From NCBI GenBank assembly GCA_024180945.1, contig JAKSGN010000037.1, positions 625,501-689,500 of the forward strand: a stretch of 64,000 nucleotides of DNA. The letters are read 5' to 3'. The notes under the pieces were generated by a model, which saw only the letters and a program-made list of their open reading frames with translations, did not search any database and was not told the DNA's origin. Positions 1 through 64,000 of the stretch are shown here, in pieces. Made by a program: the position numbers and the translations under genes. Each line of letters opens with the position of its first letter. The first letter of the stretch is position 1. Source of the stretch: Macrophomina tecta. Lineage: Eukaryota; Ascomycota; Dothideomycetes; Botryosphaeriales; Botryosphaeriaceae.

Positions 1-2330
1 GTCACAAAAGTCGCAGGGCGATGCTTGATCGAGATTTTTTTTTTTTTTTTTGCGAAAAGAGCACTGCGCGAATGGAATTGTCCGAAAAGAATATATCCAC
101 TTTCGCGGCATTCAGGCGAAAAGTTATCCAAAGAGGCGCAACATTTGATAGTTGCTTGATGGATTTATTTCTTGCTTCAGCTTTAGCGTAGCATCGGTGG
201 CGTCCAATTCTGTTCCATTGATTGGCGTTCGGATTTCATTCTGAAAAAGACTCTCTAGCCTGCCTTGTATGTACATACCAGTGGAAGAGCATTGGCGGCT
301 GACTTTGTCTAGTTTGTTCCCTCTCGGTTGACTACGCAGCTCTCGAGTAACGACTGACGTTATAAAGATGAAGCGGCTCCTGACACGTTAATCTCTGTTG
401 AAAAAAAAAAAAAAAAAGCAAAGAGGAACGGGGCTATACTAATGTCCTACCCTCAACCGTCATCCATAATACTCGCCGTCAAACAGTGATAGTACAGAAG
501 CGAACCGGTAGTTGTAAAAAGATAATAATAAAAAGTTAACATTCTATAGTGAGTACCGGACATTTTTATCACAGGAAGGTTCCAGTCAACCACGACGGAT
601 TTCCAGCAATTACACATTATCAGTCACCGGCCTGCCATGGTGAACGCTCCTTTGCAAATAACTCAAAAGCTGGGAACGTGCACCAAACCGAGATTAAACA
701 CCGACCACAGCCACAATATACCATCAATGTGCAGCAAAGCCAAGTCGAACACCAGGCCGGCGTCCAACAACAGTCCGCTTTCTCGGCCACTCGCTCACAC
801 ACCCTCACCGCACAACCATAAGCAAAATCACGCGCACCGAATTTCGATCCCATGCCAATCCTATTGCACGCACGCATCAAAATTGTCTAAAAAAAAAAAA
901 AAAAAAAGGCAAGAACAAAAGAAAACAGTGTTTGAACGATAGCGTGAGCGCTGCCTGCCCGGGAAAGCCTCTCTCTCTCTACACAGCAGATTATAGTCAC
1001 CATCCTCATCATCATCATCATCACACCAGCCCCGCATACATCCAACTGTTTCACAGGGCACCGCATCCCTTTCTCCTCGGTGTAATATTACATGACGTCC
1101 CCCCCCCCCCCGGGGCCCCCGCCATGCACGCGCCCTGCGGTGCTTTCACATGTTTTGCACAGAGAAAGTGAAAGGGAGGCGAAAGTGAAGAAGACATCCC
1201 TCCCTTAGCGTTCCCCTGCCCATCCCCGCCGCCACACAAAGCACACTCACTGTTTACCCCTGTACTCCCCCAGCATCTCTTGTCGCGCGACCAGTAACAT
1301 GAAAAAAAAAAGGCTCTACTGGCCTGTCCCGGTCGCAGAGAGAAAACAGGGGAACGCCCCCCATTAACGGCTTTAAAGGAAAAGACGGGGTCACAACATC
1401 AACAATAACATCAGCAGCATCAGTAAAGTATGAAATTTTAGTTCTTCGTTTTTTTAAATTAGAGAAGCAAAACAACGACTTTGTTGTGGGTAAACGGGTT
1501 GACAAATACGCATACACACGAAACTATCCCTTCCCTTCAACCCACCTTGGAGGGAGAGAAAGAGAAAGGAAGAAGAAAAAAGAAAAAAGAAAAAAAGAAG
1601 TCAAGCCTCTACCCTTGAGTAGACAATCGCACCATTCTGGGAACAAATTTCGAACAGTATGAATGTAAATAAAGGAATAGAGAAAAGGGTGAAGAATAAG
1701 TTACAAGCAGGCACACGGATGGACAGGACGGCCACGCGAGAGAACAACAATAGATTCCCCATTCCCTCCCTTCCCATACTCCTCCCATTAATCGTTGTTG
1801 ATTTTTCTTTTTCCTCCGAAGCCTGTGTCACGACAAGAGCGCACGGAGACATCGAAAAAAAAAAGTCGTGAAACCGAGCCAGCTGGTCGTGAAAATCGTC
1901 TTTTTCTTGCGACTCACAGACCTCGATCTTTATACCGGCCATCTTGTTTCCTTCGCACATATGCCGCTTTGGAAGTGACACGCGCGCCCCGATCCCGCAT
2001 TTATGCAAGGAGTGCGTGGACGCCAGGTATTCGGGTGGGTGAGTACAAGACCTATTCGCCTGTGGTAGTGGCTTCGGTCGCTTACTGCGGGCCGCGGTAT
2101 GTGTCGTAACTATAAGCGTAGCGTTCGTTAGCCAGGTGTCAGGCGCCGGGTAAAAACAGTGCGCCGTGTGTCGATCGGGTATTATTAGCGATAAGGGGAA
2201 AGGTTCTATGCAGCACCGCGCGGGGCGGGGCGGCGCGTGCATGAGCTTGTGTAAGGTAAGGCGCAGCTGTGTCATCCCCCAATGGCTTGCGGAAGCGATG
2301 TGGTCGAGGGATGTTATGCGTGAAGATCGT
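1..2330. other. Gene-free region with homopolymer and microsatellite tracts
   Basis: No reading frame here looks like a known protein; the longest (224 codons, minus strand, 1601-2275) has no recognisable domain and runs through low-complexity DNA. The stretch is rich in simple sequence: T-run about 35-51, A-run about 401-417, A-run near 890-906, CT repeat near 971-980, a CAT/ATC repeat 1001-1024, a C-run about 1099-1111, and AAAAGA-type purine repeats about 1555-1600. It lies downstream of TUP1 and probably contains its 3' UTR. Confidence 0.6.
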
Positions 2331-4941
2331 CTAGCGACCGAGACTAAAGCAAGCCACCGCCAAACCTCCCCAAAGCCTTATTGCGTGCGCCCAGGGTGAA
2401 GATAAAGTGCGGTGCAATCAAGATAGTGATTATTGGGGTTGTGACATAGTAACCCGAGGATGCCGCCACAATCCCATCAGGGTGGGGGTGGACGGGCGAG
2501 TCGGAAGTCGCCATGTCCAGGTGTTACGTACCTCCAGATTCTTGCACGCATATCGCCGCTGCCCGTAGCGAACAGGTTGCCCATGGGGCTGGGAGCAACG
2601 GAGATGACTGTGGGGGAGAGAGTCAGCTCAAGGTCGTGGGGGTTCTAGAAATTTCGGTCGACATACCAGAGTTCTTGTGACCCTGAAGCATGAGTTGGGC
2701 GACGCCAGTAACAGGGTCCCAGAACTGCACACCCCTGTCCTTGGAGCCGGAAAGCACCCAAGCGCCGTCGGGAGTCAGAGCGACACTGAGGACGAAATCC
2801 TGCGATCTAGTGTTAGTAGTGCACCAGCGTGACTGAGTCAAGTTTTCCTCACCTTGTGACCCTCGAAGGTCTTGATGCACTTGCCGCCCTTCGGCCCAGA
2901 GCCCGGAATGTTGCGCGGCGGCGTCGAAAGCTCCCACATCTTGATAGTCTTATCGAGCGAGCCGCTGACAAGGTCCTTACCGTTCGGCGCGAAAGCAACC
3001 GAGTAAACGCTATCCTTATGACCAACGTCACCTTCCAAACGCTCCACAAGGTACCCACTGCTCGTGTCCCAGACGCGAACGCTCTTGTCAAGAGAACCAG
3101 CTGCGACGAAGCGGTTGTCGGGAGAGATGGCGACGGTCGTAACGCCGTCCTCGATGGAGAGCTGAAGCACCTGCTGGTTGGTACTGATATCCCAAAGACG
3201 CACAGTACGGTCACCGCTTCCAGAGGCAATGAGACGACCGTTGCGGGCAAAGTCCAGGGAGTAGATGTCCTGGTCGTGGCCGGAGAATTGGTGCCTGATC
3301 TGACGGGTCTCAATGTCCCAAACCTAAGTCATGTCAACTCCCGTCCCAGCAATGAGTAGATTTTCTCAACGCACCCTGATGATCTTATCCTCCGCACCAG
3401 TAGCAAGGTACTTGCCATCAGGGCTGAAGCAGACACTGCGAATGTAGAGGTCGCCATCTTCTCCTAGGGAAGAATCCTGGAGATGAGCACGCAGCTGACC
3501 GGTCGAAACATCGAAAATCTGAGCGGAGCGGTTGCACCCAGTGGCAACATAGCGTCCATCAGCACTGAAGCGGACGCAGCACACAACGCTCTGGTGACCA
3601 AGAGTGTGGACCAGGTTGACATCCAACACGCGACGGACACGGGGGTTGAAGATGGCAAACCAGTCCTGTCCTTCCCTCTTGAATCTCTCATCGACGTGCT
3701 CGGGATCAAGTTCCGCCAAAGTGTTACCAACGTTGGGCGTGGTGGCGGCAAGCGCGTTCGGAGGCTCATGGAGCTGTCCCGGAGGAGGAGTGGGGCGCGG
3801 GACCTGGGGAGATCCAGGGTAGGGTGCAGCGGAGTTCTGCTGCGGAGTAGGGGGCCCAGGAGGGCCACGGGCAGGTCTAGGCTTGCCAGGACCAGGCGAG
3901 GCTGTGGGCTGCGGCGCGCCCTGCGGACCGTAGCCTAGACGATGGAGTTAGAAGCTAAGTACTTGAATTGGGCGCAAAACGTCTGGGAAACAGGAGCTCG
4001 CGCATCCAACGCGAGGCAATCGCCAGCCGTTTGAAATCCGAAAGATATGAAATCGAACGGGGTTCTCACGGCCATCCGCATATGGATTCGGAGGGATCTG
4101 CCTACCGTTGACGCCACCAGGACCAGGTTGGTACCCACCGAAGGGATGTTGCGGCGGACCCGGAGGAGGATTGAGGCCTGGAGGACCCTGAGGCGCGCCG
4201 TGAGGAAGGCCCTGAGGCTGTTGTGACTCCTGCGGAGGAGGAGCCAGACCAGGCCCACCTTGTCCTCCTGCTCCCGCCATTATGCCGCCAAATAGAGTGC
4301 CTTGACCGTGCCCGATAGCTGGCGGCGGCTGAGAGGGACCACCATGCTGGGAGCCGCTGACATGAGAGGAGTGAGACGGGCCCCCGGCGGCATCGAGCTG
4401 GCGCTGGAGGCGGGCGAGCTCTTCTTCATACCTTGAAGGGGATAGTTAGATATGAGCAGATCTAGGGGATCATGCCACAACGTACTTCGTCTTCATGGCA
4501 ATCTGCGCCTGCTCCAATTGGTAGATCTTGGTGCGCACGAGATCCATCTCCTGCAGTTGCGTAGCGACTTCGTGAAGAAAGTTAGCATTGGCCCACAAGG
4601 CGGGGGGATCGTGACTGTAGCTCATTTCGGCGGTGGGGGGAAGAGTGCAACGCGTGGCTAAGGGAGGCAGGGCGCAGCGGATGGCGCCTTTAAACGGCAG
4701 ACACAATTGTGGTCTGAGGGCCAAACAGTAGATATGGCGACAGGCGCAAAGACGCGTCAGGCGGCTGAGGAGGACACAATGCATGGGCGACAACAAAGGA
4801 AGCTGGAGCAAACTCACGCTGGCGCTCCATCTCGCCGGCGCGACCAGCCTCATTCTCAAACTCCTGGCGGACCTGGTCAAGCAGCTCCTGCAGGCGGTTG
4901 GGCTGCGCGCCGGGGACCATGCCGCGGTGGGCGTTGTACAT
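2331..4941 (-). CDS. tup1/rcoA: Transcriptional corepressor Tup1/RcoA (Tup_N plus WD40 propeller)
   Basis: Global corepressor that binds Ssn6/Cyc8 and histone tails in the nucleus. The N-terminus (start 4941, [20 protein letters not shown]) is the helical Tup_N tetramerisation segment. It continues after introns as [19 protein letters not shown] and [18 protein letters not shown], then a Gly/Pro/Gln-rich linker (about 4280-3780). The linker is followed by a C-terminal WD40 propeller with repeats such as [67 protein letters not shown] and [13 protein letters not shown]. Introns inferred from splice sites lie near 4550-4830, 4430-4485, 3935-4097, 3325-3374, 2800-2850 and 2600-2665. The last exon is my inference: a GT at 2531 and an AG at 2345 would leave only a few codons ending GR-stop at 2331; if wrong, the gene ends near 2530. 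It is divergent from the trehalose phosphorylase gene. Confidence 0.93.
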
Positions 4942-6543
4942 AATGGGCGTGGGGTAGGCGGCGGAACGCGCCTCGTTGCTAGCCAGCTTTGCGACTCGGT
5001 GGTCAGGAGGGTGCTGGAGGATTGGACTGGGGTGGTCGCGGGGGCGAGGCCAATGAGGCTGCGGCCGTGTGCGGGAAGCTCGGTGCCTGCGCGAGGTGCA
5101 GCGCTCGACGGCTGGGCGGAGAATTCAGTACAGTCGCGGCGCAGGGCTGATGTGTGCTCGCAGCGAGCTCGTCGGTGGTTGCTCCGGCGACTCGCGCGGG
5201 AGCGGTGACGGTGTCGGGGGGTGAGACGGAAGGGCGGTCGATGGGGGGCAGGATGGCGGAGATGCGGGAGTTGGCGTCGCAGTCGGCGTGGATGGATTTG
5301 GGGAGAGGAGAGGAGACGACACAGGCTGGCGGCCAGCAAAGCGCAGAGGCTGGAGAATAGCGCCCGGGCACTTGCAGCGGGTCGTGCTTGCCAGGCGGGT
5401 CATGTTAGATCGCTTGCAGTTAGCGCTCCCGCTAGCGTGCCCTCCCATGCGCCGCGAGCGCCAAGCAGCCGTGGCCGCCAGTTCCGCTCTCCGTTCCTCC
5501 CTGCGCCGAGTCCTCCGCTGGCGCGCTCAGGGCAGCCTGATTTTCGACGACAAAGCATGCCATCACTACGTCGCCCGTCAGCAGCGAGATCGACGACAAG
5601 GGCCGCCAACCGAGGCTTGTAGCTGCCGGCGCGGCTCCCGGCCGATAGCGAGGCCCGGCGGACGATGTGTTTCTGGGCCGGCCGCGCGACTCGGAGCAGC
5701 TGCTGTGCTGACGCTGTCGGCTCGCCAGCACCACGCTGTTGGGCAGACGCGCCCTTCGCTGCGAAACACCAAAATCTCCGCTCCGCACAAACACGGACGC
5801 GCACCGAGACAGCGGGGCCCAAGCCGGCGGCGCCGCGCAACCCCAGCCGTGTCTCGCCTGCAGTGCCGTCACACCTCCAGCGGCTGCCTGCCGATGTGAT
5901 GTGCGCGGTCGCGAGTGGACCATGGCGCGGCACAGCATCCTGCGCCCTGCACGCACCGCATCGCCCCGGGTCTGGTCCTCATCCAAACGGCGGCGGCGCC
6001 AACTGCCAGCTGGCCAAGCGTTCCGGGCAAGCTCAAGCTCACCAGCGCAGCGCGACGCGGCTGGGCCATGGTTCGAGGCGGTCTGAGGTCCCCTGACAGC
6101 TTCGGAGCTGGAGAACGATGCACAGCGCTGGCTCCACCACTCTCCTCTTCCGCGCATTCCGCCGGCATCCTGGCTGCGATCGCGACCGCACCGCAGCCTT
6201 CCCCAGGAACCTATCAGCCGACGTCATCGTGACTTCGTGTTTTGTGCTGCGTCACTGGCCTATAGAACAATTAAACGGCACCGAATATGCCACGCTCTCC
6301 CTGTACTTTCTCCCGACCTCTGCCACTGCTTGTGCGTCTGTCACGCGCTTCTCTTCCTGCCACAGCCACATTGGGTGACCCTTCAGAGCCCTTGCATCCT
6401 GCGTACCAGCGCCCACCTGCCTCTCACCAGTAATTTCTCCCCGCGTGTCGCCTGCTCTTTATAAGCTCTGCTCCGCGCTGGACCACACCCCCCTCCAGTC
6501 CAGCCTTCTCATTCGCGTTGCATGAACAATCTTCCTTGCCTCA
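4942..6543. promoter_or_regulatory. Divergent intergenic region between tup1 and trehalose phosphorylase
   Basis: GC-rich 1.6 kb between two divergently transcribed genes. Overlapping open frames occur on both strands but all are Ala/Arg/Ser/Pro-rich, mutually overlapping and lack domains, as expected for random frames in GC-rich DNA. It should hold both promoters and the 5' UTRs. Pyrimidine-rich stretches occur just before 6544 (about 6400-6540). No specific operator was identified. Confidence 0.6.
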
Positions 6544-8810
6544 ATGTCTGACACGCTCCGTCCCACCGATACCTTCAACCGGCAACACAGCCGTCGCGCG
6601 ACATGGGCCGGTGGCACTGCGCCACACGCATCCGCCAAGGTCCGCCACAAGTTCGAAGCCAAAGGAGCTTCAAAACACCTGGAGAGGCTCGGAAAGGCCC
6701 TGGAGAGAGGTGATTTCGGTGTTGCGCTCAACGTAAGCTGGCCCGAACCGCCCCCGATTGCTACCCTCACCACTGATTGCCCCAGACTCTCTACCTCGGT
6801 CTTGCCGCGAAGGAAGATCACCAAGGTTTGATCGAAATCGGCATCGCTTCTCACGATGGCACTTACAGCATTGACTTCGCGGTCATCGTTCTCGGTGACG
6901 AGAAGCGGGACAGCGGCGTGCCCAGCGGTGGCAGTACGCCATACGCATCTCGCGCTCAAACGCCAGCTCTGCCGCTGAGTGAGGAGGATAGAGAGAGGGT
7001 GCTAGCTGATTTCTTCCTCCGAAAGATTCTCGACTACCAGAAGGAGCACCACTACAAGTTTGTGGGTGCTGGCATCACCAAGACCCTACACAAGTTGAGC
7101 CCGCAGCTGCCCTCGCGGCTTTGGTGGGAGCTGGATATCGTGCCCATGGTTTTTGAACATGGTCTGGAAAACCCCAACGGAGGGCCTGTCGATGAAGTAA
7201 CCATTGACGAAGAGGCGGATTCGATGGCCAGGAAATCTTTGATGTTCTTCGGCCCCAATCTTCAACCCAGAGTTCAGGTTGGCTACAAGAACATCGTAGA
7301 AGTCAACTCCAGAGGCCACGCGCAGATTACTCGGCTGGATCAATACCCGGATACTGTCGGCAAGCGCACTTGGGACGCTACTATGAAGTATGTGGATTCG
7401 ATCAAGAAGAATAAGACCAAGATTGCCTTCTTCAACAGCACTCCCCAGGGCGGTGGCGTAGCTCTTATGCGCCATGCTTTGATCCGCTTCTTCCGCCTCG
7501 TTGGCGTTGATGCTCGCTGGTTCGTGCCCAAACCGAAGCCCGAGGTCTTCCGTATCACCAAGACGAACCACAACATCCTTCAAGGCGTCGCCCATCCGGA
7601 CGAGCGCCTCACCGACGATATGAAGGTTGTGCTTGACGAATGGTGTCAGGGAAACGCAGACCGTTTCTGGCTTAAGACTGGAGGGCCTCTTGCACCTCGT
7701 TCCCAGGGTGGTGCAGACGTCATCGTCGTGGACGACCCACAGATGCCCTCGTTGGTGGCCATCTCGAAGAAGGTCGACCCCGATCGTCCAGTCATTTTCC
7801 GGAGTCACATTCAGGTGCGCTCTGACCTGGCGGATCAGCCCGGAACGCCCACATCGGAAGTGTGGGACTGGGTCTGGAACCACGTCAAGCAGGCAGATCT
7901 CTTTATCAGCCACCCTGTTCGGGAGTTCGTGCCCAAGTGTGTGGACTTCAAGAAGGTGGGATATTTGCCCGCAAGCACTGACTGGCTTGACGGCCTCAAC
8001 AAGGAGATGAACCAGTTTGTCACCGAGTACTACTTCCATGAGCTCAGCACCGAGGCATTCCGGCAACGTATGAACCATCTGGACTTCCCTAACCGCCAAT
8101 ACATTGCCCAGATCGCGCGCTTCGATCCGGCCAAAGGAATTCCAGATGTTCTTGCTTCTTATGCCGAGCTCCGCCGGAACTACCTAAAGGACTGGCCTCG
8201 TCAGAAGACACCTCAACTCGTCATTGCCGGCCACGGTGCGGTCGACGACCCAGACGGTTCCATGATCCTCGACCAGACGCTAGGCCTCCTTGAAGATTTG
8301 TACAGCGACATCGCCGAGGATATTGTCGTCATGCGTCTCGGCCCCAGCGACCAACAGCTAAACGCCATCCTATCGAACGCGAAAGTAGCCCTACAGCTGT
8401 CCACGCGGGAGGGTTTCGAGGTTAAGGTGTCCGAGGCCGTGCACAAGGGCATCCCGATTATCGCCACTAAAGCCGGGGGCATCCCACTACAAGTTCAGGA
8501 CAAAAAGTCTGGCTTTTTGGTCGAGCCGTCTGACTATAAGGCCGTCGCGAAGCACTTGTACGAGCTCTTCTCCGACCAGGAGCTGTACCGAAACATGTCG
8601 GAGTATGCGGCTTCCCACGTCAGCGACGAGGTGAGCACCGTTGGCAATGCGCTGGCGTGGCTGTATATGGCGGACAGCTTGGCGCAAGGCAAGAAATTGC
8701 TACCGGATTCGAGGTGGATCAATGATATGGCGAGGGAGGAGGCGGGTCTGCCATACGTAGAGGGAGAGACGAGGTTGCCCAGGAAGAAGGAGTTGGAGTT
8801 GAAGAACTGA
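6544..8810 (+). CDS. ccg-9: Trehalose phosphorylase/synthase, CCG-9 type (GT4 glycosyltransferase)
   Basis: Cytosolic retaining GT4 enzyme of the fungal trehalose phosphorylase family, which interconverts trehalose plus phosphate with glucose plus glucose-1-phosphate; called clock-controlled gene 9 in Neurospora. Exon 1 (6544-6732) starts MSDTLRPTDTFNRQHSRR. A 53-nt intron (6733-6785, GTAAGC...CCCAG, phase 0) leads to exon 2, TLYLGLAAKEDHQGLIEIGI, to 8810. The product is 737 aa, the usual size for this family. The C-terminal Rossmann half shows YIAQIARFDPAKGIPDV and the GT4 E-x7-E signature EGFEVKVSE followed by AVHKGIPIIATKAGGIPLQV. Both halves look intact. The name rests on recognised motifs, not a database search. 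Confidence 0.93.
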
Positions 8811-9640
8811 TTTCAGGAGGTGCTTATGTAAGAACATGCGGAGTTGACCTCGATACCGAAACGATCTCGAGGCGGGTATGGGGGTTGGTTTTTCGGCTCC
8901 TCTTTCCTGTTTGCTGGTTCACTCATTTCTCTTCCCCTAGTCGGACAACACCCGTGCATCATGATCCGTCAGACTGACAAGACCTCAAGAGTATGTTGAA
9001 GATCTTTATAGAGGAGTAAGGCTATGCAACAATGCTCGTAATATGTATTAGCATATACGTGGGATCTCTTTTGTCGGCCTCCTCTTCGTTGGTTCCTTCA
9101 TAGCTTTTGCCGGGAAGGCTCCAAGATTTTGCAAGATAAACTCTAAGCTGTCGAATTCTTTTTCTCGGTTATTGTATCCCATTGACGTTTTGGCCTGCTG
9201 ACGGTAGAAAGCACCGTCCAGCTTGACGTGTGGTCTCATTAACGGGAATAAAGCTCTGCAGCCTGCTGGTTGGTAGCTTTTCATCCGAAAATAGCGCTCA
9301 GTTGCAAAACAAGGCGGCCATTACACATTAAGGCGATCATCTGAGCAAAACATGGGCTTGTTTCTGTGGTTTCGACTGCCAATGCCCACGGACTCGGCAC
9401 GATGTGGGTCGCAAACGCGTGGGATGCATGTAAAACGCCATGCAGACCCTTCCGCCAGGGCGCATGAGTGAAGCCACTCTCTTGGCATCTGGATGCCAAT
9501 CTCGAGGACACGCAACCGTGCGGCGTGCTGATCTGCACATGCGATAGCGGATCTCCAGACAAGACTTCAAAAGGCCTTCTCCGCTCTGATCCAACAACAC
9601 TCATCCTCTCCAGTTTCGTTTACCTGATTTCCCAGCCTTT
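8811..9640. other. Intergenic region between trehalose phosphorylase and CNNM-like gene
   Basis: Holds the 3' UTR of the upstream gene and the 5' end of the next. Minus-strand frames at 9048-9604 have no recognisable domain. Because the downstream gene has no in-frame ATG in its first visible exon, a short upstream coding exon of that gene may lie in 9300-9640. Confidence 0.5.
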
Positions 9641-9642
9641 CT

Positions 9643-11437
9643 GTGGGTACGCTCGTGTCTCCAGTTCTTGCAAGAGCTCTTTCATCCGACGTATCTGCTT
9701 TCAAGACCCCGCCGACCTGCACTGTTCTCTTTCTAGTCACTCTCTTATTTCCCCGCATCGCAAACGCGTCGCCCATACATCACATTCCTGTCGCAGTGTT
9801 AGAAGAGAATTTCCCAAAGAACAGGTCCGATGCTGAAATTTGGGTCTACCTCGGCGTCGCGATCGCCCTGGTGCTTCTTGGCAGCGTCTTCGCGGGTTTG
9901 ACCATCGCGTAAGTTGGCCCAGTTTGAAACAATCGCCCTCACCTCTCTTTCAAAGCCTCGAATGCTGAACCCGTTTTGCCAGTCTCATGGGCCAGGACGA
10001 GATCCATCTCCAGGTCCTCGCAGTATCGGGCGACGTCGCAGAGAGGAAAAATGCCGCACGAGTCCTCAGCCTCCTCCAGCGCGGAAAGCACTGGGTCCTG
10101 GTGACACTCCTGCTCAGCAACGTCATCACCAACGAGACCCTGCCCATCGTTCTCGACCGCTCGCTTGGCGGAGGCATGGCCGCCGTCGTCAGCAGCACGG
10201 TGCTGATCGGTATGTGTTACCCCCGCGGTGGACTGTCGTTTTGCGCGATTTATCCAACACCATGCTAACGTCGAGAATTTAAAATCGCGCAACGACAGTT
10301 ATTTTCGGCGAGATCCTTCCGCAATCTGTCTGCGTCCGATACGGGCTGCCAATTGGCGCGTGGATGTCGCCCATCGTGCTTGCCCTCATGTGGGCGCTGT
10401 GCCCGGTTGCCTTCCCTATTGCGAAGCTGCTGGACCATTTGCTCGGCGCGGATCCGGGCACGGTATACAAGAGAGCGGGCCTGAAGGCGCTGGTCACGCT
10501 ACATAAGACCCTCGGCTTGGCTGAGGAACGCCTGAATCAGGACGAGGTCACCATCATCGGCGCCGTCTTGGACTTGAAGGATAAGCCTGTCGGAAGCATC
10601 ATGACGCCTGTGAGCGACGTGTTTATCATGTCTGCTGACACGGTTTTGGACGAGGAGACGGTGAGCAATATCTTGTCGGCCGGATACTCCCGGATACCGA
10701 TCCACAACCCGGACAATTCGCGTGACTTTGTGGGGATGTTGTTGGTGAAGCTGTTGATTACTTATGATCCGGAAGACTGTAAGCGCGTCTGTGACTTCAC
10801 GCTCGCGACCTTGCCCGAAACACGCGCCGAGACTAGTTGTCTTGATATCATCAACTTCTTCCAGGAGGGAAATTCTCACATGGTCCTCATCTCGAATTTC
10901 CCCGGAGAGCCCTTTGGCGCTTTGGGTGTTGTTACCCTGGAAGACGTCGTTGAAGTGCTGATCGGAGAGTACGTATCTCGACGCAAAATGCCGGAAGCTC
11001 GCAGACTGATACAAAGGATTACAGAGAGATCATCGACGAGTCGGACGTTCGCCGGAGCAGCAGCAATTGGCGAAAATGTTTACCCGCAATGACTCCTCCG
11101 TCTCATGAACTCGACGACAGTGACTTCGAGCGCAAAAGAGAGCCCCGTCTCAAATTTGGCCCATCTAATGCCGCCAGCAACCCAAAGTCCACGCGCATCA
11201 GCACTGTCAAGATCAAACGTAGCACAGGTTCCAATGCTTGATGCTGCCGCCACAAGCAGTGCGCGGGGTTATGGAACTGCTTCGGTTGGTGGCGGCGTGC
11301 GCCAGAAGCCCTGTCCGATCCCGATCCGACACCCTCAAGTCTTGGAGAAAGCTGTCACCCGGTCGGGGTCTCTGTCAGAGAGTGTGAGAGAAGTGGCCGG
11401 TGTCAGGAAGGTGGTACTGGACATTTTGAACGGCTGA
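9643..11437 (+). CDS. CNNM/Mam3-type membrane protein (DUF21 plus CBS pair)
   Basis: Member of the CNNM/CorC/Mam3 family of membrane proteins linked to Mg2+/Mn2+ homeostasis. A hydrophobic segment near the N-terminus ([17 protein letters not shown]) precedes the DUF21 transmembrane domain ([20 protein letters not shown], then [18 protein letters not shown]). This is followed by a cytosolic CBS pair ([20 protein letters not shown] ... [17 protein letters not shown] ... [23 protein letters not shown]). Introns: 9909-9982, 10210-10298, 10969-11024. Odd points: the frame starts at GTG (9643) with a stop just upstream and no internal ATG in exon 1, so an upstream exon must carry the start codon. 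After EEIIDESDV the frame stops at 11242, while the family-like tail [17 protein letters not shown] lies in another frame ending 11437; a further intron (perhaps 11187-11256) or a frame break lies between. Confidence 0.85.
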
Positions 11438-11830
11438 GAGAGGAGCCCACGATGACATGACTTTTGTCCGCGTTGCTGTGCTTCTCTCACGTACCTACAG
11501 TTTTCTTCGTTCTGTCCCAGCTCCTTCTTCCTCAGTGGAATATATGAGAATTCAATACGTCAGCCTTTGACTGCGCAAAACACTCGAACACCTCTCCGTG
11601 CGCAGCAATCGGATTCATATCATTCCGCACATCAGGGGCTTCTATGCAGCAGAATAAGCAGGAAAGGCGGTCGAAATCTACACAGTCAGAATCACCTAAA
11701 ACGGCACATGCGTATCTAACCAGCTCGACAGCAACTCCAGCTTCTCCACCGACGCGATAGGCATCGCGCCGAGCCCAGCCCCGGTATGCATCATCTCCGC
11801 CTTCCCCTCCACACTGGCATCCTACTCCAC
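11438..11830. other. Short intergenic region
   Basis: Downstream of the CNNM-like gene. No supported coding sequence; it likely contains the 3' UTR and the eroded 3' end of the neighbouring carboxylesterase relic. Confidence 0.5.
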
Positions 11831-11839
11831 GAGTGTGCC

Positions 11840-12960
11840 ATTCGTGTACGAGCCCCCCCCAGATTCGAGTTGCCGGTCTTCATGAAGTTGGCCTCATACC
11901 AAGCGATGACGTCGGCGAGGCAGAAGTCGTAACACGGTCCAGAGCAGGTCGTTGCCGCAGAGGTTGTTCGGCGCGTAGTCCCAATAGTATGAGTAGAGGG
12001 GGCTGCGCTCGGGCTTGGTCCATCCGTTCGCGAAGCGGTAGGAGGATACGAGCGAAAGGTCTTTGGCGGCTTCGTTCCACATCGCGTCGGCTTGGCTGGC
12101 GTTGGAGGCCGGGTACAGCTTGAAGTGTTGCGACGAGAAGTTACCGTACCACTGCTTGTTGTAGGTGATGTACTCGGCGACGGTGTAGCTGGCCGAGGTG
12201 GAAGCGCCGCATTCGTCCTTGTTGTTACCGGTGATCATGGGGACATCATGGGCGAGGGCCGGTGAGCAGAGAGTCGATATACTTCTATGGAACTACGTAA
12301 TTATCTAGTGTAGTTCTGTAGTGAGGAGGGTACATGGACCAGAGGGCGGTCAGGTTGCTGACATAGTAGTCCCGGTCGTCGCTCCCGACCAGGAGATGTT
12401 CCATGCTGAGAGTGCGCAGTTCTGCGATTGTGCTGGCATTGTGCGAGAGGTGTAGTTGGCTCCGAGTTCCCAGTTGAAGTCCAGAGACCGACAGGAGTCG
12501 GCCAGGCCGGCGAGAAATACGTCGTACGGGTCGCAGATTCCGCTCTCGGCGATCATGCCATGGAAGAAGCCTTTCGCCAGCGGGCTGCTGACGGCATGAT
12601 ACACCTGTGCAGAGCCGAAGGACCGGCCTGCTATTGTGGCCCTGTTTGGGTCACCGGCAAAGTCTGCGATGTTCTTCTGGACCCATTCCGGTGCCGTGAA
12701 GAAGTCGAGGATTCCGTAATTTCCTGAGGAATTCCGACCAGACTCTTTTTGAGATCTGGATGAGCCAAAAAGCCAAAAGCAGCATCACGGTAGTTGTACG
12801 TCACAACCGCGACGGCTTTAGTGGCCAGTCCTCCGCCTCATACGAGGGTCTCGGTGCTATTCTGCAGACAAAACCATGTAACGAAGATGGACCAGCTGAT
12901 TGGCTGGAACTACGGCAAGACAGGCAGCTGGGTGGTAAGATGCATGTCTTCATTTCCCAC
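11840..12960 (-). pseudogene. Decayed type-B carboxylesterase (alpha/beta hydrolase)
   Basis: Minus-strand fragments in several frames match the type-B carboxylesterase/lipase fold in the right order: GGGLA (oxyanion-hole region) followed by VVTYNYRD, then KESGRNSSGNYGILDFFTAP, then WVQKNIADFAGDPNRATIAG with the nucleophile elbow GRSFGSA. Next come VYHAVSSPLAKGFFHGMIAE and, in another frame, SYTVAEYITYNKQWYGNFSS and PLYSYYWDYAPN. No single frame covers the domain. A TGA directly precedes the GGG motif (about 12838), and frame changes occur between the NYR and KESGR blocks and near 12300. No GT-AG introns restore it as far as I can see. The relic lacks an N-terminal signal peptide. The neighbouring S41 peptidase lies on the same strand. 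An active multi-intron gene is less likely. Confidence 0.78.
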
Positions 12961-13198
12961 CAGTATACGGATACAATACGCGGTAAATAATTATTCGACA
13001 GGCTTCTTACTCACAATTGGTGGTCCTTTTGTGGACTCTACTTGGATTTTCTAATATTGGGGTCGGAAAAGTCGCCGGTGTGCGGGCAGACGGCCCCCCT
13101 TTTTACTTGAAGTCGCCAACACAATTCTCTGAAAGAACATCACATCATCAGAACATAGTTATATACAGAAGAAAGAAAAACCTTGCTACATCCTTCTC

Positions 13199-15856
13199 TC
13201 ATCCCGATTTTGCCTGTCCCGCACAGAGCGATAGGTACTTGGTCCCCTGCAGCTTCGTATCTGGCTTACAAACGCCCTTGCCCGATCCGCTGCTGCCGCT
13301 GCCTTTCACATTGTTGGCCAATTTGCTAGTGGTTTGCGTTCCGAGCGACTTGTCCGGCGTTGAGGTCTTGTCTCTGCACTTCAGAGCACCGCCGCAGTCC
13401 AAATCCGTCCTGCACACAGGCATGCATACGCACTCAGTGATGGTCTGCCCACACTGGACCTTCATGGCCGGAACCGCCTTCTGGTTTGCGCCGCAGCCAC
13501 CGGTCTTGGTCTTGCACACCGTGGCGCCGCCCTTGGCGCTACTGGTGGCCGCCTCCAGCCCAGACTCGGCCGCGTTGGCGTCGCTGTTGTAGTCCAGGCT
13601 CGTGTCGAGCACGTTCAGCTGGACCGGCTCGTCGGCCAAGCGCGCGGGCGGGTCCTTCGCGGCGGTGGTGTTCAGGAAGGAGGCGTACCCGGTCGAGCCG
13701 TCGACGCACAGGCTGTCGTCGTCCCACGCGGCGGCCGCGGCGTCGAGCCACAGGCGCGTCATGTTGTACACGTTGTGGATGGTGTAGTAGATGCGGCAGT
13801 GCGCAGCCTGGTACATGAACTGCAGCGGCACGCCCGCTGCGTCGCCCTCGCGCACCTGGTCGCGCAGGTTCAGCCCCGCGTAGCTCGTCTGCATGCCCGG
13901 ATCGCGCGTCGCCGGCAGGCTGCCTGCCGTGCTGTTGTCCACCGAGAGCACCCAGTCGATGTCCGCGTCGATGAGGTCGGCCGAGTAGAGGCGCGCGCCG
14001 CGTGTGCCCGAGGCGGCTTGCATGGGCCCGGCGGAGGGGCGTCCGCCGGCGACGATGGTGCGCACGCCCCGCTGGGCCATCCATTCGACGAATTCGGCGC
14101 AGCTCGAGGAGCAGAGGCCGTCGGTGAGGAGGAGGATGTCTTCCGCAGCCCAGGTTTGACTGAGGCCGGGGAATCCGAAGGAGTAGCCGTCGAAGGCGCT
14201 TTCCACGAAGACGTCCGAGGTGAGGTTGTAGCGTTCGTTGAGGGAAAAGGAGTCGCCGTGGTAGGTCCGGGGGCCGTAGTACTCGGCCCAGGAGGTGAAG
14301 TTGGCGCCCGTGTCAGCGTTCAAGCGGTCAGTTACAACCCACTCGTCAGAGGCAAGCAGCTGGTAGTAGTTGTCGTAATCATCAGTGCCGGGCTCGAGGC
14401 TGTCCCAAAAGCCTGTGGTGACACGTCCGAGAGTGTTTGCCATCTCGTGGTCGCGCCGGCGACTTCCTCTGTACGGGTCAGCCTGGGGAAAGAAGCGCCT
14501 GTAGGTGTCGTATGCCAGCAGAGACTGTCCACCGAGGTTTTGCTGGAGGTCGATGATGATCCGGGACATGTTTGCGTCCCTGGCCTTGTCCACGAAGTCA
14601 ACAACGGCTGTGCTGAAGTTGTAAATGTAGTCTCCGTACATGTCAAAGCTGGGAATACTGAGAACACCGGTGGACGTCTCGTTCAGTAGGTAACCCGTCA
14701 CAACTCCTCCTCCAGGGGCGAGGCCATCTTGATATACGTCGGGGTTGGAAGGGTAGGCTTTAAAGCTGGCATTGTACCAGTTGGTCAGAGTGCCGTCAGT
14801 CGTGCCGTCGCTGTCATCCTCAAAAACAGGGTATACAGATTCATTGTACGAGTCTGGAAGAAGGCCAAGGACGAAATAGTTGTAGAAGTCTCCTCCAGTT
14901 GAGAGTGGGCCAGTGTGAGCTGCATTCATGTAGAAAGCAAGCCAGTCAGTGTCGACCTTTGTGTCGTCCGCCCAAGTGAAAGTGAGCTTGTCGCCAGGGT
15001 AGAAGGTCAGCCCTTGAGAGAAGACGCTGTAGATGCCTTGGATATCAATCGCGGGGCTGCTCATCAACTGGTTCCAATCCGCATGAGGCTCAAGAGTTCC
15101 GACGGCATTGAGCGCTGCGAGCTTAGTCAAGAATTCAATAGGGTCTTCGCCATTGATGGCTGTAATAGGCTGAGGATCCTCTGTGTAGAGGATGTCGCCT
15201 AGCTGTCTATTAGTATTAGGTAGAATCAAAAGGTGCAGTGTCACCTACCGGTCAGATAGATTTGAGGAAGCTCTTTTCCATCCTTCGAGACAGAGACAAT
15301 TTCCCATGAGTCGCTGCCAAATGCGAAAGCTGACAGAATGCCAGAAGAGAGGTCGACATGCATGTCATGCACTGAATAGACAAGCTTTTGCACCTCGGCC
15401 TCAAATGCGTATTGGTTCTTGTAATATCCGGCAGAAATATTCTGCTTAATCACCGCTAGCCCATCAAGTAAGTCTACCGGTGGTTGTTGATAGCCCTCAG
15501 GAGGATCCTTCAGGTACGCCAACGTGCTGTGGAATTGCATTGTATCGTTGTAGTAGTCAATGAACCGCAGAGCAACGGCGTCGTTGAATGGAACACTTGT
15601 AAGACACTCATAAACCTGAGATGCCGAGAAAGAGTAGACATCTGGATGTACAGTCAGCAGAGGGTACCCATAAAAGCGTGGTTGCGATTGTACCTTCGAA
15701 ATCAGCCTGCTGGATGATGTCTCCGCAAGTAGTGGGAAGAGTTTGTGCACTGCTCACGGTTGTTGATGCTTGTGCAGAGGCTCTGGGAGCAGGCTTTGAC
15801 AGTGCAGAGCCGAACAGCAGGCACGAAAGTGCCACGAGCCTAGTGAAGGACATCAT
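13199..15856 (-). CDS. Secreted S41-family (CPAF-like) serine peptidase
   Basis: Predicted extracellular protease. The start at 15856 (MMSFTRLVALSCLLFGSALS) gives a clean signal peptide; an upstream in-frame ATG at 15925 is less likely. The catalytic region in the last exon has the S41 nucleophile segment LTDGLCSSSCAEFVEWMAQR followed by GVRTIVAGGRPSAGPMQAAS, the arrangement seen in CPAF-like S41 peptidases and in UstP-type proteins of fungal peptide clusters. The C-terminus (about the last 110 residues) is Cys-rich (CKTKTGGCG, CGQTITECVCMPVCRTDLDC), possibly a separate disulfide-rich module. Introns: 15642-15693 (GTACAA...CCAG) and about 15207-15244 (only 38 nt if GTGACA...AATAG is right). 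With these the product is 855 aa. No RiPP precursor or other cluster gene was seen nearby. Confidence 0.85.
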
Positions 15857-16532
15857 GAACTGATGAGTTGACGGAAGTAATGACAAGGTAAGGGTTCTGG
15901 ATGGGCAGCTTGGCTTCTTATACATATATAACGTTCCTGCACCTTACTTCTAGCATGATAGAGCCTCATAGTTAGCCACACAATTCCTCGTGGCGAGCAG
16001 TGCGAAAGTCGGTCGGAGCTAATGTCCGAGTTGAGTGTCATAGACCGAAATGGCCCCCAACACCATCAGCCTCGCTTATGCCAAGCAACGCCCCCGTCGC
16101 CTTGGCTTATTGGAGATTGGATCACAGTCTGTAAATAGCACGCGGAATATCTGAGATGTTGGTTCCTGTGATGGGGGCCACGCTTAGAACTGTCAGATGT
16201 GGATGCGCTAAGCCACATGATCAGGCGACGCTCAAATGGAGTCCACAAAAGCAACGCTGTCCGCGAAGCGGACTCCACCCCCTGGGTCTAACCCTGTAGG
16301 CCCGAACGGCCTTTTAATTGCACTCGGACCACTTTCTGTCCCGCATGCCACCCCGCCCACGCTAGGCACCAAGACATCATATCGCGGCAGGTGGATTCTG
16401 CTCCATCAACAATTTATTGACCGCCGACCGTGGGAACTGCCACTTGTGAATAGTGGTGAGGACACTGGCAGTTCCGTATCGTTTACTATCTATGGCCATT
16501 GTACCCACGTTTCTCCTGCACTCTCACGCACG
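15857..16532. promoter_or_regulatory. Divergent intergenic region between S41 peptidase and STAND gene
   Basis: 676 nt between two divergently transcribed genes, expected to hold both promoters. An open frame in phase with the STAND gene extends upstream to 16236, but its sequence has no recognised effector domain. No specific motifs identified. Confidence 0.5.
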
Positions 16533-18294
16533 ATGCATCCTGCCCTCAGCGTATCACATGAGTTACCTTTCGACTTTTGCCCGGGCACGTTCGATTGGAT
16601 TTTCGACCTGGAAGAATTCGAACACTGGATAGATAAGGTTCATTCCTGGCAACTTCGATGCGTCGGCCCTCCAGGATCCGGAAAGGTAAGTCAACGTGCA
16701 CTGACTGGTGCGAAGGAGCGAGGAAACACCCGCGAGTATGAACAATCCACTCATTCAGGACATCGCTCATCTGTGAACTTATTAGACAACGCTTTCAGCC
16801 TTGGCGCTGGCGCGACTTCGAGAAAGATTCAGAGGGCAGAAAGAAGCTGTGGCAGCCATATTTCTCCTAGACGACGTCAACTACTCCCATGAAGGCAGGT
16901 TTTGCGAAGACCTCCTGGACAGTGTCTACTGTCAGCTCTCAAGCAGGCAGCCCCATCCTGAGGACCTTGCCACTTCCTTCTACGCCACTTACAGAGACGC
17001 CAGAGAGCATGGGAAACAAAATGTGCTTCACTTGCTTAGAAAAGCCCTAGCAGCCCGTCTGGCTATCCTTGAACGTGCATTCTTGGTACTGGATGACATC
17101 GACCGCTGCTATGAATCATCCGCCTTGGAAGCCGAGCTATCAAGGCTACAAGAACTTGGTTTGAAGATCCTGGTCACCTCGAGGGTTCCTCTCAACACAT
17201 CAGTACTCGAATACAGATGTGACACGGGCGTCCATGGTAAAGAGGAGTGGGAAGTACCGTGCTGCAAGGTCTGTTGGTGGTGCTCCAAATGCAAGTACGA
17301 CATCATCTGCCATGGATGCAAAGAGGCCGGTCATGTCTGCAAGTCCTGGTAAGAACACAAAGCAAGAATATCACTGCTCATTCTAGCTGACCCCCATAGT
17401 GGCAAGGAAGGTCTACTTGTAGAGCCTTATGAGAAAATCGATCTCATGATCAGCATTCCCGATCCCGTTCTTTATTCATTCGTGTCATTTTCTCTCGAAT
17501 CCGTACACGGCGACCTCAACCTACAAACTCCAGGCCAAAATCTCCCGCCAATCTCTCCGCTAGGCTCCCTGATTCGCAAACATGCCGGTGGGACATATGC
17601 AGAGACACTAGTGAATATGATGGTAGACCGAGCGGAAGGCAATATCGGCTTCGCGCGTCTGCTCCTCGAGCTTGTGCACGAATCATGCAGCATCGAGGAA
17701 GTCGAGGATAGTATCCGTGGTGCCGGGGACCGAATACCGAAGCGGATTCTCGACTATTTCGATGCCGGCATCGGGAAGATTCAGGAAAGGCCTGTCGAAG
17801 CAGAGCGAGATTTGGGACTCAAGGCCATTTCCGTAGCAGCGACTTGCGAGGAATGTTGCTACAAAACGTTCGACGAGGTGAAGCAAGAATTGGGCGAGGG
17901 GACTCGCAAAGCCGGTACAGACCATCTCGCACCCATCCGCGTTGTGGATGACGTTATCAGAGCGGCGAATGGGCTACTTGTTCAAATGGAAGGAGAGGAC
18001 AGACGAGTTGCTCCGTACAACACATATTTCGGCATATACGTGCGGCAGAACTACAACACTGCACTATTTTGGGAACATGCATTGATGAAAGCACATCATG
18101 AGCGGTCTAATTCAAGGACCCATGAGTTTGCGGGAATGGGCAAGACAAATACTCTGGGAGCAGGAAAACTGTTAAAGATGCGAAAGCATATCAAAGCGGT
18201 GAGCAAACTGTTGAAAAAAAAGAAAGATAAAGCGAACTTGAAAGAGTACACTGGCTTTAAACTGAGCAGACGTATCACCGGCGCTTTTGGCTGA
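16533..18294 (+). CDS. Short NACHT-like STAND NTPase with Cys-rich insert
   Basis: Resembles the NTPase core of fungal NLR-like (NACHT) proteins. The Walker A motif GPPGSGKTT is split after the Lys codon by a phase-0 intron (16686-16785); the preceding FCPGTFDWIFDLEEFEHWID is the usual lead-in. Exon 2 has a Walker B-like AFLVLDDIDRC and a sensor-like LKILVTSR. At about residues 209-239 there is a dense Cys segment (CCKVCWWCSKCKYDIICHGC, then CKSWC), probably zinc-binding. After a 51-nt intron (17349-17399), LLVEPYEKIDLMISIPDPVL follows, as in fungal ankyrin-NACHT proteins. Total 536 aa. There is no N-terminal effector domain and no ankyrin, TPR or WD repeats; the C-terminus is very basic (SKLLKKKKDKANLKEYTGFK). 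The frame extends upstream to 16236, so the start (16533) is a choice. It may be a minimal or truncated NLR. Confidence 0.75.
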
Positions 18295-18515
18295 AAATGT
18301 ATAGACCGAGACGGTATGAAGTTGAAGCGTTCATCTGACCATAAACATGACCACTTTTTTTTTTGCAAAAGGATATCCATGTGATTACCTCAGCACCGGA
18401 CCTTTACCTAGGCGCCACTATTACGAGCATGTCGGCTGTAGGGATACTTCCCAAAACCAAGAGTAAGAAAATCAGCTATGAACTGAACAAAGGATACTAC
18501 CGAAAATTTCCCAGA

Positions 18516-20877
18516 TCAATCCAGCCAGATCTTGTGTCCTTTGCCACTTTCAGGCTCATCCAGAATTGCGGATGATCCGCTGAAGTAACTCTTCTCTAGC
18601 ATCCTCAGGGCCTTTAAACCAAGGTTTTTGAGCTGCAGGGATCCTGTTCGATAAAAGTGACCCTTTTCTCCTGCAGGCTGCATGATGATTCCCACGCCAG
18701 AGAATGTCAAAAGGGGCTGCTTCTGCGCGCTCGAAGTTCCGTTAACATCATCATCATCATCTTCGTCTGTTCCGTCCTCCTCACACTCTTCCTGACTGAC
18801 ATTGTCCTCGTCTTCAATTTCATCTCCGTAACTTCCATCGGCTCCTGCTCCTTCTCTGTTCAATCTCAACACCACGAAACAGCATTCATGGACTGAACTC
18901 GGCAACCGTTCGTCTGGAAAAGCTTCCAACACTGGGGCCTCTGGGTCCATATACGCATTCTGCACCGTCCATTTTCCAGAAACTGTCCCTAAAACAATCT
19001 GAATTTTGCCCACCCATCCCTGGATCGCGATGCTCCAACTCGCCAACTCCGGCGGTTGATCCCCCATATTCGTGACCTGTGAAGCGTTCGACTTCACCGT
19101 CATAGTCGACTGCTCCGAGTCTTGCCTCTTAATTTTGCAACTGCTCCTCCTCTTCCCCGCCTCCACCTGCTGCTCATCCCACAGCCTGAACTGCTCCGCC
19201 CAACTCGAACCCCTCCGCGCACCCAAATCCGGCCTCCCTGGCCTCTCCACGAATTGAAACCTGATCCGGCCGCCCTCATGATTCCTGACAACATACCCCC
19301 TCCTCCGCCCGCCCGCAAACCGATCCCCAACCTTAACCACACCATCCAAGCTCGCCCAGCTCCAACTCGGCGCCCTCAACGGCCTCGGCCTCCACCCCTG
19401 GGCGCCACCCTCCACCCTCCACGCCAACTGCTCCTCCAGCCGATCCTCCCACAGCCCTGCTCCGTACGACTCCCCCAGCGCATCCCGCACCAGCTTCGCA
19501 ATGCCCCATACTGCGACCAGCTTATCAGCGCCGTTTGTCAGCGCGCACGCGGTATAGTTCCGCACCGCGGCGCCCCAGAAGGCCTCGATGCTGTCGTCCG
19601 CAGGGCCGGCCAGGGGCTGCAGCATCGCGCCGGCGTCCTGCAGGCGGGCGCGCCAGTGCCGGTCTGTCGCGGAGAGGGTGTCGAGCGGGGCGGGGAGGCC
19701 GTCTGGGAAGGCTTCGCAGGCGGAGGCTGTGCCGCAGTCCCAGAAGATCTGGCGCGAGGTGAAGTGCAGCAGGCGCGGGGAGAGCAGCCGCTCTTGGAAG
19801 ACCCAGCCGCGGGTGTAGATGGGTGCGGCGAGGAGGGCGGTTTGCCAGAAGGTGGAGGGGAGGATGCGGTAGGTGGTCGCCGGGCGGAAGAGGCGGCGGG
19901 CTTTGGTGGTCTGGTTGTTGGTGTAGGCGGCGGGGAGGATGGAGCGCGGATCACGAAGGCGGAAGAGGCCGCCGCTAGAGTCGGCCGAGTCGGCGGCGGC
20001 GAGGTTGCAGTGCGAATTGCGGTAGACGGCGTGCATGAGGGAGGCTTCGGAGTGGAAGTCGCCGTCGGGGCCTTGGATGATGCAGAGGGAGTCGATCCAA
20101 ATGTAACGCACGTCGAGTGCGAGCCTGGTTATGGTGATGGCCTGTTGGAAGTTTTTGGGGAGCTCGTGCCAGAGTATGCCGCGCGTCGTGAGCTGGGGCT
20201 CGTTTTCAGGGGTGAGGTTGATAAAAGGTTTCTTGCCCCAGCAGTGCGAAAGTGTGGCATATCTGACGCCCCCCAGCTTCTCAGCTTTGGTATCGACTAC
20301 CCGAATGGGGCTGCTGGTAGGTTCGGTAGAAGAACCAATGTCGAGCAGCCGCGTGGGCGTGAATAGTTTGCTCCCATCCTTGCGGCAACCGGAGTGGTTC
20401 TTCTGGCAAATTTCCATCCAGCGCCTGCATTGTGCGATGGATATCGCAGAATCGGAACTTCTCCCTACGGAGTCTTCAGTCGGAATTGCTCCAAGGTCTG
20501 ACCTTAGTGTCAGCACAATTCCTGTTGTCCCAGGAGGATGGCCCGGTGAGCTCACCTTGTTCTTCAAAAATGTAGTATGTCCTCTCCGGAAGTCCTCCTT
20601 GTGAGCCACGATCTGGGCCAGAGATCGGTCGGAAGCTGACTGCAAAGTATTGCGGAGATTCTCTGCTTATTCCGCCCTGTCGACGGATGTTCCAGAAATG
20701 CGACGGTAGCTCAAGCTGAGCGAATGAGGGTGCCCAGTATCCGAGATCTCCATATAGAGTCGAACAAAAGAGACATTGCTCGTCTACAGAGCACTGGAGG
20801 CTCGAGAGATCCTTCTGATGGTAACCCCAAAGTTGACCCGATTCGAATATCGTGGATTGACAGAATTGGCAGATCAT
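18516..20877 (-). CDS. HET-domain (heterokaryon incompatibility) protein
   Basis: Starts MICQFCQSTIFESGQLWGYH; exon 1 (20877-20556) joins exon 2 through a 58-nt intron (20498-20555, GTGAGC...GTCAG), giving 767 aa. The HET domain (about residues 200-350) shows RYATLSHCWGKKPFINLTPE, LPKNFQQAITITRLALDVRY with WIDSLCIIQGPDGDF, and AVYRNSHCNLAAADSADSSG followed by GLFRLRDPR. A later motif, YTRGWVFQERLLSPRLLHF, is also typical. APSWSWASLDG is present downstream. The C-terminal third has a strongly acidic run (DEIEDEDNVSQEECEEDGTD and on). HET proteins can trigger cell death on non-self recognition; no function was tested for this one. It is convergent with the STAND gene, about 220 bp apart, a possible functional pairing. 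Confidence 0.92.
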
Positions 20878-21373
20878 GTTGGGCAAGTGAGATGTTGCTC
20901 CGAATCGGGGGATCAGTCGGAAGTGCAGGGAGACGATATTCAAGGCTACACAGCCAGACTTACGGTTATATGGCTTGATGCCAGAGAATTTGGTGTGCCT
21001 CGACGGCTGTACGCGAGGCTTACGCTGTGGGGGCCGAGGAGCCGTAAATAGAAACCAGCAATGGGGGCGTGGGGGCCACATCGCGCAGTGGCAATTGATG
21101 GGCGGTGGCTTCAACACAGAGTTAAGAGGCACCAGCACATTGCCATTCATTTTCATGGTGAGGCATCTCTTGGAATTAGCAGGCGTAAATTCTGCCAACG
21201 TTTTGAAATGGCCATCCGAATTCACAATGTACACAATACGGAGGGTTTTACTTCCTTGACCACAAATTTAAATCATTTGATTTGTCCAATGACCACCCCG
21301 CTCTCTGTTGCGAAATTTACCTTCTCCCATGCCCCAACAGACCCCCTCATCCTATCCCGTACAGAAGGTACTC

Positions 21374-23241
21374 TCAATCCCTCACAACGGGCTTCAGCTT
21401 GCACATCAACGGGTGCTTCTCCCAAATGGTGTACATGAGCTGATCATCCCACTGCTCACTCTCGGGGCAAAGCTCAAGGTCGTAATGCCAGAGCATATTC
21501 GCTAGAATAAGGCGCATCTCATGGTAAGCCAGACTGTGTTCGCCGTCAGTAACATCCCTTGCTAACTTCCACTGTCAACCAACGAGCCAGTGGCTCACAA
21601 GAGAAACTCACTTCTTCCCAATACAGTTCCGCGGCCCGTAACTAAACGGCTCCACCACGCCCAAGACGTCTCTCTTGAACCGCTCCTCCCTCTGCTCCTC
21701 TGGAAGCCACCTCTCCGGCACAAATGCGTCGGGCTCGCAAAAATTCTCCGGCGAGCGATAGGCGGCATAGTGGCTGAGATACACGCTGATGCCGCCGGGC
21801 ACGCTCTCGCCGCACACCACGCGGCCCTCCGGGGGCACGATGCGCGGGAGGCCGGCGGGGACGGGCGGGTAGACGCGCAGGCCCTCCTCCAGGCAGGCGG
21901 CCAAGTAGGGCAGGCGGCTCAAGGAGAGCATGTCCATGTCGTCGGGGCGGGCGAAGGCGGAGCGGACTTCGCGCGCCAGCTTCGCCAGCTTGTCCGGATT
22001 GCGCAGCAGGTGGAAGGTCAAGCCGGAGAGCAGGCTGGCGGTGGTTTCGGTGCCGGCGATCATGAGGGTCCCGGCGTTGGCGTGCATCTCGGGCACGCTC
22101 AACCCTTTGCCGTCAGCCTCGTTGTGCCGCAAGACGAAGGACCAGATGTCGGGCCGGTCGGTAGATTTGGCCAAGCGGGCGTCGACGCGGGCCTCGGAAA
22201 AGCGGGCGTGGACCTTGCGCTTCTCGAGGAGCGAGGGGGGGATCAGGAAGCGCCGGATTGGGGCACTAAGCGAGGGGAAGTTGTTGTTGATTGTGGCGAT
22301 AAGTGAGCTCACTTTGATCGTGCTGAATATGTTGCGCACCCACGGCGTGTAGTCCGAGTTTGCGAGCAGGCCCAGCGCCTCGCCGAGGTCAGGTCGCCCA
22401 TGATGTCGAAGGTGGTGTAGTTGTACATGCGCACCATATCGGTGGGAGCCGCGGTCTGCGCACTCGCGCCGATTTTGTCGATGAGCATATCGACATATTT
22501 GCGGATGAGCGGCTCTTGCTCGCGGAGAGCCTTGTCGGAGAAGGCGTGGGCGAGGAGACGGCGGTGGCGGGCGTGGTCCTCGTCGTTTGTCCTGCAGAGC
22601 GATATGTGAGCGTTGGTCATGTACAAGGACCCGTGTCCGTCGTGAAGGCGCCACAGAAGATGGCACTCAAAAGAGGACCGCCGTATTTGGCCAGAGCGTT
22701 CTTTGCTAGGCTGTGCAACGCAAGACACTCACCTGATGATGCCGTTGGCGCCGGCGGAATCAGGTCCATAAAACCTCAGGTCTGGAATGGTTGATGAGTG
22801 TGCTGTGGCTCAGCAAGAGGGGGCCTTGATGCGTACCCTTAGGCATCCCGCCTTTGCCTGCAACCTTGTGGCCGTAGATATCTCTCCACGCGTCGACAGA
22901 GGTAAAGGAGAGCTGGTCAGGGGCAAGCCTGACCACCGGCCCATACCTGTCGTGGCAGCTCTTGGTCCAGCGTGCCTGAAGACCGCGGCAGCGGTTGACG
23001 ACGAAGGGGAGCTTGGATGCGGCGGCAAGTTTGGGGCCGGGGAACCTGCGCAGCGGGTGGAAATAGACATTGTAGACAGCCGTGCAGATGCCGTAAGAGA
23101 GCTTGTGGATATGTTAGCGTGGGAATGCCGCCAATGCTCCTTCTCTTTCTTTTGCGGGACCAGGGAAGCGTTGCGAATACGTACCAGCAGCAGAGCGGCT
23201 GCCCCTACACCGAGGAGGGTTGACTCGGTAAAGACGGTCAT
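21374..23241 (-). CDS. Cytochrome P450 monooxygenase with a 1-nt frame break
   Basis: Microsomal haem monooxygenase. Exon 1 (23241-23185) encodes an N-terminal hydrophobic anchor (MTVFTESTLLGVGAAALLL). After a 83-nt intron come YFHPLRRFPGPKLAAASKLP, RYGPVVRLAPDQLSFTSVDA, and over further introns FYGPDSAGANGIIR and DEDHARHRRLLAHAFSDKAL. The I-helix is GTLMIAGTETTASLLSGLTF, the K-helix motif EEGLR, PERW is present, and the haem loop FSYGPRNCIGKN continues through an intron to LAYHEMRLILANMLWHYDLE and the stop at 21374. These features resemble the isotrichodermin C-15 hydroxylase-like P450 group. Between FDIMGDLT and GEALGLLANSDYTPW (about 22385-22392) the frame shifts by one nucleotide with no GT for an intron, so it is either a pseudogene or a base lost in the assembly. 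Confidence 0.85.
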
Positions 23242-26200
23242 GGTGCAGTGAGGAGAAGCTTACGTCGTACAGCGTGGGCGGGAGGGCAGTTTCTTTTATA
23301 GGCGAGGAGGGGCGGCGGGCACGGGTTGCAGGGAATATCCAAGGAGAACTGCAGTCGCAGGGTCTGCTGTATCTCGCCCACGGCTGATCTGCATGGCTTG
23401 GTCTCACTCAAGCTCTGCTTGTCTCCTTTCCCCAAGCGGCGAAAAAAGAGACCAGCCATGGCGTTGGCTCTGGTATTGAGCGCGGTCAGACTCACGGCAG
23501 CTCTGGACGAAGCCAGCCCCATACCCGGGTCATGGAGTTGGCTCTGCCGCTGGCCGTGGTGTTGGCACGGCAGGGTGTAGAAGGCCATCGCCTGCGGCAA
23601 TTCGGCACGCTGAATCTCGTCGAAGACGGCGAGCCGAGAGCCCAAAGGCCAGCAAGCAGGCGCATATTGCGACGGGTAATATGACCTGGCGGTCGGCCGA
23701 GCTAATGCTCACAACCCCGCTCGACAGACCTGCATTCGGCAGAGCGATGCCTTACAAATATGTGCGTCGGCTGGGCCAGTTCAGCGCTTCGCTTCGGCTC
23801 GGCAGCTCAGCAGCGCCGGGGTTCTTGTGCGCGTCTGCCGATCATCGACTTGTGCGCTACCCAGTGGCAGATCATCAGATCATCCCCCGGCCGGCCTAGA
23901 GCGAGGGAGGTGCCAGCGTGGCGGCGCTGTAGTGGCAGTTGGCAGCACTCCGCGTGGCTGGTCCAGTCGCTCCGTGCTGGACATTACTTCTCTGGCCGCA
24001 CTCTGGGCATTTGGCAGCTCTGGATGGTGATGGGAGGTGGAGAGGCTGTGTGGACGGTCCGAAAAAAGGGATGCCGCACGGGCACTTGGCACTCCTTCTC
24101 CGCGTGCTTGTCCTTCCTCTGCGCCGCTTCCGCTCTTTTCTGGCCACACCTCTCCACTTTACTATGTCTTGTTCCTTCGCCTATGCATCCCCCCGCCATG
24201 CCTCGCCCAACCACATCTCATCTTCTTCTGTCTTGCAGCGGCCCAAAACGCCCCATGCAACTACCTGCTTCATCCTGGTTTATGCCACGAGCACGAGACC
24301 GGCACGGCCACAAATAGGGGAGGAGCATTGAAGATCAGATTCATAAGTTCGTACGAGCTTTGAGTACCCGCAGCCCGACCTTCCACCGCCCTCGGCGCAC
24401 CTGCACCGACCTTCGGCGAACGTTCAGGCGTCTGACATCTCATCAGCGCCACGACAAATCGGCAAAGTCGTGCAGCACCTCTTCAGCGGCGTGCTTTGAA
24501 GGGGGCTGGAAGAAAAGTCTTTGTTCGTGGCAGTAGCGTCGAGGCTGGGCATAAGTGCTGCGTATGTCTACACCATCGTGTCTGCACTGAAGGTTAAGAG
24601 CTCCTACGTACAACCAACCGGGCATCCAGCGGGTAATGGCAATGGCATGGATGCTGAAGACATATCCGGAACTAATATATCCAGGTCAGAAAACAGCCTA
24701 GCAGATTGAAGAGAAGCGCCGTGTTAGGCAAAAGATGAAACAGAATCAAGCCTGCAGCTACGCTCTTCCACGGTCATACCTTTGCGCTTCCCATTCGGAT
24801 TTTTGGGCTACTATTAATGCTTACTCACAAGAACGTCTGCAAATGCCCTCCTGCCCTTTCTCCGCAAACTGTCCTCCGATCCACAGCGTCCAATTCTCAT
24901 CGCGAGAAGCGGATGTTCAGCTAGCCCATCTTGACATCAAGTCATTGCGCCTTTGAGCTCGGGCATCCCGACGCTGTAGAACCAGAGTGCTCCGCCTGGA
25001 GGAAGGTCAAAGGTAGAAAAGTTGAAGCGGACGTTATCACGGAAGCGCTCAAGGCGAATTGGAACACGCGCGTTCTGACGATCGCTTCGACCCTCGACGG
25101 CCGGACAATTACTGCACGCAGAATTATCAAGTGAGTTCCACAATCCCAGCCACGGGGCTAAATGTTGGCCGGCGCATTTCGCAACCAGCCAAAACCAAGT
25201 GGCGAAGACAGACACTTACATCAGCGAACTCACTTGCCCCGACAAGGGTTTGGACATAAAATATCTTGATTAGATATCTATGTCCTATTTTTTTTTTTCT
25301 TCTTTTTTGTGTATCCCCTTTTTCCCGATCCCATAGAAAAAAACCCCCACCTTTCTGATTGATACCCACCGTCTGTCCATGAATGCTCTATTCAGGACCG
25401 AGAAACCCCAGAAAAAGATATCCTACCACCCGAATCAAAAATACCGGACCGGTGGTAGGTTTTCCAAACACCCTTTGACAAGCAAAACCATCGTAAGAAG
25501 GGGTATCGTCCAGACTCTTAACCCAATGGACTCCAGTGAATGTCGGAAACCCGTCCATAATCCATGCGCAAGCTCTCTCTCCGCGTTACTCCCTTCTGTA
25601 ATGATGTGACAAAGGAAATGGGGTGGCAGATATGCCGTGTGGGATCAAAGGGCTAAAGGGGGATATGTAGGAGAAAGAGCGAATTAGTCCCAGCAGGGGA
25701 ATATGTACCAGAGAGAACGAAGAAAAGAAGGAAAGCAGATAACGCCTATGAAACAGTAGTGGAAAGCCTCAGGTGCAGGATAAGCAGCGCCAGAGCGTGA
25801 CCCAAGACCAAGAAGAAGCAGTCAGACGCCAGCTAGACACCAGCCGTGAAATAGCCGGCCCCCGTAAGGCATGACGCGATCAAGCCCATGAGTATCCCAA
25901 GCCCACCACCCAGAAAGAGACCACCGATGCAACTCCGCCATGAAAGGGATCAGCGCCAAAACGAAAAAGAACTACGGCCAGATAGTAAGGAAAAGTCGGC
26001 CAATGAGCGCTCTAGTACAATTACAAAAAGTATCTTGAATCCTTAGGCAGTAGATATTCCGGACACCGTACTTGTGCGTCCGTGAAAAAGAACCAAAAGG
26101 CACTTGCATGACTCTAGATCGTTTCATGCAGAAATCGTTGTCGACGCTGGAAAATTGTAATCGGAAACGCTTGAGGCGTTGAAGCGGCCGTCCGGATAAG

Positions 26201-26282
26201 CGTAGTCGGTAAGAAAAAAGAACATTGATTTCCGGGCGACTGCTGCAACTCCCAGTACCTGGAGCACCAAACGCCGGCTGAA
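23242..26282. other. Three-kilobase region without a recognisable gene
   Basis: Frames are short, overlap on both strands and have no recognised domains. Simple tracts include a T-run near 25289-25308. On the minus strand at about 25949-25833 there is a short hydrophobic Gly-rich frame (SCIGGLFLGGGLGILMGLIA and on, then TAG) that could be a membrane-spanning C-terminal exon, but no upstream exons could be joined to it. About 25600-26282 probably includes the 3' UTR of the next minus-strand gene. Confidence 0.5.
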
Positions 26283-27842
26283 TTACGTATCAACAAGCTG
26301 AAGCTTGAGAATGCGCTTCAAATCATTCTCCATGAGCTTCGTGTCAGCAGAAGCAGGTGATCCTTCGCGAGGGGTAGCGGCAGTGGCTGTGTGGGTGAAT
26401 GGCGACCGCAAGCCTGGATGGTTGGCGTACGGCACGGCGAGGGGATCCTGGATGCCCGATTGCTGGATATGAGCATTCAAAAAATCGCGCGAAAAAGCAG
26501 AAGGGTCTGGCTTGCCCGCCATTAGGCGGGACGGCGTGGTGGGATTATGCTCAGAATAAGTGACCGGAAGCTCCGCGCGGTTGTGGGTGGACGGAGAAGA
26601 GTCTAGCTCCTGGCGAAGAGAGGAGGAACGCTTGGCAGAATCACCCTTGGCTGCCTGGAAAAGAGGAGAAAGGTTGCGATTACCGTAGTAGTATGGATTA
26701 GCCTCCAAGTTGATCTGACCAGCAGGAGTATGAGGGCCACCAAAAACCTGCTTTTGTCCAGGGCTGGGGCGATAGAAAGGAGATGGAGTGTGAAATTCCT
26801 GGCCGTTTTGAGTAGGAGTACCGGTAAGTCCGTTGGCCATAGGAGACTGCACATTAGACTTCTTGGAAGAAGAAAACAAATCTTTCAACGCCTGTGGATA
26901 GGAATCGGATTCCTGGGCGGTCCTCGGAATGTCCGAGGGAGCGGTCGCTGCCCTACCAGCGGACATACGGTGGGCTGGGCTAGGTGAAGGAGGCTTCGGC
27001 GTAGATGTATAACCGTTGTCCATCTCCATGGTGAATATACCGCGGCCTTGGTTACTATTGGACACATGCCTGGTGTGGTTACGAGCATTGACGGGGGCCG
27101 GACTCTTGCCAGGAGGCGTAGCAGCACCCAAAAGGCTGGCCTTCCTCGCCTTCTCCTCACGATCAGCTCTGAAGAAGAGATCTAAGGGAGATTCCTCGTT
27201 GCGCGGAGGGGCCTTGGCACTGGGCGTCGCTCCCACGAACGGAGGAGAATCGCTCTTCTCGCTAGTGCCGCTACTATCGGACTCTTGATCCAGACGAGTT
27301 TGCATCGTAGCGGGAGCATTGTTCGCAGGAACGGACTTCGAGAAGAACTTGGGCATGGGCAGTGCAGAAGCCGCAGGGGAAGCGTGGAAAGCAGGACCAG
27401 CATAAGCGTTGTCCTTGGCGGGAGTGGCAGCGGCCAGGACATTGCTGTGCTTCGGTGGGGAGCCGCCTTGAGCGGGGGTAGACTGACGGTCACGACGACC
27501 ACGGCGGTTTCTGTTGTTGCCATTGTTGTTCATTGCAGGAGCCGGACTGTCGGAGACGGAGCCATCGTACCGATTCGACTTCTTGCGGTTGCTCTGCTCG
27601 TTATGGCCGGCGCTCATGTAGCCTTGCAGCAAAGCTGGGTCGGAGGCACTCGCGACGGGATGGGACAGGTGTTGGTTCTGCTCAAAGTTGTTGCGATTCC
27701 TGCCTTGGCGACGCTGGTTTGACCTGGCGGGGGTTGCGTATGAGTCGGCGGGGTTAGAAACAGCCCGGGCGGGTGTTTCGCTCTTGCAGTGGCGGTGTTG
27801 CGTCTTGGGGCCCTTCGAGGGCGTCGTCATGACTTGGGACAT
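26283..27842 (-). CDS. Low-complexity protein with PNRC/Edc-like short motifs
   Basis: Single-exon frame of 519 aa if started at the ATG at 27842 (MSQVMTTPSKGPKTQH); a second ATG at 27830 is possible. It is Ser/Pro/Asn/Thr-rich and probably disordered, with an Arg/Asn-rich N-terminal part (NRRGRRDRQ). Short conserved-looking blocks are FHASPAASALPMPKFFSK, matching the S-P-x-x-x-x-LP-x-P pattern of PNRC/Edc-type decapping-linked motifs, SPLDLFFRADREEKARKASL, and a C-terminal helix MENDLKRILKLQLVDT. I recognise the first two as conserved in filamentous ascomycete proteins but recall no assigned function. A role in mRNA turnover is an inference from the motif. It is divergent from the RING-box gene. 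Confidence 0.75.
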   Translation of the reverse strand: MSQVMTTPSKGPKTQHRHCKSETPARAVSNPADSYATPARSNQRRQGRNRNNFEQNQHLSHPVASASDPALLQGYMSAGHNEQSNRKKSNRYDGSVSDSPAPAMNNNGNNRNRRGRRDRQSTPAQGGSPPKHSNVLAAATPAKDNAYAGPAFHASPAASALPMPKFFSKSVPANNAPATMQTRLDQESDSSGTSEKSDSPPFVGATPSAKAPPRNEESPLDLFFRADREEKARKASLLGAATPPGKSPAPVNARNHTRHVSNSNQGRGIFTMEMDNGYTSTPKPPSPSPAHRMSAGRAATAPSDIPRTAQESDSYPQALKDLFSSSKKSNVQSPMANGLTGTPTQNGQEFHTPSPFYRPSPGQKQVFGGPHTPAGQINLEANPYYYGNRNLSPLFQAAKGDSAKRSSSLRQELDSSPSTHNRAELPVTYSEHNPTTPSRLMAGKPDPSAFSRDFLNAHIQQSGIQDPLAVPYANHPGLRSPFTHTATAATPREGSPASADTKLMENDLKRILKLQLVDT

Positions 27843-28538
27843 GTCGCGGAGGCGTGGTGCGAGGACGAAGAACAAGAGGCTGTCGCAAGCGCGGGCTCTA
27901 TAGATGGAGGCAGATGGTCGGGTGACGTAGGGTGCGTGTTGGAAGTCGGAGGTGCGTTGTTATGTGCGCGTTTGCAGGAGTGGCGGGGGTCGAGAGGTCG
28001 AGTTGGTCGTGGTGGTGATGGCTGGAGCGCAAGTGGTGTACATGTATAAAAATGGTGATGCGGTGAGAGTAATGCTGGCTTGAAGCGTCATGACCAGAGA
28101 GAAGGTGGGTTGGTGAGTGGTGCGGTCGCGGGATGGGCACCGACGGGCGCCGCTTCTTGACGCGAGTATTGCGGGCTGAAAGCGGAATAGCGCCGGGCGG
28201 GCTGGGGCCAAGGAATGCGGCGGCAAGCTGGAGCCGGCCGGTGCGGCGACGGAGCTCGCCCGCGTCACTGCTGCCCTGTGTTGAAGCTCACTCACTCGCG
28301 GTGCTGCCTGGGCTGTCCTCCACCGCTGCTCTAAGCAATCAACGCGCACCCAGCCAGCTGCTACACAACCTTGCTCGGCGTGCGTGAGCCAGCGTCCTTC
28401 TCGCCTGACGTTTGCCCCCGCTCAACGGCTGCGACCCCCCCGCCGCCCGCCTCTGTCAAACGCCTCGACCTCCATACACCCCGCCAACACCTTGACCCTC
28501 TCTTTTCTGTCGCCACGCCACCACCTTCCTCATCCACC
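27843..28538. promoter_or_regulatory. Divergent promoter region between PNRC-like gene and rbx1
   Basis: About 0.7 kb separating two divergently transcribed genes. Frames on both strands are His/Ser/Thr/Arg-rich low-complexity and unsupported. Pyrimidine-rich DNA precedes the RING-box start (about 28430-28538). No specific site identified. Confidence 0.5.
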
Positions 28539-29067
<529 letters not shown>

Positions 29068-29347
29068 AAGTGTTCAAACACACTCGGATATTCATGCACT
29101 CAAGCGATCGCCGGGTCCCGTGCACTGGGCAAAGAAAGGAAAAAGATTCATGGCTGCGACAAGGATGGGACGGTGGCGGTGCACACAAAGGCGTTTCAGG
29201 CTTGCGCACTGCGCACTGGGTCTATGCTAGAGCATAAGGGTGCTTCGGGTACTGTAGACCGAATATTCAACGGGATGTTCATTTATCGCGCCGCAGAACG
29301 CCTCCATAATCATGACCTGAGCTGCCACATGCGTGCAAATCCCTGCA

Positions 29348-29747
29348 CTATGTCACCTCGACCTCCACTCCGTGCAATCCGGTGGACTGGGCTGGGAGCC
29401 AGTCGACGGGGTTTTTGTTGAAAAAGGGCCAAGGCGGAACAACGGCGACGAAGGTGAGAGCGGCACCGGCGAGGAGGATCCAGAGGGCAAGGGCGATGTC
29501 CTGGGTGGAGTATCCGACGACAAAAGCGACAATCTGGGTGGAGTCAGGAACGGAAGCAGGCAGAATTGCGGTAAGGATAGGGCTTACGCCGGCGGTGGTG
29601 AGCAGCGCGGTGGTCAAGAGCTCGGCAAGGCGCTGGCCATCGAAGTCCTGCAGGGCCGGTTAGAGAGCGTAGAGAAGAGAGAAGCGAGACGCGTACAATC
29701 TGGCCCTCGAAGATGTCGCGCGCCTTTTCCAACAGGGCGTCAGCCAT
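29348..29747 (-). CDS. spc1: Signal peptidase complex subunit 1 (Spc1/SPCS1)
   Basis: Small ER membrane subunit of the signal peptidase complex. Three exons: MADALLEKARDIFEGQI (29747-29697), intron 29648-29696, DFDGQRLAELLTTALLTTAG (29647-29588), intron 29534-29587 (GTAAGC...CCCAG, 54 nt, so it stays open if unspliced), then IVAFVVGYSTQDIALALWIL to the stop at 29348. The spliced product is 98 aa, normal for Spc1, with two membrane helices and the conserved VVPPWPFFNKNPVDWLP after the second. Reading through the second intron would insert 18 residues between the helices, so the spliced model is preferred. Confidence 0.94.
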
Positions 29748-31170
29748 GGCGGGCAGCAGTGGTTACAGCGAAGGTGGTCAGAGGCGATGATCAAGCTACG
29801 TCTCTGCTAGCATGGCCGCGAGGGCTGTGGCCCGTGCGCGGGATATCGGCAGGATCGATTGGGCTGCCACATGCGAAGCTCCAGGAAGGATGCCCATGCG
29901 AGCGGGCAGAGCGAGTCATCCAGGGCAAGCGTATTGCGCTCCATCAAGTGGGCTCTCCGCGCTGATGCTTCTGGTACCTGCATTCTCTTTCATGACGACC
30001 CAATGCCGCTTCTGGTTTCGCGAGGAGGTCGTCATCTGGCGCTAGGCGTGGGCTGTCATACAACACCCCTGTCCGGCGGCGGCCGGGCGCTGAGCCGCCT
30101 TCGGCCACGACTATGCGAAACTTCGACGGCGCTCTGCAGAGTTCGCGCGCGGAAAGAAAATGACTCACATGCAACGGCGGCAGGCAGGCGGGCGGCCAAC
30201 GAGAGCGTGCCGATTTTCGCGCCCGGATGTTTTCCGATGGGGTTGTTGGGGTCGAACGGCCGAGCCCGCTGGGTCTTGGGCTAAGACAAGCTCTGCGCAA
30301 AGTCGGCTGAGGCTCCCGCGGAACGAGCCAAGCACAAATCTTTCAGCCGTCCATCAGGCCCGCCCGCCGCTCTCTCCTCCTTCCCACCGCAACACCCTCC
30401 GTCCACAAGGACTTTTTCGCTCCGCCCAACCTCTTGCCTCCGCCGCACCACCTGCGCGACCCTATAAAGCCGCTTGTCCTCGCATCGATATCCAAGTCTG
30501 CTCCGTCCCCTGTGGACTGGCGTCTACGTCACGCACGGTCTCAACCTCTTCCGTAGCCGTGGCGACCGGTCGCTTTCGCTGACCACCACTTCCTCGCCCT
30601 AATCGCGCGTCCGACGAGCTCCGCGCTCCTCGCACTTTCGCTCGCCACCGCGACCCTCCAGGCGCCTCGGCGTCCTATTCCATAAACACCACCAAGTTGG
30701 CGGGCACTCAGGTCTTCAGCTTCTCTTTCATTTACCCCCTTCTCGGCCCACGCATTTGGGTCTGTGGAGGCGACAGGAAGCCGTATGTATCATGGTGGGC
30801 CCGCCGCACCAGGAATGACGTTACTGACCGAGCCTAACAGTCCATAACTGGCCTTCGGTTCCCTCCAATACTCGCACTCGCGCTGACTACAATCATCCGT
30901 AATCCGTACGCTCTCGGTAGCGTTGGCGGGAGGTAATTGCTTACCTCGTACGACCATTGCACGGCTTAGTGTAGGGAAGAACCCTACGCGAAGCCAACCA
31001 GTCAAGTTGATCTCCCTCACGCGGTGAGCGCTCACAAGCGGCTCGCCAAATACAAGCCGCACTTGGCCGCTGCGTTCTCCTGTTCGTCGCGCGTAGTTTA
31101 GAGGAAATATTGCTCCAGCGACACGGTCGTGCCAGTCGCATCAAGCGTCAAATATCGGCAAGCCAGCAAA
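29748..31170. promoter_or_regulatory. Upstream region of the CorA Mg2+ channel gene and spc1
   Basis: 1.4 kb between divergent genes. Frames on either strand (for example 29859-30284 plus) lack domains. The stretch 30330-30740 is pyrimidine-rich with CCTATAAAG near 30460, resembling a promoter/5' leader for the downstream gene; an untranslated first exon and 5' intron around 30780-30840 are possible but unproven. An in-frame GTG at 31129 precedes the true ATG. Confidence 0.45.
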
Positions 31171-33228
31171 ATGACGGACACTCCAAGATCCGAGCACTAT
31201 CCGACCCGGTTCAGCACTCCGGTGTCTGAACTGGACGACCACCGCCACCAGCCAGAGTCAATGCCTCGCATCGACAACACTAGCCCTTCCCACTCCCGCC
31301 GCGGTACCGTTACGAGCATCGCATCGCCCAGGCCTGCGAGGCCCGATCTTCTTTCCGTGAACGACGCATTGGAGCGCCAGGGTATGATTGCGAGGGATTT
31401 CGAGAGCGCGATTGTGGATGAGGATAGGAGCCCCAGCGACCATGGAGACAACCCCACTTTGTTTGGTCGCCGCGGTTCCATTAGCCCCATGGCCAGGAGA
31501 GACACTTTCCGTCGCCCTAGAGATGTGCAGTTGGCCAAGTCGACGAGGTCTCGTGCCTCCTCCAAGTCTACTGGCTCCGTGTCGCCGCCCAACTCGGTCG
31601 ATGCTTTTGCTGATCCACGCCGCCGAGACCGCGCCGGCACCATCACCAGTCAGCGCCCAGGGTCCGAAATCGAATTGCGTCTCCAGCGCACGGTCTCTCA
31701 GGGAACCCACAGGCGCCGCCCGACTTTCAGCGAAGAAAGTCGCCATGGCACCGTCAAGGATGAGACAATGTCACGCCGCAGTTCTGTCGAGGAGGATGTG
31801 TGCTTTCCAGTGGAGGAGACGAGCAAAACGTACAAGATTGACTTTGAAGAGCTGGAGGAGTTCATTGCTTCAAACCAGACCAGAACTCCGGTCATTCCGC
31901 TGTCCCGTAAGCAGAGCAAGGCGAGCATGAACACCCAGCGTTCCAAGCCGAAAATCTTCCACGACCTGCGCCGAAAGTCATCCATGCAATCCCTTCCCAA
32001 GGTTGTTGGCGACAGCATTGAGCACTTTGATCGCCCTGCCGATAGCGGAACTGACCTGGACGAAGAGAAGGCAGATGTGCACATTGAGAACCCGGGCCAC
32101 CTTACCGCCCAGCACGAGGGTCACGTCAACAGATGGGCGTTCTTCTCTTCCGAGATGGATGACACCATCCACGCAACCGACCTTGGTGGACTTCTCATTC
32201 CGGGAGAATCTTTCCGCGACCTTTTCGAGCTTCCAGAGGATACTGGCATGTGGTGGCTTGACATGCTTAACCCGACTGAGGAGGAAGTCTTCGCCATCTG
32301 CAAAGCTTTCAACGTGCACCCTCTCACGCGCGAGGATATTCTCACCCAGGAGGCGCGCGAGAAAGTCGAGCTTTTCCGCTCGTACTACTTCGTCTGTTTC
32401 CGGTCTTTTTACCAAATGGATAAAGAAAGCGAGGACTTCATGGAACCTGTCAACGTCTACGCCGTCGTTTTCCGTGAAGGCCTCCTGACTTTCACATTCG
32501 CGCCCAATCCCCATGCGTCGAACGTGAGGAAGAGAATCAGTCGCCTCAAAGACTACATCTCTCTTAGCGCCGATTGGGTTTGCTACGCCCTTATGTAAGT
32601 TAAAAAAAAAGAGGCCAACATGTCTTCCCCGCTAACCACAGCTTCCAGTGACGACATTGTCGACTCTTTTGGCCCTGTAATCCGCGATATTGAGCACGAA
32701 ACCGATGCCATCGAAGATCAAGTGTTCACTGCACGCGCTGAGGACTCTCGTATTATTCTCCGTGCCATTGGAGAATGCCGCAAGAAGGTCATGTCCATGA
32801 TGCGCCTCCTTGGCGGCAAGGCGGATGTCATCAAGGGTTTTGCCAAACGTTGCAATGAGCAATACAGTGTTGCTCCTCGTGGTGATGTTGGTCTTTATCT
32901 CAGCGATATTCAGGATCACGTCGTTACCATGATGAGTAACCTGTCGCATTTCGAGAAAATGCTGTCCCGCAGCCACTCCAACTACTTGGCGCAGATCTCG
33001 GTCGATAGCCTCAGTCAAGGAAACGCTGTCAACGAGATGCTAGGCAAGATCACAGTCATTGCGACAATCCTCGTTCCACTCAATCTGATCTGTGGTTTGT
33101 TTGGTATGAACGTGCCAGTTCCTGGTGTGAACAGCAGCAGCCTTGGATGGTTCTTTGGAATTCTGGGAGTCATGTGCGCGTTTGTGGTAACCTGCCTTCT
33201 GGTGGCTCGTAAAATGCGGTATGTTTGA
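31171..33228 (+). CDS. CorA/Alr1-type magnesium transporter
   Basis: Plasma-membrane or vacuolar Mg2+ channel of the Alr1/Mnr2 branch. The ATG at 31171 (MTDTPRSEHYPTRFSTPVSE) begins a long Ser/Arg-rich cytosolic N-terminus. The CorA core follows: WAFFSSEMDDTIHATDLGGL, WWLDMLNPTEEEVFAICKAF, HPLTREDILTQEAREKVELF, then a 54-nt intron (32595-32648, phase 2, AT/T giving Ile) and DDIVDSFGPVIRDIEHETDA. The membrane end has LGKITVIATILVPLNLICGL with the signature GMN (FGMNVPVPG), then a second helix WFFGILGVMCAFVVTCLLVA and a short tail RKMRYV. Product 667 aa. Many Ser/Arg sites in the N-terminus suggest phosphoregulation, which is an inference. Confidence 0.94.
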
Positions 33229-36200
33229 CTATGCCTGCGCTACCCTTTTTGGTGCTCCGGGAGTGCCCTTTACCTTTTGGCCTTTTATTTGTTCGTTTTT
33301 GTCTTGCTGCTTCGTCAATTCGTTGTTGGATTTGCTTCGAATTTTCGGATTTGCAGTAAAGTCTTCTTTCCTTTTGCGCTTGTATTCCTCTGTATCTCAA
33401 TAACCTGGTTCTTTCCGATTGTTCGTATAGTATTTGGCGTCAATGGCAGAAAAACTATCATTTGGAAGATACCTTGCAAAAGACGGCGGGCGGTGGGTAT
33501 GGACGTCGGCAGGTGGCGTCTTGTGGGCGATAGTACGCGATTGTTAATGCTCTGTACAAACAAAGCAGTGCTTGTACAGCATATTATCCCATCAAAACTT
33601 GCATATTCTCACATATCACCTTTGATTTAATGACCATGGATTTCTCCGGTTTGGGGTCGCTGAGGTGAGGGAAACTGATTGCCGCCGCTTCTCGAGTCAG
33701 TGATTCTCTTCCCCTCGTACCTTTTGTGAGGTGGACTCGTTATGACGGGCCATCATGGGTAATCTTTCCCGATACTGCCAGGCGTCTGGTCGCTTGCCTG
33801 AACCACGCTTTGATATATTTTGTTATTGCAAGCCGACGGCTCTGCTCAGGCCCGCCTCCCAGTCGTAGAACCGCTTGTCTGCAAGCAGTGCAACCAAGCC
33901 GGCGGAATCTTGAAGAAAATACGGGGACTGGACCGCTCTATCGACGCCTGCTTATTGACAGTGTTCATGACTTGGATATCCCCGCTGGCGCAGGGTCTGC
34001 GGGCCACTTACCTTTTATATTTGTCTTCTCATGCGTGCTACGTACTCTGGGTGGCCCCACCCGCCCTCCCTTATTCATTTCGGACTGGTGGATGTCTTTA
34101 TCGGCACCGGATGCACAACTTTTCCTTGTGCGGGCATGGGGCACATGTGTCTCCAACACATTGATGACGAAGAAGATAAGAATTCCCAGACTCGAGAGAA
34201 ACAACCGCATGCGCTTGAGCAAACCAGTGTAGCGAACGGATGCAGCTGTGGAACTTGAAGTTTCTGAAAACTTATATCTTGTTATTTTTGTTCTTGTTAC
34301 GCAACGCGATGAGATGGGCTGAGAATATTCATCAACCAGTGAGACTCATTTGCCGTTCCAGCCGCACAGGTCGTACAGTACGACGTGGAGGCGAACAGCC
34401 CTGCGAAATTCCTTTCTAGCGGGCCTGTCGCATCCGGAAGTAAACATTCTCAAGGCCATTGTTGCGGAGGTGCACGTTCGCTCATCTTGGGAGTGCTGCC
34501 GCCGCCCACTGAGACATTTTACAACATGGGCCGGCTGCAGCCGTCACGAACCTTCCCTTGATATTTCTCCTTTGCCCAAAATACTACGCATTTGGCACTT
34601 CTGCTTGGTGTCTGCTTCACTGATACATCATGGATTACACCCGAGATGTCACTTCCACCACGGGCATGGCGGCCGCGCATCCCCCAGTTTTTCCAGTTCC
34701 TCTGGAAAAAAATAAGTTCGCATTTACGACTTAATTCTTCCATCAGACCTTCGAGCAATCCTCACTGATGTACTCAGCATGGCAGACCCCAAAATCGAGT
34801 GTGTTGTGGAGATGCTTTGAGTACGTCTTCGAGCTTGCCATTACGTGGGGGTTGTCAACTGCTTCCTTGGCTCGTACTCAACTCGCCACCGCGCACTGAG
34901 TCTTAGACCTTGTATATGCTCTACACAACTTAATTCAGTCCTTTCTAATAATTGACACTTCAAATTCATGGCCTCACGGGATGCTTCCCGGACCTTCGAA
35001 CAAAAGTGGGTTCAGTCACGGCAGTAAATAGCATGCTTCTGAGATGCGTAGGGGACGGTAGTAACACTTGTCCAACTTTTCAAATGCTTATCACCATTAC
35101 CAAACGCATAGCGTAGTAGTACAAGCCGAAAATGCTGCTATGCAACTAGAGGATGCTATAAATGTGAACCACTCTTACTACGCCCTGAATCTGACCAAAT
35201 ACGTGAACCCAATTCCGACGAGACATTCTGCCACAGTTTAACTATGCCAGACACTTATGCATCCAGGCCATGCCAGCAGTTCGCTTAGTATGATTTTGAA
35301 GGTAGTGCTGGGTTTTAAGTAGCATGTTTGTTATGTGTTTGTACAGGGATACTGGCGTGGCTTCAGGCCGTAAAATTTCACACTATGAAGTTCAGGCATT
35401 CGCCATAGCGGCAATCAAAGACCATCCCGAGAATACATCAGCGCATTGGTTACAAAAATGAAGAAAATGCCTGACTAGGTGACATTCAAGGCGTTTGGGT
35501 GAGTCTATTGTTGATGAGCTTGAGAAGGAGCTGCTTAATGGTAGGCTTGTTAATGTAGCAGGACCCTCGGCGCCATATTGGCGCTCAAGAAACTTCTCAC
35601 CTCCCGGCGAGAGAAATAAAATCTCCTAACTGTGAATGAAAGTGTATTTTCGACGTTTATCCCTCCCTCCTGAAGCTTTCGTCGGCCGGCACGGAACTGT
35701 TCACACCACTGTCTTCCCTCAGAGGGCCTATCACTTCGCTCATGAGGATCAGATCAGGAGGAATGCGCAGTCGGTGGGCAAAGAGTATACACGAGCCTTA
35801 AATCTTAGTATTGAAGCAAACTTTCGGTGCTTCCCCGAAGCAATGAGAAAATCGTCAAACTTGACCGTCCTTACTCTCGCGGGCGGGCCCGCGAAGAACT
35901 TAATTCTATGGCGACTGCTTCGCCTATACAGTACTATCCGAATCATAGCTGTAATCTGGAAAGGCACAGTATGCTTGGGACAAACAAAATCAACCGAATT
36001 ACTCGTCTTCTCCGTTTCCGCAGCAACCGCCTTAGGAATCAATTAGGTGACGAGTACTTAGCCAACAATTGGGTCAGTGTGGCAGCTGTGAGAGTATACA
36101 CACGCTCTCCTAACAGGAAATTATGGGAAGAAAAGTCATTCGTATTACCAATCCGAGGCCAGTTTCCTCAAACCTCCATTACGCTTACTCAGTTGCAGAG

Positions 36201-37367
36201 ACCATGCGGAGGTCGAAGTCCTGACTATGCGTCCCTAGTCGGGCATAACCGTGCTGAAAGAATCATGGAAGTCGATAAACACGCAAAACTCCGCTGACTT
36301 TCTTCGGTTGCGCGATCCCGAGATCTGACTTGTTGGAAGAAGAGTGACAAGGCTTGAAGGACCCCCAGCGCAATCCTATCCACTCACAGCGCCCCTCCTT
36401 TACTTGAAGTATAAGCTGTGTTTTGGATTACTTTTGGTGGCTTAACCCAGAAAAAGCCGGAACTCCTCATATGCAGCGGGCTCCAGCAAGGCGATTATCA
36501 GGCACGCCTCCAATCTCTGTTACTTGAGCGGCGGCGATGGCACTAGCGGATCAGCACGGACGGTTAAATTTCAGATGGTATTCCACTGCAGAACTTGCTT
36601 TGTTGTCACACCTTGCGCGTTGCCGAAACGACAGAGGCGAAGGCGAAAACCCTGTTCGGTTTCAATTTTCCCTCTAGTAGAGATTGTGGGTCCACGTCCA
36701 CACAACTGAACGTCATGAATTCTGAAAAAGTGCGGCTGCGAAGAATAGGAAAACTCTATTACGGTTTCAACTCAATGGATTGTCCCTCGGAGGGTCTATG
36801 CACTGTGTACTATCTAACAAGGACCAAGAAGACGCTAAGCTACATTCAGAAATTCTTCTTTGGGCTATCTCCTGCTACACGCTGTTCGCTTTCAGGAATG
36901 TAGAAGAGACGGGTAGGATGCTGCCTGAACCGGTCTGTACTTTATCCCCTGGCTCTTTTCTTGGAATTTGTACCAGCGCTATGTGGAAATCTTGGTGCTC
37001 CGGGCTACGGGTGGCGGAACTGGATCCGCCAAGAGCAAGTCTGAATGCCGATTACATTAATCTGCGAGTCTTGTTCCCTGCATGCGTGCTTAAGTGGGTC
37101 CTGGAGTCAGATGTTCTTTCAAGAAGCTTTCACTAAAGACCTCTGTGATATCGGCTCCAGCCTCGCTCCGGTTGACCGATGCGTAAGTTTGGGCTCTGCA
37201 CAAAGGAAGGTAAGAAGCAAGGCTTGAGTATCAAGTTGCACGGTAAACACGTGATCGGAGGCGTCTCCGGCTTCTCAGGTGTTGATCATCCTTCCTACCA
37301 CGTCCAGTGTTCGCAGTCAGGCCACAACTGACTCCTTTCTCCCCAAAACCGACCTGTCTAACCGACG
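33229..37367. other. Four-kilobase region without a recognisable gene
   Basis: The region looks AT-richer than its surroundings, especially about 34800-36500. Plus-strand frames at 33726-34232, 35636-36046 and 35827-36297 show no known domain and no joinable exon structure. No terminal inverted repeats or reverse transcriptase/transposase motifs were seen, so I cannot call it a transposon, although decayed repeat DNA is plausible. The first few hundred bases hold the 3' UTR of the CorA gene and the last few hundred the promoter of the zinc-cluster gene. Confidence 0.5.
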
Positions 37368-38626
37368 ATGGACTCCAGGTACAGGAAGATTGCCCCCATG
37401 TCATTGCGACCAGCCTCAAAGCGCTGGGATACCGAGGACAGCCGCCCGCCCAAGAAAGCCCGCACGAGGATTATCAACGCCGCCTGCCACGCCTGTAGAA
37501 GACGAAAGACAAAGGTTTGTGCACCAGGGATCACAAAACAGTAGAAGAACCCTTCCTGAGCCACATTGACAGTGTGACGGAGAACGGCCGAGCTGCAGCG
37601 TGTGCCGTAAGAGAGACACCGAGTGCACTTTTGATACCCAAGACGCCGAGCAGACCCGCGCCCAGGCCAGCAAGCTGAGGATCGACCGCTTGACGTCGGC
37701 ATTGGATGACGCCACACGGCTACTTGACTATCTGAGGAAGGCTCCTGATGATAAAGTTGCCCACATCATTGCGCGGCTAAGGGCTGATGAGCCACCCGCC
37801 TCGATCGCTGCATCGCTTGACGATGCCCATGCGCAGCATACCTCGTCACAGTCTACACGACAATCAAATACGGAAGATCACAATGCTGGTAGATTCAGTT
37901 TCCTAAAACTTGCCTGACTATTGGACATATCCTCCCAAATATAATCTTTACGAAAAGCTGATCCCTCCTTGGCTTCCACATTGCTAAACTTCTGTGGCTA
38001 CAGACTATCGAGGCCTCCCGTTCGAGCATGATGAAAGGGCCAACCCAAGCGATATACCCACGCGATTTGATTACCCCAATCCTCCTCTTCGCCCTGATGT
38101 GTCCACGGAAGAGACGATATATTGGCATCCGATGACCACAATCAGCTCCAATACCCCTCGCTTCACTTCAGCCAGCATGAAAATCAACTGTGATACTAGT
38201 ACGAACCAGAGTCATCAACCAGGGCCGTATAGTCCGTTTCAGTCTTTCCGCTCCACTCCCAACTACGTTCGCAGTTTCAGCAACCTGCCTATGAGTTCCG
38301 CGGTGTGTGTGAATGGCTACTTTCAGCCCTTCCAGCAGACCCAGCTATCCAACTTCAGCATGCACGATCATGCTGTTCCTTTGCTGCACATTCCTCAGGA
38401 ATCGATGGCGTCGAATCTCCTCGGATTCCACCAGGCGGCTTTGCAGATGATTTCTGATGGCGTACCCGTACCGTCGGTCCTCGGACCTGCGGACGTTGTT
38501 GATATTGAACTTTTCCTGCGCGATAGGACGGCCGCGGATGGGAATACTGCCTACACGTGGGCGAGCGAATCCATGAAGAATGTTGTAAGCGAGCCTGTTC
38601 TCCCCATGCGGCTGGATACTGGCTGA
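37368..38626 (+). CDS. Zn(II)2Cys6 transcription factor
   Basis: Fungal binuclear zinc-cluster regulator, nuclear. ATG at 37368: MDSRYRKIAPMSLRPASKRW, then a basic stretch PPKKARTRI. The zinc cluster is split by a 58-nt intron (37515-37572): AACHACRRRKTK joins CDGERPSCSVCRKRDTECTF, giving C-x2-C-x6-C-x6-C-x2-C-x6-C. A short helical linker (TRAQASKLRIDRLTSALDDA) could be the dimerisation coiled coil. After a 115-nt intron (37889-38003) comes DYRGLPFEHDERANPSDIPT and a Ser/Pro/Asn/Gln-rich tail. Product 361 aa; there is no fungal-specific TF domain (PF04082), so it belongs to the short zinc-cluster class. Targets unknown; no obvious biosynthetic cluster adjoins it. Confidence 0.88.
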
Positions 38627-38765
38627 TGCTATAAATATCAGGAGGGAGACGATGTATTCTTAAAGCTTGCTTCCATTGCTCTAGCAGGGAGGCTCATGAG
38701 GGTATGCCCTACTCTATAACTTTAATGCTGATGGCCTGGTTGGCTCATCTTAACGTTAACAGTGG

Positions 38766-39275
38766 ATGATCGCGCCAACAAAGCAAAATGTTGAGTCTCA
38801 CCCCTTCCCTCTTTCGCGAACTCACTTCTCTACACCGTTCAAACCATCAGCGCTCAGACAGTCCGATTCCTTCTCTGACTCTTCGAATTATCCAACAGTA
38901 CCAAGCAATCCCAGACATGATAAAGCCCGTCCGCGGTCAGCCCCTGATCTCCCACGCCCCTGGCATCGACCTCACCCCGCAGTATGCACCTCCCCCCCTT
39001 CAACCTCCCCCAAAGCAAAACAGGGCATATGCTCAAACTGGCACACACAAAGAAGTAGCTCCGTCATCAGAGACGCCTTGACCACATCGTATCGCTACTG
39101 GTTGATCCCAGGCACGATAGGCCAGGCCGCCACGAGCGTCGGGTGGACCAAAGGATTGAATGCGGCGGTGACGATCGACCCCCGCTCGGGGCGCCGCTGC
39201 CTGACGCAGGAGTTCTACGCGCACGGGACGGACCCGGATAATTGGAGTTTGGATGCGTCGATTGCGGAGCTGTAG
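38766..39275 (+). CDS. Uncertain ORF downstream of the zinc-cluster gene
   Basis: 169-codon frame with an ATG at 38766. The N-terminal half is Ser/Pro/His-rich; the end (YWLIPGTIGQAATSVGWTKG, then HGTDPDNWSLDASIAEL) looks more protein-like. An overlapping frame at 38788-39081 is also Pro/Gln-rich, so the coding strand and phase are not secure. No domain recognised. It could be a small gene, a 3' exon of something else, or random. Confidence 0.22.
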   Translation: MIAPTKQNVESHPFPLSRTHFSTPFKPSALRQSDSFSDSSNYPTVPSNPRHDKARPRSAPDLPRPWHRPHPAVCTSPPSTSPKAKQGICSNWHTQRSSSVIRDALTTSYRYWLIPGTIGQAATSVGWTKGLNAAVTIDPRSGRRCLTQEFYAHGTDPDNWSLDASIAEL

Positions 39276-41775
39276 CCGGAGATTGGGTCGGTGGGATTTA
39301 GGTTGAGAAGGGGTAGGGTTCGAGATGGGGAGGCGTGTTGATGGCGGCGGCCGCGAGTAATCGCTGAGTGGTGCTCGTGTTGTGGGCAATTGCGAAACGT
39401 GATTTCCATTAAGTTCAGGGACTTGATCGCAGCGCATCGTACGATGAGGCCGGCTTTGAGTGAACTTGTCGTCACATTTCAGAGAACCCACCATGGATTC
39501 TAGGCTCGGACGAAAAATTGTCCATAGAGATGGACGAAGAAGAATGTAAACAAGACAACGGGCAGGGCTTGGAGAAATAGATCTCAGATGGGCGAATGAG
39601 CGCTGAAGAGCATTGTGAGTAAAGATGAAAACTCACCTTTCGGGCCCTCTCTTCAACATAGCCGCGACGGCAAGCATTAACGTGCAATTGAAATAGCTAT
39701 CTGGGCTTTGGGACTTGTACATAGTTCGATTTTAGCTCGCCGTTTTATGAGGAAGAATATCACCTTTGAACAACACTCTGCTCTCGGACCGAATTTCACG
39801 CTGATATTTTTTCAATGATCGCGTGTGGCGAGACCATGCTGCCACTGGAAGCCCAGTGGCTGCGACGTTGCTGTGCGACTCCAACATGGCTGACGTGCAT
39901 CACGGGCATGATAGCCCTTGGCTTCAGGCACAGACTGAGTCTTCTGGAGAGTTACTTACGCAAGAACTCTTTGCTTCATGCTAATCCTGGTAGTAGGGCG
40001 CCTGTCGTCCAATTGGCCGTCATGAGTGGACGGATGCGGCGTGGCAAGACATTGCAAGTGGCGCTGAATGCATGTCGAAACGTTCTCCTTTGTCAAATGA
40101 GTTAGTATGTAAGTAAGTCGTAGGTGCGGATGGGAAAGGGCATGCAATTGTCGCCGTGAGCCTCAGCTGTTCAAGACGAACTGTGAAAATGATGCTGCTT
40201 TCTGGCAGAAGTTGACCCCAGTCAGCACCGAAGGAGCTGCTGCGGACGCATGTCTTAGATTGCTGATGTCTCACGTTGAGCCAAGCCGTCGAGTCATTCG
40301 GGACAGATAGCGGAGTTGGCACGTTCAAAACTAGCCAGTTGAATGACGGAATAAGAGATGTCAGAGCCACTGGGAGACTTACGTTCCTGCAACGCCAAGG
40401 CGATGCAGGGAAACACGCATGGTTAGAAAGAGAATACGGCTGTCACGCGGATAGTGGGCTCCTGCTCAAGCCACTGCACAGACGAGTTTGTAGGCGGATC
40501 GGCGTACCTTAAGCGGGAGATTCCGGAGACTCCTTCGGGCAAGTACAGGGGAGGCCAATAGCGTTGGTTATTGCCGTAAACGGAGCATAAGCGAGGAACA
40601 TGCTCAGCTCACCTGTCATGGTCGGCTCGTACGACGCCAAACCCGTCGTGCCTCAAGCCATCGCGGAGCTTCGAGGCGAAGTGGGCGACGCGAAAGAAGA
40701 AACGGCCTCGTACCCGCAAATGATTCACGCATGTAATCGACGCACCACGCTCCTGTGCGGTCAGCAGATGTGCAGAAGCCCGGGCGCGGCCTTCGACCGA
40801 CAGGACGCGTTGATGCAAGGGAAATTGCGCGTTGTTCGTTTCCCCTGGCGGTGGACACACGTGGCGCAGAAGGAGGGCGAACGGTCGGCAGCAGCGTTGG
40901 ACAAGCCAGTTTTTCCGCCAAGTATCTCTCTCTATCCGTTATGAGGATGCTGCGAGAAAGACGGGCCTACAACAACACTGTTTCGGAGGCAACCTTGTGC
41001 GTAGGATGTACAACAACAGAGGCCGAGTCGGCGGGTGGCGAAACATGACTTATGACGAGGCAGTGTTGTAGGCGGGACGCGGACGCGGACGCGGTCGATG
41101 TCATGTGGAAGGTGATGTGTAACGCTGGCAGTTCGGGAGCTGCACCGCGTGTTTCGTCTGCTGTCGGCTCGCTGCGAAGGCAGCCGGGGTCATCGCTACC
41201 GCTCGCCAGAATCCCCCAATCAGCGCTCCTCTTCCGACATGCGAGGCCTCGACTCGTCCCGTGAAACAGGTACACGCTCCCAGCCGGCCTCCAGGTGCCG
41301 CTTGCGCCATCGCGCATGGCCGGCAGGCATGGCAGTCTTATTCAGCGTCCGCCTAAGACGCACCCGGCAATCCTTCCGCCCCGACTCAACACCAACCCGC
41401 TGCCTGTCCCGCAGCCATCCCCGCAGCCATGACGTTTCGACCGCTGCCGTCAGCTCCACCCACAATCAAAACGCGGCGCGCCATGGCGCCACAACGGCCT
41501 CAAAAAATCCCCCCAGCATCGGTCCAGGCCTTCTGCAGATCCGCAACCCGACTCGCGTTTCCGTCGTCGTATCCTGGACCTCCGGCGCGATGAGCCGTCA
41601 CTCACGTCGTTTCTTCACCCATGGAGTCTACAAAAAGAGACCACCCTCCCAGAATGCTCTCAGCACCGTCTGCTACCACTTAATCAAACGAACCCCCTTC
41701 CCCCGCCAGCTGGCTGGCACTCATTCATTCTGTGCTGGACCTCACGCAGTCTCTACCGCTACCATTGCCACCACC
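39276..41775. other. Gene-free region upstream of the expansin-like gene
   Basis: About 2.5 kb with only overlapping unsupported frames on both strands (such as 40600-40944). A frame in phase with the expansin-like gene runs from 41149, but the segment before the signal peptide is Arg/Ser/Thr-rich and non-conserved in appearance, so it is read as 5' flank. A CGGACG hexamer-like run occurs near 41080-41095. Confidence 0.5.
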
Positions 41776-42468
41776 ATGCGCTTCACCCTCGCCGGCGCCG
41801 GCGCCCTTGCCGCCCTTATCCTCACCCCAATTACCTTCGCTACCCCAGTCCCTCACACCAACGCCAAGCGCTCCAACTCGGGCAAAGCTACCTTCTACGG
41901 CGGCAACCTCAGCGGCGGCATGTGCTCCTTCACCGGCTACACCCTCCCCTCTGGCATATACGGCACCGCACTGTCCGACTCGAACTGGAACAAAGCAGCC
42001 GCCTGCGGCGAGTGCGTCAAAGTCACCGGCCCGAAAGGCAACTCGATCACGGCCATGGTCGTCGACCAGTGCCCCGGCTGCGGCACCAACCACCTCGACC
42101 TGTTCCAGGACGCCTTCGCCAAGCTGTCCGACATCAGCGCCGGCATCATCGACGTGACCTGGGAGGTCGTTGAGTGCGGCATCACCTCGCCCATCACGCT
42201 CAAGAACAAGGAGGGCACCAGCAAGTACTGGTTCAGCATGCAGGTCATGAACGCCAACGAGGTCGTCAAGTCGCTGCAGGTGTCGACCGACGGCGGAAGC
42301 ACATGGAAGGATACGAAGCGCACCGATTACAATTTCTTTGAGAACTCCTCGGGCTTTGGCGCGGACAAGGTCGCGGTGAAAGTGACGGGCGTGAGCGGAA
42401 AGTCGGTCGTCACGAAGAATGTCGGTGTTACTGGCGGGTTGACGGTGAAGGCCGCTTCGAACCTTTGA
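41776..42468 (+). CDS. Expansin-like secreted protein (DPBB plus CBM63-like)
   Basis: Predicted extracellular cell-wall-loosening type protein. The ATG at 41776 (ACCACCATGCG context) gives a signal peptide, MRFTLAGAGALAALILTPIT. After a short KR-containing pro-region, the double-psi beta-barrel shows GKATFYGGNLSGGMCSFTGY, GECVKVTGPKGNSI, VVDQCPGCGTNHLDLFQDAF and GIIDVTWEVVECG. In VDQCPGC the Asp and in HLDLF the Asp match the conserved expansin/RlpA polar residues. The C-terminal half (YWFSMQVMNANEVVKSLQVS to the end) resembles the expansin Ig-like/CBM63 domain. Length 230 aa, no intron. It binds rather than hydrolyses polysaccharide in known relatives. Confidence 0.9.
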   Translation: MRFTLAGAGALAALILTPITFATPVPHTNAKRSNSGKATFYGGNLSGGMCSFTGYTLPSGIYGTALSDSNWNKAAACGECVKVTGPKGNSITAMVVDQCPGCGTNHLDLFQDAFAKLSDISAGIIDVTWEVVECGITSPITLKNKEGTSKYWFSMQVMNANEVVKSLQVSTDGGSTWKDTKRTDYNFFENSSGFGADKVAVKVTGVSGKSVVTKNVGVTGGLTVKAASNL

Positions 42469-43188
42469 GGCCAGTGTCACGCTGGTCTGTCGGTCTGCCT
42501 GCCTTGCTTTTCGTTTCCCTGGTGAACTGGTGTGACAGGGTTGCACTGTCTGGTACGACTGAAGTGATGTGAGCGTCGAATTTCTTGTGAAAAGGCTTCC
42601 TTTGCTGTAGATATTACTGTTCGGATTCAGATAACGCTCTAGGTGCTAACCAAAAGGTTGGCCAGATCATGAAGGCAATATTACGGCGTGTATCTTCCTT
42701 CACTCGAAGAGATTCGCCACTAATTGGCACTGTTTGTCAAATAAAATGAGGCTCACCGTGATGTAATTGTACTGCATTTAACAAGCGAATGGACCAAAGT
42801 GAGCATTTTGGCCCGAAGAAACAGAGCAAAGAAGAGAAAAAGAACAGAAGAGAGAGAATGCCGTTCTCGTCGCTGTGTGATTCAACCACAAATAACTGCC
42901 ACCAAATCAATAGACAGGCGCTCTTTTCCTGTTTTCCGAGCACTCTTCCGGAGATGGCAAAACCACCCAGATGATCCAAATACATTTGCCCTTCACAGCA
43001 AAAGGTAGTACCTCTCGAGTAAGGCTTTCGAATTTGCAAGAATCAGACGCGGTTTCACGATCCAATCATATACTAAGTCTGTCTTGTAATTTGGTAATGA
43101 AAAATTAACAACTCCCATTTCAACGCCGCCCGCTCTCACTTACGCTTTGGTGTTACCGGAGAATAGACGCTGGAAACTCTATCCCTCA
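42469..43188. other. Intergenic region between expansin-like gene and NADAR pseudogene
   Basis: Convergent 3' regions. No supported coding sequence; frames on both strands near 42737-43039 overlap and lack domains. Confidence 0.55.
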
Positions 43189-43991
43189 TCAAACACCATC
43201 TCTCCGGCAGCAAAGCGATCGCTTCCTATCAAGCTCCTCCGCCGCTTCCTCTTCCGCCTTCTTATGTGCCGTGCTCGCCTCTTCTTCCTCTTTCCTTATC
43301 CTCTCTCTCACCTTCACTAGCGCCTTCCCCAACAGATTCTCCCCCCACCACTCCCGTGATGTCTTCACCGCATCCTCCGCCGTAAACCCAATCCCCCACA
43401 CGCGATCGAACTATGATGCCTCGGCTAACTCCCGATCGCCCGTCTCAAGGAGCCTCTTCTTCAGTTCCTCATTTTGCGAGAACTTCAGATGATTTCCCTA
43501 CTCGACGACTCACTTTTGACTAAAACCGCACATAAGGAGGTCAGACATCCGTCTTCGTAAAGACCCCCCCCAACACCAAAAAAAAAAAAAAAAGAAAGGA
43601 ATCCGCACGCATGACTCACCCGCATCCCACCTCTCGACGTCCAACCCCACCACCTTGCGCGCCCCAGGGCCTTCTGTTTGCGCGGCTCCTTCGCCTTCAT
43701 GGCTGTGTCCTGCGCGCACTCATCGCCCGCCAGCTGCGCTTTCTGATACATCATCCACTGCTCGGCGCAGTTGTAGGTGCGGCCGGCGTGCGTGAAGAAG
43801 GACGGGTGCCATTGGCAGAGGAAGCCGTGGTCGTCGCATTCGCGGAAGAAGAATAACGGTCCGGGCGTCTTTGACTCTTGTTCTTTTCCTTTTTTTTTCT
43901 CTCTTTTTATTTTTTCGTGGGGTTTTTGTCGGCTGTCGAAGAAGGGTTGTGTTGTCGCGTGCCGTGGGTCCCTGAATTCGCGTTTTCGCAC
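43189..43991 (-). pseudogene. Broken NADAR-family (YbiA/DUF1768-like) gene
   Basis: NADAR proteins hydrolyse N-glycosidic bonds in riboflavin intermediates or ADP-ribosyl adducts. Here FFFRECDDHGFLCQWHPSFF followed by YNCAEQWMMYQKAQLAGDEC is the family N-terminal signature, and FSQNEELKKRLLETGDRELA with WGIGFTAEDA is its C-terminal signature. Lesions: (1) in GCGCGC at about 43655-43663 the frame changes between KALGR and KVVGLDVERWDA (2 nt extra or 1 nt missing); (2) an in-frame TAG at 43413-43411 replaces a codon in EAS-stop-FDRVWGIGF; (3) the segment between WDA and FSQNEEL is short and cannot be joined cleanly by introns; (4) the first frame has no ATG. The intron-like middle holds a 16-nt T-run on the minus strand. 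A single sequencing error could not explain all this. Confidence 0.8.
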
Positions 43992-44814
43992 CTGGTTTGG
44001 GCCAAGGACTGCGGCCTGCTGCTGGGTCTTTGCGAGGTTTTATGGCTGCGGGTCGGGGATCGGAGATCGTGAGTGGTGCTTACAGGCGTGCGATGTGGTG
44101 CTCAGGCGCGAATCGCCCGCCGGGCAATGGACCCAGGGTTTATGTTCGCGGGTGTGAGTCACCGGCGCAGGGTGGTGAGGTCAGGTGAAAGGATGGATGC
44201 GGGTGCGGTTTGAATAATCAGTGGCTGATTGCGTGAGCCCATGCATGTAGTGGATGCCTATATGAACGAGTAAGCATCGCAGGCGCGCTCTGGTGTGCAG
44301 GAATGTGGTATGACGGAGCTTGCAGTACGGAGAAGGGTGCGGTGTTGTGCGTAGGGACGCCGCAGGCTAAGTTCCTGCCCTAACTTCGACGATCTCACTT
44401 GCCGGCCCTAAAAGGACCTACTGGATTTTATGCAGCCCTGCGTAACGGCCTGGATCAACATGGGCGCCAGGTCGTGATTGGCTGTCACAGTCTCTTGTGA
44501 GTGCGATGCGCAAGTGACCCAAGATTTGTCTATTTGAATGTCATCTGCGATATCTCCAGAACGGAGGATCCCTGTGCGCTTTGCGCTGCAGCGAGGCCCA
44601 CTGAGGGATCCATTTTTCCAGGAAAACTTCGAATGCTGCAGGTGAGGAGCAGCGAGCATAGAGCCTCGCGCCTGCCGGCCTCTGAGGCAGCCAAAAGCCC
44701 GAAGATACATCCGCACAAATTCTTGTCCTAGCCGGCTCTACTCATGGCCAGCCCAAAGTCCATCTCTTCCATAATAGAGGCCGGTGCCGTGTCTCATCCC
44801 CGTTCGCAGTCAAG
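43992..44814. other. Intergenic region upstream of the 450-aa unknown gene
   Basis: No supported coding sequence. Frames near 44408-44716 (minus) and 44501-44731 (plus) overlap and have no domain. The 5' end of the NADAR relic, if it had an upstream exon, would lie here. Confidence 0.5.
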
Positions 44815-46167
44815 ATGCCGTCGGTCATCACTCCAACACCACCGAAAACCATCACCATGAGTAGAGGAAAGCCTTTCCGGGATCGCGGCAGGTCAGCCTG
44901 CTTCATAATACACCCCAAGGACTTGGCCCAGCTCATCGTAGCCGGCCTCGCGAAGCTCTCGTCGGACGCCAGACACATATACATCGACCCGCTACTCTTT
45001 CCAGAGGACAACAGCTACGCCTGCCGCGACAGTCCAACTCCACAGTGCAAGGTACCGCTCATCCTGCATTCAAAGGAATGCATCGAGTACCTAGGCTTCA
45101 ACGAACTTTTCGCCGAGGAGCAGCTGGCCCACTGGGAAAACCTGCCCAACGAGGCGCGGATCCCGATACCCAACGGCACACCCAAAATCGAGCACGCCCC
45201 GGATGTTGAACACCTCCCGCCGTTTCTCGCGTGCGTCCTAGGCCCCCTGCTTAACCGCTGGAGTGAGGCATGGGCGAGAGCCGCCTGGCGCGCGGCCGAG
45301 ACGCAGCGCTCCCTCTCCTCCTCACCGCAATCGACGACGTCGTCGATGAGCGTGTGGGCAGGCTCGTCGGCCCAGCCATTCGCGCAGCCCTGGGCCCAGC
45401 CAGCCACGCAGCCTCCACCGCAGGAACGGCCGCCGCAGCAGGAACAGGAGCAGGACCAGCGCGCAGTTCCGCTCCCAGCCACCGTCGACCAGTTCGCCAA
45501 CGGCGGCATCCCGCCCTCCCTCTACACCGATTATAACAACGTCCCCCCGCCCCAGCCCCCGCACACCCTCGCCTGCCCCACGCCCGACGCCTTCCTCGCC
45601 CTCGCCCGCGACCTCGCCGGCCTCCGCCCCGAGGCGGCCTGGAGCGCGTACCACCTCCTGACCGACCCGATCGCGCGCAACCTGCCCTTTGCCGCCGACG
45701 GCGACGGCGACGGCGACACGGCCATGTGGCAGACGCTGACGGCGCGCGGCGCGTTCCGCCTCGTCGTCGCGCAGCGCTACCGCTTGCTGCTGCAGCTGCG
45801 CGCCATGTCGGCGTGGCGCGCGGCGTGCTGGGAGGACGGAGGGGACTTCGTCGACGCGCTGCCGCGGCGCGTGCCGCCGCACGAGCTTGGACAGGTGCTG
45901 CGGGCAGTGCAGGAGGCGGTGGAGCGGTTGCGCGTGGCTGACGCCGGCCGCGGTGTGTTGGTGAGGGCGGAGATGGAGCGGGCGAATAGGTTTGAGGCGA
46001 TGGCGGCGTGGGTGCCGGGGGAGGTGGTGGACTTGATTGAGAGGACGCGCGAGAGGAGGGGGAAGGACGCGCAGTTGCGGTCGCCGTTTGAGTGGCTGCG
46101 GGAGACGAAGTGGAGGGATGTGATGTGGGCGCATGTTTGTGAGGAGGTTGATGGGTGGAATCGGTGA
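44815..46167 (+). CDS. Unrecognised 450-aa protein
   Basis: Single uninterrupted frame with ATG at 44815 (MPSVITPTPPKTITMSRGKP); the internal Met 15 is an alternative start. The N-terminal 150 residues look folded (SACFIIHPKDLAQLIVAGLA, IYIDPLLFPEDNS, VPLILHSKECIEYLGFNELF). The centre is a Gln/Pro/Ser-rich linker (about residues 165-235). The C-terminal 200 residues are Ala/Arg-rich and helical (ARDLAGLRPEAAWSAYHLLT, RLVVAQRYRLLLQLRAMSAW, SPFEWLRETKWRDVMWAHVC). No signal peptide, membrane helix or known domain was recognised. Length, lack of stops and a folded-looking composition support a real gene; a long antisense frame exists because of high GC, but it is Arg/Pro/His-rich. Confidence 0.65.
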   Translation: MPSVITPTPPKTITMSRGKPFRDRGRSACFIIHPKDLAQLIVAGLAKLSSDARHIYIDPLLFPEDNSYACRDSPTPQCKVPLILHSKECIEYLGFNELFAEEQLAHWENLPNEARIPIPNGTPKIEHAPDVEHLPPFLACVLGPLLNRWSEAWARAAWRAAETQRSLSSSPQSTTSSMSVWAGSSAQPFAQPWAQPATQPPPQERPPQQEQEQDQRAVPLPATVDQFANGGIPPSLYTDYNNVPPPQPPHTLACPTPDAFLALARDLAGLRPEAAWSAYHLLTDPIARNLPFAADGDGDGDTAMWQTLTARGAFRLVVAQRYRLLLQLRAMSAWRAACWEDGGDFVDALPRRVPPHELGQVLRAVQEAVERLRVADAGRGVLVRAEMERANRFEAMAAWVPGEVVDLIERTRERRGKDAQLRSPFEWLRETKWRDVMWAHVCEEVDGWNR

Positions 46168-47523
46168 TGGCTTGGGGGGGTGTGGATTCGCTCGGTCAGA
46201 CGGCAAGTGAAGCGTTGTAGCGAGTGTTAACTGCGTCGTCGGCGAGCACTGGCTAGCGTTGGCGGGCTTTCGTTTTCGATTTCTTCTTTTCCCTCTTTCG
46301 TCTCTCACTTACCATGCCTTATGTGGAAGCATGGCGTCGGCTTCGGGTCTGGTTGGGTTCCTGTGCTCTTCCATTATGCGCGGTGGTAGATCATTCATGG
46401 CCGGCGCTTGTTTTCCCATCGAGGTCTAGGGAGGAAGGTGGGTATATCCGCTCGTAAACAGGGTCAGGACTTTCTTATTCTTCGTACTTTCTCTCGACTA
46501 ATGGCAGCAATCATATTCGTACAGAAAAGGATATGGCTGTCGCGTTCATAGACTTTAGATTCGACCTCACAGCGACAGCTCCCAAGCTGAAACTGCCGAT
46601 ACGGCGCACTGCTTTACTTGCTCGTTCCAAGCTCTTCGCGGTGAGCTTCACCACCATCAAGACGCGTCACCTCCCAGCCCAACCCCGCAGGAGCGTTGAC
46701 ATAGAGCGGCGGGCCTAAACCGCGCACCACAGGTCTCTCCGTGACCCAACGTAGATCGATTGTGCCGAAACATTACCAAAGGCAGTAAGCGTCCTGATCG
46801 CGAACACGAATATCCGACTTGTGATTCGCCCGACTGGGCAGCAATTAGGCTGAGCACGGAGCAAGCCAACGTAAGCTTCTGCTCCCCATCGAGCATCGAC
46901 GCAGTTTCAAGACAGCGCAAAAGCCGCGTCACTAGTCACGGCTGGAGAGAAGGAAGGGAGCACTGGGCTAAGCTTTCGCCAAGGAGGGGCGAAGCTTCGT
47001 TGCTGTGCAGCTAAAATGGCGTGATCGCTACTCTCCGGACGCCCCAAAAGGTTGGTAGGACGCCTGTCTTCGCGGCTTTGGCGACACGCAGGAAGAATCT
47101 GTAGCGTCGTGAGCTCTCAGTGAGACGGTATGTGCGCGGCGAGAAGTAGGTTCAAGGCGACCTAAGCTAGGCAAAGTATGCTCAGGAACCTTGCTCGAAA
47201 CAAGCGCTACGGTACGATGCAGGTACGGGCTGCGTTTGCTGCGAGTGATGCCCCTGGCATTAACTTTGCTTCACCTCCAACTGCCGGAGACGAGAGGAGT
47301 AGAGATCTGTGCCGTGTATACGCGGCCCGCCTGGCATCATTCTCTGCTCCCCCCAGCGAATGGGCTGCGCCTGGTTTTCCTTGTGGTTGTGATTACGACG
47401 CCTACGAGTGGGCAGGCAAATCACTCCCAATGGGTATACATACATACCTATAAGCCGGTCTCTCTATTCTCCCATCCTGCATCCTCTCCATCCTCCGCAC
47501 CTCCGCTCCGGCCATTCGCATCG
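46168..47523. other. Gene-free region upstream of the lactonase-like gene
   Basis: 1.36 kb with only short unsupported frames (for example 46657-46932 minus and 47178-47453 plus). TATA-like CTATAAGCC near 47449 lies about 75 nt before the lactonase-like ATG and is the best promoter candidate. Confidence 0.5.
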
Positions 47524-48713
47524 ATGAGGTTCTCTAAAGCTCTCCTCGCCCTTCCGGCCCTCGCCTCCGCGACGACGCACCACCTCCTCGTCGGCACCTT
47601 CTCCGGCGCGCACCTCTACGCCGTCGCCTTCGACGACGAGGCCCTCACACTCTCCCTCGCCGCCAACATCACCGCGCACGCCGCGCACGCCTGGATTGCG
47701 CTCTCGCATGACTCGCGCGCTCTCTACGCCGTCGAGGATGGCGGCTGGACGTCCTACGCCATCGACAACACGTCCTCTCTCACGCACACTTCCACCGTCG
47801 CGCTCGGCGGCAACTGCTCCGCGGACCGCAGCATCTACATCGTCGGCGCGCAGCACGCGCCCTTCAACGTCTACGGCGACCCGTTCGGCGACTGCGCGAA
47901 CGTGCTGAGCATCGACGCGGCGACGGGCGCGCTGGCGGCAGTCGCCCAGAACGTGTCGTACGGCAGCGGCTCGGGCGTGCACGGGCTCGCGCTGTCGCCG
48001 GACGGCAGGTTCTTGTACAGCGCGGACGATTCGGGGAACGCCGTGTGGACGCACGCGGTGGATGGGGAGACGGGATTGCTGACAGAGGTGAGTCGGCTGG
48101 CGGCGCCGGCGGAGGGGGCGAATCCGAGGCACGCAGCGGTGCATGCGGAGGGGAAGTACTTGTACGTGGTGTTGGAGGAGGCGAATGAGCTGGCGCAGTA
48201 TAGGATCGATGCGGCGACGGGGGTGCCGGTGTTTGAGAACGTGACATTTCCGTTGATTCCAGCGTCGGGTGAGTGGTATTTCCTATCTTTGCCTCTTTTT
48301 GCTTTCCCTCCCAATCATCTTACTTTGAGGGCTGACGCTGATTTCGGGTTGCAGAGTCGAGCAACAACTCCAACTACTGGTCCGACGACGTGGCCGTGGC
48401 GGCCAGCGGGTCGTTCCTGTGGGCGTCGGCGCGCAGCCGTGACGAGTCGCGGCCGGGCTACATCAGCGGGTACAGTCTGTCGACCACGGGCGCCATCACA
48501 AAGCAGATCTTCCTTACCAACACGGCGACCTCGGGCGGCTCGGCTAACGCCGTTACGCCCGCGCCGTTCAGTGACGAGTTCGTTGCGCTGACGGATACGC
48601 AGGAGAGGTTCTTGCAAGTCTGGTGGTACGTCAATGGGTCGACGGCGCAGGTGGTGGCAAGGCTGGATTTGCAGGATGGTGGGTGCTGCGCCAACGCCGT
48701 CTGGTTGGATTGA
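47524..48713 (+). CDS. Secreted lactonase-fold protein (carboxymuconate cyclase-like)
   Basis: Seven-bladed beta-propeller of the 6-phosphogluconolactonase / 3-carboxy-cis,cis-muconate lactonizing group. ATG at 47524 gives MRFSKALLALPALASATTHH, a signal peptide, so the protein is probably exported. Propeller signatures are HHLLVGTFSGAHLYAVAFDD, GSGVHGLALSPDGRFLYSAD, NPRHAAVHAEGKYLYVVLEE and, after an 86-nt intron (48269-48354, GTGAGT...TTGCAG, phase 1), NYWSDDVAVAASGSFLWASA. It ends GGCCANAVWLD at 48713; total 367 aa. In fungi the cytosolic relative acts in protocatechuate breakdown; the signal peptide makes that exact role uncertain here. Confidence 0.87.
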
Positions 48714-49847
48714 GAGATGAGAAGGGTGGCTGTGAGACATGAGAGGGGAGAACACGACGGGAATCACGTTTACGGAAGCGGTATGAAGAGAGGCCGAACT
48801 GTTGTGTATGAGTAGTAAGAAGAATGGAGAAGAGGGAAGAACGATGAAAACACCCAAATCTTCTCACGCTGTATCTACGACTGCGGTCCCGACATTCCCA
48901 TCCGTGTCGGGGTATGGGTACGCAGCTATGTGCCTTCTGTGATGTCTTAGGGGCCATGTTGCTGGCAAGGATCTGTTCTTCGGCGGGCTTCAATGGCCAG
49001 TTGCCATATTCAGAGACGTAGGGCACAACAACAACTCCAAATTGACCCAGAAGATTGATGTTGAGCAGAGCGAAAACTGGGGAAGCGTGGAGGGCGAAGA
49101 GTGGGGCATGGGATGGGCGAGTGGCCCGATTGAGGTGTTTATGGCTCCGGTTCGGTTAATCGATCTGGACGGCTGACGAGCTGACAAAGCATCTGTGGCT
49201 CGAATGGGACGGGGCATCAGGCGTGGGAGTGTATTTGAAGCGATTGGACGAGTCACAACGACGTAGCGAGGAGGAGGAGATGAGGTTTGCCGGCCGGGGA
49301 TTTGCTGGGGCGCTAGTGAGCAGCGTCTTCAGAGGGCCCAAGCTCCCTGTCCCTCCCCACTCAGAGCGAGATCTTTTTCCCGCACCACGCACCCTCGCTG
49401 CCGACTTCGCTGACCACCGCCATCCTCTGCCGGGCTCGTCAACTCGATCGTGAAATTCGCTCGCCTGGGTCCTTGGCTGCCGGCGCCGCGGACCGAGCCA
49501 GTGCTGCATCTGCTGGGTTTCTCCTCGGTGGCTGCTGCAGCGCTATCACACCTTGGGCGGCGCCGGCGGCCAAGTGGAGAGCCTGTTGCCGCCTTGGGGC
49601 TGGTCGCCGTGCGGTGCCTGGCAACCATAGGCTCATGCTCCTCTCCCGCCCATCTGATAAGCATGCGCCCTGCGAACTGCTGCTCTAGACACACTCACCC
49701 CACCTTGACAATCTCCTCTTATAGCCGCGGAGATGCCCGCGTGCAGCCTGAAGCTGTCTTCATAATCCTCCTGCTGACCCTGCCAGGCCGTTTTCTCCTC
49801 CCAGCTTTCTCTGCTGTGCCATTGATACCCTTGGGGGTCTTTTCACC
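48714..49847. other. Intergenic region upstream of the acid phosphatase gene
   Basis: No supported gene; frames on both strands are Arg/Pro/Ala-rich. Pyrimidine-rich DNA precedes the phosphatase start. Confidence 0.55.
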
Positions 49848-51340
49848 ATGCTGTCCGCCGCTGCGACTACCTTGCTGCTCTCCGCGCTCCCTCTCAGCGC
49901 CGCCGAGAGCGTCCTCGGTGTTTACATTTTCCACCGCCACGGCGACCGCACGCCCAAGGCCCTCGCGCCCGCAAACCTTACCGACCTGGGCTACCAGCAG
50001 GTCTGGCAGAGCGGCCAATATTACCGTAACCGTTACGTTGCGTCAGGCGCAGACTCCAAGGTCTCGGGCTTAAACACCGACATCGTCAAGCAGTCTCAGA
50101 TTTCTGTTACCGCCCCCTCCGATACTGTCCTGCAAAACTCTGCCACTGGCTTCCTTCAAGGCCTGTACCCCCCCGTCGGCAGTGACTTTAGCACCGAGAC
50201 TCTCCGCAATGGCAGCTCCGTTTCTGCTCCCCTCAATGGCTATCAGTTGATCCCGGTCAGCCTGACCAGCACTGGCGCCGGCAGCGAGGATGCAGGTTGG
50301 CTGCAGGACACCTCTGACTGCGGTGCCGCCGAGACGAGCTCCAACAACTACTTCCTATCTGAGGAGTACACCAACACTCTCGAAAGCACCCAAGACTTCT
50401 ACCAGGACCTGTTGCCTGTTGTCAACGCTACCTTCGCCGACAGCTACGTTACCTTCAAGAACGCCTATGTTGGTGAGTACAGTCACAGCCGTTTCTACTG
50501 CTCTAGGCTAACGACATTCCAGTCTACGACCTGATCAACGTCGCCGAGATCCACAACACCAGCATCCCCTCTTCTGACCTTCTCACTAACTCCACCCTCT
50601 TCCAACTCCGCACTCTGGCAGACCAGCACGAATGGGGCCTTGCCTACAATGCCTCCGACGACATGCGCGCCGTCGCCGGCATGCAACTGGCTGGCGAAGT
50701 CTTGCAGTACCTCAACAGCACCATCACCTCCAAGGGCTCCAAGAAGCTCGGCATCCAGTTTGGCGCCTACGCCACATTCTTCTCCTTCTTCGGCCTGGCC
50801 GACCTACCCGCCGCCAACCCGGACTTCCGCGGCGTCACCGACTACGCCTCGTCCATGGCCTTCGAGCTGTACACGCCGCAGGACAACGTCAGCTCGAACA
50901 GCTGGCCCAGCCAGGACGACATGTACGTGCGCTTCCTTTTCCATAACGGCACCGCCTCGGACAGCTCTCCGCCTGCCGTCTACCCGCTCTTCGGCAGCGG
51001 TAGCGACAACGTCACCTGGAGTGACTTTGTTGCTGGTATGGAGAAGTTCGCTATTCGCACTACCGAGCAGTGGTGCACCAAGTGCGGCAACACCACCGGC
51101 ACGTGTGCCGCTTACGCTGAGTCCACGAGCTCTTCCGGCTCCGACAGCAGCAGCAGTGCGAGCGGTAAGAGTAACGGCATCTCGGCCGCTGTTGGTGGCG
51201 TTATTGGCGCTATGGTAACGCTTGCCGTTGTGTTGGGTCTGGAGGCTCTCGTCATGCTTGTTGGCGGCTTCAGGCTGGCTAAGAAGAACAAGACCCCTGC
51301 TGCTGCTCAGGTCCAAGAGGCTGCTGGCACGAAGGCTTGA
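49848..51340 (+). CDS. Histidine acid phosphatase, membrane-anchored
   Basis: Phosphoglycerate-mutase-like (branch 2) acid phosphatase. ATG at 49848 gives a signal peptide (MLSAAATTLLLSALPLSAAE) immediately followed by the catalytic loop VYIFHRHGDRTPKAL (RHGxRxP). A 50-nt intron (50473-50522) joins FKNAYV to VYDLINVAEIHN. The body carries several N-glycosylation sites. The C-terminal part shows DDMYVRFLFHNGTASDSSPP, a Cys triplet region (EQWCTKCGNTTGTCAAYAES), a Ser-rich spacer and one membrane helix (GGVIGAMVTLAVVLGLEALV) with a KKNK cytosolic tail. Product 480 aa. The tail suggests a cell-surface or vacuolar-membrane enzyme with an outward catalytic domain rather than a freely secreted phytase. 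I did not securely locate the usual HD proton-donor motif. Confidence 0.9.
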
Positions 51341-53775
51341 AGGAAGATTCAGGCTGGGGCAAATGCTTTTTTCTAGGGCAGGGGTGGGGGTTAGTGCATG
51401 AAAAGTTTGGGATGCAGCGCTAGTGGGAGGGAGAGCATTTTGGAAGATACCACGATAGGAATTGATGTGATACAAATTGACGTAAATTAAAGAAGACCTC
51501 GGACTTCGTGTCCTCTCGGCGAGGTGCTTTTCGGACATTCTCTTCGCTGGAAGGGATACATCGGCGGATCCTTGCCCTTCTGACGCTCCTAAAGGCTCGC
51601 TAATCAGTCATATCCTCCAGGTTGAGATATAAGCTTTCATGCATACGTATTCTTTACGAGCCTCGCATTCGACAGGCTCTCATCACCATGCGACCTGAGA
51701 GGGGACAACAACTAATACGAAATACTGCCGACCCGGACAGGATGTCAAACTCAATCGATTGCGTCAACAGTCATCTCCAACTTAGGCCTCTGGTGAAAGA
51801 GAGATACCCCAGGCCCAGGCTATATAAAATGAAGGAGAGAGCATTTAAACTCGCTGAGTGTCGTCCGAAGACCTGCGCGCCTCGCACTCACTCGCAGTCC
51901 CTGCCGGAAGCTTCTGCGACACGTTATTGCACACCCTTTAATACAGCCCAAATAGCGCCTTCGCCTGAATGTGCGGCCTGCGTGGCGTGGAATGTTCTTT
52001 CTCGGCAACGGATGCGTGCTCCGGGAACAACAAGCCCGGGCCATTGATGTGGAACCTTGGCAGCTGCTCGCTCGCTCCGACTTGAATAAGCTGGGTGCCG
52101 TGCTCCGAGTCAGGGACGGCTTGATAGACAGACTTCGTCCATCCCTCTGGGTCGATCGCGGCGATATGTTCTTCAGGTTCCTGCTCCATGGCCCCGCCTT
52201 CCTCAACGGTAGCCCGTGGCTCTCCGGCAATATCTGGAAGCTCGACTACGTCATCTTCCCGCTGACGACCTTCCTGGTCATCTTCCTTTCCATCCTCCTG
52301 GACATACTCTTTTTTATCCTCCTGGTCATACGCCTGGTCATGCTTGTCGAGGCTGGCATTGTTATCCGCACAATAATCCTCAGGAAGAGAGGCCTTATTG
52401 GCAAAGCTCTTGCACTCGAGGTAGTGGCTGAGTTGGCGGTTATGAAGGACGTGACTCCAGGTGAGTGGGCGATGCGTGCGGCCTTTATGGATGTAGAAGG
52501 GAGGCCCACGGTTGACAGGACGAAAGGAGTCGACGACCAGCACCAACTGAGCGTCTGGCTCGGCACTGCCCGCATAAGTGAGGGGCCGGTGTTTCCGTTT
52601 GCTCTCGGATTGCTGATTGTTCCACTGTGTAGCCTCTTTGAGCGTGTGCGGGAAGTTCTTGCTGGCTTTTGATTTGGCAGGACCTGTTATCCATTTTACG
52701 TTAATGTAGCATCAAAGATAGAGCCTTAAATGGAAGCACACACGGTGAAGGATGTTTCTACCCGTGCTAGGGCGCTCCAGATAGTTTGCATAACGCTCTG
52801 CTACAATTCAGTGGCGTAACTGGAGGGAACACGTAGGCTTCAGGATCCAAGTAGCTGACCAGCAACACCTCTATAGCAAGATACAGGCCGCCCAGAGTCG
52901 CCACCTGGCTCAGAGGTTAGCTTAGGACTTGCGGCTGAGAGGAGAAGAAGACAAGAAGCTGGATCAAGATAAGGGCATAGCCACTCTGACAACCCCCGTA
53001 ATCGAATAATGCTGGCACTCATCAAAGCGCCATTTCGCGAACCAGAGGCACTTCGAGGATAGTGACAGATAATATAGAACACGGGGAGCTCACCAGACTT
53101 GTCAAAGGCCGGGGGGCGAGATCGGTTCCTACTTTTGGGCATTTCTGCGGAGTGCTCATTAGCTCCATCTGCTTCCGCCAATGGGTAGGCCAGCGAGAAG
53201 GGGTGCTGGTATACCGCTGTGAGGGTCGCAGGCGATCATAAGGTGAGCGTGCCGTGGAGTAGAGAGCATGGTTGGCGGGCGCGGCGCGAAGGTTACCCGC
53301 GCGCGTCACGGGCACGTGATGACGCGCTAGACTGCAGGTGAAAGACGCGCTGGGCACCTCTCGGGCCGCAGCGTGCGCGCATTCTCAGTATTCTAGCGAG
53401 AAACTTCAAACCTACCCGCCTTCTCCTCCAGCACAGCTTCCGCCTCAGACACGCCTGTGTTGCGACACGATAAAGCGCTTCACTATCTGGAGCGCAAGTA
53501 CACCCTATGGCTCGTGCTAAAAGGCACGAGAGGAAATCCAGGGTGAAAGCTTACCGCGCGAACCCCATCTGCTGCATCCCTCATTGCCTACCTATGAATG
53601 ATGGAGCCTCATCGTCTGGCCCCCACCTCAACCGACTTCTGCCTGAGCTAAAATTAGACACCGTGTAGAGTCACACTCAGTGCTCGCACCAACACTCGAG
53701 TCCCGCCATGAATCCAACTTTGCTATTTTTCGCCGAATCCACTCTTTTACCAGCAACTCGAGAGATTGGCCCAAT
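51341..53775. other. Region without a supported gene between phosphatase and F-box gene
   Basis: The most gene-like frame is on the minus strand, 52713-51938 (about 250 codons), containing a Gln/Glu/Asp/Lys-rich run (SLDKHDQAYDQEDKKEYVQE and on). It has no ATG before that run, so it would need an unseen upstream exon. The hydrophobic plus-strand frame opposite it (52240-52420) is its shadow. A minus-strand frame at 53181 (MAEADGANEHSAEMPKSRNR) with a nearby GT could be another small exon. Neither can be assembled with confidence. Confidence 0.4.
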
Positions 53776-55605
53776 ATGCAGATTACCGATCTTCCATTCG
53801 AGCTTCTGGAGGCTATCTTCAACCACCTCCCAACCGCTGCGATACTACCCGCCGCTCTCACATGCCACGCCCTCAATCCCGCCGCTATCTCGAGCCTGTA
53901 CTCAAGAATTACCATCGCACCCGCCTCCGCGCCATCTAAAGAATACTTCCCGAACCCTTTCAACCTCGTCCTCCGCCTCCTCGCAGACCGCACTCTCGGC
54001 ACCCGCCTCCGCCACCTTACCTTCACCCACCTCTCTGCCGACAACACCACCGCCCTCTCCCCGCGCCGCACTCTCCCCATTCTCGCCAACCACAACACCT
54101 CCATCTACCCCGAGTAAGCAAATGCCCCGCCTAACACGAGAACGCTGCAACAAAAACGCAACACGACTAACCCCATCTTCCGCAGCAAAACCAACGCCAT
54201 AACCCTCCAACCCCTCCTCGCCCACCTCCAATTCTACACCCAGCCACTCAGTCCCCACCACCTCACCCCCCACGCCCGCGACCGCCTCCAGCACGCCCTC
54301 GTTTGCGCCTCCGCCCAATCAGTCGCCCTCCTGCCCGTCCTCACCGGCCTGACCCCGCACCTGCGCTCCCTCGACCTCGCCTGGGCGGGCTTGGGCCCGC
54401 ACGCCGCCGTCGCGACGCCGCGCTCGCTCCGCACCGCGCTGCCGCGGCTCGAGGTCTTCGCGATGCGCACGTGCGGGACGCGGGGGCGCAATGGCGCCGG
54501 AGGGGCGAGCTGGGGCAGGGGCGAGGCGTGGGGCGTGCCCGCGTGGGCGGTGAGGGGCGGGCTGGCCGGCGGGCATGGCGCGCTGCGGCGGGTGGAGTTT
54601 TGGGGCGTTAGGACCGCGGAGGTCGAGTGCGCGAGCGAGGGGCATGCCGATGCGGAGGTGTGGAGGGAGCTGGTGACGCCGTTGAGGACGCTGGAGTTGA
54701 GGGAGTGTGAGATGGAGGCGGGGCGCCTGGCGGAGATGCTGGCGTTGGTGGAGCGGAATTGCGAGAGGCTGGAGAGGCTGGTTGTGGAGCTGGTGCAGCC
54801 GGTCACGGTGGAGACGGCGACGGGTAGAGCAGCGAGGGTGGTGCGGTTGGAGGAGGTGGGTGAGGCGGTGAGGCGTCTTTTGCGTCCGTTTGCTGGTTGT
54901 GGAGTGGGTGATGCGCGGAGCGAAGAAGCGTCGTTGCGGATGCCGGTGATCAATAAGACGCTGAGGGAGCTGACTGTGACGCTGGACTTCGGCACGCCGA
55001 AGGGGAATATCACGCGCGCAAACGGAGGTGAGGTCGGCTCGGACGGCGTGAACTGGGGTGTTATCGGAAGGCTTGGGTCTCTTCGCGGTTTTGAGAACTT
55101 GGACTGGCTTCATGTGTCATGGGTAGTGCTGGTAGGTTGGAGTCTGCGCAGCTTGTCCAGGGAAGTGTGGAGTGATGAGACGCTGCGGAAACGTGGAGGA
55201 TACCTTGGCAGAGTCCTTCCAAAGAGTTTAAGACGGCTGACAATAACCGATGAGATGGCGAGTTGGATACAGTGGGAATGGAAGCCAAAAGAGATGGTAG
55301 AGTTGACGAGAGACTGGCTTCACTCGGAGGGGATAACTCTGAAGGTCCTAGTCTGGAAATTAAGGAATCTCAGCAGAGATAGTGACGGAGCTTTGACATG
55401 GACAGAGCGAATGAGGCAGGAGATGAGGAGCATCTGCGAGAAGGCTGGGGTGATCTGCGAGTTCGATATGGCTGGGTATGATGCATGCCCGAAGTGTCAG
55501 GATGCAGGAAGGGGAAGCAAGTATAAGGAAAGGAAGCGCTTCCTTCGGGCAAGCAGGGCCACAGGCCACGAGGAATCCCTTAGAGAAGGAATGCACACCT
55601 TATAA
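53776..55605 (+). CDS. F-box-like protein with LRR-like body
   Basis: The start ATG at 53776 opens with an F-box-like motif, MQITDLPFELLEAIFNHLPT followed by AAILPAALTCHALNPAA, expected to bind Skp1 in SCF ubiquitin ligases. A 72-nt intron (54114-54185, phase 2) joins YPE/D to KTNAITLQPLLAHLQFY. The remainder has leucine-rich-like spacing (LTPHLRSLDLAWAGLG, PLRTLELRECEMEAGRLAEM, LNSL-like repeats less clear) and ends with a Cys pair (YDACPKCQDAG) and a basic tail. Total 585 aa. Such F-box/LRR-type proteins are abundant and poorly conserved in fungi. Substrate unknown. Confidence 0.7.
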
Positions 55606-55950
55606 GTAGAGAGCTTACGCTAGAACCTTTTCTAACACCAATCAAAAAACCCTCGTCAAGTCGTCCTGTTTCATCACGCCTTATGTGCATGCTTCCGCTG
55701 TGGATGCGGATCCTGCCACGAAGCTCGGATCCTGTATGCTCTAGAACGGCAGGAATAAAAAAAAAGTCCACTTTCCACTGCAAATGACTTATTTTTAGCT
55801 GATAGTTGACGATATTCAATGTCTGGGAGGCATTTCTGTCACGTGTAGGCGGCATGCTGACTGCATATTCTGCGCAAGGCTGGAAACCAACTTTCGCATA
55901 CACTCCGAACATTGCCCAAAGGACCTCATCTGCGGACCAGAATATCCGAA
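55606..55950. other. Intergenic region between F-box-like and HET genes
   Basis: 345 nt between two plus-strand genes; an A-run near 55757-55766. No coding sequence is supported. Confidence 0.5.
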
Positions 55951-57883
55951 ATGGCTTCTTTTATCTACCAGGCTCTTCAGCAGCCATTAGGATTCAGGCT
56001 CCTAAAGCTGTACCCGACCGATCTCCGCGTTCGAAGCTGCATCCCACCGGACCAGCTGAAGTACGAAATCATCCACACCAGTCTCGAGCAATTCCCGTCA
56101 TACGAGGCTGTGTCTTACGCCTGGGGGGGCTCCTCAAGGGACCACAAGATCCCACTGCGAATGGGCATAACAATGCAGGTCACGGAAAGCGTCGAGATGC
56201 TGCTGCGCTTCGTCTCGCCAATCTCCCGGACGGGATATCTCTGGATCGATCAGCTGTGCATCAACCAGGGCAATCAAATGGAGCGCGGGCATCAAGTTTC
56301 GATAATGCGCAACATATACAGTGATGCTAAACGAACCATTGTTTGGCTTGGTGAAGCAGACGAGGCGTCAGACCTGATCTTTTCAACCCTTGATGTGATT
56401 GGTCGTCTCGAGGACCGATGCGGGTTCTCAGACAGCGTTTACGACGGAGGCTCCATCTACTCAAACTGGGCGAGGAGAATTCAACCTGAAATCGAACGAC
56501 AGATGAGCTATCATTACCAGAAAATATACATGAGTCCCTGCAAAGCCCATGGGGACATCGTCTGCAATGAAAGGAGCCGGTGCTGCCCCCAGTGTATCAA
56601 TGCCAGATCTGCCAGTCTTGCAAAAGCATTTAACAAGTTTGCATCACGACCTTGGGTAAGCTTTGCACCCCCAATCCTCAATTGGTACCTAAACTAATAC
56701 GTCAATGTAGTTTACCAGGTGTTGGGTGATACAGGAAGTGTGCCTGGCTCGAGAAGTCTTCATGGTTGTAGGAAGCCAAACAATTAGTCCAAGCGACATG
56801 ATAAGGTCCTTCGCTGCCTCGCAATCTATCAAAAAGGCTGTTTCCACCTTGGAAGCTGTGGTTGACGGCCCGAAAACGGAAATTCCATTCGATATCGATT
56901 TATTGCGGACGCTGCATTTCATGCTCGGACTCATCAAAAACATACATAACCGCACAAGTAGCGAATCTTTGGAAACCGGGAGCTTACGTCTGTTTTGCTT
57001 TATTCTCGATGACTTCAGATGCTACTTGGTCCGTGGATACTTCCAAGTGACGGACCCACGCGACATTATCTACTCCGTAATCGGCGTCCATCCGCACGCA
57101 TCTCGGTTTATCCAACCCGATTACACTCTGAGTCGTGAGGAGGTGTACGCAGACGCAACGCAGGCCGTGATAGAAGAGACAGGAAACCTTAGCGTCCTCG
57201 GCATCTGCGACAAATTCCATCTTGACAACTCGAAACTTCGAAGCTGGGCCCCGGACTGGTCAAAAGAGATTAGTTTCAGGCCTATTTGTAGCCCTAAAAG
57301 TCTTCGGTGTTCTGCTTGTGGCGTATTTAGACATCAGATTCAGCCACGAAACATGTCAGGAAGACTCCTGGTGCACGGAACACGGCTTTGTTGTGTATTG
57401 GCAATCCAAGACATTGCTTATGGAAGAATGAGTAGAGCATTCCGTCCAAATGAAGATGACGTCAAACAGAGCTTTGATCATCTTTTTCTAGAAGACACGC
57501 GGGAATGGCTCGGGAGAGTTCGGGATGCTAGCCTACCGCAAGTCACCGACAGACAAATTCTAAAAGCTCTCTGCGGATGCCAGGAGCCTTTTGACGGCTC
57601 ATACGAGCACAATCAGACATGCAGTGAATTAGGTTGCCAGTTTCTGTATTTTGCGGCACAAAGGAGATTGTGTATATCCACAGATGGTCGCTTGTCACTG
57701 GTACCTTGGCACTCAGAGACTGGAGACGAAATTTGGTTACTTTGTGGCTGCCCTGCTCCCGCTGTCTTGAGAAAGGTTGCGGAGGACGAATATCTGTTAA
57801 TTGGGCTGTGTGGATTAGAGGATGCCATGTTTGGAGAAGAGGCCGGCCGTCTCCATTCCGCTCACAGAATTTTCTTAGTGTGA
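55951..57883 (+). CDS. HET-domain (heterokaryon incompatibility) protein
   Basis: True ATG at 55951: MASFIYQALQQPLGFRLLKL. The HET domain begins YEAVSYAWGGSSRDHKIPLR and continues GYLWIDQLCINQGNQMERGH, QVSIMRNIYSDAKRTIVWLG. A 55-nt intron (56656-56710, GTAAGC...TGTAG, phase 0) joins FASRPW to FTRCWVIQEVCLAREVFMVV, the usual ARPWF-RRWVIQE position. The C-terminal region has DPRDIIYSVIGVHP and ADATQAVIEETGNLSVLGIC, typical of this HET class, and ends LRKVAEDEYLLIGLCGLEDA. Product 625 aa and apparently intact. A Cys-rich stretch (CKAHGDIVCNERSRCCPQC) within the domain is unusual. It belongs to a different HET subclass from the protein at 18.5-20.9 kb, as the motifs differ. Confidence 0.93.
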
Positions 57884-58047
57884 AAGCCTGAGCGTTATCA
57901 CGGGCTGCCAAGGAAGGGACATCCGTGAGGAGGTTTGGCCTGAAAAAAGAATTAAAATGCTTCTCTGTGCCAGCAGAGTCTCAAGGATTGATCTCAGACT
58001 CTTCCACATTGTGTTGTAGTAAACAATCTTTGTCACATGGACCGATA

Positions 58048-59163
58048 TTAAAATGCCACGCAAGTCAAGCGCTGCATGTCTCTGATCCCGAACTTGATCC
58101 AATACCCTTTTTGACCATGGCCTATCACGCTGAGGAACCTCCAGAAAACCTCATCAAGTCCAAGAATAGCCTCGCACCCGCGTTCTTTCTCATTGAGTGC
58201 CAAAAAGAGGCTCTCCGGTACCTCCACCGTGCATGCTCTTAGCCGCAACTCCATCAACTCCAACACCATCGTATCCAGCGGCTCAATAAACTCGCGCTCC
58301 ACCTCGTCTACAGCCTCCCGCCTCGGTCTCTCGCCTACACACATGCCATGACCCCACACCGACAAAGATAACTTCACCAAGTTCGGCAACGCCTCCGGCA
58401 CGCCCCGCACAAGCGCGCGAAACACCTCTCGCTCCGCCATCGGCAGCCGCCACGCCTCTCCGCTCCTTCTGTCACAGATATCCCACACCATCTCCACCGC
58501 CGTCACCATCTCCAGCGTCTGCGGCAGCAGGAGCCGCGACAGGTTCATCAGCAACGGCAAGCCGCTCACGTGCAGCACATTGGTCGCATACAGCACCTCC
58601 ACGCCTTCCCGGTACGCCCGCCGACACGCCCGCAGCCAGCCCATCGCGCCCACCTGGCACCGCGCCGGGTGAGCGCCCGCCCACTGCTCGCACGCCGCGA
58701 TTCCGTGCCGGCAGGCGTCGCGCCACAGGCCATCCGCCAGCACGCCGCCCTGGTGCTGCACGGGGACGCGGTGGCACGCAGAGCCCCACCAGTGCCAGCG
58801 TGCGTTCTTGGAGAGCGCGGCGGCATTGCGGGCGCGTTCGTCGAGGTCGCAGTGCGCGCCTGCGCGTGGCGAGCTAGGCGGGCGGAATTCGAGGTCCATG
58901 TGCAGGGTGCGCGCGCCGAAGGCGAGGGTGAGGACGTGTCGGCGGAGCTCGGCCGGGAGGCGCTGGAAGAAGGGGCTATTGGCCGTGGCGGCGGCGGCGG
59001 CGGCGGCGGCAGTGTTCGTGGTTGTGGATGGTGTGAGTGGCCGGGGCCGTTGCGCGAGGAGCACGGGCATGCCGGCGGGGAAGCCTGTTGCAGGGTCGAT
59101 GGTGGTGGTGGCTGGCTTGTTGGCGAGCTTGTCGCGGAGCCACTTCGAGAATTTACGGGGCAT
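58048..59163 (-). CDS. DUF7730-like fungal protein
   Basis: Single-exon frame of 371 aa with ATG at 59163 (MPRKFSKWLRDKLANKPATT). An Ala-run (TNTAAAAAAAATANSPFF) precedes an F-box-like LPAELRRHVLTLAFG. Then follow WHWWGSACHR, GLWRDACRHG and MGWLRACRRAYREGVEVLYA with TNVLHVSG, LLMNLSRLLLPQTLEMVTAV and EMVWDIC. This series is what I recall for the fungal DUF7730 family, whose function is unknown; the family is common next to HET genes and often expanded. No signal peptide or membrane segment. Confidence 0.78.
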   Translation of the reverse strand: MPRKFSKWLRDKLANKPATTTIDPATGFPAGMPVLLAQRPRPLTPSTTTNTAAAAAAAATANSPFFQRLPAELRRHVLTLAFGARTLHMDLEFRPPSSPRAGAHCDLDERARNAAALSKNARWHWWGSACHRVPVQHQGGVLADGLWRDACRHGIAACEQWAGAHPARCQVGAMGWLRACRRAYREGVEVLYATNVLHVSGLPLLMNLSRLLLPQTLEMVTAVEMVWDICDRRSGEAWRLPMAEREVFRALVRGVPEALPNLVKLSLSVWGHGMCVGERPRREAVDEVEREFIEPLDTMVLELMELRLRACTVEVPESLFLALNEKERGCEAILGLDEVFWRFLSVIGHGQKGYWIKFGIRDMQRLTCVAF

Positions 59164-59384
59164 TCTTCTTCTAGGCGAACAGTGTTTATGGTAATCTGGT
59201 GTTCGGTGTCAAAGGTCCGTTGGCTGGACAAGATGTTGGGGAAAATCTATTTACACGTAATCCTCGGGCGGGGACCATCCTTCAGAATAATCACCGCGCT
59301 AGCGACCACTACCCCTTCTCAGTCGAACAAACTTGCTTGACGATTCCCCGGGTAAGGTCGCCTGCTCATGAGTATAGCTCAACC

Positions 59385-61378
59385 CTACTCTTGATTGCCT
59401 TCGCCGAACACAAAATTAAGGACCCTCGGGTGGCGTGCTTCTACGACAGTCGCGGTGAGAAAAACAGTCAAAAGAAGAACGTACGAAACACACAGCGCCA
59501 CTACATGCCCAGCCTCTCCCGGAATGACAGACATGCTAAAGACCCCCTAAGGCCATGTTAGAGTTAACTAGACTTCCAGGCATTGATAATCCTTTTCTTA
59601 CCGTTGCGAGAGAGAGGGGAAGATAGAGCTATAAATACGTCAGTGCTGACCTGGTCAAAGCCCTACGGTTGCGGTTTGATTCACATACAACCGTCATTTT
59701 CGTAAGGATGCCAATGTTTTCTCCTTGTCTAGTGGTTGTTGCGCTCTCGCGAAGAGCAGAAGCGTTCACAAGCTGGTCAGTCAGCATGCGATACCTGTTG
59801 AGGGATGCTGGGCTTTTTCGTCGATTTATAGTGTAGCGAAATCGGACTTACACCGTCGAGCTTGCTTTGAAAGAGATCTAATTTTTGCGCAAGTAGTTTA
59901 CGGAAGAATCTCAATTGGGATATTCCTTTACGAGCTTCGGCGAGGTGCTCGCCCCATTTTCTCAAATACTCGTCACTGCCCTTAGTCTCAAGATGGACCA
60001 CATCTCCGCCTTCAAAAGCGTCCCAAGCAGCGATAAGGTTTTCCAGTGTGTCACGCAAACGTCTGATGGCTTGCACCGTCATGGTGAGTTTTTCGGTATG
60101 CGGGAATTGGGGTTCGTCAATGAAGGAATTCGTGGATTCGCGTTCCTCTTGCTGCACGGGATTAGTATGGCGTATTCAAGCACGCTTCACCAGCCGTCTT
60201 ACATAATTGTCCATGCGTTCTTCGAAAGTATTGATCAATAACGTCCATTCTTGTGTTGCCTGCGTGACACGCGCCGCCAAGACCCAAAGGAAGTACTCGC
60301 GCGGGTTCCACAAGGGATATCTCAGCCAGCGAGTACCTCCTGTGGCTGGATCGCGCCCGTAAGGATCATTTGGCGTTGTCTTGAAATAGTCTTCGTAGTC
60401 TTCTTCTTTCCCGAAGTAGCTGTCAACAAAACAGTACCCTGTCCATACCCATTCGTCAACCCCTGTGACAAGGAGAGAGATCTGGCATTCGTGGAAGTAT
60501 AATTCTCGACCATCGGATAGAGGTAGCAAGCGGGTACTTCTCAGTCGTCTTCCTCGAACTGACCTGGGGTCACTGTTTGCCGACCCTTCTCGTAGCGCAA
60601 AAAAAGTGATGTGGAATTCAAGGTTGAAGATGAGTCCTCCCTGAAAGTGTCAGCACACATAAATACGTGGATAATATAGGCTACTTACAGGGCCAAAGTG
60701 AATAGCAAAGCTAGGCCTGAAGAGTATGTGCTGGCTCAGAAAACTGCGAAGGACATCCAACGACAGCGTTGAGCTCGTTTCAACTAGCGAAAAGACACAA
60801 TCTGGGGTGATATTCGCAATGTATCTGCAACAGCCCCTGATTAGTACGAGGATGTCCTCCAACATCATGTGTCTTACATTGTTCTCCTTTCCGCACGAAT
60901 CGAAAGTCTCTGCGATTTGGTTAGCTGTGCTTGATCTTGCAACTCCCAACTGATCCCGGGGCCCTCTGACGTCGCATAATAGGCGTTCCCTCAATTGTTC
61001 AGCTGATAACTTCTCCGTGAAGCGGTGGTTACCCAGCGGAGGGTATGACATATACCCATTGTTCTGTCCTTTTCCACCTTCAGAATCCCATTTTCTGGCC
61101 ACGGTAACGCCTGAGCCTGCGGTGTCATCACATCTATCATCCAATAATACGACACCGCAGCGCTCCAGATCTGTCGTCGTAACATGGAAAAACCGTGCCA
61201 AATGCGCATAGAGCGAGGATCCTGGGGGCTGCAAATTGCCTTTTCGGAAGGATAGGAACCTCTCTATAATCTCTTTTCTCTGGGTGGGTTCTGTAAAATG
61301 CTTGATCGATTCAGCCTTGTGTAGATGAGGGCGACGATCTGCAAACCGAAGGTTCCAGGCTTCGGCAGTGTCAGACAT
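59385..61378 (-). CDS. CorA-like membrane protein, complete copy (copy A)
   Basis: Eight exons joined by GT-AG introns at 60910-60970, 60825-60877, 60641-60688, 60152-60202, 59773-59851, 59629-59688 and 59547-59601 give 528 aa with all phases closing. N-terminal: MSDTAEAWNLRFADRRPHLH, VVLLDDRCDD, then RAERRTIYIANITPDC. The middle is helical (DPATGGTRWLRYPLWNPREY, RFFRKLLAQKLDLFQSKLDG). LVNASALRESATTTRQGENI leads into a first membrane segment LTKMTVLYLPLSLATGVFSM and a second GHVVALCVSYVLLLTVFLTA, with a short cytosolic tail. This is the fungal CorA-like group (PF01544-type topology); the GMN motif is absent (VFSM in its place), so Mg2+ transport is doubtful. It is head-to-head with a Cys-rich gene and has a truncated paralogue at 62217-62884. 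Confidence 0.85.
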
Positions 61379-61789
61379 TGGAAAAAGAGATTCGGACTGT
61401 GGTGTCTACTCGTGAAAGTTAGGAATGCCTGTAAAGAGGGTGCGAAGCTAATCCTTATCATAAAGAAGAAAATCGACGACAGGGCTGCACAGCCACTTGC
61501 TGCCTAAAATTGACAGGGAATAAATGCAATGGCTCGCTTAAGAAGACTTTATAGGACAAGCGCAGGGATTTGGGCGGGGTATCTCATGGCCCATCAGTTG
61601 ATTCTGCCAGCCTTTTACAACAGGCCAAGTCATCGTTTAAGGTACAAATCTAGACAAAACCTCAAGCATCGGAATGTTCTTTTTAATAAAGCAGAGCAAA
61701 GTGGTCTTCAAGGACACCATGGTGGTCAGTTGCATTATACTTTCATTCAGAACTGCGCCACTATCTGCCAATCCGGTGCGCTTGCCCAA
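61379..61789. promoter_or_regulatory. Divergent region between CorA-like copy A and Cys-rich copy 1
   Basis: About 0.4 kb between the CorA-like start and the first candidate exon of the Cys-rich gene; the equivalent spacing in the second pair is also about 0.4 kb. It presumably holds a bidirectional promoter. Some part may be 5' exon of the Cys-rich gene, whose start codon I could not fix. Confidence 0.4.
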
Positions 61790-61800
61790 ATGCCTCTTCC

Positions 61801-62172
61801 TTGACGCCGCTTTTCATCGGGCAAACTTGGACTTATGTAAAACCCCATGGCGACCTCACAGATGTGTCTGCTAACTCAAGATCTCTGCTCCGAACAGTGC
61901 AATCCCGCTTGCCGGCACATAAACCCTTCTTCAGGTGGTTTAGACAAGTGTGCTGGCTCTGGGTGCAGCCATACGAGATGCGCAAACTGCACCTGCAGTC
62001 GCGAAGCGCCATTGGGACAATACCAGGGATTTCTCCTTGACTGCCATGCCGCGTGCCCGTATGGCGCTGGTCTTGATTGCGTAAGTCAAGCAAACGCCAT
62101 CATTCGCATCTCACATAACGAAAATAGCAGTTCCAATGCAGTTCACCAAGTTTGACTGCCTTAGATCTTTAA
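61801..62172 (+). pseudogene. Cys/His-rich zinc-module gene, degraded copy (copy 1)
   Basis: Splice-aware reading gives PLFIGQTWTY / (intron 61837-61897, 61 nt, phase 0) / CNPACRHINPSSGGLDKCAG, SGCSHTRCANCTCSREAP and HAACPYGAGLDC / (intron 62081-62127, phase 0) / QFQCSSPSLTALDL-stop at 62172. The first module keeps C-x3-C ... C-x4-C-x-H-x2-C-x2-C, suggesting a zinc-binding fold, but the residue before the first intron is Tyr where copy 2 has Cys, and the second module is cut short. No initiator ATG is in frame in the first exon. It lies between the two CorA-like copies and is probably decayed, though an unusual active gene is possible. Confidence 0.45.
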
Positions 62173-62216
62173 TTTTCTATGTGCGGTCATTGGCGCTGTG
62201 CATATCGTAGATCTTA

Positions 62217-62884
62217 TCAGGATAGACGAATAAACAGGTGGATCAGGTTGGTGGAACTTGCAAGGATGATCTCCGGTGTGGCATTGGCTGCATAACTACT
62301 GGAATTAGCGAGTAAGTTCGGATAGCAGGTTACTCACATGACTCTCTTTCCAGGGTTGTAATCGTTTCGCTTGAGCATGTTAACATCCTTCCGCCGTGAA
62401 CGATAGGTACGATTCTTGCCTTGAGTCTCATCTGATTTCTGAATTCTTGTACGCTGAGGGCCTTACTGATGGCCATGTCTCCTCGTGGAGGGTGATCCAT
62501 ATATCCACACTGGCTGGGGTCAATGGGGATGCCCTGGCCGGGTGGCTTTTCTGTTTTGGAATCCCATAGTCGTGTTGAGTTATTGCCTCCGGTGCTATCG
62601 CATCGGTCGTCCAACAATATTACCTGATTTTGTCGTGGATCAGGTGGAACAAGTGCCAAAAAATCACTCAGGCTTGCATATAGAAGAGTTTCGGGAGGAT
62701 CCAGCTTCCTGCTTCGAAAATTGAGAAATCTGAATATGAGGACAGCTCGCTCGTCCTGCAGGTCCACGCCTCTTCCGAAATCGAAGACTCCGTCGGGAAC
62801 ATCTTTGAGATGCAAATTCTCGCTGTTATGGAGCATCCGCCTCTGCCTGCCATATGACATATCCCAGGCTACAGCTGCTTGCAT
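62217..62884 (-). pseudogene. CorA-like membrane protein, 3'-truncated copy (copy B)
   Basis: Start ATG at 62884 (MQAAVAWDMSYGRQRRMLHN) aligns with copy A's start; an upstream frame to 62998 begins with TTG only. Shared blocks: LLYASLSDF versus SLYAHLARF, ILLDDRCD, RLWDSKTE, GYMDHPPRG, LSVQEFRNQMRLK. Intron 1 (62370-62419) appears to be GC-AG (AAG/GCAAGA...CTCAAG, phase 0) at the same place as copy A's first intron. The next exon is 32 nt in both copies (62369-62338). Intron 2 (62299-62337) is only 39 nt, phase 2. The last piece SYAANATPEIILASSTNLIH matches YIANITPDCVFSLVETSSTL, then TGA at 62217. Everything after that, including both membrane helices, is missing; Cys-rich copy 1 lies immediately beyond. 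Confidence 0.72.
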
Positions 62885-63294
62885 TCCGCCTGACGGCACC
62901 CTGTCAGGGTCGGCAGACTCGGGGGGCTCGGTGAACTTACTGGTGTATTCGTAAGGTAGTGCGGCGTTGTCGACTAAAGCCTCTTCGAGCAAGGTCAAAC
63001 TTTCGGAGAAGCAGAGTTCCTCAACGAAGGTACAAGAGGACCCTTGAGTGTCAATAGAAATCCATGGTTACGCAAGGCTGTGGTGATTCCTGTGGATACG
63101 TTGTCGTGCTCTTATTCGTTCGCTACTCCCTGTTCATGCAGTCATATCAATAGGTGGTTGTGCCAAGCTGATCACATGCGCCAAAGACTCCTCATTTTGC
63201 ATTTCAACTTCTCAGCCTGATCATACCACAGAACACTCCTTTATACAGTCTGGATATTGTTCCGCGAAGTTGTTTCGCGGAGGTCCTCTTGTTC

Positions 63295-63759
63295 ATGATG
63301 CTGAATTCACCGGAGAAAAAGTTTTCGTCCCGGTCATGTCGGTCCACGCACTGCTACTATTATTTGACCTTACCTTCTGGTTGTTATGCCACTGCCACTA
63401 CACTCAGACAGGATAATTGGATTTGCGTCAGTTTGTCCGCCGCAGTAAGGACTGTTGAACTGACTGCGATCAGTGTAATAAAAACTGTAACGCAACAAAT
63501 TCAGGCGAGCGAACAGAATGCGAGCGATGTAAGCACGAGCAATGCGCTTTATGTCCGTATGAGCAGGAATACAAACAGCAAGCTGACGGTGTGGAAGTCT
63601 GGTATTGCGTGAGTGACTCTATCTTCCCCTAGCTTTGAGATGCCTTGAATTACTGAGCCAACTTAGTGCTTTTGTTCGCACGGACCATATCCTGTTGAGA
63701 TGTATGGTGCGTGTTACAATTGCCAGCATGGTCGTTGTGCTTATTGCAAGGTTGATTGA
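63295..63759 (+). CDS. Small Cys/His-rich protein with two zinc-like modules (copy 2)
   Basis: ATG at 63295 (MMLNSPEKKFSSRSCRSTHC); a second ATG follows at 63298. Exon 1 ends LRQDNWIC; intron 63427-63473 (GTCAGT...ATCAG, 47 nt, phase 0); exon 2 begins CNKNCNATNSGERTECERCK and continues HEQCALCPYEQEYKQQADGV, ending EVWYC; intron 63609-63666 (GTGAGT...CTTAG, 58 nt, phase 0); exon 3 is CFCSHGPYPVEMYGACYNCQ then HGRCAYCKVD and TGA. Each module has W-x-C/C ... C-x2-C-x-H-x2-C-x2-C, and each intron falls between two adjacent Cys codons. Product about 106 aa. The protein is probably zinc-binding. I recall similar unnamed fungal proteins but no assigned function. The exon 1 boundaries are less certain than the modules. 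Confidence 0.6.
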
Positions 63760-64000
63760 TGTGAGTAATGGTTACGAGTTCACATGTCTCCGGTTCCTTA
63801 AAGCAGTGCCGGGTCACTCTGGGCAATGTGTCCTTGTTTAACAGCATGTAAACTTTTCCTCCCTTGCAACATTTTAAACAAAGGTCTCTTTCGTGTAGTA
63901 AGTAGCCTGTCCTGTAATGAGCACCTGGATCACGTAACTCTATCGTTACTTTCACTTGTAAGAAATGCGCCCTGAATCGAGTATTCCTTTGAGGGCACAA
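63760..64000. other. Window end, no gene seen
   Basis: 241 nt downstream of the Cys-rich gene. A minus-strand frame runs off the window edge (64000 to 63650) but is largely antisense to the Cys-rich exon 3 and has no recognised domain. Confidence 0.4.

Follow-up and report, generated by a model that had tools for sequence, protein, structure and literature searches.

An apparently old tandem duplication of a divergent CorA-like and Cys/His-rich gene pair with complementary decay in Macrophomina tecta

Gene content of the locus

The window analysed here is a 64,000-nt stretch of the Macrophomina tecta genome (contig C31, positions 625501-689500; 54.1 Mb in 37 contigs searched). Two adjacent units in it each contain a minus-strand CorA-like gene that diverges from a plus-strand Cys/His-rich gene. 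The first-pass annotation placed the head-to-head partners about 0.4 kb apart in both units; the arrangement stands, with a measured gap of 410 nt for unit 2 and of no less than 311 nt for unit 1. It had also proposed that one gene of each unit is damaged. The splice models agree: unit 1 combines an intact CorA-like gene (CorA-A) with a decayed Cys-rich gene (Cys-A), whereas in unit 2 the CorA-like gene (CorA-B) is truncated and the Cys-rich gene (Cys-B) apparently intact. The features, in window coordinates, are as follows.

59385..61378, minus strand: CorA-A, intact CorA-like gene, 8 exons, 532 aa (splice model)
61378-60971, 60909-60878, 60836-60689, 60640-60203, minus strand: CorA-A exons 1-4 (splice model)
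60151-59852, 59772-59689, 59628-59602, 59546-59385, minus strand: CorA-A exons 5-8 (splice model)
61379..61689, no strand: unit 1, sequence between the divergent genes, at least 311 nt
61690..62211, plus strand: Cys-A, decayed Cys-rich gene, the 5' limit being the mere edge of the open frame
61690-61836, 61898-62080, 62131-62211, plus strand: Cys-A segments (from splice sites and frame)
62217..62884, minus strand: CorA-B, truncated CorA-like gene, 3 exons, 195 aa
62884-62411, 62369-62338, 62298-62217, minus strand: CorA-B exons (splice model, stop codon included)
62885..63294, no strand: unit 2, sequence between the divergent genes, 410 nt
63295..63759, plus strand: Cys-B, Cys/His-rich gene, apparently intact, with two W-x-C-C modules in 119 aa
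63295-63426, 63474-63608, 63667-63759, plus strand: Cys-B exons (splice model)

The eight exons of CorA-A measure 408, 32, 148, 438, 300, 84, 27, and 162 nt, and its seven introns are all GT-AG and 41-79 nt long. Two hydrophobic segments are C-terminal in the protein. A reading of 60837-60970 as coding was replaced by a two-intron model, which yields a 32-nt exon in common with CorA-B. The same gene is represented in Macrophomina phaseolina MS6 by MPH_06677 (99% identity, 382 of 383 residues over the common part), which UniRef lists under a name starting "Mg2+ transporter protein Co...". The public model begins later than ours and treats as coding what is an intron in our model (60877-60837). 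The first two exons of CorA-B measure 474 and 32 nt, and the third continues into a stop; the protein ends after 195 residues and lacks the C-terminal (channel) half.

Cys-B contains two modules of the form W-x-C-C...C-x2-C-x-H-x2-C-x2-C, a zinc-type pattern, and two phase-0 introns, one directly after each W-x-C. Its last 40 residues, with exons 2 and 3 joined, are 70% identical to an uninterrupted frame elsewhere in the genome (C32:1278563). The MS6 gene MPH_06680 corresponds to the same DNA, with intron 1 taken as coding and a different frame downstream. It differs from the window at five residues, which in the spliced Cys frame become two silent changes, one intronic change, and two residue changes, the comparison covering just those differences visible in the annotated MPH_06680 frame. 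These differences lend modest backing to the spliced frame, and the uninterrupted C32 frame is the stronger support for it. Cys-A is visibly degraded: its first segment (61690-61836) is an open frame without a Met, W-T-Y replaces the first W-x-C and L-D-C stands at the second, Cys is lost in module 2, and an in-frame TAA occupies 62170-62172.

Kinship of the copies and age of the duplication

CorA-A and CorA-B are clearly related. They align locally with a score of 208, against a maximum of 54 among 500 shuffles, and 60 of 151 aligned residues are identical (40%). In both genes exon 2 is 32 nt long, with a phase-0 intron on one side and a phase-2 intron on the other; the shared LLDDRCD motif, short exon, and intron positions and phases that had been described are all present in the two splice models. 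The common start is only partly as described, since the AW motif is shared but the spacing given for it (M-x3-x-AW) is not, the copies reading M-x5-AW in CorA-A and M-x4-AW in CorA-B.

The kinship of the Cys-rich copies is harder to see. Their alignment score of 66 is reached by none of 2000 shuffles (maximum 65), and without the module-2 remnant the score of 59 is reached by 1 of 500. Cys-A is not significantly similar to three other genome copies, the scores being reached by 327, 77, and 206 of 1000 shuffles, and whole-genome searches with either Cys copy do not return the other at E values up to 1. Because such searches miss the other copy, the similarity, significant in shuffles, is weak when taken alone. 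Much of the case for kinship is carried by the shared introns: both phase-0 intron sites of Cys-B are retained in Cys-A together with the Cys pattern, as the first-pass annotation had noted.

A repeat search of 59000-64000, which may overlook repeats with gaps or strong divergence, reported no repeat longer than 24 nt between them, and their repetition is visible solely in proteins and introns. The lack of such a repeat indicates that the duplication is old; together with the 40% identity of the CorA-like copies it excludes a recent tandem duplication. Damage by RIP was considered and excluded as well. A TpA/ApT threshold of about 0.9 marks RIP-like composition, and the 2-kb bins here give 0.68-0.69. 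There is no third unit among the Cys-module matches in the two stretches to the right (L009, L010), and the frames scanned on that side are aconitase-, isopropylmalate-synthase-, and isopropylmalate-dehydrogenase-like, followed by ankyrin, P450, and SDR frames. A tree of the N-terminal part of six sequences joins CorA-A and CorA-B with a support of 0.845 and leaves a Diplodia protein outside, which weakly favours a duplication postdating the split from the Diplodia lineage. As far as sequence comparison can tell, the locus is a real, old, tandemly duplicated divergent pair with complementary decay, built from parts of known kinds.

Protein families and pairing elsewhere in the genome

CorA-A scores 26.4 bits against PF01544, just under the curated Pfam cut-off of 27. 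Among four relatives scanned, P0007 passes (28.0) and P0003 (23.8), P0005 (26.8), and P0002 (18) fall below. The predicted fold of CorA-A appears to resemble CorA, ZntB, and MRS2, and a PDB sequence search with the CorA alignment gives no match at E up to 1. The near-threshold score and the fold comparison uphold the earlier description of a CorA-like membrane protein. Where TM1 ends, at the GMN position of Mg2+ channels, CorA-A reads FSMSVIP, with SMS replacing GMN. None of the seven family proteins that contain this segment (of eight aligned, MS6 included) has GMN, and the motif is present at no fewer than three other CorA-like loci of the genome, the pattern being listed for 5 of 12 loci.

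For the Cys-rich proteins, the description as zinc-binding is consistent with the Cys/His pattern, but no Pfam family matches: partial Cys-B and Cys-A yield nothing at E up to 1, and full Cys-B and P0009 nothing at E up to 5. Protein searches with a partial, 80-aa Cys-B return no homologue candidate. A profile built from three genome copies finds only two Macrophomina proteins among public sequences, in a search that requires shared 5-residue words and similar length. P0009 has no PDB match at E up to 10, and its predicted structure (pLDDT 33) is of no use. Further copies of the Cys module are found on contigs C32, C3, C35, and C29 (two) and, weakly, on C6.

The pairing is not repeated at these loci. 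None of 12 other CorA-like loci (10-kb stretches at 11 loci and the other CorA gene of the window) has a Cys module at a profile E value up to 0.01 (best 0.2), and the window itself yields none besides Cys-B; the profile misses Cys-A too, so decayed copies would go unseen. Reciprocally, none of six other Cys-module loci has a member of the CorA-A family at E up to 1, with 10 kb covered at three loci and 3.1 kb (about 1.5 kb on each side) at the other three. The proposal of a two-gene module therefore divides: duplication as a unit is supported by homology and shared introns, and a functional module is not supported by the pairing elsewhere in the genome. Both survivors are carried by MS6, where a contig of 148,684 bases is given for MPH_06677 and likewise for MPH_06680. 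CorA-A and Cys-B come from different units, with 1.9 kb between their starts, and they consequently share no divergent promoter; such a promoter is not what preserves them.

Origin of the locus and possible roles of the pair

The reading we favour, with somewhat better than even confidence, is that an ancestral divergent pair was duplicated in tandem and then decayed in a complementary manner, leaving a non-housekeeping CorA-fold protein and a zinc adaptor. The ancestral pair would have comprised a CorA-fold protein with two transmembrane segments and a small Cys/His-rich protein. After this tandem duplication, which lies far back, CorA-B lost the channel half and Cys-A its modules, and in the sequence a single seemingly functional gene of either kind is left. 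CorA-A most likely still forms oligomers in the membrane and retains the CorA fold. Because SMS replaces the GMN selectivity motif, it is probably no housekeeping Mg2+ channel and would more likely be a channel of altered selectivity or a membrane sensor or scaffold. In Cys-B both modules most likely fold around zinc, and the protein most likely serves as a small intracellular adaptor. The adjacency of CorA-A and Cys-B may be ancestral only.

A simpler possibility is that CorA-A is an ordinary divalent-cation transporter, Cys-B is unrelated to it, and both adjacency and duplication are accidental. The CorA-like fold and the near-threshold PF01544 score agree with such a transporter, and accident is suggested by the dispersal of Cys modules to six further loci, none with a CorA-A relative in the flanks searched, and by the lack of a Cys module in the searched flanks of all 12 other CorA-like loci. 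The uniform absence of GMN from the seven family proteins with the segment, in a genome with at least three other CorA loci that have it, argues against an ordinary transporter, and we regard this explanation as unlikely, though the strongest of the rivals. The least probable reading is that all four frames are decaying remnants with no functional gene among them. Two of the four genes are plainly broken, but CorA-A is open through eight exons and identical to MS6 at 382 of 383 residues over the common part, and the 2-kb bins show no RIP-like composition.

The pair may alternatively belong to a nonself-recognition (vegetative incompatibility) module, in which the CorA-like protein would sense at the membrane or execute cell death and the Cys-rich protein would be its linked partner. 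Bulk segregant analysis in Morchella importuna linked one CorA-like gene, mimpvic32, to vegetative incompatibility (PMC8940278), and two-gene incompatibility loci are described in Podospora (het-B, PMC10890737) and Neurospora (cwr-1/cwr-2, PMC9550227). Another source names CorA-like only as a table entry among genes close to SNPs (PMC12720139). The window contains two HET matches, one about 3 kb from CorA-A, and a HET match lies no more than 5 kb from 2 of 13 CorA-like loci (lists compared by eye). The chance of this is about 0.034 for 13 loci or 0.030 for 12, in a test picked after the fact that assumes an even spread. HET matches are common (125 in 54 Mb, counted as matches and not genes), and the HET accessory setting proposed earlier is retained as a nearby match with an enrichment just weakly above chance. 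Against a recognition role, the CorA-A sequences of two strains are the same except at 1 of 383 residues (n = 2), where balancing selection would predict divergent haplotypes, and in Morchella, strains with identical mimpvic32 alleles also produce barrages (PMC8940278). We consider a nonself module improbable and treat nonself recognition as a lead only. Its most specific form, in which the GMN-less CorA protein and the zinc-module protein would be a dedicated two-component membrane sensing or cell-death module of fungi, a haplotype-like pair linked to nonself recognition in parallel to the candidate mapped in Morchella, seems to us very improbable.

Under the favoured reading of an old duplication followed by complementary decay, the locus documents the history of a two-gene duplication with complementary loss, and CorA-A draws attention to a CorA-like family in fungi that lacks the Mg2+ filter. 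Corrections are suggested for MPH_06677 and MPH_06680, public gene models of a crop pathogen. A recognition role of CorA-like genes is open to test because one of them has been linked to vegetative incompatibility in another fungus.

Several known systems invite comparison. RanBP2-type zinc fingers follow the pattern W-x-C-x2-C...C-x2-C. Module 2 of Cys-B also has W-x-C-x2-C and a later C-x2-C, but Cys-B differs from the RanBP2 type in its other spacing, the extra Cys after W-x-C, and the added C-x-H-x2-C-x2-C. The CorA-like Mg2+ transporter family (PF01544) includes the fungal ALR/MNR2 type (PMC4945025). CorA-A shares the C-terminal helices and two hydrophobic segments of these transporters and departs from them in having SMS for GMN and a long N-terminal region outside the PF01544 match. 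In the available part of the Morchella study, no Cys-rich partner is reported for mimpvic32, unlike the CorA-A locus, and the protein is larger (765 aa in the text and 773 in the table, compared with 532 aa for CorA-A). From that published description, mimpvic32 can be likened to CorA-A in having a CorA-like domain (PF01544) and in its gene structure, with eight introns to the seven of CorA-A (PMC8940278).

CorA-type and HET-domain genes

The window carries the following genes and frames:

18519-20666 (-), HET-domain gene
31102-33225 (+), CorA-type gene with a GMN motif, in two open frames
55861-57883 (+), HET-domain gene
58051-59208 (-), DUF7730/2EXR-type frame

The CorA-type gene bears its GMN motif, that of CorA Mg2+ channels, in the segment LFGMNVPVPG. 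Its two open frames are parted by a TAA at 32596-32598, which is contained in a GTAAGT-like donor and so is probably intronic. The two HET-domain genes represent 2 of the 125 HET matches (matches, not genes) of the genome. A HET gene and CorA-A, the intact CorA-like gene, flank the DUF7730/2EXR-type frame. Elsewhere in this genome, locus L039 (C7:518500-528499) features a CorA-like frame of 1053 aa (PF01544, 30.0 bits); a HET match is found ~0.6 kb downstream of its end.

Public gene models and names

Judged by our exon models, the public models of both Macrophomina phaseolina counterparts look wrong. MPH_06680, which covers the Cys/His-rich gene Cys-B, takes intron 1 as coding and then continues in another frame; MPH_06677, the match to CorA-A, has a late start and takes one intron as coding. 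The Diplodia relative of CorA-A (P0002) is named 'transcription factor sef1', a mismatch with its sequence.

Enzyme frames to the right of the window

Two neighboring stretches, L009 3226-9875 and L010 789-8441 (65226-80441 on the window scale), contain:

aconitase-, isopropylmalate-synthase- and isopropylmalate-dehydrogenase-like frames
ankyrin along with two P450 frames and one short-chain dehydrogenase frame

The latter group adjoins the former, and the region resembles a biosynthetic cluster that includes enzymes like those of the leucine pathway.
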